64,000 nucleotides of DNA, taken from the NCBI GenBank assembly GCA_025449115.1, contig JAHLKC010000017.1, forward strand, positions 1 through 64,000, in the 5' to 3' direction. The number at the start of each line of letters is the position of its first letter. The stretch's first letter is position 1. Positions 1-64,000 of this stretch are shown here, in pieces. The notes beneath the pieces are model-generated. The model was given only the letters and a program-made list of their open reading frames with translations. It was not told where the DNA came from and made no database searches. Source of the DNA: Chytridium lagenaria (taxonomy: Eukaryota > Chytridiomycota > Chytridiomycetes > Chytridiales > Chytridiaceae). The translations under genes and the position numbers were made by a program.

Positions 1-531
1 CTCTCAGACCAAAGCACCATCCAGCTCCCCATTCAAACTGGAGCCGTCAACCAATACGTCATCTCTATGTTACTCTTCCCACGCATGAAAATGAACCGAC
101 TCCTCACGCACTTTGCCACACTCTTGGAAAACCCAACCTTTCTCATATCGAACGGAGGCTTGCACTTTGCATTGTTCGACAAAGGTAAATCCTTTCTTTA
201 CTCACACTAATGTATCCAGTACCTGTCTACGACTTTAGAGAGAGCTTAAACTTTGTTCACATCACCGCATACCCATAGTTTGTTCAAGAACTTGGTCCTG
301 AATCCATCGTTGTTGTTGTATGTGAATTCAGAGTTCACCGAAGTTCTGTCGCCATCCACCATCTCACTTGACACCAAGTTTGTCGCGGTTTTACATCATG
401 CCCCAATCATCCATGAACCATCCCTGGAACTTTCCGACATCACCATTTGGCACCAACCTCCCTCACTCTATTTGCTGTTTCCCAACCTTCCCTTAGTTAA
501 TTCATGTAACTCGAAAAAAAAAAAAAAAGGA
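1..531 (+). CDS. 3' exons of an unrecognised gene (partial)
   Basis: The frame is open from the first base to 184, where a GTAAAT donor follows, and reads as a globular protein with hydrophobic stretches. An acceptor (CCCATAG) ends at 278. A second open stretch with similar composition follows and runs into a poly-A tract near 515-528. The two exons do not join in the same frame without a one-base correction, a problem seen all over this window. No family was recognised. The gene starts left of the window, and its 3' end lies before the tRNA-like repeats at about 600. Confidence 0.4.
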
Positions 532-604
532 TTAAAGAAGTCGGCAATCGCTGAAGATATCACCTCACACTGCCGGCTGTCTTGTATATTCTCTGCGGCG
601 TGGG

Positions 605-780
605 CACCGTCCACGCTGCGCTACCCCCTTGTTTTTATGAACCGCAAAAAAGGGTCGGTCTGGGAATCGAACCCAGTCATTCGACCACACCACAGCGCCG
701 GATTCGAACTTTCTCTAAAAAAGCTTTACTACAAATTCGGTCGTCATCAGTTTCGAACCGACGACACGGCATTGGTAGAT
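605..780 (-). repeat. tRNA 3'-half-like modules with T-runs
   Basis: On the minus strand three RNA polymerase III B-box-like cores occur within 140 bases: GGTTCGAAACT (about 756-746), AGTTCGAATCC (about 710-700) and GGGTTCGATTCCC (about 675-663). The first and last are followed within about 30 bases by T6 runs, like polymerase III terminators. The last core lies in a perfect T-arm stem (CTGGG/CCCAG) with an acceptor-like ACCGACC tail. Further along the minus strand TAGCGCAGCGTGGA resembles an A box. I cannot fold a complete standard tRNA from any of them. They look like tRNA-derived (SINE-like) or decayed tRNA modules. Confidence 0.4.
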
Positions 781-1768
781 ATAAATATTACCGATTCCTT
801 CTCCAAGATTTCTAATTAATATTTGTATGACATAATAATCAATCATGTGACTCGATTAGGAAGTATTATTATTTATATTTGTTTTGTAATACATCAAATA
901 TTATTATTTGATTATTTTCAAATTTATTTATTACATTTTTTTTTTTCACATAAGCAGGCCCTGTTTCCCCCCTTTTTTTGCCCAAATTTCAATCCGACGG
1001 CATAGAGGGTTCGACCCCCTCATGCCGTGATCCTCCTTCTACCCTCCCCCACCGACGCTGCCCTCCCTAACCCCCCGACCAATCCTCACCATCACCATCA
1101 ATCATCCTCTCAACCACCCCACTCCTCCATCCTCCATCCACCACCATTACCAACCATCCCCACCACCATCCCCCCGACCACTCCCCACCAGCAACTGCCA
1201 TCACCAGCAACAGCCACCACAACCAACACCACCAACCCCGACCCCTCCATTTTCACCACCCCTTCCATAAACATACTGCATGAGGGGTTCGAACCCTCTC
1301 AGCAGTTCTTCTTTTCCTCCCCCCCCGACTACTACCACCACCGACCACCACCAACCGCCGCACCACTCACCGACCCCCCGACACCACCACCTACACCACC
1401 ACCCAACACCACTCACCAACCCCCCTATCCCACCCTCTTCCAACTGCATGAGGGGTTCGAACCCTCTCTGCAGTTCTTCTCTCTCCATCCCTCGACCACT
1501 CCCCATCAACCACCACCACCGACCACCCACAACCGCCGCACCATTCACCGACCCCCCGACACCACCACCTACACCACCATCCACCACTCACCAACCACTG
1601 GCTCCTCCACTTTCCACTCCAACTCTATTCCATCCTACTGCATGAGGGGTTCGAACCCTCTCTGCAGTTGTTGTTTTTTTTTATTTTTCTCCGTTCAGTG
1701 GTGTTTTAACATTTTGTTCTTAGTTTTTTTTTTTTGGTTCTTATAGTGACATTTGTCGCTTTAAGAAT

Positions 1769-1826
1769 CAATTAAAAAAACGACGATTTTGAGACCGCGG
1801 TCTCAGAATCGTTGTTTTTTTAATTG
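1769..1826. repeat. 58-bp palindrome, copy 1
   Basis: A nearly perfect inverted repeat centred on GAGACCGCGGTCTC, with arms running out through ACGATT and A/T tracts to CAATTA...TAATTG at the tips. Centre is between 1797 and 1798. It is followed 90 bp later by a diverged second copy, and each copy is preceded by a TAGTGACATTTG element. Confidence 0.75.
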
Positions 1827-1858
1827 TTTCTTTTAGTGACATTTGCCACTCTAAGAAA

Positions 1859-1917
1859 CAATTAAAAAAACAGCGATTCTGAGACCGGCGGTCTCAGAAT
1901 CGCTGTTTTTATAATTG
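1859..1917. repeat. 59-bp palindrome, copy 2
   Basis: Second copy of the palindrome at 1769-1826, centred on GAGACCGGCGGTCTC. Changes between the copies are partly compensatory: AACGACGATT with AATCGTTGTT in copy 1, AACAGCGATT with AATCGCTGTT in copy 2. The arms stay self-complementary although the sequence has drifted. It lies just before the B-box hairpin at 1953. Confidence 0.75.
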
Positions 1918-1980
1918 TTTTCTAGAGCGACGTGTCGCTAACTATTTATACTGGAGGGGTTCGAGCCCCCTCCTTTGTAT

Positions 1981-2128
1981 TACGTTACTCATTGTGTTAC
2001 GTTTTTTATTTATTTATTTATTTATTTATTCTTTTTATTTACTTATTTATATATTTATTTTTTATATTTATTTACTTAATATTTATTTAAATACTTATCA
2101 TTTATTTATGTTTTATATACTTACTTAA
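1981..2128. repeat. AT-rich TTTATTTA microsatellite-like tract
   Basis: Degenerate ATTT/TTTATTTA runs with no coding potential. They separate the hairpin cluster from the G/C-rich 19-bp repeats. The AT-rich character resumes at 2215-2500. Confidence 0.6.
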
Positions 2129-2212
2129 GCGCGTGAAGGCACGCGTGAGGGCGATGCTTGCGCGTGAGGGCGATGCTTGCGCGTGAGCTTGATGTCCGCG
2201 CGCCTTCACATT
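2129..2212. repeat. 19-bp GC-rich tandem repeats
   Basis: The unit CGCGTGAGGGCGATGCTTG occurs at 2142-2160 and 2161-2179, with a partial third copy at 2180-2190. Outer sequence GCGCGTGAAGGC (2129) and GCGCGCCTTCAC (about 2197-2208) adds an inverted GTGAAGGC/GCCTTCAC pair. A CpG-rich island in AT-rich DNA. Confidence 0.65.
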
Positions 2213-2528
2213 ATTTTATCTTCTTAATATCTGTATTAATCATTTCTTTTATATTTTTATATCCTACATTATTTGTTTATTTCATTTTCTTAACTATTCT
2301 CCTTATTCGCGTAATCATTTATTTGTATATATATTAATTGTATGTATATTAATTTTAAAATAAAAATACGTTCATTTTTTTATAATTCCTTTGTCCGTTG
2401 TTACGTCGGTTTCAACTTTTCATGTTAACGTCTTTCATTCTTTATACGCTCGTCAATTTCAATGTGGTTTATATATAAAATATTACCTAACCTTCTAACC
2501 CACAGGCCCTTATAACTGAAACGCTTAC

Positions 2529-2925
2529 AAATGCTGTTATCTGTAGCTGTTCTTAATCTGAGCATGATTTATCCGGCCGTTTTTTCAAAATTTACGTTCA
2601 AGTCACCGACTGATATACATTTAATCCTTCGGGAGGTCAAAGTCATTGAAAACATAATTAATAAGGTGGTACACGGGGTTACCGGAAACGCTCAGAAATG
2701 CTGTTATCTATAGCGGTGCAGAATCTGAGCATGATTTATCCAGCCGTTTTTTCGGAATTTACGTTCAAGTCACCGACTGATATAGGATTCACACTTCGGA
2801 AGGCCAATGTCATTGAAAACATAATTAATAAGGTGTACAACAGATTATCGAAACGCTCAGAAATGCTGTTATCTATAGCTGTGCAACATTTGAACTGGAT
2901 TTATCCGGCCGTTTTTGCGTTACAT
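2529..2925. repeat. Tandem repeat, period about 166 bp, about 2.4 copies
   Basis: AAATGCTGTTATCT recurs at 2529, 2696 and 2861 (spacings 167 and 165), with the same following sequence (GCATGATTTATCC, GGCCGTTTTT, CAAGTCACCGACTGATAT). The third copy is truncated after the GGCCGTTTTT block. Short open frames across the units (2531-2713, 2698-2943) come from the repeat and are not called as genes. Confidence 0.75.
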
Positions 2926-3103
2926 TGGATTAAAGTCGACTAATTACTAATTAATAAATTTTTTGAACTTGAATGCTCATACGGCAGTCAATTTTGCGAA
3001 TTTCGACCGGGTAAAAAGCATTCCAGCATCGTGACGGTATGTACGACATTTCTTATTAAGTTACCAAAAAAAAACCCCTCGGGGACCCCTATGTACCCTA
3101 ACC

Positions 3104-3166
3104 CTACATTTCATATTAAGTCAAGTCACACAAAAAAATCGATAACCCTGTGGGGACCCCCATGTA
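3104..3166. repeat. 63-bp direct repeat, copy 1
   Basis: Identical as read to 3807-3869. It runs from CTACATTTCATATTAAG through TCGATAACCCTGTGGGG to CCCCCATGTA and is preceded by ACCCTAACC. A related shorter piece (TTCTTATTAAG...CTCGGGGACCCCTATGTA) precedes it at about 3050-3095. Confidence 0.8.
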
Positions 3167-3227
3167 CCATGTACCCTAACCTAACCCTTTACTAAGTCAC
3201 ATGCACTCGGGAAGTGAGTACCTTAAT

Positions 3228-3510
3228 ACAGTCTACTTGTATCACCCCAATCTGAGACTTGCATATTGTTAGGTGATCTAATATCTATATGTGTGCAAAG
3301 TATCACAAAGTTCTGACCATTCATTCTCACTCAAAATCACCTCAACATTCCCGCATTTATGTATACCATCCCGATTCCTAAGTACTCTGGCACGCGGGAG
3401 GGTGGACCTTAATAGAGTCACTTTGTACCACCCTATTCTGAGTGGTTCATATCGTTCCTGGTATCGATATCTATGCTTGTGCAAAGTATCAGCTAATTCT
3501 GACCATTTGT
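3228..3510. repeat. Diverged tandem repeat, period about 185 bp
   Basis: Matching blocks lie about 185 bp apart: GTATCACCCCAATCTGAG versus GTACCACCCTATTCTGAG, and TGTGCAAAGTATCA followed by TTCTGACCATT in both. No coding interpretation. The minus-strand and plus-strand ORFs here are by-products. Confidence 0.55.
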
Positions 3511-3806
3511 TTCCATGTTATACAGACTTAAAGTTTGAAATCTCCCAATTTTTTCGGAAAATCCGCCAATCATATAGTAAACACAAATTCCATGCTACCC
3601 ATTTGAGTCATACAATATATTTTTGACACTGTTTTTGACATCTCTGCACAATTTGAGGAAGATCTGACCATTAGATCTTGCCGCAGGACAGCGACAAGTC
3701 TACTAATTATTATTATAAAAATTTGTAACTTCCGACGCTTGTACGTCGCTCAATTTTGACAATTTGATTGAGGGTAAAACCGGGTTCGAGATCGTCGCAA
3801 CAAGGG

Positions 3807-3869
3807 CTACATTTCATATTAAGTCAAGTCACACAAAAAAATCGATAACCCTGTGGGGACCCCCATGTA
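3807..3869. repeat. 63-bp direct repeat, copy 2
   Basis: Second copy of 3104-3166, preceded by a GGGTTCGAGA B-box-like core at about 3783. The 640 bp between the copies holds the diverged 185-bp tandem repeat, so the whole block may be one composite repetitive element. Confidence 0.8.
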
Positions 3870-6790
3870 TCTTAATCTATTACTTAGTATCCGTGGCTTC
3901 CAAGACCTGGAAACCTGTTACAATCTGGCCAAGCCCTTGAATGCCGCATTTTAAATGACATTATTCATCCTTTGTTAAAAGAAGCGTTATTTAGATTTAG
4001 GGAACAGGCAAAGTGGGTCGGTCAGTGGGTCAGTATGGAGGAAATCCAACATATCTTTATAATCCGTATATTTTGTTAGGGGAGTTCCGCACAAGTACTT
4101 CACCAGCAAAACTAAAGCTGATGGGTGTGCTTTGATTGCCGGCAGAGATGAACCGATTGCTTACTTTGAAGGCGCTTAACTTCAATCTTCAGTCAAGAGG
4201 GATTTAGGATGAAAATAAGGTGAAACATGCGTTTTGAAGGGCCTGGATTACTCATTCTGAGCTCTTGGCCAACATCTTAGATAAAGACAATTAGGAGGCG
4301 CTGTTAACCAAGAAGAAGCAGGAAGGGAAATTTAAAGAAAGAAAAGGAAAGAAAGGTAGAAGACATTTGGTTTCTCACCAGCATTTGATGAAGATAGGCT
4401 GCCGTTATCCTGTGGATCAGTAAATGTTAGAAAGTACTTTCAAATCCAGACCCAAAACAATACTTCACAGTACAGTACATTCATTTATAAGATTCATGTT
4501 GTGAACACCGTACACATTTAAGGCATTATCACCTAGGGTCTTTTGCAAACTTAACGGCCCCTGACCATCAGTGAGAGGCATGGTCAACTTCCCTGTAGAA
4601 AGTATTAGTGATGAGTAATGAGTGATGGTTGATGAATGTGTTGAGAGGATGGATGGATGGTGAGGTGGACCGTTTGATATGGATGGATGGTGAGGTGGAC
4701 CGTTTGATATAGAAATTGATGGGGGTAGCAGATGGGATTGATGATGGATCATTGATCCTGAAGTTGCTGCTACATTTACACTTACTGAGGAGGTCCGCAG
4801 GCTGGGCACAGTTTGGAATGCTGAATGAGACCTTTAAATTGCAAGCAGTAATTTTCCCATACCTTTCATGCCCCCGCCCCGGCCATAGGAATCTGCAAGA
4901 ACATGAGGATAGAGAATGTGATCATCAACCAATGATTGTGTATGAGACCTTGAGAGGGGGATAAGCTTTATTCTGTGACCTCGCTTACCTGCGTTGCGTT
5001 TTTGCCTGTTCACATGCACCTCCATTCTGCAGCATACTGTTGAATCCCTTGCTTCCAAGGGCAAGCGCCTTCCAGATGAGTTCCAGTCATTTGGTGCTCA
5101 GTTTTTCAACGGTAAGTTTCTTTTACTGTGGTGGACTATTTTGGTAGGTAGGGTTGTTGGTGGGGTTGCCAAATCATCTTCTTCCACCCGCCATTGAAAC
5201 TCCTTCAAGAACAATAACCACAGTGGGCTGCACTTAATAGGCGGATAGCTATAACCTTGTGCAGGAGACAGGGAGATGAAAGCTTAATATATACCACCTA
5301 CAGACGCTGTTACGGTGAAGTAGGGAATGTGGATGATCTTTAGGAAATTGGAATTTGTTTGGTTGTAAGGGACAGAGGATGGACACAGAATCGGCGCGGA
5401 AAGTTGTAAAAGACATGTGGAAGCTTTAAGCAGTAGAGATGAGTTTTCAAATTGTAATGAGTTTTAAGCTAAATATTATCATAAACATGTATAAGCTTTG
5501 TGAATTTTAGTAAACACGTGCAAATAAAAGAGAATAGTTCCAATAAAATGAGGAGAAGAACGCAAGAAAAAAGTACCAAGGATTAAGGCAAGACCTACCA
5601 GGTAGTTACAGTTAGTTACATAATACACATTTGCAAATGTAAATTGATAGAAAACAACAGGACAGCTTCGCCAAAACCTGGACTAGCCACACCTCCAGGT
5701 CCAGCGCCGTTGAGCCATCCTTTCTTCTTTCTTCATTTCTTCACTAGAGTTATGAAGGTGTACTTGTGGGAGCTTGGGTAAGCAGGCCACCAGGTTACAC
5801 TGAACCAAGATGAATTGATAGCATTACTATTTATAAATGAAAATTCCTACCAGATTCAAAAGTTTATGCTAATAGTGAAGCTTGTGTGCCATACCAAATT
5901 GGCGTTGGCTTGTATTTTCAAATTGATGGATTACAGCTAGTAAACATGAAAGAAGCTTAACCCCTTATATTTTGTTTTTTGTTTTATGCTTTAAAAAACT
6001 GAATAAATTCTAGCTATTCTTCTATCAAAAGTTTCCCAAATTGTTTTCCTATTTGTATTCTAATTTGCTATGAAACTTGTAATAAATAATTCTTCACCCT
6101 TTTTTAATTTTTTTGGACCACTCCTATCATATGCTACATGAAGGCCTGTAGGATACCAATTTTGAATTTCAGTCTCTCTGCCAAATAATCCTTATAATGA
6201 AAATTTGGGGGGGGTGGGGGGGTTCATAAAATTTTAAGAAAATGACTTGCACATAAACCAGTGGACCTCAACCAACCTGAGCCAAAGAGCTAACTCAATT
6301 TGGGCTCTGGGTTGGATGAGATTCCTGACCCAACTCGGACTTTTTAGGGCCGCTGACATTTTACAAAACAAAGTTTGTCTTTTTCCTTAGCGAAAGTGTC
6401 AATTGCGAGCAAGAAGATCTATCGGGCTGATTCCAGTAGAATTCAAACTTTGACTCTTTACTGTTGAATGGAAATTCTATCCAACTTTGCTAGCCCTTGA
6501 ATGTAAGTGAACCGACATTAGAGTTTTCATTTCTAGTTTCTATGAATATAAATGTATACTGCTGCTTTCTTGCAAAATTGGATTGGTTAAACGAAGTGAT
6601 TGCAGCAGCTAAAAGTGCTGTCTTTGCTTAGAAAAGCAACACTAAATTATGAAATGTATTGACTGTCGTTAGCTTCAGAAAGGCGCAGGTCCTATGCAGT
6701 AAACGTTGATAAAAGAAGGGTTAAATAAATAAATGACTTTGTCAGCATCACAACGGTCACCGCATCTCAAACAACAAAGTGATGCCAGAT
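3870..6790. other. No supported gene (decayed intergenic DNA)
   Basis: Only short, mutually inconsistent ORFs are present. I see an exact 30-bp tandem duplication at 4651-4710, a G-run at about 6208-6221, and AT-rich filler. No domain, splice-consistent exon chain or RNA gene was recognised. Given the neighbours, this is probably old transposon-derived sequence. Confidence 0.5.
4651..4710. repeat. Exact 30-bp tandem duplication
   Basis: The unit beginning GGATGGATGGTGAGGTGG is present twice back to back (4651-4680 and 4681-4710). Confidence 0.85.
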
Positions 6791-6795
6791 CAAGT

Positions 6796-7345
6796 TCAAA
6801 ATGCTGAGCTGACATCGCGCAGAAGCCCTTCGACACAAGTTCGCCCAAATTGTAGATCTGAAAAAGCAATCTGAAAATGCAAACATGCGGCCCTTTTTTT
6901 TTCCGGAACGGTGGTGCTGCTAGTGCTCTCCTTCTTGATGATGTTCCAGGCTTTGAGTAATGTATTATTGGAATTTTGAAAACAGTAGGGTAGTTCCCAC
7001 GTCCCACGTCCAGTTTTAACATCAGAGGTATTCTCTGCATGAATCAACTCCCCGATAGCAGCCTTGAGTCCATCTTTAAAGGGCTTGTTGATCCCCACAT
7101 CACAAACTTGTAAAGCATTCGTGGAGTGCTCTGGTAAGAAGATTAGAATGGTGTTTCAAGCTGCTATGGCCTCAGCAACTGTCGCCATCGAATGGACTGA
7201 AAAACAGTCTAACATCAACAAGCAAACACCTTCGTTTAGTTTTGAAAGACCAAATGGTTTGCAGACTCGTTCTACCCAATCAAGCATCCCAATTTCATCC
7301 ACCCAGCCGTTTGCTTGCACGGTGAAGAGAACATTGTTGTAAATT
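6796..7345 (-). pseudogene. Remnant of a DDE_1 (Tigger/pogo/jerky-like) transposase
   Basis: The minus strand reads, in order, an NGWVDE block, a LMLDCFSVH block (second catalytic Asp region of DDE_1 endonucleases), a NTILIFLPEH...LQ block and DVGINKPFKDGLK. That order and spacing (LLLD-x-F-x-x-H, then IP-x-x-x-T-x-x-LQ, then DVGINKPFK) is characteristic of the C-terminal catalytic half of Tigger/jerky-type transposases. A TGA stop interrupts the frame just before the NTILIFLPEH block (about 7170), and the N-terminal HTH domains and first catalytic Asp were not found. The end is lost in a different frame below 6900. A dead copy. Confidence 0.7.
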
Positions 7346-7349
7346 CTAA

Positions 7350-9828
7350 TAACTTATTCCCTTTTTTCCTGATTTATTTATTAATAAAAAAAAACCAAGT
7401 CCAACGGGGCAAGCAACACCCAATTTAATTAGCAGCCGGAATTGTTGCTTGCTCCATTGTAACTACGGTAGTCCTGCAGTGATGTACTACCATTGTTCGA
7501 GAATATCAATCATTAATTTCTCTTCCCACAAAACAGTTGCTTTTTAAGCCTGGGGTTAGTTTGTTGATGGGATAACCACCACTGGTACGTTACAGCTTAA
7601 GTTTCACCTTCACTAATTATTAATCACCCTCCAGGCATGGACATCATAGAATTCTAAAGTAGATCTTATTATCTTCAAGTATGGATCAAACTTGAAGAGT
7701 CTTAATGACTGGAATGCATTTGAAACATGTGTTTTGAATTTTGCAGCAGTGGACCAGGGAGGGGCTCCAGATGAGCTGACGCACGCATCATTAGTTAAAA
7801 GGTTGAAAGAACTACATGGGAATTTGTATGACGCAGTTTGGTGGGTGTGGGGGGAATAAAATTCTTCATATGCTATGTCCCAAACAGGAGGCCGCAATCC
7901 TAGGTGTACCGTCGTCCCACAACATAATTGCGCTTATTCAGAGGCACCAATCTCCTACAGAACCCACGTTGAACATGACTCAAAACCTGACTTCCTTGGA
8001 CTCTGTGTTTTAAGGAGTTAATCCCCAATTGTTAGCCAATAGTTCCGAAGCGGAACGTACCTTAAAGGAAGCTAAGTCAAGTTATTCAACCTTCCAAATT
8101 TTATCAGCAGACAAAGAGCCTCTATGGCACAGTTTCGTGATATGATCAAGATTCCTGAGAGCACATTGAGTCGGAGTGAGATAGAAATGGTTCCCGAACA
8201 AGAAGATACTGATCACGCAAACTAGTTCAAAAAAGCAATAATAGATATTTATTCATAGCCAATTACAGAAATATCTTGCGGATAGCCTTTTGAAGGATCA
8301 AAAAGGGGAGGATAATGTTGCTGTTTTCGTTCCAAATTGACACCTGCACTTTCGAAGGAAAGCAACACCCAAAAATAACACCATTATGAAATCAAAAGTC
8401 TGCCGTCACACAATTGCATAAATAGCCAATAAACGTAGTGCAAAACAAAAGGTGTGCAACATAAATAAATACATATTCTTAGATGACCACCATGCAGAGC
8501 GATGTGGATGAGAACGATGGCAACAACGGCATCAATGGCCACACCGTTGCAAGCACATTGGCCACCATCCCCCTAAGGGAAAATCCTGGCAGGAACACAT
8601 TCGTTATCCCTACACCTGCTACTACACCCCCACCCATGGCAACAGTTGAAACGAGGCTGCATCGCATCACATTTGAGTGTACAGTGAGATGCTATAGCAG
8701 CCAAAAGCTAGCAAGGGTGACGATGAATTTGCTCCTAAGAGGCTGGGAAATGTTGTTATTGAGTGCAATGGCCTTGACACTCTCAAGTCGCATTATGGTT
8801 TAGGTTCCGCGACCACATGGACTCTCTGGCGGGAATTAGTGAAACGAGTCCACCTACATTTACTTGATCAGAACCCGACATTAAAGCAATCGCTTCCATT
8901 ACTTAGAACTACCAACAAAGAATGGTGATGGGACTATGGGTTAGTAGAATCACTTTATGTTTTTAATTTCTACATTAATGCTCACCATTATTCTTTTTTA
9001 AAAAAAAAAACAGTTCCCGTCACGCTGAGTGCCGCTGCTGCAGCGCGAAACGGCGCGGTTACTTCCATAATCTTCAAAACTGGACTACAACTCACATGAA
9101 CCTGGGAAGAAAGTTAGTCTCAGCATCTTCAAATTTGGAACGTCTTCAAAACCGCTCCAGACTTCGCCGCATACCGCCTAAGCATCACTGCTGAAAGGAG
9201 GAGGAACCAAGATCGTAGTGGGGCCGCTTCAGAGAGGGTTTGCTGGAAACTGTTGATGAGTTAAACGGCTCACCAAGGGCATTACGCGTCACAGGACATT
9301 AATTGGCGTTTGTGGGCGGCACGAATTTGCTCGTTGGGTGAAGGGCAAAGGCTAGCAGAATTAGACGAACCACCACCTTTACCCTCATTGGACATTTGAA
9401 ACCTTGAGCCCGAACCGTCATATGGAAGCAAGGCAACTCCAGAAAAGTTTGGACGTGGCTCGTGAAGTTATTCATTCTGTGGAGTATCACCTTCCTCCTA
9501 TCTTGATGAGTATTAAGGAAGCTGGAAAGATGATGGAGGATGTTTTGAGACGGATTGAGGGTTTCCAACGCCATTGACGCTCAGAAACGGATTCTTGAGG
9601 CAGTTGGGAACGCGTTACCACCTATTGAAAATAACACGGATTTTATCCTTTTACAAGGGATGCAGGATCAAATGGATGTGGACCACATGTAGCTTAAATA
9701 AAATCTTTTATTTACTGTTTTAAATGATTTATTAATAATAACAAAATGGTTTCAAGCCTCATATTTCATTACTATCCGAAATTTCGTTGTCTTCAACGTC
9801 CTCGTCATGAACAACATCAGCAAAGTTA
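7350..9828. other. No supported gene
   Basis: Short ORFs on both strands (for example 7613-7897 minus and 8483-8803 plus) show no recognisable domain and no consistent exon chain. Composition is like the flanking transposon graveyard. A9-10 runs occur at about 7385 and 9000. Confidence 0.4.
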
Positions 9829-10962
9829 TTAATGATCTCTTGAGCATATGCTTTTCCAGGATTGAAACAACAGGTGGAAAGATACAGCATTTGAAAAGAT
9901 ATTGCGGCAGTCACGATGCTCAAAAGACTTCATGATTAAGCCACATATCCATGTTTTCTTTCGAGGTTCTTTCAGTTGTATGGTAGTGCTTGAACTTTGT
10001 TTTTGCAATGCCGAATAGGATCTGATCGGATTGAAGAACGGGCAATAGGCAGGTAGGAAGATCACGACTATACCAAGACAGCGTAAGTAGTTGACGATGT
10101 GCTTGTCGCAATGGATTTTAGCTCTGTCCATTATCCATAGAGACGCGCGACCTGGGTATTGCTCAATCCGTCCGTTTAGGAAGTCATACATTTCGGGGAA
10201 AACACTTACAGAGCCAAGACTTACCTCCAGACAAGGCCAAGTTTCGGCAGCATCCATGAATTTCATTCTTGCAAACGTGCCTTCCGTGTGGTAAGTATCA
10301 ATTAGGCCATCAACACCAAGGAAGCATAGAAGCGAGATCCGTCCAAGGCGCTTATAAAGGCAGCGCATGACAAGCTTTTCTCCCTGCACGGCATATCCAG
10401 TGTTCTCCACATATCGTGATTATCAAATGAAACTTCATCCAAAAAAAACTAGTGAAGATAGAGTCCAATCCAATGCAAGGAGCTCATTGGTGAAGCGGAT
10501 AATGTCGTTGTCCTTTATTGATATGGCTCAAAGCTCCAGTTTCTGTATCCATATGTAAGCAGTAAAACTATGTTCTAAAATTACCTTCTGACTAAGTCCG
10601 TATTCATTCATAATCCTCCAAACTGTAGCCAGGCTGGTGTTGCAATTCCATTCGTGACCAAAGGCCATCTTAATTTCATCCTAGAAAGATAACGGATTTT
10701 CTCGAACAAAATTGTAGATCCATTCTCGCATGCTTGCATTATACTTTCTTTTCTCTGGTTCTCCGTAAACTCGTTTCACCCCACCAGTCTCTTCAAAACG
10801 TTTGATCCAATTACGAATAGTAGTGCGGCCTTTGTTGAAGATGTTTGCGACCTTGGAGGGTTTGAATCCGATGTAGTAGTGGGCGTAAAGCGCGTGCGTA
10901 AAGCGCGTGCATCTTTGTATTCTCGGATGCCTGATCACTGGAGACTTTGTCCAGAAAAACAA
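9829..10962 (-). mobile_element. Degenerate Tc1/mariner-IS630-like transposase
   Basis: From 10962 downward the minus strand encodes a helix-turn-helix segment (GFKPSKVANIFNKGRTTI, then RNWIKRFEETGGV). After about 200 bp comes a DEVSFDN block (first catalytic Asp/Glu region), then GYAVQGEKL in another frame, then WIMDRAKIHCDKHIV and FLPAYCPFFNPI, the D-x-A-x-x-H and LPxYxPxxNPI hallmarks of the DDE_3/IS630-Tc1 superfamily. The break between DEVSFDN and GYAVQGEKL (about 10405) is a one-base frame change. Whether it reflects decay or a read error is open, but the ORF also degenerates after the NPI motif. No terminal inverted repeats were identified. Confidence 0.7.
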
Positions 10963-11121
10963 TACTTGCAGGATTCCACGCCTCTTAATTTTACGGGTGA
11001 AGCGAATGACGTCTGATTCTTACTGTTGATGGCTCTCTGTTCCAAAGCCTGTAAATCACATGAGAAGAGTGTGTGAATCAGAAACTCACCTTCCACCGTA
11101 ACCATTGTTCATGAATTATTC

Positions 11122-11316
11122 TCAAATCGTTATAAGGCTTATGGAAACGTTCCAATGCTTTGTGAAGGCATTTTTTGCCTCATCCAGATATGATAATGGG
11201 TTTTTCCGATAGTAATCATACAGCCATGTCCTCTTCTCTTCTGTGAACTGCTCAAATTGTCGGTCCGAGTGAGTCAATCCAGGTTTAATGGTTGACGGTG
11301 ACTTGTGAAATAACAC
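11122..11316 (-). pseudogene. Second helix-turn-helix fragment, Tc1-like
   Basis: The minus strand reads FTEEKRTWLYDYYRKNPLSYLDEA, which parallels MREWIYNFVRENPLSF in the adjacent element at about 10690. It looks like the second half of a bipartite HTH domain. It could be the 5' part of the same transposase copy or a separate nested fragment. No catalytic domain of its own. Confidence 0.45.
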
Positions 11317-12302
11317 CGCTACCTCAACCTGGCTGTATTCAAGGTAATAGTAGGTTTACAGTGCATGCAGCTCAGTGTTTTCGCCAGCATGTTGAGTGGA
11401 TATGGCATCCATTAGGCCCATTTTTGGATTGACTTTTTCGTATCATCCGCTGCTTTTTTCTTATTAAACCACCTGCTGCCTTTCAATTGTTAAATAAACT
11501 TATACAAAAATATACGAAAACTAGTTACAAAACTTCTTTATAAGCACATCGGAACATACCTTGTGATGTTTGATGGATGTTTTGATAGACTTCATCTTTT
11601 GCTTATTAGGACCGGACCCGACCCGAACCCGACCCAAAAGTCGGAGCGGTTCAGCTGGAGGGCGAAACCAAAGCCAGTGGACCGGCCAACAGGCGTACCT
11701 GCACCATCTCCCAGGATCTCGTCACCTTACCCCAAATCATCCAGCATCCCACTTGTCGTCCAAGGTTTAACCTTCCCTCTATCTTGATCTCCGTCCTCAA
11801 GCGAGTATAGCTGCTGGCCAAGTCTTGTTGGTCAAATCCACATCTCGTCCGACCCTGTTATCCTCTCGTTGTCTATTGGCTGAGGATGTTGCGATATCGT
11901 TTCCAAAGCATCTCCTGACAAATCACCCAAAAAACGTCCAGACTTGAGTTTGCAGCCCGTTGTTGTTGATGATGGATCACTCACTCATGGACGATCATTC
12001 ATTCATGTATTCGGCTGCCGCTTCACCGTCTACGGATGCAGATGAGTCGGATACGGATATGACTGTGGTGTCGGGCACAACTTGGGCGACTGGGAATGCA
12101 ATATGTCAACCTTTTTCTGCCTTGCCATCCACTATTCCATCCAGCCAGGTGAGGGATACGTCGTCGATGGTTGCTTAAAGCGAGGCATCGCCTTTTCTTC
12201 TATGCGTCGCCAAAGGCAACGAGCGTTTTGTCGTTGTTTTGTTTTGGTACTGCTGCTATCTAATAGTGGCCACTTTCATGGGTTTATAAAATATCTTCTA
12301 CC
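11317..12302. other. No supported gene; ACCCG microrepeat at about 11,610
   Basis: A short ACCCG/ACCCGA microrepeat lies at about 11612-11637. Small plus-strand ORFs at 11960-12306 might be 5' exons of the methyltransferase that follows, but they show no domain and I cannot connect them by convincing splice sites. Confidence 0.35.
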
Positions 12303-13268
12303 ATGACGGCGACCATTTTATTTTACCCTTCCTTGCTTCCTGTAACAGATTTGGTATTAACAACTGTTATTCAGTCAATCATTCCTATCCTACCAGCTCC
12401 CACCAATTCCTCCGCATCCCTCACCCTTGTCGGTGCAGGACCCGGCTCCCCAGGCCTCCTTACGTTAGCCGCCGCCGAAGCCATTCGCAACGCAACCCTA
12501 ATCATCTCTGACCGTCTCGTCCCGATGGCTCTACTCCAGTCTATCCTCGGTGAGCCTCCTACCTCCTCCTCACGTTTATCCGACGCGGAAGGTCCATGGC
12601 CACACGTCCTTCTCGCTCGTAAAGTTCCTGGAAGGGCTACCCAAGCTCAAGACGAAATCCACGACTGGATCGTCCGAGGGTTGATCATGGGACATCGCGT
12701 TGTTCGTCTAAAGGGTGGGGACCCGTTTGTGTTTGGGAGAGGCGGAGAAGAAATCTTGCATGTTCGTGAGGCTTTGAAAAAACGCGGTGGTCTTCCTGCG
12801 AATCTACTCAAACCATTGACGACAGAATACCCCGGCGCGTCAGTAAACCTCACCGAACCCGACGAAACCAGCCTTCCCCCCATGCTTATAATCCCTGGTC
12901 TCTCTTCCTCCCTCTCCGCCCCCCTCATGGCCGGAATCCCCGTAACACATCGTGGAGTGTCTGATCAAATCCTCATCGCAACTGGACAACGCCAAGATGG
13001 TTCTATGCCAACCCTTCCTTCCTACTGCGCGACACGGACCACCGTCCTTTTGATGTCCATGACACGCATTGACGCGCTAGTGGGTATGATGGTGGGGAAG
13101 ATGGGGTATCCGCCTTTGACGCCAGCGGCGATTATCGAGAAGGCGAGTTGTGGAGAGCAGAGGGTTGTTAGTTGTGTATTGAGAGATGCGCCGGGACGGG
13201 CAGCGGAGATGGGGATCTCATCGCATGCGACGTTGGTTGTAGGAGATGTGGCGAATGTGCTTGTTTGA
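12303..13268 (+). CDS. Uroporphyrinogen-III C-methyltransferase (siroheme pathway, SUMT)
   Basis: Transfers methyl groups from SAM to uroporphyrinogen III to make precorrin-2, the branch point to siroheme, the cofactor of sulfite and nitrite reductases. The 321-residue frame shows the tetrapyrrole methylase fold: LVGAGPGSPGLLTLAAA (N-terminal GAGPG loop, about residue 40), DRLV, GRATQAQDEIH, the RLKGGDPFVFGRGGEE signature (about residue 140), IIPGLSSSLSAP and GIPVTHRG (about 200-215), and a C-terminal VLRDAPGR and TLVVGDV. It contains only the methylase domain. I see no Met8-like dehydrogenase/ferrochelatase part, so it corresponds to yeast MET1 in function. The first about 35 residues are weakly supported, so the start may lie in an upstream exon. 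This is one of the few genes here with no frame break. Confidence 0.9.
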   Translation: MTATILFYPSLLPVTDLVLTTVIQSIIPILPAPTNSSASLTLVGAGPGSPGLLTLAAAEAIRNATLIISDRLVPMALLQSILGEPPTSSSRLSDAEGPWPHVLLARKVPGRATQAQDEIHDWIVRGLIMGHRVVRLKGGDPFVFGRGGEEILHVREALKKRGGLPANLLKPLTTEYPGASVNLTEPDETSLPPMLIIPGLSSSLSAPLMAGIPVTHRGVSDQILIATGQRQDGSMPTLPSYCATRTTVLLMSMTRIDALVGMMVGKMGYPPLTPAAIIEKASCGEQRVVSCVLRDAPGRAAEMGISSHATLVVGDVANVLV

Positions 13269-14159
13269 TTTGCATATGCTTCAATTTTTCTGTTCGTTAC
13301 CGTTCCTTTGCTTCGTCTTTCTTTTCTTAGGACTGTGACTTTTACGCTTCAATGAGAACTTCTCTGGGTGTATTTTTATTTAGATGAAATGATTAGAATG
13401 CATATGTATTTCTTTGTGTTGTTTTATTGAAGTATGTTCTTCAAGCTGGTAATTTATCTACAAATCCAAAATAAATAGCATCGCAGTACAGACTCGATGG
13501 TCTCAGGCACTTGGAGAACTTTGAAAACCAAAATAGTAATAAAACCTGAACTTGACTATGGCAATGTGCGATACCAAGCATCCGCATCATCCACAACACC
13601 AATCACCTGAAATCTGCTCCACATCCCAAACGAATACTTTTCCAATAAGGTTTAAAACACGACGCAACATAGACCAACCTCGAACCCCTCCGCCTCTCCA
13701 ACCTTCAACATCCTCGATCCAAAACAAATGTCACCAACACAAGGCAGGATATGCGAAAGCCAAAATCTCTCTCTTCCTATCCTTGGCGGGTTGGCGCTCC
13801 TCGATTCCTTCGCATCCGTAGACGGTAGGGAAAAGAGATGTGTTGATGTGATCACGGCATCAAACAAGAAGACAGGGGGGTTTGGGATGTCTTGTCTCTC
13901 TTGCAGTGAAAGAAAATTTACTGATGTGATGGGGAAGGTGTATGACGGGGATGTATGGTTTATGGGTTCAAGCTTGAGACGCCTGGCAAACTACAGTTTG
14001 ACTCATTCCAGCAAGACGTGAACCTTCTCATTGTTCGTAATGGAAACAACCATCTCATAGGTTTGTAGGATATGTTTGATGGCTGCAGTGGTTCATTCAA
14101 TTATGTTATAGTTTATAAGAGATACTTTATCCAGTTGGCGGCACGATAAAGGTGTTTGC
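13269..14159. other. Intergenic; no gene supported
   Basis: Overlapping ORFs on both strands at 13552-14021 carry no recognised domain, and neither continues through plausible splice sites. The stretch lies between the convergent 3' ends of the methyltransferase (plus) and the membrane protein (minus). Confidence 0.4.
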
Positions 14160-14877
14160 TCAAGAAAACAGGTACTGAACCAAAGCCGACACCAAAAACA
14201 GGGTGATAAAAACCGCTCCATCCCTCAACACGCGCATCCTCTCCTCATTCTCGTCCGTGGATAGAGAAGTACGCCTTAAATGCTCTAGAATGAAATCCAG
14301 ACTAGCCTGTTGTGTTGCTCCTCGTCACTGGTTGAATGAAGGAGTGGTGAAGTCTCGCCAATGGTGTTGCTATGCTTTGTTTTGAAAACAACACGAGCAA
14401 AAGTTGCGCTTTAAAAGTACAGATGAGCAAGACGACTTGTGCTATTGCGGCAAACGTTGTTAGAGTATTCATTGCCCATTCCTATTTTGAGCGCAACACT
14501 GTTTTGTTGTTGTAAGACATTAGGAGAGGGAAGGAGACGGATGGGGATAAACTCACATCGTAGCAAACATGTATCCTAAACTGATGGTACGTTCTTCTGC
14601 GGCATGGCAATCGATGAATCATATAGAAAGCCATCACCATCAACCAGAAGATGACTAAAAGTTGATAGACAAAGTTAGCTTAATCGCACTTGAACAAGCT
14701 TTTACAAGAGCCGTCCAGCAAAAAGGACTCCAGCTTTCGAGGGCGATTTTACAAAAGCATCTGTCAGAGCTCACATACAAAGGGAATTAGAGATGCCACC
14801 AAAACCTTCCAGAAAGACTTCAATAAAGTCACGTCCAGCAAGCCATCGATTTTATCGAATATATAGGCCGGTTCGGA
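14160..14877 (-). CDS. Multi-pass membrane protein, C-terminal four exons
   Basis: No family recognised. Four exons join in frame on the minus strand: 14877-14775, 14654-14557, 14481-14395 and 14306-14160, with introns GTGAGC...TTTTAG, GTGAGT...AAATAG and GTGTTG...ACACAG. The product contains LVASLIPFVFIFWLMVMA, TLTTFAAIAQVVLLIC and AVFITLFLVSALVQYLF, three likely membrane spans, and ends ...QYLFS at a TGA. Between spans 2 and 3 is a charged loop (RRTSLSTDENEERMR). The consistent phase across three introns is the main evidence that it is real. Upstream exons should lie between 14880 and 15290, where an inverted repeat complicates reading. Confidence 0.6.
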
Positions 14878-14925
14878 CTGCGATGACTATCGATGGGGAC
14901 CGTCGTGAGCACTACTGATAGTAGT

Positions 14926-15137
14926 GACGACTCTTACACGTTTTCAACACACCGGCCACCCAGCTGCAATTTGACGCCGTCATGAAGTTCGGTCCCGTTA
15001 TCATCCGTTCCCAATGATGCATATCGTTAGGATAATAATTGTTGACGTAGCATGATGAGGTCTGGAGAAGAGGTCGGTCTTCATGACGGCGTCACATTGC
15101 AGCTGGGTGGGTGTGCTGAAAGCGTGTAAGAGTCGAC
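14926..15137. repeat. Large imperfect inverted repeat (about 70-bp arms)
   Basis: The plus strand from 14926 (GACGACTCTTACACG...CCCAGCTGCAATTTGACG...CCGTCATGAAG) matches the minus strand from 15137 down to about 15070 (GTCGACTCTTACACG...CCCAGCTGCAATGTGACG...CCGTCATGAAG). About 75 bp separate the arms. It lies at the 5' side of the membrane-protein gene, and the right arm is inside an open frame on the minus strand. Confidence 0.75.
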
Positions 15138-15290
15138 CGCTACTGGGCGCAGTAAAGCCCCCACCATGTTCAAATTCTTTGAAAGTGACCAGGGTTGCGT
15201 TCGACCATGTCCATGCGTCATCCGGTGGCCATATCGAGGCATCTTGCACACCAATTTAACGGCGAACACTAACACGCCCATTATCTTAAA
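15001..15290 (-). CDS. Possible 5' exon(s) of the membrane protein (secreted-domain-like)
   Basis: The minus strand holds an ATG followed by a hydrophobic start (MGVLVFAVKLV, about 15281). After a one-base frame change it reads DASIWPPDDAWTWSNATLV and FKEFEHGGGFTAPSSG, then a hydrophobic STIIILTICIIGNG before a stop at 15001. This looks like an extracellular segment with an N-glycosylation-type NAT. It could be the 5' part of the gene at 14160-14877 or a separate small gene. The inverted repeat in between prevented a decision. Confidence 0.3.
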
Positions 15291-15386
15291 ATGGTATATA
15301 GGATCACAGTTTTCTTAAATTTGCAGGAACACAGAATCCAGCGCGTGCATGCGCCAGAATACAGCGCATGCATCAGGTTCACTGTT

Positions 15387-15395
15387 TATAAAAAG
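15387..15395 (+). promoter_or_regulatory. TATA box (TATAAAAAG)
   Basis: TATAAAAAG lies 93 bp upstream of the ATG at 15480. The same spacing and nearly the same element occur before the M43B protease at the other end of the window. Confidence 0.5.
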
Positions 15396-15479
15396 CGCAA
15401 TCAAGTCGCCGACTCTGGAATTACTAATAGCTAGCCATTCCCACTTTAACTGCATTTCAGTGTAAGATCCACTCCACTC

Positions 15480-16330
15480 ATGAGCCTCTTCTCAGATCCC
15501 AAGTGCAGCATTCCTCTCCTTCCTGATAACAGCACCAACGAATGCATCCTCATAGATAAACCTGCCTACGCAACAACCGGCAAAGGGCTTGGTGTCTTTT
15601 CTTTCGCCTGCAGTACCGACGAGATTAAGTTCAAACGGATGCACCAACGTCACTGGGCAGTGGCTTCAACCGCCGACGGGTCCCCAACAGCGGCACTCAG
15701 CTCAAGTACTCGTTCAAAGGTCTCGTGCTCATCATCTCAATGATTCTTGCCTTCATGGGTACTGTTAACGCCGTCACGTTCAAGTACGATGTCCAAGCCG
15801 ACAACACCAAGATGCCCTTCTGCCTCCACAACATAAATGCGGACTTCTGGGACTACAGCACCCAAGACTTTGTAAAAACTCTTGAATCTCTGTGCGGAGA
15901 GAAGGGCAGTGAGTGCGTAGGGAGGTCGGGTCAGCTCAAAGCATGGGTAGAGCAATCAGGCGACAAGGGCCGGATCGAGTACGCTGACTTTTACGGGTGG
16001 GGGCGTAGAGATCGGTTGATCGGGGCTATCGCCTCAACTATCGCTTTAATAATCCTGACTGGTGTTCAATTGTGAAGGGTTCACCGACATTAGAGTCAAG
16101 GCTCTGAAGTTGGATGGCATTGTGCCACCATATATGGTGGCCGGTTCCTTGGCGGCTGTGGACTTTTTCAACGCGGTCGTAAAAGTAGTCTGCGGACTAA
16201 CGAATAAGATTTCCGCCCTTCGCCCAAATTGCACTGAATATCATCATCGTGGGGTCAACTACACCGCTGTGCCATACGAGTGCTTAGGACAGCATGAAAA
16301 ACGTTACCTTTATCGACTTTTGAGGCGATT
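15480..16330 (+). CDS. Unrecognised Cys-containing membrane protein (frame-broken)
   Basis: From the ATG at 15480 the frame encodes a Cys/Asn-rich segment (CSIPLLPDNSTNEC, ACSTDE). Around 15630 it must shift to continue (NGCTNVTGQWLQPP in the next frame), then shifts again near 15680 into YSFKGLVLIISMILAFMG. The 15725-16075 frame has hydrophobic stretches at its start and end (LIGAIASTIALIILTG) enclosing a soluble part with MPFCLHNINADFWDY and a Cys pair. A third block at 16062-16330 (VKALKLDGIVPPYMVAGS, VDFFNAVVKVVCGL) follows in another frame. I infer one gene interrupted by indels or unrecognised introns. It could also be a decayed gene. The downstream T/C-rich stretch to 16580 looks like 3' UTR. 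Confidence 0.4.
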
Positions 16331-16948
16331 TTTCAATATTGCCCTTCGTCCCCTTATACCTTACCATGCTTACGAATCTCTTCATCTGTACCCTCTTTCC
16401 GTCATCTTTATCAAAATCCCTCATCCTTTGCTCATCTTTCCTTCTGCATTCCATCCCTTATGCAGTCCGTCCCTCCCACACATTTCCATCTCTATTCTAC
16501 TCCTGCCAATTCCTGTCGATGTTGGGTAGGATGCTATGGTGTTGTGTGTTGGTGTTATGGTGCGTGGTTTAAAAGTGAGAAATAAAGACGTTGGGAGCTG
16601 AACAAAGAGAATATGAATTAAGCCTATTAATTAATTAATGAGTTGACGCAACAAGATCTGTCCTGTCGACACAACATCATCTCTTAGAAGGGTCGTCACA
16701 ACTAAAAATACATTTGAAGATGGTTGAGGAAAGTTAATATGTATTTAGGTATTTATTTATTTTATACCAAGATCCTACCAAACGAACAGCAACGGCAACA
16801 TTTTGAAAACCTACTCCGTGTCACACGGTGGATTGAATGCAACGACGGGGTGCTTGCCTTAACACCTACCTATTACCTGCAGAGCGTCTACAATAAACAC
16901 ATAGAGGGTTGATCACCAGTTGTTACAGAAACCACAGCAGCTGCACAA

Positions 16949-19877
16949 ATGTCTTTGAGCGTCGAGATCGCTCCTGTCGACAACGAGGCAGACTTTGCCG
17001 TCGGATTCCCTTGCGTCGGTCCCGTCACCGTAAAAGGTGTCTGTCGAATCTCAAATGTTGGCAATGCAGCAGTCAATCTTGGGTTCCTTGAAATCCTTCT
17101 CAACGGTGAATCAGGAGGTAGCGTCCCCAACGGCGGTACCGTTGAAGCCATGTCTCTCCTTTTTGCTCGTCAAGTCCTCGTCGTCACAGAGCATCCACCC
17201 GTCCCCATCGGTTGCTCCACCTTCCTTGACCTTCCCTTCCAGTTTGAATTCACCCGCGAGAACGCTTCCCTCCTTCCACCTTCGTCTTGCATCTCCAGAG
17301 ACTACATGGAAGGGTACGTCAAGTACGAGCTTCGTGTGTCTTGGAAGGAATCGGTGAAAGGAGAACCCAATGATACTACACTCATGAGATCGTTTTCGAG
17401 AACCTCGGATCCTTGCGTCTTTAGATACCCAAGGTTTGATCTGGATGATCTCATCCAGTACTTTTATGGAAAGGCGACAAAGGGTATTTCGGGTCGATCC
17501 GACGATAACACTGTCAAGTTTAGCCTTGTTCTGCCCAACTCTTTGATTCCGGATGACGTCTTCAAGTTTGAGTATGCTGTCGTTTCCACAGAGCCAAAGA
17601 ATGCTATCAAGGCGGTTCACTTGCAGATTTGGGAACGGCTTACTCTTGAGACTTTGGACGGAAATGATGTCGACAAGAATGATATGGTGATTATCTCAAA
17701 TACTTAGGGTTAAAGACTCGTCTAACAAGGGCTATATCTCTCGACTTGATCCTCAAAACAAACTTAGGTCTTTATTTATACTGGAGAGCCCGCTAATCCC
17801 GCGGAACCGGCCTTGGAGCTAAAGAGAAAAGTAAGTATTTCATCAAAGTTTCCATTGGGATGGCGTAGAATGCTAAGAACAATGCGTATTTTGAATTAGG
17901 TCCTTCTTCGTGCGCCAAAATGGGTCACTTCCAGCCAACCCGCCACAGAAGTTTCAACCATCACTCCGAGCGTATTTTCCGGATCCGTCAAGATCTCCCA
18001 CTTCATGCGTGTTCTTCTCGAAGTTCAAAGCGGCCTTTCTGTTACTATCGACTCTGACGTTAACGTCATCCCCGTCACCCGTTCCCTCCTCTCGGATCTC
18101 GCCTCACATCCGGAAGCCCTGCGAGGCGCTAACGACCCCAAAGCCACAAAGCTCGCTGTTGTCCTCGAATCTCTTGGTCCATCCATTGACACGGCTGTAT
18201 CGATGAATAGAAATTTGATGAGTGAGGATGAGGAGCTGGCGTTTGCGCTGCAGGCTTCCATGAAGGCGTCGACTGAGCCTAAGAAGGCGAGTGCGGAGGA
18301 TGATGAGTTGGAAAGGGCTTTGCAGCTTTCTAAAATTGAGGCGATTCGATCTTATCATGGTAGAAGCCAGGGGTCGTCTTCGTCGGCTCCAGTACCTACT
18401 GTCATTGGACCGGATGGCCGACCAGCCCCTCCGCCCCGTGGAACTTCCAGTGCGTCCTTTTTCTACTATTTTATTTCCCTTTTCCTCTGTGTTGTTTTAA
18501 TGAACTGTATTTTTCACTCTCCAGAGGTTACCACGATTAACGGGATCGTCCCGGAAGACGAAGCACTTCGTTTAGCCATTGAGAAGTCACAGCAATCTAT
18601 TGACCCTCTTCAGCTTGCCGAGGAAGAGGCTATCCGTCTAGCTATTCTTGAATCTCAGTTGGACGATCGGTTCGAATATTTTCTATTTTTTTTGCCATCT
18701 GTTTCTTTTTTCCCTCAATTAAACATTAACGAATACTATTTACGGTCATTTTAATTAGTGACGTCGAGTTTGCTATGCAGCATGAGCTCATGAATCAACA
18801 CCGCTCGTCGGGATCTTCCTCTTCCTCCTCTGCCGCTTCTCCTTCAAGCTCGTCGTCTAAGGCCGTCGTCGTTCCTCTCGACCAACCTGTCCGCACTCGC
18901 GTCGAGATGGTGAGATAATCATTTTTTCTATATCTGTGTTGATTGATCGCACCATCTTAGGTTTCTATGGACAACGACGATGAACCAAGTCTGAAACGTG
19001 GACCTGGATTCTTCACTATCGTCGGTAGCAAGTTTGAGTCCGCCATCTCCTACGTTGCCCCCACCAACCCCACCGAACCCACTGAAAGTCCTTCCGCCTC
19101 CTCCTCGACTGCAGCTCCAGCGACCGCCCCTCTATCTAACGTCCGCAAAGCTCCTCCCCCAATGCCGCCCCCTCGTCGTGTTCAGCCCACCCTTCCAACA
19201 CCCATCCCAACTCCCACCGCCTCCCCCCCGCTACCCTCGGCATCACCATTGAACCTGTTAAAAAGGTCCCCTTTGCTAAACTCCTTGAGCAAATGGCCCC
19301 TGCAACGCAGCAACATCTTCAAATCCCTGGATCAGGTGGACCCGTCATTGAACCACGTCTTTCGTCGCGGTTATCTAAACGTGATGGATTCAGAGCGGCC
19401 AAGGCGCCAAGTACCCCGGCTGCTGCTGTTAGCGTGCAGTTGAGTTCGACGGGTGGGAAACTTGTCATTCAACCGAGGATGGCGTCGCAGCTAAAGCGGA
19501 GGATGGAAAGATTGAGAGGAGGGTAGTGGTGTTTGATTATACGCCGATGAAGGCGGATGAGATTCCGCTGACAAAGGGTGCTGTTGTGATTGTGACGAAA
19601 AAGTTTATGGATGGAGGGTGAGTTTTTTTTTTAACTTTTTGTTTTTCGGTCGAAAATCACCATTTCTTTGATGCCCTTATTTTTTAATCACATCTTTGCG
19701 CTTTTCACCCTCTCGCTTATATCAAACTCCTTTTCCTTTTTTTTATTTTTCTACGTGTAATTTCAATTTCTCGGTTTATTGATTCTTTCATTTAGGTGCC
19801 TTGGATATTTGGAAAATGAGGGCCATAACTTTGAGGGACATTTCCCCAGTGCCGCACTCTCTCCTTATGCCCTCTAA
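16949..19877 (+). CDS. Arrestin-domain protein with four UIMs and a C-terminal SH3 domain
   Basis: Exons: 16949-17686, 17768-17830, 17900-18449, 18525-18669, 18759-18909, 18961-about 19619, 19797-19877. The first five introns have GT-AG ends and keep phase. Residues 1-about 140 are an arrestin N-like sandwich (VKGVCRISNVGNAAVNLGFL, LDLPFQFEFTREN, LLPPSSC, EGYVKYELRVSW). Residues about 185-320 are arrestin C-like (VKFSLVLPNSL, FKFEYAVVSTEP, LLRAPKWV, SGSVKISHFMRVLLEV). Four canonical ubiquitin-interacting motifs follow: EDEELAFALQAS, EDDELERALQLS, EDEALRLAIEKS and EEEAIRLAILES, plus a weak fifth (DVEFAMQHEL). After a Pro-rich linker the end reads VVVFDYTPMKADEIPL...VVIVTKKF...GYLENEGHNFEGHFP, an SH3 domain. 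Alpha-arrestins are cargo adaptors for ubiquitination and endocytosis; UIM plus SH3 is the toolkit of ESCRT-0-type sorters. I infer an endosomal or endocytic ubiquitin-binding adaptor. Frame breaks at about 19220 (C7 run) and about 19500 must be corrected to reach the SH3. Confidence 0.8.
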
Positions 19878-20221
19878 CGTTGCGCTTCTTTTTCTAGTTC
19901 CTGCAAGTATTTCGATGTAGAATATTTCTTAATAAATGATGGTTTTATATTTGCAGCGTTTTCATCCCGTGTGTAGGTATCTCTTTTCACGAGTAGTCCT
20001 ACTTTTCATTCCGTTAGCCATGCAAGGGGAATTCTCGACATTTTTATCTACTTTCTTTAGCGCACAATTGTGGTGCATAAAAGCCGTAATTCTATTGCAG
20101 TATCACTATAAAAAAGTGGTTATTCTGTAATATAGAATATGAATGCTCTTTTTAGCCCATCGTTACTTTTTTGTGTGGATTTATTTATTTAGACAACTTC
20201 CAAAATCATTCATTCATCGCC

Positions 20222-23200
20222 ATGAAGTTCATGCTGGATGGCCTCCCGGTCCTCTTCCCATACGACTACATCTACCCGGAACAGTATGCCTACATGAAAG
20301 ACATGAAGCGCGCGTTGGACGCAAAGGTCTTCTCATCGCTCATGTCCATCCATCCTCCTTTCCTCATGCATGCATGCATATATAATCTCATGCTTTCATT
20401 CAGGGCCACTGCCTACTAGAGATGCCTTCAGGAACCGGAAGACCGTCTCCCTCCTCTCCCTTATCGTCGCATACCAACAGGCATGTGGAAAACATCACCA
20501 CCAAGATTCTAATATCTCTGCAGTTTTACCCTGAGAAACGCAAGCTCATTTATTGCTCTCGAACAGTCCCCGAGATTGAAAAGGCTTTGGCGGAACTGCG
20601 GCGATTGATGGAGTACCGCGCAAGTCATGGATTGAATGAAAGCTTTCTGGGGTTAGGACTATCATCAAGAAGGAACCTGTGTGTGCATCCACAGGTGTGA
20701 TTTCAACATGTGGCCAAGTTGGGTCTTGACGTCTTTGTTAGGTTAGTCAGGAGAAGCGAGGGACTTTTGTGGATGCAAAGTGTCGAAGTCTCACGGCTTC
20801 ATGGGTGAGGGAGGCTGCGAGGAATGCGCCGACTGGAGATATTGAACTATGCGAGTTTTTCGAGGTTTGCTCGAGGATGCTCTTGGATCTTGTTTTGACA
20901 CTTTTTTCAAGAATCTTGAGGATGCTGAATCTACGGCGACGATGCCTGCAGGTGTATATACATTGGATGATTTGAAGGAGTTTGGAGAGAAGAAGAAATA
21001 CTGCCCTTACTTTCTCGCTCGACGGATGGTAGGAAATCCTGACGGCGATGATCTGAAGTATCTCGTCAGATTCCTTTCGCCAACGTTGTCATCTACAGTT
21101 ATCATTATCTGCTTGATCCCAAAGTTGCAGAAATGGTTTCAAAGGAACTTTCAAAGGATTGCATTGTGGTTTTTGATGAGGCTCACAACATCGGTACGGC
21201 TTTGGTTTCCATTCTTTTTATTTCTAACTGATATTTGAATACAGATAACGTTTGCACAGAATCATTGAGCATTGATTTGACGAGACCGATTTTGGATGCA
21301 AGCGTTAGAAGTATTACGTCGTTGACTTCAAGGATTGATGAGTTGGGTATTTTGATGATAACTGTTTATATTGATTTTTTGACCTTTACACATTTTAGCT
21401 TAAAAAAAAGCAACTCGGAGAAGCTTCAGAACGAATATAATAAATTGGTTGAAGGTATGCGGAGGCCGTTGTACATCTTGTTTCTTACAGGGATTCTTTT
21501 TTTTTACGGCCTCAGGGTTAAACTTGGCAAGAAACCAGAGAGATGCTGATGAGGTCATGGCGAATCCAGGTATATACATTAAGATATAACATCATATCTG
21601 ATATTTATTTCTCCACAAAAGTTCTTCCCGACGATATTTTGGACGAGGCTGTTCCCGGGAACATTCGCCGTGCTGAGCACTTTGTAGCTTTTTTAAGGCG
21701 ATTTGTAGAATACTTGAAGGTAACGGATCTATATTCTGATGCTTTCATTCAATATCGACGCTAAGTGAGTTCTCTGATTGTAGACAAGAATGCGTGTTCT
21801 TCATGTTGTTGCTGAGAGCACCACCTCCTTCCTGCAGCACGTCAAGGAGATTACTTACATCGAGAAAAAGCCATTAAGGTACGATTCTAGAATCACGATG
21901 GAGATGGAATATAACCGACCCTTTATTAACGTAATTTTTTCATCCAGATTTTGTGCAGAGCGGCTGTCAAGTTTGGTGCGAACACTGGAGGTCGCAGATT
22001 TGAGCGATCTTGGCTCATTATCCAAAGTCGCGGCCTTTGCAACGCTGGTATCAACCTATCAGAAAGGTATTCGATTAGTGAGGAATGGCTTTATTGATGT
22101 CGCATATAGGCTTTATGTTGATTTTAGAGCCGTTTGAGAATGATCACGACACGATTCCTAATCCTGTGCTGCATCTGACGTATGTGTTTACAAGATCATT
22201 CGTTTGCTTGCTTTTACTAGCTGTAACTCTTATTAATTATTTTGAAATAGTTGCATGGACGCTACGATCGCGATGAAGCCGATTTTTGAACGCTTCAGCT
22301 CTGTTGTTATCACCTCTGGAACACTTTCGCCGATGGAACTATACCCCACCCTTCTTGGGTTCAAACCAGTCGTTGTTCAAAGTTACCAGATGTCATTGAC
22401 CCGTACTTGTTTCTTGCCTCTTGTAAGTTACCTTTGACCTTCATTCAAGTCGTCCCATCTATATCCTGCTCATTCAAGTCGTCCTATCTACATCTGCTAT
22501 GTTTCTCACTCGTTCTTATTTATTTATTTATTTTAGACTATCACCCGAGGCAGTGATCAGGTTGCCGTTAGCTCTAAATTCGAAGTCCGGAATGACGTTG
22601 CTGTAGTGAGAAATTACGGAAACATCCTTATCGAGTTTGCGCGGATTGTGCCGGACGGTCTTGTGTGTTTCTTCCCTAGTTATCTCTACCTTGAGTCCAT
22701 TGTTGCATCGTGGAATGAACTGGTATGTCTTACTATCTCGTTTTCTTCCTTATCGTTATATGTATGCTAAGTGACTACTTTATCATAAAGGGTATGCTTC
22801 AAGAGATGTTGAAGTATAAGCTTGTGTTTATTGAAACCCCCGATGCTGTGGAGACAAGTTTGGCGCTTGAGAATTACAGAAAGGTATCTTCCTTTTAAAG
22901 TTAAGAGTTTAAATGCTTACTTCGTTCTCTCAGGCTTGCGATAATGGAAGAGGAGCCATCTTGCTCTCTGTTGCTCGTGGAAAGGTCTCTGAGGGAGTCG
23001 ATTTTGATAACAATTATGGACGTGCTTGTGATTCTCTTTGGAATTCCTTATCAGGTTTGTAAAGCGGTTGTTTAGCCAGGATATCATCTAATCTTTTCTT
23101 GATTAGTACACGGAAAGTCGTATCTTGAAGGTGAGTTCTTTGGGATACCTCTTTTTAAATGGTGTTATAAACTTACGCGGACCCCTTGGATAGGCTCGTC

Positions 23201-23637
23201 TGGAATACCTTCGCGATAACTTTAAGGTTTGCGAGAATGATTTCCTGACGTTTGATGCTATGCGTCACGGTGCTCAATGTGTTGGTCGAGTCTTGCGAGG
23301 AAAGACCGACTATGGTTTAATGATTTTCGCAGATAAGGTAAAACATGGCAGCCTTTTTCACTCCTTTTATACGTTGATCTTGCACAAGGGTAACCTTTTT
23401 CCATTTGTTCCCAGCGTTTCGCTCGTGCGGATAAACGGTCCAAGCTTCCGAAATGGATTACAGCGGAAATGTCTGAGGCGTGGACAAACATGTCGACGGA
23501 TATGGCTGTTGCAACGGCGAAAAAGTTTTTTGCGGTCTATGGCTCAACCGTTTGATCATTCGCAGTTGGGAGTGTCGTTGTGGGATGAGAAGTTGATTGA
23601 AGAGAATGAAGGGCGGGAGAAGAAGAAGGGGGATTGA
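20222..23637 (+). CDS. RAD3: TFIIH 5'-3' DNA helicase XPD/Rad3
   Basis: The SF2 helicase subunit of TFIIH that opens DNA in nucleotide excision repair and supports promoter opening. The start at 20222 gives [20 protein letters not shown], the expected N-terminus. Landmarks in order: Walker A EMPSGTGKT (about 20430, broken by a one-base loss in an A-run), [15 protein letters not shown] (Ia), RRNLCVHPQ and CPYFLARRM (Fe-S cluster region cysteines), VVFDEAHNI (DEAH box, about 21170), [45 protein letters not shown] (motif V) and [15 protein letters not shown] (motif VI, about 23280). At least a dozen short introns interrupt it, including 20327-20403, 20695-20741, 21029-21069 and 21194-21244. One (20481-20523) would use a GC donor. 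Further frame slips occur at about 20865 and about 23030. The C-terminus ends with a short charged tail at 23637. Confidence 0.93.
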
Positions 23638-24380
23638 GTGGGTGGATGAATGGGTTGTTGAAGGGGAGGTGGATGAAGGGTGTGAGTTGCCTTTATTTGC
23701 ATGTGCTTATTTTCGGACGTTGAATTGATTTGTCCAGAGTTGCAGATAAAGCTCTAGTCTATATTTTTATATTTTTATATTTTTTGGAGCTAAGTCGTTT
23801 TTGGATCGCATTGAGTTCGCCCATACGGAATTGATGATGGAGGCGCGTTTGATTGGATTAGAAAGGTTGTGGTGGTCAGATTATCTTAAAAATGAATTAC
23901 GCGAGTGAGCAATTTACAATCGCTACTGTAAACGGCCGAACACCCATGCTTGCCGATAAAGGTGACTGCTACAGCTGGTGGGAAAACCAGCCTCGAGTGT
24001 GTCGTAAGAACATTCACGGTTCATTTTACGCAGGTTTTCATCGGTGCTGAGCGTGATTTTGATAGAAATTAGGGGGGAGTGAGAGATAGATTTCATGAGA
24101 ACCGACGGAACAATGTATTGAGAGACATATAACAAAAAACAACAACGTAAAACGCATCAACAAAACGCTATAAAAAAAAAGAATGAGCAGAAAGAACAAA
24201 AATATCCAAGATCGAGATATAAGTTTTCCAAACAAAAGAAGAAGAATAATGAAAAGCGGAGAAATAAAAACGAAATCGAGAAAGACCGTAAAATGAAAGG
24301 AAAGGATTTTCTATATGCCTAACGGAACCGAAACCACGTATAAAAAAATATAGGAATAAAAGAAAAGGTGTTCAACACAT

Positions 24381-26569
24381 TAAACTCTTGGTGTCACCAC
24401 TGAACTCGTCATAGAATCCCTAACAGGGTACACATGCATACTGTTCCCACCCTCCGAAAACGTGACTCCCTTCCCAGCAGCATTCGGCAACGGCGGCACA
24501 GGCCCACCATCGGCATCCCAGTCGCCGGATCAATCATGACGCTTCCAGTAAAAGACGGATACCCATACGACGCAGCGGTAGGAGGGGCTGACGGCAAACC
24601 CTCATCCAAAGCAGGATCATACCCATGAGTCCTCAAATACTCTTCCTTCCCGACGGTTTTAAGGGCGTTCATTTGATCTGCAGTGAAGATGGCGGATGAG
24701 ACGCGTTTAGAGAAGCGATCGGGGACGACGCTTGCGGGGACTTCGCTGGGAGCCATGGAGGAACGGTTGTCGTTTGCCACGCAGACGAGGGGGAAGGCAC
24801 CTTGAGCTCCTGTGATGGGGTTCATGCCGAGACCCCAGCCGTCGTCAAAGGAGCGGAGGACGATGATGTCGGCGCCGACGACGAGTTGGAGTTCGTCAGC
24901 GAGAGTTGGGTTGTAGGGATGGATGATGCGCATGAGGGATTCTGGGGGAGTTGGGGTTGAGGTGGAGGGGGTGAAGGAGGGGGACGGATGCCGTCTGAAG
25001 CGGCGACGGCGGCGAGGACGGGGTTGAAGGCTTTCGGGGGGGAGGGGGAACGGGTGGGTTGTTGTGGGGTTGGTTGTTGAGGTTGGGGTTGCTGGAGTGT
25101 TGGTAGGATGGAGCTGGAGGTTGAACCGCGGGGGAGGAAAGGTTTTGCATTTGGACATCGTTGGAGTTGTAGCCGAATGATTGATGCTGTTGCTGCTGCT
25201 GGTACTGCTGATCGTAAGACTGCTGCTGGTACGACTGCTGTTGGTACGACTGCTGTTGGTACTGTTGCTGCTGGTACTGCGGCTGTTGCTGTTGTTGAGA
25301 AGAGAATCCACCGATATCGCCTTTTGGGGGAACGCTGATGGTGTCGGGGAGCCAAAGGAGCGTTGCTGTTGAGGTTAATACGAATCTTTTTATCCGATGA
25401 CGAAGAAGATGCCGCAGCACCCATGCCCGATGGGTTATGTCCAAAGTGAGGGCTGACGGGGGCGTTTGCCTTTGAGGACCGACGACGCATCAAAAAGATA
25501 CCCAGAACGACGGCAGCTGCAATAAGGAGGACACCACCAACAGCTCCACCGATGATAACGCCCATATTGGAGGAGGCTGCAGCTGGAGTAGAGGTAGAAG
25601 TGGGTGTGATTTGACCACTAGAGCCGGAGGTTGTTGCGATAGGACGGTTAGCGGTTGTTGATGGCCTCGTTGTGGCGGCAGGGGCTGAAGGGCGCCGCCC
25701 GGAGGTGCAGGTCCAGGTTCAGCAGGACCGTTGGGAGTGGAAGCGAGACCGTTTGCTTGCAAGAATGCAGCGCAGATGGCATCGTTACTATTCTGGCATC
25801 CAGCAACGGCGTTCGCGTAGCTCGAGTATCCTGCAAAGAGATTATTTTCGTGAGAAAAAAAAAAAAAAACAAATAAAATGGGTGTGTGAAATAATTCATT
25901 CTTTCCCACGGTATAAAGTGTAAATGCGTCAAAATAAACCATTCTTTCCCACGGTATAAACACTGGGCAGCAATTAAACAAAAGCACCGTCGAGAGAGCA
26001 GTTTGAAGGAATTTGATTTGTCCTCCTTCTGCAGTCCGGTCCGACGGAAAATGTTGGTAAAATGAAAACTCACCAGCCAATCCAACGTCTTCGGCCACTC
26101 CGGAAAAGCATGTCGAAGAGTCCACCGCAGCATTATTTCTGTCGACAATCAAGCTCAGGCCTTGGAAGGTAGCGCCGGCGTGCGAGTTGGGGTCAGTGAT
26201 GTCGACACTGGGACACAGTTCAGTGTTGGTGATCAAGGCCCTGAAGCTGTCCAAGGCAAGGGTAGCCTGATCGGGGCAGAGATAGTTTCTTGCGGGATAA
26301 GGATCAGGTTGGCATCCATTAAGAGTGGCGTTGAGAGCATATCTGACACAAAAGAGTGAAGTCTGATAGCGGAGGCTCTGCATGGCCTGGTCGAGGGCAG
26401 GAGAGTCGATGCAGGCGTATCTGGTGTCTGAGGTGAATGAGGATTTGACGGTTGAGGTGGAGTTGATGGAGCGAAGGACGTTTCCCACATCTCCGGCCAG
26501 AATGTGGTTGAGACCCTCAAAGAGGGTGCCGCATGGAGTATCTCCTGGGAAAGGTCTGCAGGTGGCCAT
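24381..26569 (-). CDS. Single-pass membrane protein with cytoplasmic SH3 domain
   Basis: Exon 1 (26569 to about 26076) encodes a Cys-containing luminal or extracellular domain (CRPFPGDTPCGTLFEGLNHI, CIDSPALDQAMQSL, LCPSVDI). After a GTGAGT...TTGCAG intron of about 245 bp it continues YSSYANAVAGCQNSNDAICA, a Ser/Thr-rich stalk (after a frame slip near 25690), one clear membrane span GVIIGGAVGGVLLIAAAVVL with an FLMRRR stop-transfer (about 25490-25560), and a Gln/Tyr/Pro-rich linker. The last domain reads IHPYNPTLADELQLVVGADI...FDDGWGLGMN...GAFPLVCV, an SH3. The corrected end is the TAA at 24381-24383. The layout resembles fungal Fus1/Sho1-style SH3 membrane proteins, which organise polarity or osmosensing, but it has one span rather than Sho1's four. 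No signal peptide is visible at the chosen ATG, so a 5' exon may be missing. Confidence 0.75.
25898..25959. repeat. 41-bp tandem duplication in the intron of the TM-SH3 gene
   Basis: ATTCTTTCCCACGGTATAAA occurs twice, 41 bp apart, inside the intron that separates the extracellular exon from the stalk exon. It explains why this intron is longer than its neighbours. Confidence 0.6.
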
Positions 26570-27489
26570 TCTTCTCCTTCTTCTATTGATAACGTGGTAT
26601 GGATGTCTATAAGTTCTCCTTTAGGGAAAGAAGACTAGATAAAATATTAAGAATGAAAGATGAAGGAAAGACAGCTGAATCAATGACGGACTCCAGCGAT
26701 ACCTTCAAAAGAAAACCAGAAAGTCTATAATTAGAGAGGGAATATGGACGACAATTAGATTTGCAGGATGTTCAATGTTCTCAGTTAGTCAATTTGGCAC
26801 AAGAGCAACCAATAGAAACGACATGACAGGCTGGCCATGGCGGTTATGTGTCACACAAACCAAGAAACGACGGTTGTTGAACGTTGTGTAACATAACAAT
26901 AAACTTTGACTCAAATGACGCCACACACACAAGAAAATGAGGCTGCAACGGTCTCCATCGACACCCTCATCATCTTTTGACCCATAAAGAACCGATCACC
27001 ATTTCTACCTGCAAAGATTAAAGACGCAGTCAGGATAGTTCTACGATCATACCCTTCAATACACCACTTAGCGGAGAACAAGGCGAAAAGGGCACATCTG
27101 ATTCCAGTCGTCCAATTTTCCTTTTTTAAAATTTTGAAAGCGAATATCGTCGCTGTCAACAGTTGGCATGTTGACACAGTGACACTGACCTGTCTTCCAT
27201 GAGAATCTGAAAGTACGCATGTCAAAATGATAACTGGAGCCCGCTCATTGTCAAAATGAAAATGGACATCACTTAACTTGAAATTGTCAAACCCTCAAAA
27301 GTTCAGCGCGTGGACGGAATCTCAGCGAATCATGGCTGCTTGCTACGCACATGCTGCACGCCCTTCCAGGAGACGCTTGGATCCACGGACATCTTTAGCC
27401 TGCTAGATAATAATATAAGAAGGCCACACAGGTTCTACGCAGCCCAAACACTCACATCTCATCCCCTTCATTAGAACCTCATTCGACCC

Positions 27490-28880
27490 ATGCGTGCCTC
27501 CATCATCCTTGCAGCTGCTATCAGCACCCTCGCCCACATCACACCGGTACTTACACACCCTTCACCGTCGACCAACACCTTAACCTCTTTCTCCACACAG
27601 GCCTTCACAGCCGTTTGCAGCAAGGGTAAATATTTTGATAAAGTCCTCACCATTATACTTGAGAATGAGGACGCTTCAAGCGCTTTCAGCGACCCTTACT
27701 TGGGCACCACCCTTGCGGCTCAAGGATATGCATTGACAAATATGCTTGGAACCACCCATCCGAGTCAACCTAACTATATCTCTATGATCGGTGGAGATAT
27801 CCTTGGAGTCACTTCGAATTCTAACAAGGACCTCGCTCAGGTAAGGCTTATAACCCTCACCCGTTACATCATTATGTCATAAACTCCATCCTTCTTTCAT
27901 CATTACCTAAACAACCCAGACAAACCTCGTCGACCTCCTTGAATTAAAGGCCTTACTTGGAAACCTACCAAGAGGATTACCCAGAGGTTGTGCCACGGCC
28001 GCATCCTACTCTAACGGCCTCTACCGTCGCAAACACAACCCTTTATCTCCTTCACCACATCTCCCCAAAACCCGCACGTTGCTCCAAATCGTTCATCATC
28101 GCAACTTGACGCCGACATCGTCGCAGGGAACCTCCCAGATACATGTTCTACACTCCAAACATGGATAACGATGGACATGACACGAGCGTGGGGTACGCGA
28201 GTAACTGGTTGAAAGGTTTTTGAAAAACAAGTTAGGGACCCGCTCTGGCAGAACGTGAGACTCTTCCAATTCTTTCTTCATTCACTAATCATCTTTAGAC
28301 GCTCATCCTTGTCACGTTTGACGAATCCGACACAGCATCACCAATCTCATCTTAAGCTCTTGTTTTCGCGTCTGGCTCTGATATTTTTTAAAAGACGGTC
28401 TCCTCCTCGGCGCGGGTATCAAGGGTAAAGGCTTGAAGGATTCAACAAAGTACACTCACTACTCTGGCTCGCGACCATCGAGGACAATACTCTCTCGGAA
28501 ACCTCGGTCGCAAAGACCCACAGCAACCAAGATGCCCTTAATTTCTGGTGGTTGCGGCAGCGGGACTTCCATCACGACTGCTATACCACCCCTCCTAGTT
28601 CTCGACCACTCTCCGATACCACTGTTGTAAGTTCGCGCACACCATCATTTGTTTCTTTTATTCTTCAGCAATTTCCAGATCACCATACTGATAGGCTGTG
28701 GTATGCAGACACCTTGCGCTCACAGCATTTGCGCTACCGGCGTCGCTCTCAAGGCTACTTGTGACCCATGCGTCGCAAAGATCATCGCGGCTGATAGCTA
28801 CTGCGGTACACCAGCTGGGACTCGACCTGTGTTGGTGAAGTCAAAGTGTCTGCGGACTCACCACATGTGCTTAAGTTTTG
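27490..28880 (+). CDS. Secreted phosphoesterase (PF04185-type) with C-terminal Cys-rich domain
   Basis: Starts with a signal peptide (MRASIILAAAISTLAHI). The domain then reads FDKVLTIILENEDASSAF, DPYLGTTLAAQGYALTNM, HPSQPNYISMIGGD and, after the intron at about 27840-27920, WKTYQEDYP, NGLYRRKHNP, YTPNMDNDGHDTS and TLILVTFDESDTASP. This order is typical of the acid-phosphatase/phospholipase-C-like phosphoesterase family PF04185, in fungi often an extracellular acid phosphatase. The second half is broken by several single-base slips (about 27990-28330). At 28690-28850 comes CAHSICATGVALKATCDPC and VAKIIAADSYC, a small Cys-rich domain. I recall similar domains in chytrid and myxobacterial secreted enzymes, where they might act as a targeting or binding module. 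Whether it is the same polypeptide depends on the uncertain exons between 28380 and 28680. Confidence 0.75.
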
Positions 28881-29137
28881 AAAGGCCGTTAACGCGCAAC
28901 GAACCATGTTATGGCCTCATTTCTATCCACCCCATTTCCCGCCTTCTTCCAATAAATATTGAAACGGCTTTAGGCCTTTTTTATAGCTAACATTGTGATT
29001 ATTTTTTTTATCTTGACGTGTTGGGGTGATGGCCAACGTTTAGGCAGCCGTCTGTATCGAACGCGAAATAAACTTTACCAACATCATTTCTTCAATTTGT
29101 ATATCGGAAAATAACGTATCATCATACTCCAGCATAT

Positions 29138-30275
29138 ATGTCTCAACCTCACCAGTACTCGCAAGATCCGAAAATCAGACCAACAGAATTTTTGTCACAA
29201 CTTCGCAGAACAGCAAGCATGGCCTCCTCACACTGGGATCCCTCTCGAAGCCAACCCCGAGGTATACCTCCCACCTCCAATTCAGCATCCCTCACATCTC
29301 TCGCGTTGATTGAAAAAGGTTATGAATGATGTGGGTAACACTCTTGACCATGAAGCCTTTAGTGTTCTAATACAGTGTAGTTTGTCGCGAAACTCGGAGT
29401 GGACTCTGCATACAACTTCACCGATATCTGGAGTAGGTGCGCTCCTTATATGAATTCCTTCAAACGAGGTTATTTTAACATTCTCGGGAAACTAGGTTTG
29501 GATGATGAGATGCTATCCTTTGTTCCTCGCCCAGTCTTGGCCGTCCTCCTTCTATTCCCAATCACCCCAAAGGTTTTACCGAGTATCATGAATATCCCCT
29601 GATTATATCAGTACGAAGAGTTTAGAAAGCAGAAGAGGAGCGGTTAAAAGCCGAAGGTGTGAAACCACCGTCGTCCGTCTACTTTTTAAGGCAGACCATC
29701 GGGAATGCATGCGGGACGATCGGGATCTTGCATGCACTCGGCAACAACCTATCCAACCTTCATCTTGGTAACCATTGAATCCATCTCTCCAATTTACTTT
29801 GTTTGTTAGCCGATGGAGCGTTGAAGCGAATCATTGAACGCGGTGAAGGCAAGTCTCCTGAAGAACGGGGATCGGATCTTGAGAAAGATGAAGATCTTGC
29901 TAAACTGCATGACGAGAGTTCTCGGGAAGGTCAGACGGCAGCCCCTTCATCGATGAAGAAGTGGATTTGCATTTTGTGGCGCTTGTGAAAGTGGACGGGA
30001 GGATTTATGAATTGGATGGGAGGAAACCGTTTCCTATTGATCATGGACCTGCTGAGGAACTCCTTGAGGTTAGGCTTTGAATAATTCTTGCAGCGTTGTT
30101 GACGTATTGAAAAGGGATCTGTGAGTGTGATCAAAAAGTTCATGTCGCGTGAGCCTGGTAAGACTTACGATAAACAGATTTTTGATTCGTTTACCCTTTT
30201 CTCACAATTCTAATTCATTTTGCAGATGAGGTTAACTTTACAGTTATTGCATTGGCCAAAAGCCAAGATCAATAA
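29138..30275 (+). CDS. Ubiquitin carboxyl-terminal hydrolase, UCH family (UCHL3/Yuh1 type)
   Basis: A C12 cysteine peptidase that releases ubiquitin (and often NEDD8) from small C-terminal adducts. Landmarks: PLEANPE (after a one-base slip at about 29240), [55 protein letters not shown] (catalytic Cys in NACGTIG, about 29710), [20 protein letters not shown] (catalytic His) and [13 protein letters not shown] (catalytic Asp). The last exon, after a TTTTGCAG acceptor, gives [12 protein letters not shown] and stops at 30275. Homologues start close to the PLEANPE block, so the real start may be the ATG at 29219 rather than 29138. Introns are 40-90 bp. A one-base loss in an A-run at about 29618 breaks [12 protein letters not shown]. 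Confidence 0.88.
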
Positions 30276-30452
30276 TGTTTATCTTTAAATATATCTAAAT
30301 ATTGGAGTTTCAAAAACTTGCGATTTGAACATGCGATATGGTCCAATCTTTCTCCGCGATATTATTATCAAAGAATATACATATCTGGATCAATGAGGGG
30401 GGAAAAAAGATGCGGAGATAATCCTCCTGGTGAAGAGTATATTAAAGTGTGA

Positions 30453-31923
30453 TTAAGGCTGAATTTTCGACGGCTCCATCGAAACCATACACAGCCGCGC
30501 TGCAAGCCCCGAAACCTGAACAACAGATTGCATTCCCTCCAAAATCCTCATATGCGTCTGCCCAATTTCCTGCAAATGTATAAAGTAAGCATCCTCAAAA
30601 AACCACCAACAAACATACCCTAATAAACTCCAACTTTGGGTATTCTTGCATATCATATGTCTTTACAACTTTAAATAAAGTCCCCACAATATCTAATCCA
30701 CTGTATCCCTCCGCCCATAAAGCTTGAAGCCGTGATGATGCAGTGTCCACATCGCCCTTTAAGACAACTTGAAATAACCTCACCAATGACGACAGGATGA
30801 GGTTGGTCACAGACTTTAAATACGCTGTCAGCAGTGATAAGACCAAACCCAGAATTTGTGGATTGGAGATTATTGATGGCTTGACGCATATCTCCCTCAG
30901 ATGTGAAGATAATGGCTTCTAAACCTTCGGGGACGTACTCGAACCTTTCGCCATGGTTTTTGTCAGTTTTAATGATTATACAAAGACCACGGTCCATAAA
31001 CCTTTTCTGCTTCACAAATCTCCACCAGCCGCTTCAGCAGTTGCTGGTCAGATAGTCTCATGTACCTCAAAATAGCACACCTGGACTGAATGGGCTCAAT
31101 AATCTTGCTTGACATATTGCAGGCAAGGGCAAATCGTGTTGTCGCAGAATAAATCTCCATAGTTCTCCTTAAAGCTTGTTGGGCACCAGGTGTCATACTG
31201 TTAAAAAGAAAAGTCAATACCTTATAAAAGCATAACCTGCCAAATCATTTTAATAATTACCTGTCCGCCTCGTCAAGAATAATGATCTTATGCCGTCCTT
31301 CGGAAGGGTGACCTTTTTTTGAGCAAACATCTTTATTCTGTTCCTCACTACATCAATTCCTCTAAATTACATTAGAACATGAGATCACTCAGATGCCAGG
31401 CTAAAACAAGACTCGCTTGCAAAAACTTGAACGCTGAAAGTAGAGGTTGAAAGAAGCAAATACACACCTGTCATCCGAAGCATTTAACTCTAGCACAGCT
31501 TCCTTATAATGAGGGCCCAACAATTCATGCGCAAGACAAAGGATACTCGTCGTTTTCCCGATTCCAGGAGATCCCTTTTGTCGATATGAAAGAAGAAGAT
31601 GAATGGTCAAAAAAAGACTCAAATTCAAAGCAACTGCCAACACGAACAGGAACTCACAGAGATGATGATGTTTGGCATGTTTCCGTCTTTTGCAATGATT
31701 TGCAGTCTAGCCACAGTCTCCTCATTTCCCACATATCCTTCAACAGCAACGGCCTGTACTTCTCGACCCTGGCAAAAACGTCAGCTCTCGGACATAAACA
31801 GCTCAGAAGAACAGTCAGAGGGAAAGGGCACCAACCAAGGCAAGTTGGGACGTTCTGGTTGCCCTTGTAGTCCCCCATGCTGTCAATGTCCATTTGCATC
31901 TGTGCGCTGCTGCTCGCGAGCAT
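30453..31923 (-). CDS. RFC4: Replication factor C small subunit (yeast Rfc4 / human RFC2 type)
   Basis: An AAA+ subunit of the clamp loader that places PCNA on primed DNA. On the minus strand: [12 protein letters not shown] (N-terminal RFC box), [19 protein letters not shown], Walker [21 protein letters not shown] (about 31560), LELNASDDR (RFC box), IIILDEADS (Walker B, about 31275), [36 protein letters not shown] (SRC arginine-finger motif), [20 protein letters not shown], and a C-terminal collar helix block ending [19 protein letters not shown]. The SRCAILRY and [13 protein letters not shown] wording fits yeast Rfc4/human RFC2 best. Six or so short introns. Frame slips occur at about 31835 and about 31770. 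It is divergent from the gene at 31994 across only 70 bp. Confidence 0.9.
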
Positions 31924-31993
31924 GGTAATGGTAGTCGTTGATGGATTTAATTAATAAAAATATTCGATATTCATTGGTGAACACGGGAAAAGA
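31924..31993. promoter_or_regulatory. Short bidirectional promoter region
   Basis: Only 70 bp separate the RFC start (minus, 31923) from the next ATG (plus, 31994), so the two genes must share promoter sequence or overlap in their 5' UTRs. No TATA box is visible on either strand in this gap. Confidence 0.45.
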
Positions 31994-33325
31994 ATGACAA
32001 GCAATCAGAATGCCTTCCACCATCTCCTCAACACCACCACAACAGCCATCCCAGTCCCATTAGACTCGGACATCATCGCAGAGTACTGCGCATCACTCTC
32101 ATTCGATTCACACAAGCAATGGGAGAAGACTACCCGCTCTCGTCATCATTGTTGTCGGGCGACGATCTTTCCCATCTGCGTATCCTGCATCATAGAGTAG
32201 TGGAGAGCGTGAGGAATCAGTGCGTTGGTGTTGTCAGGATGATGAAGAAACTGTTAGAAAGGTTGAAAAAAGTAGATGGATTGGATGTGCATAAGATGTT
32301 TAAAGTTGGGATTGTGACTTCGGATATATTGCCGGAAACGGGAGAGTACCTCGGAAGGGTGTTGGTGGATATGCTTGTTGGTGGTGGAGCTGAAGCTAAA
32401 GGAAACGAAGAGAAAGGAAGAAATAAGGAGAAAGGATTGAAAGATGAAGGAGAGGAATCCCGTTGTGCGACCAGAACAAGTTGTAGTCTTTGGTAGACGA
32501 AACTCCATTTCTGGTAGCTATGGTGTCGTCACTAAAGTCGATTGGGAAGATGACCCAGAGGTAAGTCTCGGCCTCCTCTCTCGAATGAAAAATACCTTTT
32601 TTTTGTTGTTGGTATAATTTTTTACGAGCTTAACGACAGTAAAAAGGCTCTATCAGGTATATCTCTTGCGATTGTCCTATGTTCTTCATGCACCTTTCTC
32701 TTGTCGAAGAGCAGATGAGCAATAAGGATCTTAGGAAATGGTAATTTTTGCGGATGTGAGAGGGGTGATGAGACGGAAGATTTGCGCAATGTTGAAGACG
32801 GAGGCCGGTTGTGATGGCAGAGTCGAAGGATAGCGGAATTGGAGAGGGAAAGGGAGCACAGGATGTAAGTGAACTATTCTTTACTGACTCAAGTCTTTAT
32901 CGATAACATTTTTCGTTGATTTGATTATGTAATTTTCTCTTTCCTTCTCTTTGCATTACGTCGCGCTATTCTTTTAACACGCTCACACGCGAACAAAAGA
33001 TCATTTGGGACCAAACCAAAGTTCCCCCCGGCTTTGTTCTCCCAAACTTAGGTAATGGTTCCATCGTACGTCAACATTACCACCACTAACCTCACTTTGA
33101 CAGATCACCTCGTCAAAGCCTTCGTCTCTACTGTACCGGCCAAGGATGCGACCCAGACGTTGCACGGAGGTAAAAAGCGAATGAGCGACGCAGGTTTTAC
33201 TGACAAATGAAAGACTTGTAGCTGAGGTGATGCCTGGATCGGTTGTGAAGGGTGTTGAAGAGTTTCAGAAGTTGGGAGTGGAGAGGTTGAGAATGGATTT
33301 GTGGCCAGAGTATCGGAGGAAATGA
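31994..33325 (+). CDS. Uncharacterised protein, tentative NAD(P)-binding oxidoreductase-like
   Basis: The first exon reads IPVPLDSDIIAEYCASLSFD, then (after a one-base slip at about 32120) a helical segment (VVESVRNQCVGVVRMMKKLL). Next come FKVGIVTSDILPETGEYLGR and EQVVVFGRRNSISGSYGVV, spaced like the first two strands of a Rossmann fold. Later parts read VIFADVRGVMRRKICAML and, after introns, HLVKAFVSTVPAKDATQ and LGVERLRMDLWPEYRRK, ending at 33325. The pattern faintly recalls NOXRED1/pyrroline-5-carboxylate-reductase-like proteins, but the glycine motif is not classical. Treat the function as unknown. Confidence 0.45.
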
Positions 33326-33781
33326 GGGGTTGAAGATGAGTGGGTGAGGAGTGACGTGAAACTTACCAAGATGTGTGTATACCGTGTAAATAAAGGTCGT
33401 CAGAACGTTATAGAGAAAAAAAGGTGAAGTTGGCATATGAATATAAGATAAAAGCGTTGCAGAAGTAAATAAAGTATATTTAAGAGCTGCCGGCTTTTTT
33501 CGGCTGAAATTAGGTCTCGTTTCTCGGATCGGTGCAACCCTCATCTCCTCTCTCACTTGACCCCAGTCACAATCAAAAAGCATGACATCGGCATCGCAAG
33601 ACGACGTCCCGGCATCCAAGAATCCATTGACAGTCTCAACTCCAAAACGCAGTGCAACTTGGTCATTCACTGTTGGTAAACAAGGGAGTGTAACTTCACC
33701 CATTGAAAAGTCTCCCACAACAAAACCAGCATGGTAAAAAAACCGCAACGTTGTCATGGCTGGTTTCTCAACATCCTTCAA
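33197..33781 (-). CDS. Hypothetical ORF, overlaps the 3' end of the preceding gene
   Basis: A 194-residue open frame on the minus strand, of which the first about 100 residues (MKDVEKPAMTTLRFFYHAG, VNDQVALRFGVETVNGF, DADVMLFDCDWGQVREEMR) look protein-like and the rest does not. No family recognised. It overlaps the 3' exon of the gene ending at 33325 on the opposite strand and lies just upstream of the lipase. It could be a real small gene or a chance frame. Confidence 0.25.
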   Translation of the reverse strand: MKDVEKPAMTTLRFFYHAGFVVGDFSMGEVTLPCLPTVNDQVALRFGVETVNGFLDAGTSSCDADVMLFDCDWGQVREEMRVAPIRETRPNFSRKKPAALKYTLFTSATLLSYIHMPTSPFFLYNVLTTFIYTVYTHLGKFHVTPHPLIFNPSFPPILWPQIHSQPLHSQLLKLFNTLHNRSRHHLSYKSFICQ

Positions 33782-33801
33782 TAGGAATCGTTCTTTAGCG
33801 C

Positions 33802-35506
33802 TTGCCGTGGGTCCTTAGGACAACGCTTGTTCGTCATAAGGATAACTTGAAACTTGCCCGTGCCATTACGACTATGGGGGCAGCACCATCTCCTGTGCAA
33901 GTTAGGATTGAAAAGGTCAAGATTCCTAGACGTGAGGATTGTTTGCCTGAGGGGCTTGATGGAATTGGCAAAGGGGAAGGTAAAGGCGGAATGGATGGAT
34001 TATCATAAAGGAGGGTTGACGGCGGATGAGAACAGAGTGATTTTGGTGGGTTTCTTGTTGATGATGGTGTACTAATAATTCAAGTACTGTCACGGCGGGG
34101 CTTACATTATTTGTGATCGCAGGACGTAAGTTTAAAAAATCATTCATTCAAATTATGTCAACATTGGTTTTTATTAATCTTTGTAACAGTCACCGCGGTA
34201 TAACATGGCGCGTCTCCAAACACTCCCGCTCAAAAGTCCTCGTCGTTGACTACCGCCTCTCTCCCGAACACGTTTTCCCCGCCGCCCTTCAAGACATCCT
34301 CTCTGCTTATCTTATCTCATAGATCCGCCATCGCCATCTCTTAAAAAGTATCAACCCAAAGATATTGTGATTGTTGGGGATAGCGCTGGGGTGGACTTGC
34401 ACTTGCTACAGCGCTGTGGTTGAGGGATCATCCGGAACGGGTGGGGGATGCCGGCAGGGTTGGCGTTATTGTCACCGTGGGTGGATTTGACGAGTTCAAT
34501 GCCAAGTTTTAAGTTGAATGTGCATGGTAAAGCTTACTCTTTTTGTTTGTGTTTTGAACATCTCTATCTTTCTTCTGATGTTAGTTCTCATTTCTCTTTA
34601 ATTTTTTTTTTTTGAAACCTCCTTATTCTGCGTCATTTTAGATTATCTCCCCGATGGGTCCAATGACCCCCTTTACATAAACGAGAACCGCAAAAACTAC
34701 GTAAAATCTCTCCTTTCAACTTAACTATGCTAACTTACTCTTCCAGTACGTCGCCGACAACTCTTTTCTCAGAAATCCCTACGTCTCTCCCATGTTTGCA
34801 AAGAAGACCCTGAAAAGCCCATGTGTCCCATGTTAATTCAATGCGGTAGCATTGAGAGATTGAGGGATGAAATTTTAAAGCTTTGCGTGGAGACGTTCCC
34901 AAACAGTGACTTGAGGTTGGAGATGTACGATGACATGGTAAGTATTTTCTATATTTTCCCCCCTACCTGTTTTCCTCCATTGTTCTCATCTCTTCTTATC
35001 TTTTTTGGGGCAAAAAAAGGTCCACGTCTTTCAAATGCTCGCCGCCATGCTCCGTATTAGTGATGTCGCTATCCAACGACTCGGCACATTCATCCAAGAC
35101 CTCACACCTCCGACCTCCACGACTTTACCTACAACCTCCACTGTTCCTGTCGGCCGCACCATGATTGCGATTTCCAGCACAAAAGGGTATGTTGAGCGAC
35201 CACTTTCCGACGAAGAGGCCAAACGCACGATTGAAGAGGGATTCAAGATTTTAGGGGAGGGCGTGCCGTCTGTTGTTGAGGTGGAGGTAGAGTCACCTGT
35301 TGAGGAGGTTGGGGGATTGGATGTGGAGATGGTGCAAGAGATGGAGACTGTCGATGCGCAGTTGGATGCGTTTGAGGAGAATGAGAAAGAGGATGAAGAC
35401 GAGGATAAGTTGTGGAGAAGGTAAGAAAGTTGAGAAGGCGGCGGTTGAGACCATAGAGAAACTTGAGGAGAAGAATATTGAAAAGGTTGAGAGCGTTATG
35501 GCGTAA
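33802..35506 (+). CDS. Alpha/beta-hydrolase of the hormone-sensitive lipase family
   Basis: Hydrolyses acyl esters, probably intracellular neutral lipids or xenobiotic esters. Landmarks: YCHGGAYIICD (HGG oxyanion-hole motif, about 34090), VLVVDYRLSPEHVFPAALQD (about 34240), VIVGDSAG (GDSAG nucleophile elbow, about 34375, followed by a one-base loss in a G-run), LWLRDHPERVG, and after further exons EMYDDM followed across an intron by VHVFQMLAAM, which supplies the catalytic His. The Asp is probably in the preceding MLIQCGSIERLRDE region. The tail is strongly acidic and coil-like (EEVGGLDVEMVQEMETVD; KAAVETIEKLEEKNIEKVE) and reaches 35506 only if a slip at about 35412 is corrected. The N-terminal exons before 33802 are not defined. 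Confidence 0.8.
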
Positions 35507-35639
35507 TCGATAATGATACTATCTATCAACATTCTGCGATTATTCTTACAAGACCCTACTATCTTCACTGTATTTCTTTGCTGTACTGTCATCACGCATT
35601 TTTCTATGTAATTGTGTTTTTGTCTACTATACGCCATAC

Positions 35640-36775
35640 AAATAGAGTGTCAATAGATATTGCAAATCATTTTTTTCTTTTTCTGTTGATAAATAAATAC
35701 CGAGGAAATATAATTGCGCTTGTCATTGTTACAGGTTACAATAAGGTATAAACCAAAAATACCTTTTAACAAGAATAAAATAATTTTTATAAAAATTAAA
35801 TAAGGCAAAAAGGCAGAAAAACCTCCATTTCCCCATTCAGTACTTTCCTGATCCGTCCTTTTCGCTCTATAAGGAAACCATCTCCAACACCATCAACCAA
35901 CCAACCACTCACCCCCATTCATTAGACCAAAGAAGCCCGTGCGTAGTGTCGTTCGTTATACCTTTGCACCAACGTGAGTACTCTCTCTCTCTCACTCTCT
36001 CTCACTCACTCTCACTCACCATCAACTACCATCACCACCCACACACGCATATCATCACATTCACACTCACATTCACTCTACATCCCCTTATCTTTTCGCA
36101 TCTTTTATCACTACAACCACACACCATGACGTTCGTCACTTTGTCAGTTAGTCTACTCCTTCCTCTCACCAGACATCAAGGTAGTCCACTCCTCTTAACA
36201 TCTTCTTGGATTCCATACAAACTTCCTTTTCAACTTCTTGTTACTGTGCACCCAGTTTATTGTGCGGGTGGGAAAGGAAAAGCTTCAGGAGCTACACATG
36301 AGATTTCGTTCATCTCCTCGTTGTAGGCTGTCTTAGGCCTGGAAATTTATAGTGAATGAAGTGAATGGGGATTGGAGATTAAGGCAGGGTTATACTACAA
36401 TGGACATGTATCTTTGATAAAAGGGTACGGCATTGCGTTGGATGATGTCGACGACGACGACAACACGACGATGGTGGATGGAATGGATGGATGGATGAAA
36501 CAGTGAAGTTGGGGGATGCAATGGACATGTGTAAATTATAGACACATCAACGTCATACGTTCGCGGGGTGCTGCCTGGCTCAACCCTCTGTCGTCCTCTT
36601 CAGGAACTTTTTCAACGCTTTGGGGAAGAAAGATTTTCTTCTATTTTGGACCACAAAGTTCCAAATATAGAAATATGTACAAGAAAAGTAGATATATTGA
36701 GTAGAAACTACTGCTATAGGTTATTTGGTATTAACCTCCTCTGCTTGTTTATTTATTTATTTAGTATTTACTAAG
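35640..36775. other. Intergenic; CT/CTCA microsatellite, TATA-like site, no supported gene
   Basis: A CTATAAGG element lies at about 35868 with a pyrimidine/CA-rich leader, followed by a CTCTCACT microsatellite at 35976-36020. The ORF at 35946-36326 is mostly this low-complexity sequence. This may be the promoter and 5' UTR of the MADS gene or of a small unrecognised gene. Confidence 0.4.
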
Positions 36776-38174
36776 ATGCAACAACCTCAAGACACTTTTT
36801 ATAATTCTACTGCCGGTGAGTTTATTATTTTCTTTAACATACTTTTCTTTTAGATTTTAAGTCTAATCATTTTTGCTTTTTTTTAATTAGATTCTATCGC
36901 AAACGATGACTTTGATGGTTCGGGAGATGATGATGAGGCTCCGCGCGGGAACCAAAAGCGCTCGGGTCGTCGCAAGATCAAGATTGAGTACATTGAGGAC
37001 AAGTCTCGCCGGCACATTACCTTTTCAAAGAGAAAGGCTGGAATTATGAAAAAGGTTTGTTTTGACATGGCTTTTGTTTCTTGATCCCGGTTACATTTAA
37101 TTATTATCGCGTTTCTGACCTATAAATTTTTTAGGCGTACGAGTTGTCCACGCTTACAGGTACTCAAGTCCTTCTTCTTGTTGCTTCCGAAACCGGTCAT
37201 GTGTACACTTTTGCCACCCCCAAGCTTCAGCCGTTGATCACAAAACCCGAAGGCAAGCATCTGATCCAACTCTGCCTGAACGCAGCCGACCCACTCGAAG
37301 GACAACAAGAAAGTGCTCCCCCTCCCCCACAGCCGCCCACCCCCTCCACGTCCAAACCAGGTCGTCCAAAGAGTGCCGGAAATATTGCTCCGCCCGCTCT
37401 TCAGCATACACAACAGACTCAATCCCATCACACCCAAGGATCACCGCAGCAACCCCATCTGGCGCATCAGCAGCAGCAGCAGCAGCAGCAGGTTTCATCG
37501 GGTCAGCAGAATACAGGAGCGTTTGCAATGCAGAGGCAGGATGATCCCCGGGGTCAGCAGATGCCGTTACCTTCTATCGCGACTGCCATGATGCCGGGGG
37601 CAAGGTGGGGGAACGACGAACCCGTCGTTGCAAGTGTACCAGCAGAGGATGATGTATGGGTACCCGGAACAGGGAGCAGGCAAAGATGACGTGAGTTTGC
37701 TGTTTCCTTTTGCGATTATCATATGTCTGTTGACTGTGGTTCATGTATCAACCATATCTTGTACTGACTGATTTTATATAGCAACAGCTTTCTTATATGC
37801 CGAATCCAAACCTCTATCCGTCCGCCTCTCAATTCGTCGCCTATCAAAATCAGCAACAACAGCAACAACAACAACAGCAACAACAACAACAACAACAACC
37901 TGGCAACAATCACGGTCACTCTCCACAACAATCACATCTTCCAAACAACTCAAACTCTGGCGTGACTGGACCTTATCAACATCAGGGAATGCCTTTGGGG
38001 ATGTTGGGAGCGCAAGGGATGATGGGTGGTCTTGTGGGGAATGGCGTTGGAGGGCAGGGAGGGCCGCAAGGTGGTGCGGGTGGGCAGGGTGGTGGGTCGA
38101 ATAATCAGGGTGGACATCATTATCAAGATCCAGGAGCTGTTACGGGGATGAAGAGGAAGTTGCCGGAAGATTGA
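36776..38174 (+). CDS. MADS-box transcription factor, SRF/Mcm1 type
   Basis: Exon 1 36776-36815, exon 2 36891-37054, exon 3 from 37135, and a last exon from about 37783 with a GTGAGT...ATATAG intron before it. The MADS domain spans exons 2-3: GRRKIKIEYIEDKSRRHITF, SKRKAGIMKK, then AYELSTLTGTQVLLLVASE and GHVYTFATPKLQPLI, the type I (SRF/Mcm1) pattern including the SAM-like extension LIQLCLNA. It binds CArG-type boxes and in fungi partners with other regulators for cell-type and cell-cycle genes. The remainder is Gln- and Pro-rich (CAG runs at about 37470 and CAA runs at about 37855-37900) and ends with a Gly/Gln tail and MKRKLPED. A frame slip around 37630 must be corrected to link QRMMYGYPEQGAGKDD to the last exon. 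Confidence 0.9.
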
Positions 38175-39234
38175 TGTCTTTTGGTTTCTTTTTTTCTTTT
38201 GTTTATCCTGTGATATCATCTTTTCTTTTTTTGTTTTCTAGTCTTTTTTGTTCTCGTGTCGTTGAAGGAAACGAATTGAAATGCAACCTTGTTTATGTTA
38301 TCAAGTTGCATTCATAAGCTCTGTTTGGCTTTCGCATCTGCAAAACTCGCTACTCTGACTTTTCCCCCTCTTTTTTTCTGTCTTATGTTCTTTTGTTTTT
38401 GGTTATTTTATTCTTGGTGGCTTTGTTACCCAACCTGCTCGCTTTATATTTTTACTGTACAGCTATTTTGGGGGGTGTTCCCCCGCTTCCCTTTTTTTTG
38501 TTTTGTATTTGTACTTTTTTATCTTTTCTAGTTTTTCGGTGCAGAGCGCACAGAATAGGAGTATCGTTTTCATATGGTTTTTTGATGTCGTGTATTTTGG
38601 GAAGATGTTTTTTTCGCGTGAAGTGTCTGTAAACGAGGTCGAGATTGGATCACTGAAGAAAAGGATCAAGTGTGTTTTTGTTTCTTTTGCTGAACGTGTT
38701 TTTTGGGTTTAAGTTCTTGGCAGCTCCGAAATGTGAAGAACGATTGAACAGCGCCGGAGAAAACCAGGTAAATGTTGTCAATTATTTGCTATGACAACGT
38801 GAAGGGATACGTAGCTTGTAAAATGGAATCTATTGAAGGATGTTTTTGATATACCAAACCTATCAACTTCAACTACGCAAATCTTACTCCTACATCGGCG
38901 AAACGCGTTCTCGATAGCGTCGTAGTTACCATCTTCTTCATCGACCGCATCCACTTCTTCCCAAGAAAGTTCGTCATGTCAAACCTGCTACCACTGCTTC
39001 AAACGGAAAGACGGCAATAGAGTCCCCGTCATTGTAGGAAGATCATCAGTAATAATCGTAACGGGATTTAGCGTTGCCGTTGGCGATGTTGAATTAATAA
39101 TGCTTGCTTGGAATAACCGCTAGGCTTAAAGAATTAACCCTAACCCTTAACCTGAATCTACAAACAAAAAAGCATGCAAAAAAAAAAAATACAACGATCA
39201 GCCATCCTTCATTCCCATTTCATCTCTACACATC
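38175..39234. other. Intergenic; T-rich 3' region, no supported gene
   Basis: T-rich sequence follows the MADS stop. ORFs are hydrophobic strings from T-runs. An ACCCTAACCCTTAACC stretch at about 39134 resembles short telomere-type sequence but is not an array. Confidence 0.45.
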
Positions 39235-40751
39235 CTAATCCCCTCCTGCATCATCAAGCTGACTCCCTCTCACCCCCTCCTCCTCCATCATCGCCATCAT
39301 AGCCATCAAATCCTCATCATCCCCAAAATCCTCTAAATGCGGAGCCTGCGACGCCGGTACCCTTGTCACCGTCTCATCTTGCGCTACCTGTTTTCCTTTC
39401 CCATCCATCAGTTTGCGTGAAGTGGATTGCTGGAGGAACGGTGTGTTGAAGGCTTCAATGAGACGACGAACCTGAGCGTTTTTAAAATGTCATCCAATTA
39501 ATTCAATAAAGAAATACTTTTTGCTCCCCGAAGCCAGGACATAGCGATAGCTCATCCGCAGACGCGTTCATGATGTATATAACGACTAATAAAAAAACCA
39601 GGTCACCCAAAGACTGTAAATGAACGACTCACCCCAAACGTTGACGAAAGCGTCACAACATCAGTTCTATTCACCGTCTTCACCTGCGTCAAACAATCCG
39701 CCACCCTCGACGCATAATCCAATTCCACCCGTTCCTTGATGATATCCGCAGTCCTATGTTCATTAACTTTAAACGTCTCAAGGTATCGCCCCGCATCTTC
39801 AGAACTGACCATGTAAGCCCAAAAAATGATTCAATACGATTACCTCCATGCTAGAAACAGGGTGAAGGAGGCGAGAATACAGCCTTTAGTTAACTCACGG
39901 ATGGATTGTTGATGATCTTCCTGGATTGGGTTAGACGGGTAATGAGGGAGGAGAGTTTTACAATGTCTACGACGACAAGGACGAGACGGAGGAGGTATTG
40001 GTGTTGGACGTTCTTGATGCGTTCAAATATGTATTCAGGATGGAGGCGATGGTATTCAAGCTGAAGCGAGACATGAGAAAACAGCAGTAAAGCAAAACCA
40101 GAAGGTACTCAAGAAAATAATTATGGTAGAGAAGGTTTTACCTCAAGAACAACACACAGCTCGTCTGCCCCACTTGGAAATCGGGACCGATATCAGCATA
40201 CTCCCACGACACGGCTTTAATGTAATTTAGAATAGGATTCCCTCGCTAGATGTCCACAAGAGGCATTAACAATCGTTTGATATTACACCATAACACACCT
40301 GCCGTCCGTTAACAAGGATCCTATTCACTTTTCTTGCTTGCTGCTGTTGAATGATTTGCTGTTGCTGTTGTGGTTGCTGTTGTGGCTGCTGTTGCGGTTG
40401 CGATTGCGGTTGCTGTGCCGGGACTTCAACCCTCCTTGGTATGTTCACTCTCGTCACATCATCGCCACTCCTAGTCGGCATTCCTCCACCAACCGTCTCA
40501 TTTCCCAACCCCACACTCGCGACCGACGGAAGAACAGTATTTTTTTGACGAACGGTTTCGAGCTGGCCAACAGGATCTGCTGGACGAACGGGGTTTGCTG
40601 CAGCTCCAGACGAAGTCGACATCATCCCTTTCCATGTGGATAGGTCTGTTCGCATGCGTTTCTGCCGCGATTCGATGGCTTCTGCATCCGGGATATGGTA
40701 TCGAGACGTTTTAGGGGGTGGCGGAGAGGACATGACGCCAGTGATTGTCAA
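39235..40751 (-). CDS. RAD10: ERCC1/Rad10 subunit of the XPF-ERCC1 structure-specific endonuclease
   Basis: The non-catalytic partner of XPF/Rad1 that positions the 5' incision in nucleotide excision repair. Exon 1 (from 40751, or Met at 40733) encodes a disordered N-terminus with a Gln-rich stretch and ends VNRILVNGRQ. Exon 2 (40245-40142) gives GNPILNYIKAVSWEYADIG and FQVGQTSCVLFL. Exon 3 gives YHRLHPEYIFERI and LLRLVLVVVDI. Then SEDAGRYLETFKVNEHR and CLTQVKTVNRTDVVTLSSTF follow, with a C-terminal double-HhH segment (ELSLCPGFGEQKVRRLIEAF). The order and wording match Rad10/ERCC1 throughout. It ends with an acidic Met-rich tail at 39235. The join of exons 2 and 3 is one base out of phase. 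Confidence 0.9.
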
Positions 40752-40960
40752 TGTGATGCATCAATCCTTGCTTCTTATATAACGTCGGCTTTTATTTTAT
40801 TCTTTCCATCAAAACGACACGAATAACCACGAAAGGAAATAAAATCTGGCAGATGTGCAACAAAACATAGCGGTCGAAAGAAAAAAAAAAGTAAGAAATG
40901 CAAGGACTTAAGTAAAGCAAAAAACAGCGAAAAAATAGAAATAGACCCAAGTCTCGTTCT

Positions 40961-42467
40961 TCACTCATCATCCTCCTCCTCATCATCATCATCATCATCC
41001 TCCTCCGCCTCCTTCAGCCATTTCAAGAACGGCTCTGCCTTGGTCCTGATCTCCTTCGCCATCTTCCTCTCGACAAACTTTTTGCTTGCCTTCTCCCCCC
41101 ACGCAAGAATCACACTCTCTTCAATAAGATCCGCGTCATAGAATGCCTTCAAAATCAAAGGCGTCTTGCCCAACAAACTCGTGTGGACAACCCCGACAAG
41201 CCTCTCAATACCCCCAAGAAGACCCTTTTGGCATTTCTCCGACTTGACAAAGGGACGGATGAATTTGATCGCTTCTCAATTTGCTTATCAGACAAGATCT
41301 TCTCGTCAAAAAGAACTTGGGCAAGGACGACGCAGACTTTGTCGTCGCGGATGGAGAGCTCGGCAGCCTTGGCAATGATACCGGCATCGTCGGCAACGTG
41401 GGAGGTGACGTATTCAGCAAACTGCTCGAGGGGATCTAAACATGGGCAAATTAAAAATTAAAAGTTAGAATGATAGTTGCAAGAAAAATAGCAATGTCTT
41501 ACCATCATCGCCCTCCTCATCATCATCAGCGCCGCGTTGTTAAGCTTATCAACAGCCCCACCCACAGCAAGTTCCTGAAGGCGCTTACGAACGGCAGCCT
41601 CAGAGGTATCCTGTCCCCAATCGTCATCGTCGTCCTTTCCGTTGATGGTGCCGGATCCATTTACATCCATATCTCCAATGTCAAAGGCCATTCCTTCATC
41701 CTCGTCTCCGTTCGAGTCGTTGGAAGCGGTGTCGGGGGTGGCCAAACTGCCAGCTCCTTTAACGCTGGGATGAGCCTTCAAACCTCTGATGGGCGGGAAA
41801 AGAGAAAGTGTAAGTCCAGGGAAAATGAAGAGCAAAGCGATATATCAGAAAAGAGAAGGACGAGACGAAAGGCTTACTTGATTTTTTGGTAATGGGTGGG
41901 TTCTTAGAAATGAACACGCAAAGCTTGTGGCGAATGTCAACAGGGGTGTTTGCACCACACGCCTGACAGCTTCTCGTAATATCATCACCCTTAATTATCA
42001 AGTCTGTCTCTGGGTTTTTGCAGCTGCCGCAGAGAACGAAACGGTTAATAAAACCATCAAGAAGATCTTGAAGTTTATCGGCAGTATGAGCACCGTTGAT
42101 GATATAGCGGTCATTCTTTTCGTCGCATTTGACTTGAGCTCCAAGTTCGCAACCAAAGACTAAAAAATAATTGTTACTATGATAGTATTAACAAGTTATA
42201 AAAAAAGTAAAGAAAATATAACCTACACTTGGTCGGGTAAGTGGGAGGGCGGGCAAGGGACTTGGCAATGTCGGCCATGTTGGGGACGACAGTCTTGATA
42301 CCATTACCCTTCCCTTCAATCTTTGAAATGAGCTATCGTGAAAAAAAAATATATTAGAAAGCAAACCATGGCAAAAAACCACACAAACACAGCAAAATGC
42401 ATACCTTGGGCATCTTGTAACGGTAGAATTTATCAGAGACATCGCGGCGAATGTTGATGTTGGACAT
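40961..42467 (-). CDS. TIF5: Translation initiation factor eIF5
   Basis: GTPase-activating protein for eIF2 in start-codon selection. Start at 42467 ([20 protein letters not shown]), exon 1 to 42405, exon 2 42332-42227, exon 3 from 42159, with in-phase joins. The N-terminal GAP/zinc domain shows [23 protein letters not shown]-like [33 protein letters not shown] and CQACG (C2-C2 zinc ribbon; the GAP arginine is probably the early R of NIRRD). Residues about 150-240 are an acidic linker ([18 protein letters not shown]). The C-terminal W2/HEAT domain shows [47 protein letters not shown] and a terminal acidic [13 protein letters not shown] (AA-box type, binds eIF2beta). Frame slips at about 41530 and about 41260. 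Confidence 0.93.
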
Positions 42468-43463
42468 GTTGGGCAGATTCTTTAGACGGTTTCAACTTTG
42501 GTTGTGATAGTTCTCAGATGTGATGGTCGATCAGGTTTCTTAAAGAAGGATTAATTACAAGAATTGAGATTAAAGGACCAACCATTCATGAAGAAACAGT
42601 TTTAACAACAATTGAAGACGGCTATGACTTTCGTCTTGGGCGGATCAGGCGACAAATTGGAACGAAAAGGCTCGAGGAGGTGAGGTGTGTTGGCCAAGAA
42701 CATGAAATAGGCGAAACGTTGCGGGGAGAGGCACCTTCGTTGATGATGAAGCTGTGCGCAGCAGAGGGGATTCAAAAGGGATTATCCTTTGGTTGAAGTG
42801 GGCTCAACGACGACGGAGGAGGATGTGAGGATGTGAGAAGTGAGGACTGGTAAGTGAATGAGGGGATGATTGACGCTTTTTTTTTCCAAACGAAAAAATA
42901 TGAAAAAAACGGGTGCGACAAACAACACCCCCTTGCCCAATTTTGCTCAACACTCGTCCTGCCGTGTCTACTCAAGTAATGGCAATGATAATGCTGGCAT
43001 CGCGGTCGTTAACTCTGGGTGAGCGAGAACATTTTATTCGTTTTTGGAACAAAAGTTCACATGCCAACCAAAGGACGTTCCTTCCATTAGCGCGATATTC
43101 CGACACAGAAAAGCAGCATGGCTCACTCTGGTCACTCTATAATAACGCGCAGTGTCAGTTGACGCTTGAAATGATGTCAATCCATTTTGTCAAGCGAAAG
43201 CACTTTCAGTCGGGTAGAAGGCCATGAAAATGCAAGTTAGGAAGTTTAAAGGGGAGACGAATAAACAAGAAAAAAGAAGGGAAAAAAGAAAAGAAAACAG
43301 AACGAAAAAACAGACAGAGAAAAAAAACAAACAGGGCAGCATCATGAATTATACCGTTTCAAGGTATCAAACTCCTCAGCGCCTCGTTGATATGCAGGAC
43401 GGATGACGCATTCAAACCATTTTTGCACCCATTTTGCCTCCGCATTTGAACGTGACCGTCAAC
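42468..43463. other. Intergenic; no supported gene
   Basis: Divergent promoter space between eIF5 (minus) and the SnoaL-like gene (plus). A purine-rich AAAAGAA/GAAAAC tract lies at 43262-43335. No convincing ORF. Confidence 0.45.
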
Positions 43464-43472
43464 TATAAAAGG
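43464..43472 (+). promoter_or_regulatory. TATA box (TATAAAAGG)
   Basis: A perfect TATAAAAGG lies 42 bp upstream of the ATG at 43514, which would put transcription start about 15 bp before translation start. The same nonamer occurs before the M43B protease gene. Confidence 0.6.
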
Positions 43473-43513
43473 CGAGGCAATTGACAATTTGCCTCCGAAC
43501 AAACGAAAACGAC

Positions 43514-43929
43514 ATGGTCTCTGCCGCTACAGCAGAACGCTTCATCAAAGTCTGGCATCATGCCGTCGTCGACGAGGATCTTGAAGCCCTCAAGTCCGTA
43601 ATTGACGATAACGTTGAATTCCATACCCCCATTTACCTCAAGACAAGAAAAGGCAAGCAAATGGTTGTAGCGCTTTTAATGTGTGAGTATGATATCCTGT
43701 CTGCATGGACGTAGATACTGACTCTTTATGGAAGCTGCACGATCACACTTCAAAAACTTAAGTATGAGAGGGAGTGGGTTAGCGACGATAAAAAGGATTG
43801 GGCGCTAGAGTTCTATGCGGAAGTTGAGGGGAAGATTGTGAAGGGGTTGGACCTATTAGAATCAATGCTGAGGGCAAGATTGTGCATATGGAAGTTATGA
43901 TGAGGCCTATAAAGCAGCTGGCGCGGTAA
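43514..43929 (+). CDS. Small SnoaL-like / NTF2-fold protein
   Basis: Start ATG at 43514. Exon 1 reads ATAERFIKVWHHAVVDED, then LKSVIDDNVEFHTPIY and KGKQMVVALLM, followed by a GTGAGT...TGGAAG intron. Exon 2 gives FKYEREWVSDDKKDWALEFY, EVEGKIVKGLDL, INAEGKIVHMEVMMRP and stops at 43929. The helix-then-curved-sheet pattern with DDNVEFHTP and a late GKIVHMEVMMRP is that of the SnoaL-like family (small polyketide cyclase or steroid-isomerase-like enzymes and orphan NTF2-fold proteins). Substrate unknown. The strong TATA box suggests regulated, possibly high expression. A one-base slip at about 43850 separates VKGLDLI from RINAEG. Confidence 0.7.
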
Positions 43930-44191
43930 GCACAAGCTCTATTATATAATATTGTATCATCGTCGACTAACCGCTTGCCGTATTTTTCGGATGGGGTTAA
44001 ACACATAGATTTGCAGAATTACAAGCCGAGACCATTCCCAAGTTTTACGCACAAATTTGGCCCGGCTCAAAGCTTTAGATTCATGTACATCATATGTTCA
44101 TTAAACTCATTAGCTAATTCAGCCAAATATTCGGCAACCTCATTAGAAGAAACACCATAGTTCCCGCCTCTATCTACCACACAAATTCAAT

Positions 44192-45352
44192 TCATCGTAC
44201 TCGTTGGCCCTTGAGTCGCGTACTAAACGTCCTCGTCTCGGTCCCTACCGACTGTGCATCCGCACTTGGCAAAGGCGGCCAATACCCTACCGGCCTATCC
44301 TGATCATCATAACAAACCACCTCCAGTGGTCCATACTGTGCCTCAAAAAAGGTTTATCCCCCAATCGACTTTCCCGCCCGCCCATGCCGATATATCAGGA
44401 TTTGGTAAATCCCCACCATCCCAGACACCTATTTGAATGACGGACGGGGTGGAGGGGTAGAAGTAGGTGCCGTTTTGAGAGATTCGTTAAAATTGTATTG
44501 ACGGAGGAGTTGGTCGTCAATGAGCCATTGAATGCGGTGACGGGTCCAGTCGATCGTGTATTCTATGACAAATAACGGAGAATGGTCACTCCAAGTGAAA
44601 GATAGATGATCCGATACGTACTATGATATTGGTCGACGGTGTTGTTCCCATCTGGTAATGCGAGGGAAAGGTCTCGTTTTCCATATTCAGGTAAATGACT
44701 AAAGAACACGTTGGTAGTAGCTGGAGTTTCGGGTTTAGCGTTTACTATCTCCCTAGAAAAAAACATCGGGTAGAAAATGGTTAGAAAGCGTGGAACCTAC
44801 CAATCTATCTCATCTCCACGATCACTCATCGTAATGAAGGTTGTGATAATTCCTTTTGCCGAAATTCCCTTCATCCTGATACTAAACCTCCCATAAAGAT
44901 TATACCTTGTCGTTGTAATCCTCGTCCCATAACCCCCCACCGCCTTGCCATTTTCCTCACCCTCAACCCAACGCTAACGTTGCTATATGGCTATTCATAT
45001 CTCATATGAGTCCCAAACAACACACAAAAATAAGCCACCCACCACAACAAGGTCACTGGTATAATCAATCGTGAAATCCGTAGTTCTAGGGTCAACTTCT
45101 GGCAGCAACGGCGGAAAGACAGTGGTGATACGTCCTGGTGGAATCACGTAGATTCTAGACATGTCAAAAGGGTATACACCACTCTTGCAGTTGCCCGTTT
45201 CATTGGCATTGGTTGTTTGACGGCCCTCGCGTCCCAGATGTCAGATCTTGCAGCTTGTGGAAGAGCATTGAGCAAGTTGATTGAGGCGATAGGAGGATGA
45301 CGATGCTGAAGAGAAGGATGTACCATGGGGTGAGAGTCGATGGAGACGACAT
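44192..45352 (-). CDS. Secreted glycoside hydrolase family 16 protein (cell-wall transglycosylase-like)
   Basis: Starts at 45352 with a hydrophobic leader (MSSPSTLTPWYILLFSIVIL) that acts as signal peptide or anchor. After a slip at about 45200 it continues GNCKSGVYPFDMSRIYVIPP, DFTIDYTSDLVV and, after an intron, GKAVGGYGTRITTTRYNLYG, SIRMKGISAKGIITTFITM and SDRGDEIDWE. The EIDWE block (E-x-D-x-x-E, about 44810) is the catalytic signature of GH16. Then NVFFSHLPEYGKRDLSLAL, YTIDWTRHRIQWLIDD, and at the end IQIGVWDGGDLPNPDISAWA and GGKVDWG, the usual ...W-x-GG...D(W) GH16 tail. Closest in feel to the fungal Crh/Utr2 chitin-glucan crosslinking subgroup, but substrate cannot be fixed from sequence alone. 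It ends with a soluble tail at 44192 and no obvious GPI signal. Confidence 0.8.
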
Positions 45353-45617
45353 GGCTCGACAAAAAAAAAAAAGCTTCGCCTTTGTTCTTTCAATGGTTTC
45401 TCTGAAACTTTATTTTGTTTTGCGTCTGTAATCAAGCCGTGAGCCCATGGTTTCTAGTTGCCTCTGTGGTGCAGGCAACAACGCGAGACACCACAACACC
45501 AAACAAAACAAACAAAAACAAACAACTTGACGAACAACAAACAACGACTGAAATTTGTCACCAAAAATCTTGAATTTCGGCGTCATCTCTTAAATGTTCA
45601 ACGATGCTAAATCTAGT

Positions 45618-45700
45618 GGTAATTCCACTAGGTATCCTGAAGCATTATCTTTTTTTTTAGGTAATTCCACTAGGTATCCCAAAAGCATTATCTTTTTTAG
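45618..45700. repeat. About 42-bp tandem duplication
   Basis: GGTAATTCCACTAGGTATCC followed by AAGCATTATCTTTTTT is repeated twice (45618-45658 and 45660-45700) in intergenic DNA between the GH16 and SLC35F6-like genes. Confidence 0.7.
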
Positions 45701-46071
45701 TATTTAATTTACCAACTTTAAACATGAGGAAACAAACTGAGCCATTCAGCAAACGAGGAAGAAAACCACGCAGAAAACAACGGTGATAGTGAAGATAATG
45801 GTATGGATATTGCAGTTACCCGATATTCATTAAAACCAAAGCAAATATAATGAAAAAAATGATAATGGGCGCAACGATTCACCCCTACTCATTCTCCTCA
45901 TCATCAATACGGCGATACGCTGTAGTAGGTTTCGCGAAACAAAACGGTGGTGCAATAACATCATTAAACACGAACGTCCTAGAAAAAACTACGTTAATAA
46001 AATACTAGTATACAATGAAAAAAGAAAAAAAAGTGTTTCTTATAGAGCTGGCATTAATGAAAAAGCAAAGG

Positions 46072-47472
46072 TCAAAAAGGAGACACCAACCCATAGACCA
46101 AAACGACAAAGCCGGCAACCTGGATGTACTTGAACGTTTCCCAACGGAGGTACAACGAGATAGCCCAAATAAAGACCGTCCTGCAAGTATCAATAGTCGA
46201 CCTTGCAGTCGCAGAAACACGGTTTGTCACCGAAAGTCCAGACCAGTCTAACAAAGATAACGTGTTCAAGAGACAAGGACACGTAAAAAGAAGTAGAGAA
46301 TCTTACTAAAGAACGAGATTGAGAAACAAATCCCAATGCCTGCATAAAACACACTCGGCGTCGAAACAGTTTCCATGAATCCCACTGGCAAATTAAAGAA
46401 ATTTCCCTTTGGCCCATTCTTCCCATACGCCAATAAATCACCGGCAACAAATCACAGAGCTCAGTAACCCAAACACGCCTTCAAGGCCGACAGCACGTAA
46501 AGCGGGATATCGTATTTGGCCATGATGAGTTCCTCAATGACGAATTGGGAGGCGGTGATGGTTTGAGCCATGACGACGAGGATGACTCCGATAGGGAGGA
46601 CGGGGAGGGGACTGGGGAGGATTCGTTGGCACCGCTTCGACGATGCTGGAGACGCCGACGAGGAGGACGCCGATGAAGACGGTGAAGAGGGCGTACCACC
46701 GGTATGCAGGGTGACGGCGACCGAGGAAGATGGTAGAGAGGCCACCGGTGAAGAGGACGACGGAACCACGAAGCATTTGGTATATGGAAGCAGAAATGTA
46801 CTAAGTTGCAATGGATTAGCTTCGGATTGAGATAAAATCTTACGAGAAGTCCAACACTCATGAGAGTAGTAGCAGTCATGTCGCAAAGAGTCGGAATCCA
46901 AAGGAGAAACTTATTCCAGCCTTCCAAGGGTACTTCTTGGCTGGTTCTTGATTCACAAAGGCGAAGTCTCATCCAACCACAGCTACAATAGCAGCTGGGG
47001 GTACAGCGGTCACATTGTCCGAAGGTCCAGCTTCAACAGGGGCAACAGATTCGACGGTTCTAGCAGAAGTCAATCTGCTAGAATGGAAGACTAAAAGACA
47101 CATGGCCTCTCCGATGACATGAGGATGACCTTGGGTAAATGTCAGATTAAAGAGGATGGAGGTATGGACTGACCTGCCAAACCGGTTTTCATAGTTACGT
47201 CGATTTAGGGGATCCGGGTCTGAACAGTTTTCAATGCATTGAATGTTTTGGTACTTGTTGAGGATGGTGTTCATGCTGTAAGAAGCAGGATGGGGTTATA
47301 AGGTATGCGTAAGCGTATAAAGAGTTGTAGAGCCCATCATAGCAAAGCAGGCAAGAGAAAGAAGAGGTAGACGGTAAAGAGGTTAGGGAAACTTTGGATA
47401 GGAGTGAATGCGGAGAAGAGACTGACCTCCCCGTAAAGAGCATGACGACCACAAGACAGCGACGTGCGGCAT
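46072..47472 (-). CDS. SLC35F6-like drug/metabolite-superfamily transporter
   Basis: A membrane protein of about 10 spans in the nucleotide-sugar/triose-phosphate transporter clan. Exon 1 ends ARRCLVVVMLFTG-S and joins in phase (AG+C across a GTCAGT...TTACAG intron) to MNTILNKYQNIQC, the conserved first helix and following loop of SLC35F6. Then HVIGEAMCLLVF, WIPTLCDMTATTLMSVGLL, MLRGSVVLFTGGLSTIFL, GRRHPAYRWYALFTVF, GVLLVGVSSIVE, VILVVMAQTITASQFVIEEL, then YVLSALKACLG, and finally STIDTCRTVFIWAISLYLRW and VAGFVVLVYGLVSPF to the stop at 46072. In animals the family sits in lysosomal or mitochondrial membranes; transported substrate unknown. Several one-base slips. The start at 47472 assumes one of them. 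Confidence 0.85.
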
Positions 47473-47559
47473 TTTCCTTTCGTTCTCCTGATGTCAGACG
47501 GGTTTCAAATTTGTTTCCGATGTTTCTCAAGATGAAGGGCCACCCGAACCGAAATCAGT

Positions 47560-47738
47560 TACGCAGCGCGCATCGCGGCTCATCACAAGAAACTATAACA
47601 TGGCGGAGCTACAGAGAAATAGGTAGATAGAACAACCATACACTCATGCGATAAATAAAGAGCGTCACTTAAATTGGACGGTTTGCGTCAAAAGCCCGAA
47701 CAAGAAAGAGACATGTAAACATCACTCAATGATATTAC
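47560..47738. repeat. Long direct repeat, copy 1 (partner at 60,045-60,228)
   Basis: Shared blocks with the partner include GGCGGAGCTACAGAGA, CATGCGATAAA, AAGAGCGTCACTT, GGTTTGCGTCAAA and ACATGTAAACATCACTCAAT in the same order and orientation. The partner has about 30 bp extra after AAGAGCGTCACTT. This copy is just upstream of the SLC35F6-like start. Confidence 0.8.
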
Positions 47739-48211
47739 GAGAAATGGAAATATACATGTGCGCTTTTTTTGTTTTGTTTTCTTAATTGGGTGGAGGGAGG
47801 GATGAATTCACTACTTACCTCTTCTTATCGATCAGTTATGCATGCCTTTACTTCGCGTTAGGATCAAAAGACTGCATCCCCGCGAATGCTCCTCAACCTT
47901 TCCGTGTTCGACCCTTCTCATCTCCTTTCCGACCCAACCCAAGCATATTTGAAGATGTTTTACGTCATGAACGAAACCCTCTACCGTAACGTAATGTTTT
48001 GTTGTGTAAGCAACCGTTTTTCTCTTGCACTAGTTACTACTTCATGAATTGCAATCATATATTGGGAGCTCGAAGATGCATCTACATAGTGTTTGTTTAT
48101 AAAAGGAGTATGTAGCAAATATTATTTTGTTTTTATGTAGTTTCATATGCGGTAGCTTGATGGCTGGTATATTCGAAACAACAATAGTTTGACACCAAAC
48201 TTCCAACAGGT

Positions 48212-48799
48212 TCACCCCAGAACTGGTTGATGACCATGCCTTGAACGAATTACAAGAGGTGAAAGCCAAAAAGAAGGAGGTCCTGAAACGCTTTGGTCAT
48301 TGACGCCCGCGTATGCGAGCATCAAAATGAGGTAAACGCGCACTATCAGAGGGCGTTAGCAAATGTAGAAGGGGTTGTTAAGGTTCAAAGTAAGGATGAT
48401 AAAGCTTGAATACTTACTCTGGACATGACCAGCCCAAAACGCATGAAGTGGAAAAATGACAAAAACAAAGTGTTCTGCCACAGAAGATGACTTCGAACAG
48501 AAGAAATCCCGCCAATATAGCCTCAACGCCAGAAGCTTTACTTTGCCTAAAACACTTTAGTCGGCATTGAAAAATCACTCAAATGTACCAGATCCTAAGG
48601 GTGATGCACCCAGACAAGAGAGAATTAATAAGGTCGCCCCGAGGACATACAGGACCACGATTCCGATCCCGTACATGTGGACCAAATCCAGCGTGTGAAG
48701 GACATTCATCCCTATTCCGAACCATACCAGCACCCATTGGAGTTTAACTCCATCGGTACCTAGTACAGCCTTGGTTGAGGTTGAAGACGAAGGTGTCAT
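48212..48799 (-). CDS. Small multi-pass membrane protein, unrecognised
   Basis: Start ATG at 48799 (MTPSSSTSTKAV). Exon 1 to 48589 carries VKLQWVLVWFGIGMNVLHTL and GIGIVVLYVLGATLLILSCL, two membrane spans with a short loop. A GTACAT...GTTTTAG intron joins in phase to KVKLLALRLYWRDFFC and EHFVFVIFPLHAFWAGHV, and a further GTAAGT...TGATAG intron to MRVYLILMLAYAGV. It stops at 48212. Four spans in about 150 residues. The family is unknown. The last exon could instead shift into another frame ([14 protein letters not shown]). Confidence 0.5.
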
Positions 48800-48956
48800 T
48801 TCAGGATACGTATGAAAGACTGAAGGAGTTCTAAAAGATAATAAAAGATTGAAATTGGAGGGGTGTTTTATTTGGGGTGTTGTTGTGCACACCACCCAAA
48901 GTTGTTTTTGGTGTTTGTGCTCATTACACAAACCTGTGCTCGGGTTTTCTTAATAT

Positions 48957-49260
48957 TTAATAAATAATGTTTACCGTGTTCACATTTCCAAAAGCCTCAA
49001 GGCAGCGCGCCATTCGTTCTCGGTAAGTAGACTCTGATCTCTTCATAAAATTGCAACCAATTGCGTCGGTGGGGTAATTTTTGAGGTAAAACATAAAACA
49101 GAGGAAGTCTTTGGACTGAGGCGGTTCTCTCGAAAGTGAGGGGCTGCCAGCTCCCACAGTTTATCCGCTGTGTGTCTGCTAACTCCATAAAAGGAGCGGA
49201 ACTGGCGCTGCCAAGATAGCTTGGCTGCGGCCCTTTGCGCGTTGACAAAAGGAACCCCTA
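48957..49260 (-). pseudogene. N-terminal fragment of a Harbinger/ISXO2-like transposase
   Basis: The minus strand reads WQRQFRSFYGVSRHTADKLW, then (one-base shift) DFLCFMFYLKNYPTDAIGCN and FMKRSESTYRERMARCLEAF. The order FR-x-x-YGVS-x-x-T...LW, FLKxYPTD and the late R-x-W-like helix is that of the DNA-binding N-terminus of Harbinger-type elements common in oomycetes and fungi. No catalytic domain follows on the minus strand before the next gene. A truncated relic. Confidence 0.5.
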
Positions 49261-49667
49261 TAAACATGCACAGAATAGATAAAATGTAATTAGTAAATGC
49301 ATAATAATACATAATATTAGTAATATCATCATAACCAATAATAATAACAAATACAGACGGGAAAAAAAGGATATGCGGAAATCATTTACCCATCATTTTA
49401 CAAGCAACAATCTGCATCGGGTCCATGATTTAAACTTATGTTTTGGCAGTTATTTGGCTTGATGAAATAGGTGGCAATGTGTGCGGTGGCATAGACAATT
49501 ACATGCCACCACAATAGTCTTTTATATTGTTTTTTTTATTTATTATTAAAGTTATTGATTACAATACATATTGATCCGAGATCCTTAATTAACTTTAACC
49601 CTTTTCACTCTTCCGAAATATTGGGCAACGCAAAATAAAAAGGTAATGATATATATATCTAAGATGT

Positions 49668-49675
49668 GTATTTTC
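49668..49675. repeat. 8-bp target site duplication of the KDZ element, left
   Basis: GTATTTTC immediately outside the left inverted repeat. The identical octamer lies directly outside the right one (57486-57493). Eight base pairs is, to my knowledge, the duplication length of Zisupton-type elements. Confidence 0.85.
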
Positions 49676-49900
49676 CACCCAGTGTCAACTTTGTAGCACC
49701 TTTTAATAGGCAAAAAAAGTAAATAAATCGTTGTTTAAAGGTATATTTTTTCTGAGCTGAGCTGCGTCTTGCAAAGGACTTGGCGAAATTGAGCCTCCTT
49801 CCTGTGAGTGTGGGTCCGAAGATTTTTTGAAAATGGACTGACAGAAACGCAAATCTGTATAGTAACTTTTATTTCCAGCTCCGTCTCCATCGACGCCGTC
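49676..49900. repeat. Left terminal inverted repeat of the KDZ element
   Basis: Runs from CACCCAGTGTCAAC to CATCGACGCCGTC. Its reverse complement matches 57254-57485 end to end. I see differences mainly in run lengths (C3/C2 at the tip, T6/T5, A6/A7, A4/A5, A2T3/A3T3). Confidence 0.9.
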
Positions 49901-50027
49901 ATCCCCTCTTGTCAACCTCCGTCGCGTCAAACAGACATCCGAACTCCCCCCACCTCCCCCCTTTCTCTCATCCAACTCTCACTCCTCCGTTCTCTCACAT
50001 TTGCAAGATGAGCTCATCAGTTGCCTG

Positions 50028-52949
50028 ATGGCAGAAAAAGAAAGAACCGCTCAAAGGTCACAGCCTTCCGACGGTTTTCGAATGCTGCATCGAGGCAGGG
50101 ACATTAACTATAGAATGGGAAACCGAAGTCCATCTCGAACTCAAAGGCGCCCAGAGGCGATATCATCGAAGGACATATTGTACGGACGGCACACCATCAG
50201 CAGGACGGAAGTAAGAGAGAGGCTGGCGGCCCAACGACTGCTGAAAGGCAAGAAGCGGAAACGGAAGCAGCAAGTCCATGCCACATACCTTCCAGAAGAC
50301 ATCGATCTCGATCCCGTGTAGGAATCACTCGTTGGATAGCAGACGGAGATATGCCATCAAGCCTCAGGACGACTTTGGGCGAGGTCTCGTATTGGATAGG
50401 GACCGCATCCCAAAACCGGATTTAAAGGACAGCATCAAAGAGATACAGAGAGGCTAAGAAAGCTGGACTTCGAGCTTTTGATGCATCAGGATGCGGATGC
50501 TTGAGTTGTTCACATCCCATTACGCATGCCCAGATAACGAGCTGATTCATCCCGATGGTGTCGACAAGAAAGAATTTCGATGCCAATGTGAAGATGCCAA
50601 CTTTATTGACACTGTCATCGTTATGACACGAAGGGGAAAGGAGACAGTTAAAGTCGTTGGTTGCCCTCGCCATACACCAGCAATCGTCATTCTTGATCAA
50701 GGTTTTATGCCAGCAAAAGTACATGGTATAGGTATGCTGCCTTACGCGATCGTCCTATAAGAAAATGTCTAACATAGTATCGTAGGGGTTGCTTTTAGTT
50801 TGGCAAAAATGAGGAGGATGGCTAGATATCGAGAGCACGGAGGGGTGTCGTTTCAAGCTGGCTATGAGGCAGAGTTTTTCACGCGGCTGGACTCAACATA
50901 CCTGCTGAAGAGCGAGAAGCCACCGTATTATAAGGAGTTTTTGGATGCGATGCGAGAGTTTCTTATCCTAGAGCATCTTGTCTGGCACGGTCGTTTCACA
51001 TCAAGATTATCGAGCATCATGGAGCTGGGAAAACGAAATGCCCTTGCCTGGGTAGTCAAGATAGCAAGGGCATATTAATTCAGGTAGTTACTTTTCTCGA
51101 AACATAATTATTATCCTTCTGATACTAATAATGTGGACAGACATGCGATGGTTACTTTTCAGCAAAAAAGCTTGACAAAGCTCACGGGGGAGGCGGAAAC
51201 TACGGAGAGACAGCTATAAGCAAGGAGTACTTTAAGGTTAGTTAGTCTTGCTCATTTGACTTTGGCCTCAAGTTAATTATTTGATATCATGAAGGAGGCC
51301 AGTGAAGCTTACCGTGCAAGTTCTGTGCCGGACTCTGCCGAGAAAAGTATGTGCACGTCGCAATTTATAGCAGGAACCGACAATAATCAGTCAGGAGGGA
51401 AGACTGATATCGCTGCCATTTTCGGGACTTTTTGCCGGCATGAAGTCTCCGGGGTCATATACGGTAAGATGGATTTGTCGCTCTTCATATACTTTTCATA
51501 ACCATCTTTCAGATATTGACGTTGGCGAAAAGTTGTCATATGCCGTTGCTGCTTTAGAGAGTGTGAGGAGAGAATATCCAAACCGGAAGATTGCGTGGAG
51601 TTACGATATCTCATGTAAGCTCGCGGCGCACCTTCACAAGCATAATATAGAGCTCCCCTATATTATGATGCTTCCCGCTCTCCATTCATTTTGTCACGAC
51701 CACGCATGTCAATCCATGTTTTCCCCTTATGTTCTGATGGGTCTCGGGCATGCTGACTGCGAGGGCTGTGAGAGGACATGGTCTGTGCTCGAGCCTATCA
51801 TCGGGCATACCCATCACCAAACCTTTGGGAATAGACGTCTTACGATAGCTCGCGCCATGGATGCAAATGACGTCAGGAAGGTTGCAAGGTTAGTTCATGT
51901 TAGATTACGTAACGGTAATTCTCTTTTTTTTTATTCAGTGCACCAAAAATAATGATGAAAAACGTGAATGCGGCTCTAGACCGGCTTGGGCCTTGGCGCG
52001 AAAAGGAGTCAAAACAAGATTATTCAGGAGAACTTAACGTATTCGGAAGCGATACAGATAAATCGGATTCAACGAGCGCGGGCGCATAAGGCCTACCTTG
52101 CGGGGAAGAAAGGTACAAAGGTCCTCCAAGAACTTCGAAAAGCGTTAAATATAGAAGGCAGGGTCTATTCGCGCTTTAGAGCGCCATATAAAGAATGGAC
52201 GAGGTAATTTTTTTTTAAGTTTTGCTTTTTTTGCTTTCTCTTCACTCTTTTCACCTCATTAAAAACACGAAATTCATTTTCCTATAAGCACAACGATGAC
52301 GTCGAAATTACGAAGGAAGTTGAAGAAGCATAATTCGGAATTCCGCGATCTTTTAAACGATTACAACTCCACCTCGGCCGAGAAACATCAACAAGCGGTT
52401 AACAGGCTCCCTCTCTCTGTGCGCGCAGCAGCTTTCGCTTCTATTCAAGTTGACGGAATAATGGTTGACAACGACAGTGAGGACGACGATGACGAGAACA
52501 GACACAGCGATATTCCTTTAGTCTCGGAGGCGGATGGAGAAATCGTTCCTGAGATCGAAAATCAAGCCGCCCATAGCCTAACAAGAAAGGAGATATTCGA
52601 CGATCTTAATCTACCTTCAATGAGCGATGAGGTGACGGAATACTGGAAAAATCTGGAGGACTTGGTTTTGCACGTTGCAGACTCACGACACGCTGCAGAA
52701 CATTTCAAGGAACGCGAAAAATTCTGGGAGGATGTGTTGTCGAGCCTTGAGGATTCGCAGTGGTCGTTTTTCGCAAAGGCCTGGGCTCAACATTTCGTTC
52801 ATGCTCGAATGGAACAGGAGGGTATTTTGAAGACGGCATGGTTGTATATGGCAGATGAATACTTTAAAGCTTCGGAGTATGCAAGCTTTGAGGTAGATCA
52901 TTACAATCAAGTTGAGATTGGTATTCTTTCGTTGCTGGGGGGCAAATGA
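50028..52949 (+). CDS. KDZ-family transposase
   Basis: Catalyses cut-and-paste movement of the element. The likely start at 50028 gives a basic N-terminus (KGKKRKRKQQVH at about 50250). Then come CQCEDANFIDTVIV and CPRHTPAIVILDQGFMPAKV (CxC-like zinc and G-x-FP motifs), followed across an intron by VAFSLAKMRRMARYREHG. The core is unmistakable: CDGYFSAKKLDKAHGGGG and AISKEYF (about 51145-51240), IFGTFCRHEVSG, then DVGEKLSYAVAALESV, KIAWSYDISCKLAAHL (YDISC), ALHSFCHDHACQ and GLGHADCEGCERTWSVLEPI (about 51735), all hallmarks of KDZ transposases. The last exon (52296-52949, EYWKNLEDLVLHVADSRHAA and an acidic stretch) is the helical C-terminus or a separate ORF. Several one-base slips prevent a single clean frame. 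Confidence 0.88.
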
Positions 52950-54058
52950 ACCACCTTACTGTGTAATAACTTTTTACTTTAATACATTATTATCTATGCT
53001 TATGTTTTTATCACCTTGCGTTGATATCTTATTCTTTTTTGTCTTAAAATTGCTCTCTAGTCATAAAATGAATACACTCGTCAATTTCCTGTAGGTAGAT
53101 CATTTTCAGACCAGAATAATACCTTTTTTCAGTCCGAAAAGGACATAATAAATATGCAATCTCAAACTTAAAACTAATTTTGCCTAAATATACATTACAG
53201 AATTTTTATTCACTAGTTTACGCGACAGCCCTAATCCCAACGCGTAAAACTTAATTTTAATACATACAAAAAGCTATATTATGTAAGAGTCTTAACGATA
53301 AAATCTCACTTTTAAGGATCGAAACATATAAAACCCTGTCGCTGTATTTGTGTTTTTCCACTTTTCGTGACGAGTTCACGTTCAAAATAGGAACAAATAA
53401 TGTATTTGGATTCAGAAACAAAATTCAAATAGAATGATATATAAGTTCAATAGTTTCGCGAAATTTATTGCCTTTTCATTTTTCTTTTCTTACACCGAGT
53501 TTGAAAAACCCCACAGCTGCATATCATCTGAAGTGTTGCTTCAAAAATGTTCGGGTTTTTTCTAAAACGAAAATTAAGTATATCTTAAACATTAAGCAAT
53601 TTTTTTATTTACGTGATCTCTCTAAAATCATTGACTTTTACACGCTTTAGTGCACATTTTTAGGACATAAAATCTGATTTCGAACAAAAAACATCATAAC
53701 AAGTCTTCGGTGTATTCTAAAACGCCATAAAAAAATTCAAATACTTATACGGATTCATCAAACAATATTGTGCAATGGGAAGTGTTTTTACTCGATGCTT
53801 CTTTTTATAAAAACCAAAGAAAGTTGTAATTCTAATCAATAAATGACGTGTTTAACGTTTTTGGAGAGCCAAATATTTTCTTTTCCTTCACCATAAATAG
53901 CGGATCTTAATTAGGAACTTGATAGGATAAGCATTAAAGCTTTTTCGCCAACTTGCTTCTTTAGCACTCAAACCATTTAGGTCTAGCTACGCGTTTAGAG
54001 TCTTTATCGTATTGTCAAATTTTTCTATTATGTATTTACCAAAATACTTTTGTCCGTC
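52950..54058. other. Non-coding AT-rich spacer inside the KDZ element
   Basis: About 1.1 kb between the two element genes with no domain-bearing ORF. It should contain the 3' UTR of the transposase and the promoter of the homeodomain/HMG gene. AATACATT/AATAAA-like signals occur around 52980 and 53150. Confidence 0.5.
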
Positions 54059-57048
54059 ATGGACAACCATCAGCAGAACCAGCAAGCAGGCAACGGCCTG
54101 TCTGAGCTCAACTTTTTGGTAAGCATGCTCAACCCAGCGCCATCCTCTTTTATTCAAGAATCACCATCAATCGTAAGAGCTTTAATTGATATTGTTAATT
54201 GTTAATAAACATTCTCCTCAGAATACATCTGCCTTTGCCCTGCAAGGACACCCAACCTCCCTATCTGCTCGTCCATTCATCGGAGTAGGTCGGAGCTCAA
54301 ACGAGCAGCGCGTTACGGGGAATATTCCCCCTGCATCGGCTGCCCATTTTCAAGCACCGCAGATATCCCAACCTCGGCTACCTTCCCAACCTCAGCTACC
54401 TTCCCAACCTCGGCTACCGTCCCAACCTCAGCTACCTTCCCAACCTCGGCTACCTTCCCAACCACAAGGTGTACGTGGCATCCAGCCCTCATATTATAAT
54501 CCCCTTCATCATTCTCATCCTCTTCCTACGCCAAACTTACATCTACTCCACATGTTCGGCCCCCTCAATATGCTTTTGTTGATGGGAGACCTCTGCCTCC
54601 ACACATTCCAACCTCCCACAGCGCTAATTCTTCTAGTTATGAGATTCCGCAAGGCCTGCGGCGCGCCCCGGTGGCAAATCAGCCACCACAAACAGCCTCC
54701 TCTCTCCATTCCCCAACCACTGAGCCAAACTCCCCCCTACCTCCAAGCGTCTCCTCAGTTTCGGCGCCATCCATCCGACAAAGAATCTCCCCCTCATACT
54801 TTGAGCAATGGCATGCCACATCCACCATCCGGTCCTAATTCCCAGGGGAATTCGTACCCTTCGTTAGGCTATAGCACAGCTCAAACTACCGCCTCGTTTC
54901 TCACTTCCGGAGCTACTCTTGGTGTTGAAAATCGCCAGCCCCGACTGCCGCAAACCCCACATCCCAGCCCTTCGACATCAAATGACCATGCTCATCAAGC
55001 TCAGCAAAACCGTCCTGCCTTGAATTCAGATCGGTCAGAGGCCCCTCAGCAACAGGCATTAGATCCTACGGCAAATCATACCATTCTGCAGCGGACTTTG
55101 CACGGAAACCGTTCACCAGCTGCCTTGATGACTTCACCATCAAATCCTCCTCAAGTTGAGCCCCCGTCTTTGATCAGCGTTGAAGCAAATAATCCGCTAT
55201 CTGTCTTGGCAAATTTAGACAACACACTTGGAAGAAAACGAAAAAGGGGATTGCAAACTACTGATGTGACGTGCCTTCGTTTAATGGTATTATACTAACA
55301 TTTCTCCTAGGAACCTGGGACAAGAACTGGCAGCTTATCGAGAAAATTGACCGCTCAACAGAAGGCCATTTTAACGAAGGCGTACGAGAAAGAAAATATT
55401 CGCAATGTGAAGCCTTGCTTGCCCCGCATAGGAACGCTTTCGAGGGATCTCAATATACCTGTTCAGAGATTAAAAGTAAGATCAATTGAGTTCATGATAT
55501 TCTTTCTCATGCTTTCAGGTCTGGTTTTCAAATCATGATCGAATTACCAAAGCAGCTGAAAGGAGGGCTGCTTTAGGTGGGAGTGGGGTTGGATCCGTCG
55601 GAACAGCTGCAGGGGAAAGCTCGCGATTGGATAGTGCTGTTGTCGAGAATGGAGTCGCGATGGATGGAGACGTTTTAAGAGAAAGTTTGCCGTCCAACGG
55701 TAATCAGCAGGCTGATGGCGGAGAACCTCCTTTTTTTATAAAGGTAAATCCTTTCTCGTTCATTTTTTTTTTTTGTCCTTTTGATTGCTATCTTCTACAG
55801 GGACCCTTGTATAGCAAATTGATCATGAAGAAAGCAAGCACGTCGTTAGGATTCATTCTCTATCGGCATCAATTTTGGCAACAGTGGAGCATTAAAAGTA
55901 AAGGTATATATTCATAGTTCATTCTATTTTTCATTTACAAACAACTGCAGATAGTCAATCAGGAGATGGTCGAGACAATTTTAAACATAACGATGTCTTC
56001 AAGAATTGGAAGCGATTCTCTTTAGCGGAAAAGGATAAGTTCGAAAAGGACGCTGCAAAATTCTTGAGATGTTTAGAAAGCGAGAATTGATTCCAACTAC
56101 TGAAGACTTCGACATTATAGGACGAGAAGCTGGAAAGAGAATGAGCAAAGTCCTTGATATATATGGTAATTATGAGGTGTTTCATTCTATTAACTTTTTG
56201 TAGAGAAGGCGAATATTCCTTTTGTGGGAATGGCGTGGTTCCTTGAACGATCAAGTCAACATCGCCCCATTAAAATATATACCGCCAGTAAGTCTGCTCT
56301 AAATATAATTATGACTAAACTTATTTTTCAGCGGAATTGGGAGAGGAGGCCTTTAGAGAGATGGATGGGAAGCATGGACGATGCAAGGCATCATGGGGGA
56401 TCGTCAAAAGAGATACGACGATAACGAGAGCTTGAAACGGACACAGCGTCGCGAGCAAGCCGCCTCCGCCTCTCGACTGGTGTCAGCCGCTGTTGATGTC
56501 GAAACTAGAAGAAAGAGTATTCGCGCAAGATTTCTTCGGGCGATTAACATGATTGCGGCTCCTCGAGTTTTCACGGGAGGTTCGATGGAAGGACTTGAAG
56601 AAATCAAAGGGCCCCGTCAAAATGAGAATTGTTGGCTGAGTGAGACGGAATTAAAGGTTGGTTGAAGACGCTCTTTTTAAGAAGAGCTGGAACGACGGCG
56701 GACTTAACGGTTATCGAAAAATTCATCAACAACATTCCAATTTGGGATGGATATCGACAACATCGGGGGACAGTGATCTTTCTCAGGAACTTGTCGTAGA
56801 GGATGAGACAGGAGGGAGCGGTGACGCCGGCCTAGGAAGACGATGCCGACACTGGTTGACGTTGATGAAGCTGACGAACTGAAGACTCTGATGACGCTGA
56901 TGACGCGGGTGAAGGAGACGGCATGGACATGTTCAACGAGTCAGACGCTGAGGAAACGGACAACGAGATGGAAGATAATGGGGATGCTATAGAGGAACAA
57001 AGTGAAAATGCGGGGGAAAATGATGGAGGAAATGGGCTAGCAATATGA
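54059..57048 (+). CDS. Homeodomain plus HMG-box protein carried by the KDZ element
   Basis: Exons: 54059-54172, 54222-55265, 55311-55475, 55519-55743, 55801-55903, 55951 onward. All early introns are in phase, and the one at 55266-55310 has a perfect TACTAAC branch site. Residues about 39-386 are Pro/Gln/Ser-rich with an 18-nt coding minisatellite (LPSQPQ/R at 54364-54470) and a basic RKRKRG. Then a homeodomain: SRKLTAQQKAILTKAYEKEN, RIGTLSRDLNIPVQRLK and, across an intron, VWFSNHDRITKAAERRA (helix 3 with the WF-x-N core). After an acidic linker comes an HMG-box-like segment, TSLGFILYRHQFWQQW...FKNWKRFSLAEKDKFEKDAA, and possibly a second one (IPFVGMAWFLERSSQ...ELGEEAFREMDGK). The C-terminus is long and acidic, ending at 57048. 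One-base slips at about 56065 and about 56370. I infer a DNA-binding accessory or regulatory protein of the element. A captured host regulator is possible. Confidence 0.75.
54364..54470 (+). repeat. 18-bp coding minisatellite
   Basis: CAACCTCGGCTACCTTCC-type units in five to six tandem copies, alternating CGG/CAG (Arg/Gln), within the Pro/Gln-rich exon of the element's homeodomain gene. Confidence 0.8.
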
Positions 57049-57253
57049 TGTATTTATGTTAACATGTAATAAATATATATATTTGAACAAATAGATGCGG
57101 TCCGCTCTCCGGTGTCGTGACGGTGTGGTGTTGCTAATAAATCAGCCTCGTGTAAGATGGTTAATAGCGTTTGTTTAAGTTTTAATTAAAAAAAAGGGTG
57201 TCGCAGTCATCAGGGCATCATGACGGCATCAGGACAACATATGTGCCAGGGAC

Positions 57254-57485
57254 GACGGCGTCGATGGAGACGGAGCTGGAAATAAAAAGTTACTAATACA
57301 GATTTGCGTTTCTGTCAGTCCATTTTCAAAAAAATCTTCGGACCCACACTCACAGGAAGGAGGCTCAAATTTCGCCAAGTCCTTTGCAAGACGCAGCTCA
57401 GCTCAGAAAAATATACCTTTAAAACAACGATTTATTTTACATTTTTTTTGCCTATTTAAAAGGTGCTACAAAGTTGACACTGGTG
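57254..57485. repeat. Right terminal inverted repeat of the KDZ element
   Basis: GACGGCGTCGATGGAGAC... to ...AAAGTTGACACTGGTG, the inverted partner of 49676-49900. Confidence 0.9.
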
Positions 57486-57493
57486 GTATTTTC
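57486..57493. repeat. 8-bp target site duplication of the KDZ element, right
   Basis: GTATTTTC, identical to 49668-49675. Confidence 0.85.
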
Positions 57494-57639
57494 TTATAAC
57501 TATATAAATATACAAATATATATATATAAATTAATTAATAATAATACCTTGTTACACTTCTTTGTGTACAGCATGCGCCAAGCGCTAAGATGGTAAGTCC
57601 TTGCCTCCATACAGTATATACTCTACACTGATTCAACCG

Positions 57640-58035
57640 CGCACTCATAACGCACTCCAATGCGCATTACGCACTCAACGCGCATTTAATTGCGCATTAA
57701 GTCGTGATGAAAATGTTATTTTTTTGAACCTAAATAAACTAAGAACTGATAAAATTTAACGACTTTTTAAAAGCAGTTTCAGGGTTAGTAACATTACCAG
57801 TTACAACCTTGGTTTCTTGATAGTGGGTAAGGGTCAAAAAAGTTAAACAATTTTATATTCACCAGATAGCGCAAACTTTGATTGTTTCAAAGTGCGCGAA
57901 AAGTGCGAATATGCGTGTAAGTATTCAGGAGAAATTGGCTCTGAAGTGTATTAACGCATCTTTTTTTTTTTGACGTCAAAAAGTGCGCAATAAAATGCGA
58001 AGTGCGTATTGACTTGCGCATTGCAGTGCCATAAT
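57640..58035. repeat. Cluster of GCGCA/TGCGC motifs on both strands
   Basis: At least five GCGCA(T/C) or ACGCACT units occur at 57649-57703 (CGCGCACTC, ATGCGCATT, TTGCGCATT) and a similar number, largely in inverted orientation, at 57890-58030 (GTGCGCGAA, AAGTGCGCAATAA, GTGCGTATT, TTGCGCATTGC). A DNA stretch with no ORF, between the KDZ end and the orphan gene. It looks like a small non-autonomous element with subterminal repeats or a binding-site array. Confidence 0.5.
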
Positions 58036-58394
58036 TTACATGAAACAAGAGGTAGAAACTTAGTAAGAGGGGCAAAGCTCCACACAACTCATGTAATTAT
58101 TAGACTTAACTTTAATAGATGTACGCGGCGTTTTCCAAGCTTGGTTTTGTTTCTCCGTTATGGAGATGAACTTATCACCGCATGACGTTTCCTTTTTTAT
58201 GAAGGTATTTTAATAACTTAATTTTAACGTTAATAATTTTAATTTCAGGGCTTTCAACTTTAATCTTTGGTGTCTTTCAGCGTCTTTTTATTAATAATAC
58301 TTTCGCCATTAATATAAATTGGCACATTCTTCCCGCCAAAGATGTCTTGAATCTATATCCAACACCCCGCCTCTCCCTTTCCCTCAACTTTTTA

Positions 58395-59560
58395 ATGGGT
58401 CCAAAGAAAATTAATACTCTTGGTGCCAAACAGTGGCGTGGCAAGCATTCGTTAGCCCTTTTTCAGTACTTGAAACAAGTTGATTTGACCCCCCCTCCCA
58501 CCGGACGAGTCATTAAAGATAAAATACCAATTCTTGTCCCCTTCATGTCAAAACACCTTAAACTCAAAGATCAAGCTTATGAGCTCCAAAATGAAGGACA
58601 ATCCGGGTAAGTTTTTCTTTATTTAATGTTTCATGTTTTATTTTAATTATGATTTATTTCATTTCCTTAAGATTATGAGCCGGAAGATCTTGATGATATA
58701 GACGACGATACTGAAAATGACGATGCGGGTCCATCTTCCGCCGCCAGGCCTTCTTCAGGTCCTACGCCCAAAACTTCGTCCAACGTCATGAAACTGGGCC
58801 AGAATCCATTTGGGGTGCCACCAGGTGACGCAAGCTCGAAAAAGTCAACTACAACAGTGCCACAAGTTCGTCCTACCATACAAGAGTCAAAGAAGATGCC
58901 TCGTGCCCCTCAACCAATGCCGCCAATCAGGTCCGACGCTTTCCTGAACGCTCATCAGTATACCCGAGAGAAGATGAGGGTTCTTGATGTGCAGCAAAAC
59001 TTTATGCTGCACGAGGTTTACCGCTTCGTTCATGAGGGCATCTACTACGTTGACGTCATATTAAAGTTTGTGGCGGACCATCGGATGACAGTCAACATCA
59101 TTAATAATGGCACGCACCTAGAATACAAGATCTTCCCCCGTGACCCTGAATGCCCAAGATTTCATGGACATTTTTTTCCGACAATCCTCTTTCTGGTGTC
59201 AACAAGGCTGTGGTCGCCTACTTCCCTCAAGAATTGCATCCGGCAGCAAATGAGGAGTACACCTACATTATCCCATTACCCGAACCAGTGGAAACCACCG
59301 TTATTCAAAAGCGACAAATTTATCGCAAGGTTCTCGCACCTGCTTGGACGGACACGGAGAACTCACCAGATTCCACCGAAGGAGATTTGCCGCAATACCG
59401 ATCTATCTACCCCCAACCCAAAGCACCTACCAAGCACCTGATTTGCCAACCCGTTGCCTCTGTTATGACCTATAAGGTCAAAGGTCAGCACAATACAATG
59501 GACTTGTGGGATTGTGATGAATACGAAGAGAATGTTAAACGTCGCAGACTTACCGCTTAA
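58395..59560 (+). CDS. Unrecognised two-exon protein next to the KDZ element
   Basis: Exon 1 (58395-58606) reads MGPKKINTLGAKQWRGKHSL, ALFQYLKQVDLTPPP and VPFMSKHLKLKDQAYEL. After a GTAAGT...CCTTAAG intron exon 2 has an acidic/Ser-Pro linker (DLDDIDDDTENDD), then a folded-looking domain: RVLDVQQNFMLHEVYRFVHE, YYVDVILKFVADHRMTV, LEYKIFPRDPECPRFHG, a one-base loss in a T7 run (about 59170), HFFSDNPLSGVNKAVVAYFP, and a C-terminus ending ENVKRRRLTA. No family recognised. Its position between a KDZ element and the 60-kb direct repeat suggests a transposon-associated or lineage-specific gene. Confidence 0.55.
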
Positions 59561-60044
59561 TAAAGTTTGTCATTAGTCATTTGGACTAAATTTATTTTGT
59601 GTGGACCTAACAATTTACTTAATTCATCATAGTAAATAATACATACATATAAAGATGTAATACCTATATTTGTCAAGCCAAAAAAAAAAAACACTTTTAA
59701 TCGAACCCGCACCATTATTCGCTGACCTTCCAGAAGTCTGTATGAAGGGCGTCAGCAAAGCGATAGCGATAATAATCCGTGAAGGTCTGTGTCACACTAC
59801 AGACCCCAAATTGACGACACTTTCTTCGGACATTTTTAATAATGACAAACTCAACCCACAACAAGAAGAGACATTATCATCGCCTTCACATCATCACATC
59901 GTCGTCTAAACATCAGCACTCTGCCCAATAAATCTCCATCCAACTTCATCGCGTTATAGAACTGCGCTATGTCAGACTCCACCATGTTTTCAGTGGAGAA
60001 AAAGGAGCTGAAGGCGGTAGGTCGGTAGTCATGCAAAAGTATCG

Positions 60045-60228
60045 TGCACCGCGGGCTCCTCACGAGAAAATATAACACGGCGGAGCTACAGAGATAAATA
60101 GATTGAACGACCATATTTCATGCGATAAAAAAGAGCGTCACTTTATTACAAAGCTTATAAAAGAAAAACCTACGGTTTGCGTCAAAGCCCAAACAAAAAG
60201 ACACATGTAAACATCACTCAATTAAATG
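60045..60228. repeat. Long direct repeat, copy 2 (partner at 47,560-47,738)
   Basis: Same block order as the 47.6-kb copy with about 30 bp extra (TTACAAAGCTTATAAAAG region). It lies immediately 3' of the OST48 gene, so it probably includes that gene's 3' UTR. The other copy would then be a displaced duplicate. Confidence 0.8.
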
Positions 60229-60269
60229 AGGGCGAAAGAGAAACAGGTATTCCACATCACAAAGATCCC

Positions 60270-62089
60270 TCATGCAGTCTTCTCCTTCTTCGCTCCCTTC
60301 TTAATTGCATCCGTCACCTCCTTCGGTGCATAATACAACACCACCACACTCAACGCAAAGAACGCCACCACCATGCTAAACGCGTTCACATAGTAAGGGA
60401 ACGCAGGCGTCAAGAACCTGGGGTACCCATCATGGCGGAACGGTTGGACAGCGACCGTTTCTTTTTGAATGATCCAAGAGTACCCGTAACGACGGTAGTC
60501 TACCTTGAAGGTAAAGACGCCGTACACGTCGGGGAGACCGGAAGTGGACTTCGAAAATCCCAGAGGTGGTTGTGGTGGGGACTTGGGTGAGGTTGGCGCG
60601 GATGTAGGGGTCGAGCATGACGGCCTCGAATTGGACGTCGGGGGCGGTAAATGGGCGCCACGCGGTTTCGTGGTATTCAGAGATTTCAATACGGTAAACC
60701 TTTTATATAGTGGTTGTTAGAATAAATGTAGTTTGGCAAGATCGGCGAGAAGTATTTTATGTGTAGCTGCGTGGAAAAGAAGAACAATATTGAAGTAACA
60801 CGCCAGAGCATAAAGATATCCTACCAAATCATCCTTAATCCTGTAAGCACCGTGTTGTTGGTCCTCATTTTCACGGTGGTGGAAAGTAGAGGTGACCTTG
60901 AGAACACCCTTCTCTTGGAACACCCACTTAGAGACCTCGGTGATAAAATCAAGATTGCCCGTTAACGGATCCACTAAAACAAAGGCGAAAGAAATGTCAA
61001 TACAACGACCAGACCATAGAGAATATTGAGCATCATTATACTTACTCTGCAAGCTTAGTTCCGATAAGTTCATCAGAAAAGAGATCCGCACACCCGAAAA
61101 CACGATTCTCGCATTCTGCTAGTTTGCAAAGCTGACACAAGCGCCATTCCTCCCCCACGCAAACTTTATCCACAGGCTTCTTGCTTCCAGCCATCCAGGA
61201 ATAACTAGTAGCAGTTCCAGTCAACAACGGCACAATATGTTTGTTCCTGCCAGTCAACCTCGCTCCATTTCCCCTGTAAACAATAGGCTTTTTCACGGAT
61301 GAGACAATGCTGGAGGGCGCGACAATGCGGTCGGTGACGACAAGGGTAGGGTCGGCGGAGGTGTGGGAAAAGTCGTCTTGAACGGCGAAACCCTTTTCGT
61401 CAATCTCCACAGAATATTCGATGGCAATGTCACGGAGAGTTTCGGAGATGGTGGAGGAGCCGGTGAGGAGGACGTTGCCGCCGCGGTCCTGGAAGTCGAG
61501 GATGGTTTGAGGGTGATACCACCAAGAGCTGATGGATTGGATGCCAAGGTAAGCCAGAATCATTAGTTGGGTCCTTCTTTGTAATTACAGTAGTAAAGTA
61601 TCGTATCGCGAGAGGCCCAAATATTGCAGTGATAGTCATATAATAAATAAGAGTGGGATAAAGGAGGTTATAGACAAAAATCTGAATGTTCTTCCAAGGC
61701 ATCCATTCTTAAAGTCGAATAAAGGTACTCTGGTCACAGTATTCCAGCCCGTCCATCCCACCATGAAACAGAAAAACAGGTCATAATATACTGCAAAGAA
61801 ACCGCAACTCACATCCAGCAGAATGTGCCAAAACAAGGAGATGATCAAACAACTTCTCCTCATACTTGACGAGCACATTCTTCTCTGTCGCAGGCGAGAT
61901 GAGTAATTCAAAGCCTCTGGCCCTCAGACCGTTGAGGAAGGCAGAGTACTTTGTCTCATCTTCCAGAGAGTTGAGGACAACAAGTGTCCGCGTTCCTGCA
62001 GATGATCTGGCGAGGACAAAGGATGCGTGCATGCATAGGAGGCATGCGACGGTGACGATGAGTGCGAGGAAGGTGGTTGACGAGGCCAT
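60270..62089 (-). CDS. WBP1: Oligosaccharyltransferase 48-kDa subunit (DDOST/Wbp1)
   Basis: An ER-membrane subunit of the complex that transfers the dolichol-linked glycan to Asn in nascent proteins. Start at 62089 with a signal sequence (MASSTTFLALIVTVACLLCM). Exon 1 (62089-61813) gives RTLVVLNSLEDETKYSAFLN, RGFELLISPATEKNVLVKYE and FDHLLVLAHSAG. A 284-bp intron (61812-61529) joins in phase to SLGGIT-PQTILDFQDRGGN. Then VLLTGSSTISETLRDIA, PIVYRGNGARLTGRNKHIV, LLTGTATSYSW, FSDELIGTKLAE, VSKWVFQEKGVLKVTSTFHH, RIKDDLVGY, VYGVFTFKVDYRRYGYSW, PFRHDGYPRFLTPAFPYYVN and the C-terminal span AFSMVVAFFALSVVVLYY with a Lys-rich cytosolic tail (KKGAKKEKTA), as expected for ER retention. Slips at about 61515 and several at 61070-61170. 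Confidence 0.92.
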
Positions 62090-62181
62090 GATGAGAGGAG
62101 GCAATGGCAGCTGCTGTTTGGCGAGAGCCTTGGGTGATTGGTATAACGACAGAAAGGTCTGCTTTTTTTTCACCGCTGGCA

Positions 62182-62820
62182 AATTCTCACAAATTGGACG
62201 TCGCTGTCCTTGTTCTATGTCCTACACGGTCGACGAGCTAATAGAGCGTTGCTCAAACTTCTGCCTCGTACCATACTTTTAGCGTCATCCAAACTCCAAA
62301 CTCGACTTGACTTGTACCCTTTGACATTGCTTTTTCCCCCCCATATTTAATCTCCGTCCACCCGCCATTCAAAGTCGGTCTACTCATATCCTCTGGTTTA
62401 ATTTCAGCATTTACTAAAAGTCTAGAAGTTTGAATCTTCCCCAAACTATTTTTATACGTGTTGATGACTTTGATGCAATTTGGCCTATAATAGAGCAGTG
62501 TGATGAGATGTTCTAAGCTAATCTTTTTCTTTCATCATATGCGCCATCTCCTGCTGTTCTGCGTAGATAATGCACAGCTTAGAAGTTTCTGCATGACGCC
62601 AAGTATAATGTCATCATCAATTCATGTATGGATGTAATATCATCGACTTCATCTACTTAAAAAAATATTACAAGGGACCTGGAGATAAATACTCGAATTT
62701 GATGTAAAAAATTTGCATTCTGTACGTAGTAAACACGACACGACCAAAGAGTGTTAATTAAACCATGTTTGCGAATCACCACTTTTTTTTATTTCTAATG
62801 GCAAGTTCGGTCTTTGATCA
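62182..62820. other. Intergenic; no supported gene
   Basis: Region between the OST48 5' end and the convergent-side 3' end of the M43B gene. Only short unsupported ORFs. TATTAAA/AATTAAACC AT-rich spacer near 62650-62790. Confidence 0.45.
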
Positions 62821-62937
62821 AATGAGGTCAAGGCATAAAGCGTAAGGGTAGTAAGAAAGTGAGCCCAGTCACAAAGATCTGGAAAGCTGAGGGGTTACAA
62901 AAAAGTGGCATTGGCAACATCCAAACGATGGGATGCT

Positions 62938-63883
62938 TCAAAGACCACGGTAAAGGGAGACCTGAGCAGCAGCCCTGGTGTACTGACCAGCACTGAACTG
63001 GTTCATGCAAGAGTCGTAAGAGTAGTCCATGTAGTTGGTGATGGGGTCGTTTCCAGCAGTGGAGCAAGTGTTACGGCCAGTGGGGCATCCAGAAGCAGCG
63101 GAAGCCTCAGCGGGGGTGTCAGAAACGTAGTCACCTGACCCGGTACAGCCTCCCTGGAAGGTATGGTACAAGCCCACCCAGTGACCGACTTCGTGAGTAA
63201 GGGTGCGGCCGAGGTTGTAGTTGGTAGCAGTTCCGCCGGGGAGGGAAGAGTAGAGCATGACAACACCGTCGTCCTTGGGGTTGGAAGAGTAGGAGGAGGG
63301 GAAGGTGGCGTAGCCCAAAAGACCTGCACCACTTCCAGAAGTGAAGCCCACTGTGTACACGTTCAGGTCCTTGGCGGTTCCCTTGCGAAGAGCAGTCTTC
63401 ATGGCAGTTTGGTAGGAGGTGGAGGGGCCAGCAGAGTTGTACCAGTTGGAGTTGACGGTGCGGTCGGTCTGAAGAAAGAAAATTGGATGAGATGGGGGGT
63501 TTTTGATGATGAAAAAGTAATCCAAATTATATGATCCTCGGAGAAAGAGTACTTACGCTAACCAACACAAAGTTGTAGTTGCCTCCATAGTCAGCGTTCA
63601 ACACAGAAATCTGCTTAGCAATAGCAGAGTCCGAGACTGCACCAGCTCCGGTAGTGCTGGTGATGACATGGAAATAGACGTTCACAGTCTTGGGAGCAAG
63701 GGCGGTAAAGGAAGCGTTGAAAGCGTTGGCCTCGATGAAGGAGGAGAGTTCGGCTTCCAATTGGGGGCCGCGCACAGAGTCGAATCCAGGGGATCCGCAA
63801 CCACGGTTGGCACCAAAGAGGGTAGGGGCGGCAGAGACAGCCGCGACAAGGGCAGACAGAAGGAAGAAGACTGAACGGGCCAT
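62938..63883 (-). CDS. Secreted M43B (pappalysin/Mep1-type) metalloprotease
   Basis: Zinc metalloprotease with signal peptide ([20 protein letters not shown]) at 63883. Exon 1 63883-63557, GTAAGT...CTTCAG intron of 88 bp, exon 2 63468-62938, in phase, giving 285 residues. Key motifs: VNVYFHVI near residue 65, [18 protein letters not shown] (HExxHxxGxxH zinc site, about 63180), [10 protein letters not shown], Cys-rich [20 protein letters not shown] containing the Met-turn (NYMDY) and [10 protein letters not shown]. This is the usual compact fungal M43B length. Such enzymes degrade extracellular protein during saprotrophy or host interaction. One of the cleanest gene models in the window. Confidence 0.95.
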
Positions 63884-63975
63884 TGTTGTTGAATGCGTTT
63901 AGAGAAGATGAGGTATTGGGTGTGAAGCTGAGGACCTGCTCTGCGTGAGGCCGCCTTTAGAGGAAAGGCGGCCAT

Positions 63976-63984
63976 CCTTTTATA
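63976..63984 (-). promoter_or_regulatory. TATA box (TATAAAAGG) of the M43B protease gene
   Basis: Minus-strand TATAAAAGG 93 bp upstream of the ATG at 63883, the same distance as the TATA box of the 15480 gene and the same nonamer as before the SnoaL-like gene. Confidence 0.6.
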
Positions 63985-64000
63985 TGCCGGCACTAGCGGG

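Follow-up and report, generated by a model that had tools for sequence, protein, structure and literature searches.

The window analysed here, a stretch of 64,000 nucleotides at the start of contig C17 of the Chytridium lagenaria genome (41.9 Mb, 356 contigs), contains a gene at positions 16949–19877 (+) that joins a predicted arrestin fold, four ubiquitin-interacting motifs (UIMs), Pro-rich linkers and an SH3 domain. A sequence-only reading had proposed this architecture, which was borne out within one gene, and all four UIM strings quoted there were found. The gene corresponds to the public protein BC829DRAFT_385144 (P0005; 753 amino acids), whose public name is hypothetical protein. It comprises seven exons (Table 1), and its six GT...AG introns of 81, 69, 75, 89, 51 and 178 nt all keep the frame. 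P0005 was reproduced letter for letter from the exon joins and the two small annotated introns of 86 and 38 nt by which the public model spans two frame switches in exon 6. The in-phase intron joins of the earlier reading hence held for the six introns, but the two switches within exon 6 (18961–19617) had been overlooked. That reading also knew of no description of arrestin, UIM and SH3 in one protein; among the matches listed from the open-licence literature we found none either, and as far as searched the domain combination is new.

Table 1. Exons, motifs and frame switches of the arrestin-UIM-SH3 gene; positions refer to the window, residues to P0005.
Feature	Position	Strand	Content
Exon 1	16949..17686	+	Start codon and most of the predicted arrestin fold, residues 1-246
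Exon 2	17768..17830	+	Predicted arrestin C-lobe, residues 247-267; following phase 0 intron common to paralogue
Exon 3	17900..18449	+	Final arrestin strands (to ~18088), linker helices, UIM1 and UIM2; single open frame
UIM1	18221..18268	+	SEDEELAFALQASMKA, residues 375-390
UIM2	18293..18340	+	AEDDELERALQLSKIE, residues 399-414
Exon 4	18525..18669	+	UIM3 and UIM4
UIM3	18551..18598	+	PEDEALRLAIEKSQQS, residues 460-475; found by pattern; low Pfam UIM score on exon piece (11.2 bits)
UIM4	18617..18664	+	AEEEAIRLAILESQLD, residues 482-497; pattern match
Exon 5	18759..18909	+	Ser-rich linker
Exon 6	18961..19617	+	Box KRGPGFFTIVGSKFESA, Pro-rich linker, more conserved boxes, first half of SH3; two frame switches
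First frame switch	19220..19232	+	Run of C; coding residues here in orthologues
Second frame switch	19485..19525	+	Just upstream of SH3; coding residues here in orthologues
SH3 first half	19526..19617	+	Pfam SH3 match
Exon 7	19796..19877	+	Second half of SH3 and stop; preceding phase 2 intron common to paralogue

The architecture extends to other chytrids, where the sequence-only reading had suggested looking for it. A word-sharing protein search found relatives of the window gene and of its paralogue on contig C30 (locus L002) in other Chytridiaceae, namely Dinochytrium and Phlyctochytrium, with the family placement of P. bullatum taken from its genus-mate P. planicorne. With a full-length query, scored against the 7995 candidates that had most words in common with it, four proteins were retrieved at E ≤ 1e-5. 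P0006 from Dinochytrium kinnereticum and P0007 from Phlyctochytrium bullatum are orthologues of P0005 and form with it the window clade (P0005–P0007); P0001–P0004 make up the paralogue clade. A small tree of the first 400 residues, rooted at its midpoint, had one fully supported inner branch. It separates two groups, and Chytridium, Dinochytrium and Phlyctochytrium are represented in both; the order within the groups was unsupported. As both groups hold all three genera, the gene sequences are most simply explained by a duplication that preceded the divergence of the genera.

The fusion appears to be genuine, because the end of the arrestin part and the UIMs occupy one open exon in both paralogues. 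In the window gene, the last two arrestin strands (model residues 296–309 and 314–323) share the single open frame of exon 3 with UIM1 and UIM2; in the paralogue, a single uninterrupted exon runs from the end of the arrestin C-lobe through three UIMs into the SH3 domain. The exon model of the paralogue agrees with P0001 over the entire length (100% identity). Between the two genes, 99 of 315 aligned residues of the arrestin part are identical. One phase 0 intron falls on the same column of the alignment in both, and exon ends and alignment place a second common intron inside the SH3 domain, at the same aligned residue and in phase 2. All seven public models, the two C. lagenaria ones included, hold the arrestin part together with one or more UIMs in a single protein, which contradicts the possibility, set beforehand as a refutation, that the homologues are always separate genes. 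The SH3 domain is complete in five of these models; P0006 has half of it, ending at the shared intron position, and P0004, which is labelled partial, has none. One might still argue from the two frame switches upstream of the SH3 domain that annotation had joined neighbouring arrestin and UIM/SH3 genes into an artefactual model. However, the paralogue's single exon and the shared introns led us to reject an annotation-made fusion, and with the open exon of both genes and the agreement of all seven models we regard it as exceedingly improbable.

Of the two frame switches in exon 6, one lies close to a C run at about 19225 and the other somewhere between about 19490 and 19525. At the first switch, GISIKTVKKVPF in Dinochytrium is aligned with GITIEPVKKVPF in the window gene, and at the second TSGGKLVIQPRMAS is aligned with STGGKLVIQPRMAS. 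The stretches skipped by the public model look coding, because both orthologues, with 89% and 80% identity in the arrestin part, carry coding residues across the two switches. Two other genes of this assembly show similar apparent frame switches when read by eye: an Hse1-like gene, at the end of its SH3 domain, and a third arrestin gene. We hence ascribe the switches in exon 6 to the assembly, where they probably are one-base indels; taken more widely, one-base errors or a lesion of the strain are the most likely causes, and the window gene could be damaged, i.e., a pseudogene, in this C. lagenaria strain.

The arrestin fold claimed by the sequence-only reading was recovered by structure search, but the Pfam arrestin models missed the window gene. 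The predicted structure of P0005 is a two-lobe β-sandwich of the arrestin type that matches Vps26, TXNIP and arrestin entries, in a weak model (mean pLDDT 51.4) with TMt values of 0.17–0.39 among the rows listed; many of its VIA rows span the C-lobe only, and identity in the VIA rows is 5–17%. Vps26 entries held the top Foldseek and VIA rows, with VIA ties within 1 Z between a Vps26 entry (12.9) and an arrestin-GPCR entry (12.4). The paralogue, whose structure model is poor (mean pLDDT 48.4) and without an SH3 fold, had ARRD-6 and TXNIP entries as its top Foldseek rows. Pfam found no arrestin family in P0005 at E ≤ 1, the Arrestin_N and Arrestin_C cut-offs not being reached. In the paralogue clade, Arrestin_C was the sole fold-bearing Pfam match, at 27.4, 22.6, 22.4 and 24.9 bits and thus throughout below the cut-off of 27.7; the precomputed annotation of P0001 does list PF02752. 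A protein search with residues 1–350 of P0005 returned, at E ≤ 0.01 among 5215 candidates, the protein itself and its two orthologues and no known arrestin, and exon 1 alone returned none of 508 candidates at E ≤ 0.01, a length limit having shut out full-length relatives. Sequence searches of the PDB gave no arrestin with either query: the seven-row profile had four matches, all in the UIM stretch, and all 52 rows for P0001 fell within the SH3 region (residues 451–545). With NCBIfam, P0005 and P0007 had no match and P0001 a single weak one below cut-off. From the structure model, and from the Arrestin_C match that falls just short of the cut-off in the paralogue, we thus assign the window protein to the arrestin-fold superfamily with low confidence.

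For the UIMs, we used the pattern hydrophobic-x-x-A-x-x-x-S following at least three acidic among five residues. It occurs four times in P0005, with a maximum of two in 20000 residue shuffles; the counts are 4, 3 and 4 in P0005–P0007 and 3, 3, 3 and 1 in P0001–P0004. When checked against the Pfam UIM model, the earlier assignment stood for the exon-3 piece (21.2 bits, cut-off 21) and failed for P0005 as a whole (11.1 bits). Whole-protein scores exceeded the cut-off in four of the seven proteins (P0002 and P0003 25.8 each, P0004 21.4, P0006 22.2) and fell below it in P0001 (20.6) and P0007 (18.2) as well as in P0005. UIM1 is identical to both orthologues at 16 of 17 positions, the adjoining seven residues at one. 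Identities to the orthologues were 7/17 and 11/17 for UIM2, 12/15 and 12/17 for UIM3, and 14/17 each for UIM4; in Dinochytrium P0006, where UIM2 has the 7/17 identity, the key Ala is replaced by Val and this UIM misses the pattern. Compared with solved structures, a profile of the seven proteins had its best UIM match in AN1-type zinc finger protein 2B (E 0.0014), and UIM stretches of RAP80, STAM2 and ataxin-3 followed at E 0.093–0.93 (STAM2 at 0.79). We infer from these sequence features that the UIMs of the window protein would bind ubiquitin.

The sequence-only reading had seen no PPxY motif, and a motif scan agreed with it: PPxY is absent from all seven family proteins, and P0005 is also free of [PL]PxY. 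PPxY and LPxY were the only ligase-binding motifs scanned, and the one LPRY found, in P0002, lies inside the arrestin part. Elsewhere in the genome, PPxY occurred in 2 of 13 other arrestin loci scanned out of 16 (L010, L012 and L021, neighbours of scanned loci, were left out). As these pieces of approximately 3 kb may cut tails, the contrast with the ordinary arrestins of this genome is weak.

The SH3 domain of P0005 passed the Pfam check (SH3_2, 27.0 bits, cut-off 21.8), as did those of P0007 (28.1), P0002 (SH3_1, 24.0) and P0003 (SH3_2, 22.8); below cut-off were P0001 (20.6 vs 21.8) and the half domain of P0006 (22.3 vs 22.9), and the partial P0004 had no match. The Trp of the SH3 groove is part of the PxxP-binding site. 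It is present in all three paralogue-clade domains (DDWAEGY and similar) and in the Hse1-like SH3, but is missing in the window clade, where P0005 and P0007 read DGGCLGY and P0006 stops before this position. The choice of ligand may therefore differ from that of the paralogue clade, and the SH3 domain of the window clade may bind something other than an ordinary PxxP ligand. In the alignment, the box KRGPGFFTIVGSKFESA is conserved amid the variable linker of the window clade. The box LKRGPGFFTIVGSKFESA (window 18991–19044) shows few changes across the three window-clade proteins and is a possible, so far unrecognised binding motif. Beyond the SH3 domain, a C-terminal tail (L002, about 3255–3394) is conserved in the paralogue clade, with two predicted helices in the P0001 model. 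An identity of this C-terminus as SHOCT was rejected, the match reaching 12.7 bits against a cut-off of 27 in one of three proteins.

The same genome contains a Vps27-like gene with VHS (71.7 bits), FYVE (68.5) and UIM (26.1 over two stretches) matches and an Hse1-like gene with VHS (70.4) and SH3_1 (41.6) matches. In the latter, a UIM was seen by eye only, Pfam having detected none in its frame at E ≤ 0.1. VHS matches elsewhere in the genome number six, at three places, and P0005 had no VHS match in Pfam at E ≤ 1. A replacement of ESCRT-0 by arrestin-UIM-SH3 proteins was hence rejected, as VHS+FYVE+UIM and VHS+SH3 genes are both present; from this it follows that the arrestin-UIM-SH3 proteins are additional, and they look like an extra adaptor beside ESCRT-0. 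The third arrestin gene mentioned above (L006; contig C110, about 68560–70260; 770–2470, +) has an Arrestin_C match of 22.7 bits on joined exons (E 0.00014, cut-off 27.7) and close behind it an SH3 domain (SH3_9, 31.1 bits on joined halves, cut-off 30), with no UIM between them by eye and an apparent single frame switch near a run of G. This fungus may use the combination of arrestin and SH3 more widely. Another candidate, at L030 (contig C16, 2266–3848, −), was discarded: its UIM-like motif (17.2 bits, cut-off 21) lies near an arrestin-like gene and, on reading the frames, belongs to a separate WD40-like gene.

STAM/Hse1 proteins have the layout VHS-UIM-SH3. The window family resembles these ESCRT-0 components in that UIMs are followed by SH3, but differs from them by an arrestin fold at the VHS position and by three to four UIMs. 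Alpha-arrestins (fungal ARTs and Rim8/PalF, animal ARRDC and TXNIP) have the same N-terminal two-lobe fold and a long tail with linear motifs, and some of the solved structures nearest in fold are TXNIP and ARRD-6 entries; in contrast to them, the window family has UIMs and SH3 in its tail, PPxY in none of seven proteins and scores below the Pfam arrestin cut-offs. Vps26/VPS26C, the top structural match for P0005, also have an arrestin fold but are not known to carry a UIM or SH3 tail. Adc-type arrestins of Dictyostelium and Entamoeba likewise combine an arrestin core with trafficking domains. In Dictyostelium the partner domains are SAM, MIT, LIM, FYVE and C2, and such organisation is seemingly confined to Amoebozoa (PMC2699828); the terms SH3 and UIM are absent from the main text of that paper. 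In animals, β-arrestin1 binds STAM1 directly (PMC10755771), which would be the two-protein version of the fusion.

By analogy with these systems, we consider it rather probable that the window protein is a STAM/Hse1-like, ubiquitin-reading trafficking adaptor that has an arrestin fold in the place of VHS and works beside ordinary ESCRT-0. The sequence-only inference, that one protein may recognise cargo and read ubiquitin and so bypass separate adaptors, is supported in part, by the architecture and its conservation. The two-lobed arrestin fold would select a membrane protein or one of its partners, and the three or four UIM helices would hold ubiquitin with avidity, either on this cargo or on adaptors that are ubiquitylated, while the Pro-rich linker and SH3 domain might tie the complex to the endocytic or endosomal machinery. 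Cargo binding and the trafficking role are, like the adaptor itself, inferred from analogy. We may further speculate, more tentatively, that the family is a dedicated arrestin lineage that dispenses with PY ligase recruitment and reads ubiquitin itself, i.e., an arrestin-based second ESCRT-0.

The protein could instead write ubiquitin, as a PY-less ligase adaptor whose UIMs recruit ubiquitylated Rsp5/Nedd4 or E2-ubiquitin and which promotes coupled monoubiquitylation of itself and its cargo. UIM proteins often carry monoubiquitin themselves, in agreement with such a writer. Alpha-arrestins for their part work in general as adaptors of ligases (PMC3439951), and with PPxY in none of the seven proteins, another route to the ligase would be needed here. 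An array of three to four UIMs beside an SH3 domain, however, is more like the layout of an ESCRT-0 reader, and we hence judge the writer unlikely. The Vps26 entries that lead the Foldseek and VIA rows for P0005 might point to a retrieval or coat subunit, Vps26-like or other, in which the fold assembles with coat partners (Vps35-like or others) and is regulated by the UIM/SH3 tail. Yet the VIA scores tie within 1 Z, the paralogue's top Foldseek rows are ARRD-6 and TXNIP, and the fold match in its clade is the sub-cut-off Arrestin_C, which makes a coat subunit quite improbable to us. Slightly less probable still is a scaffold for pH or stress signalling of the PalF/Rim8 type, in which arrestin and ESCRT contacts serve signalling and not cargo degradation: in fungi, the arrestin Rim8 connects a membrane sensor with ESCRT-I, but it relies on an SxP motif and its own monoubiquitylation (PMC3439951).

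Should the ubiquitin-reading adaptor prove right, cargo identity and ubiquitin would be checked by one molecule, allowing for cargo-specific sorting, and the gene would be a natural fusion supporting the arrestin-STAM tie of animal cells. Arrestins are known mainly as recruiters of ubiquitin ligases to cargo. A conserved, PPxY-less arrestin with its own UIMs would suggest that the fold is also used on the reading side, and it would offer a one-gene model for the joint reading of cargo identity and ubiquitin.

Other genes were noted in the window. At 12267–13265 (+), a tetrapyrrole methylase domain (PF00590, E 5.4e-33) marks what presumably is a uroporphyrinogen methyltransferase of the siroheme pathway. 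The next gene downstream of the arrestin-UIM-SH3 gene, at 20222–21500 (+), has a DEAD_2 helicase match at 20846–21235 (E 1.7e-7, 31.5 bits, cut-off 21) and is, by reading, RAD3/XPD-like. At 24409–26617 (−), the frames look by eye like an ectodomain and a hydrophobic stretch with an SH3 domain downstream, and they contain an apparent frame switch; the SH3 domain scored 28.8 bits with SH3_9 (cut-off 30) and 22.8 with SH3_1 (cut-off 22.9), and the gene perhaps encodes a membrane protein with a cytoplasmic SH3 domain.
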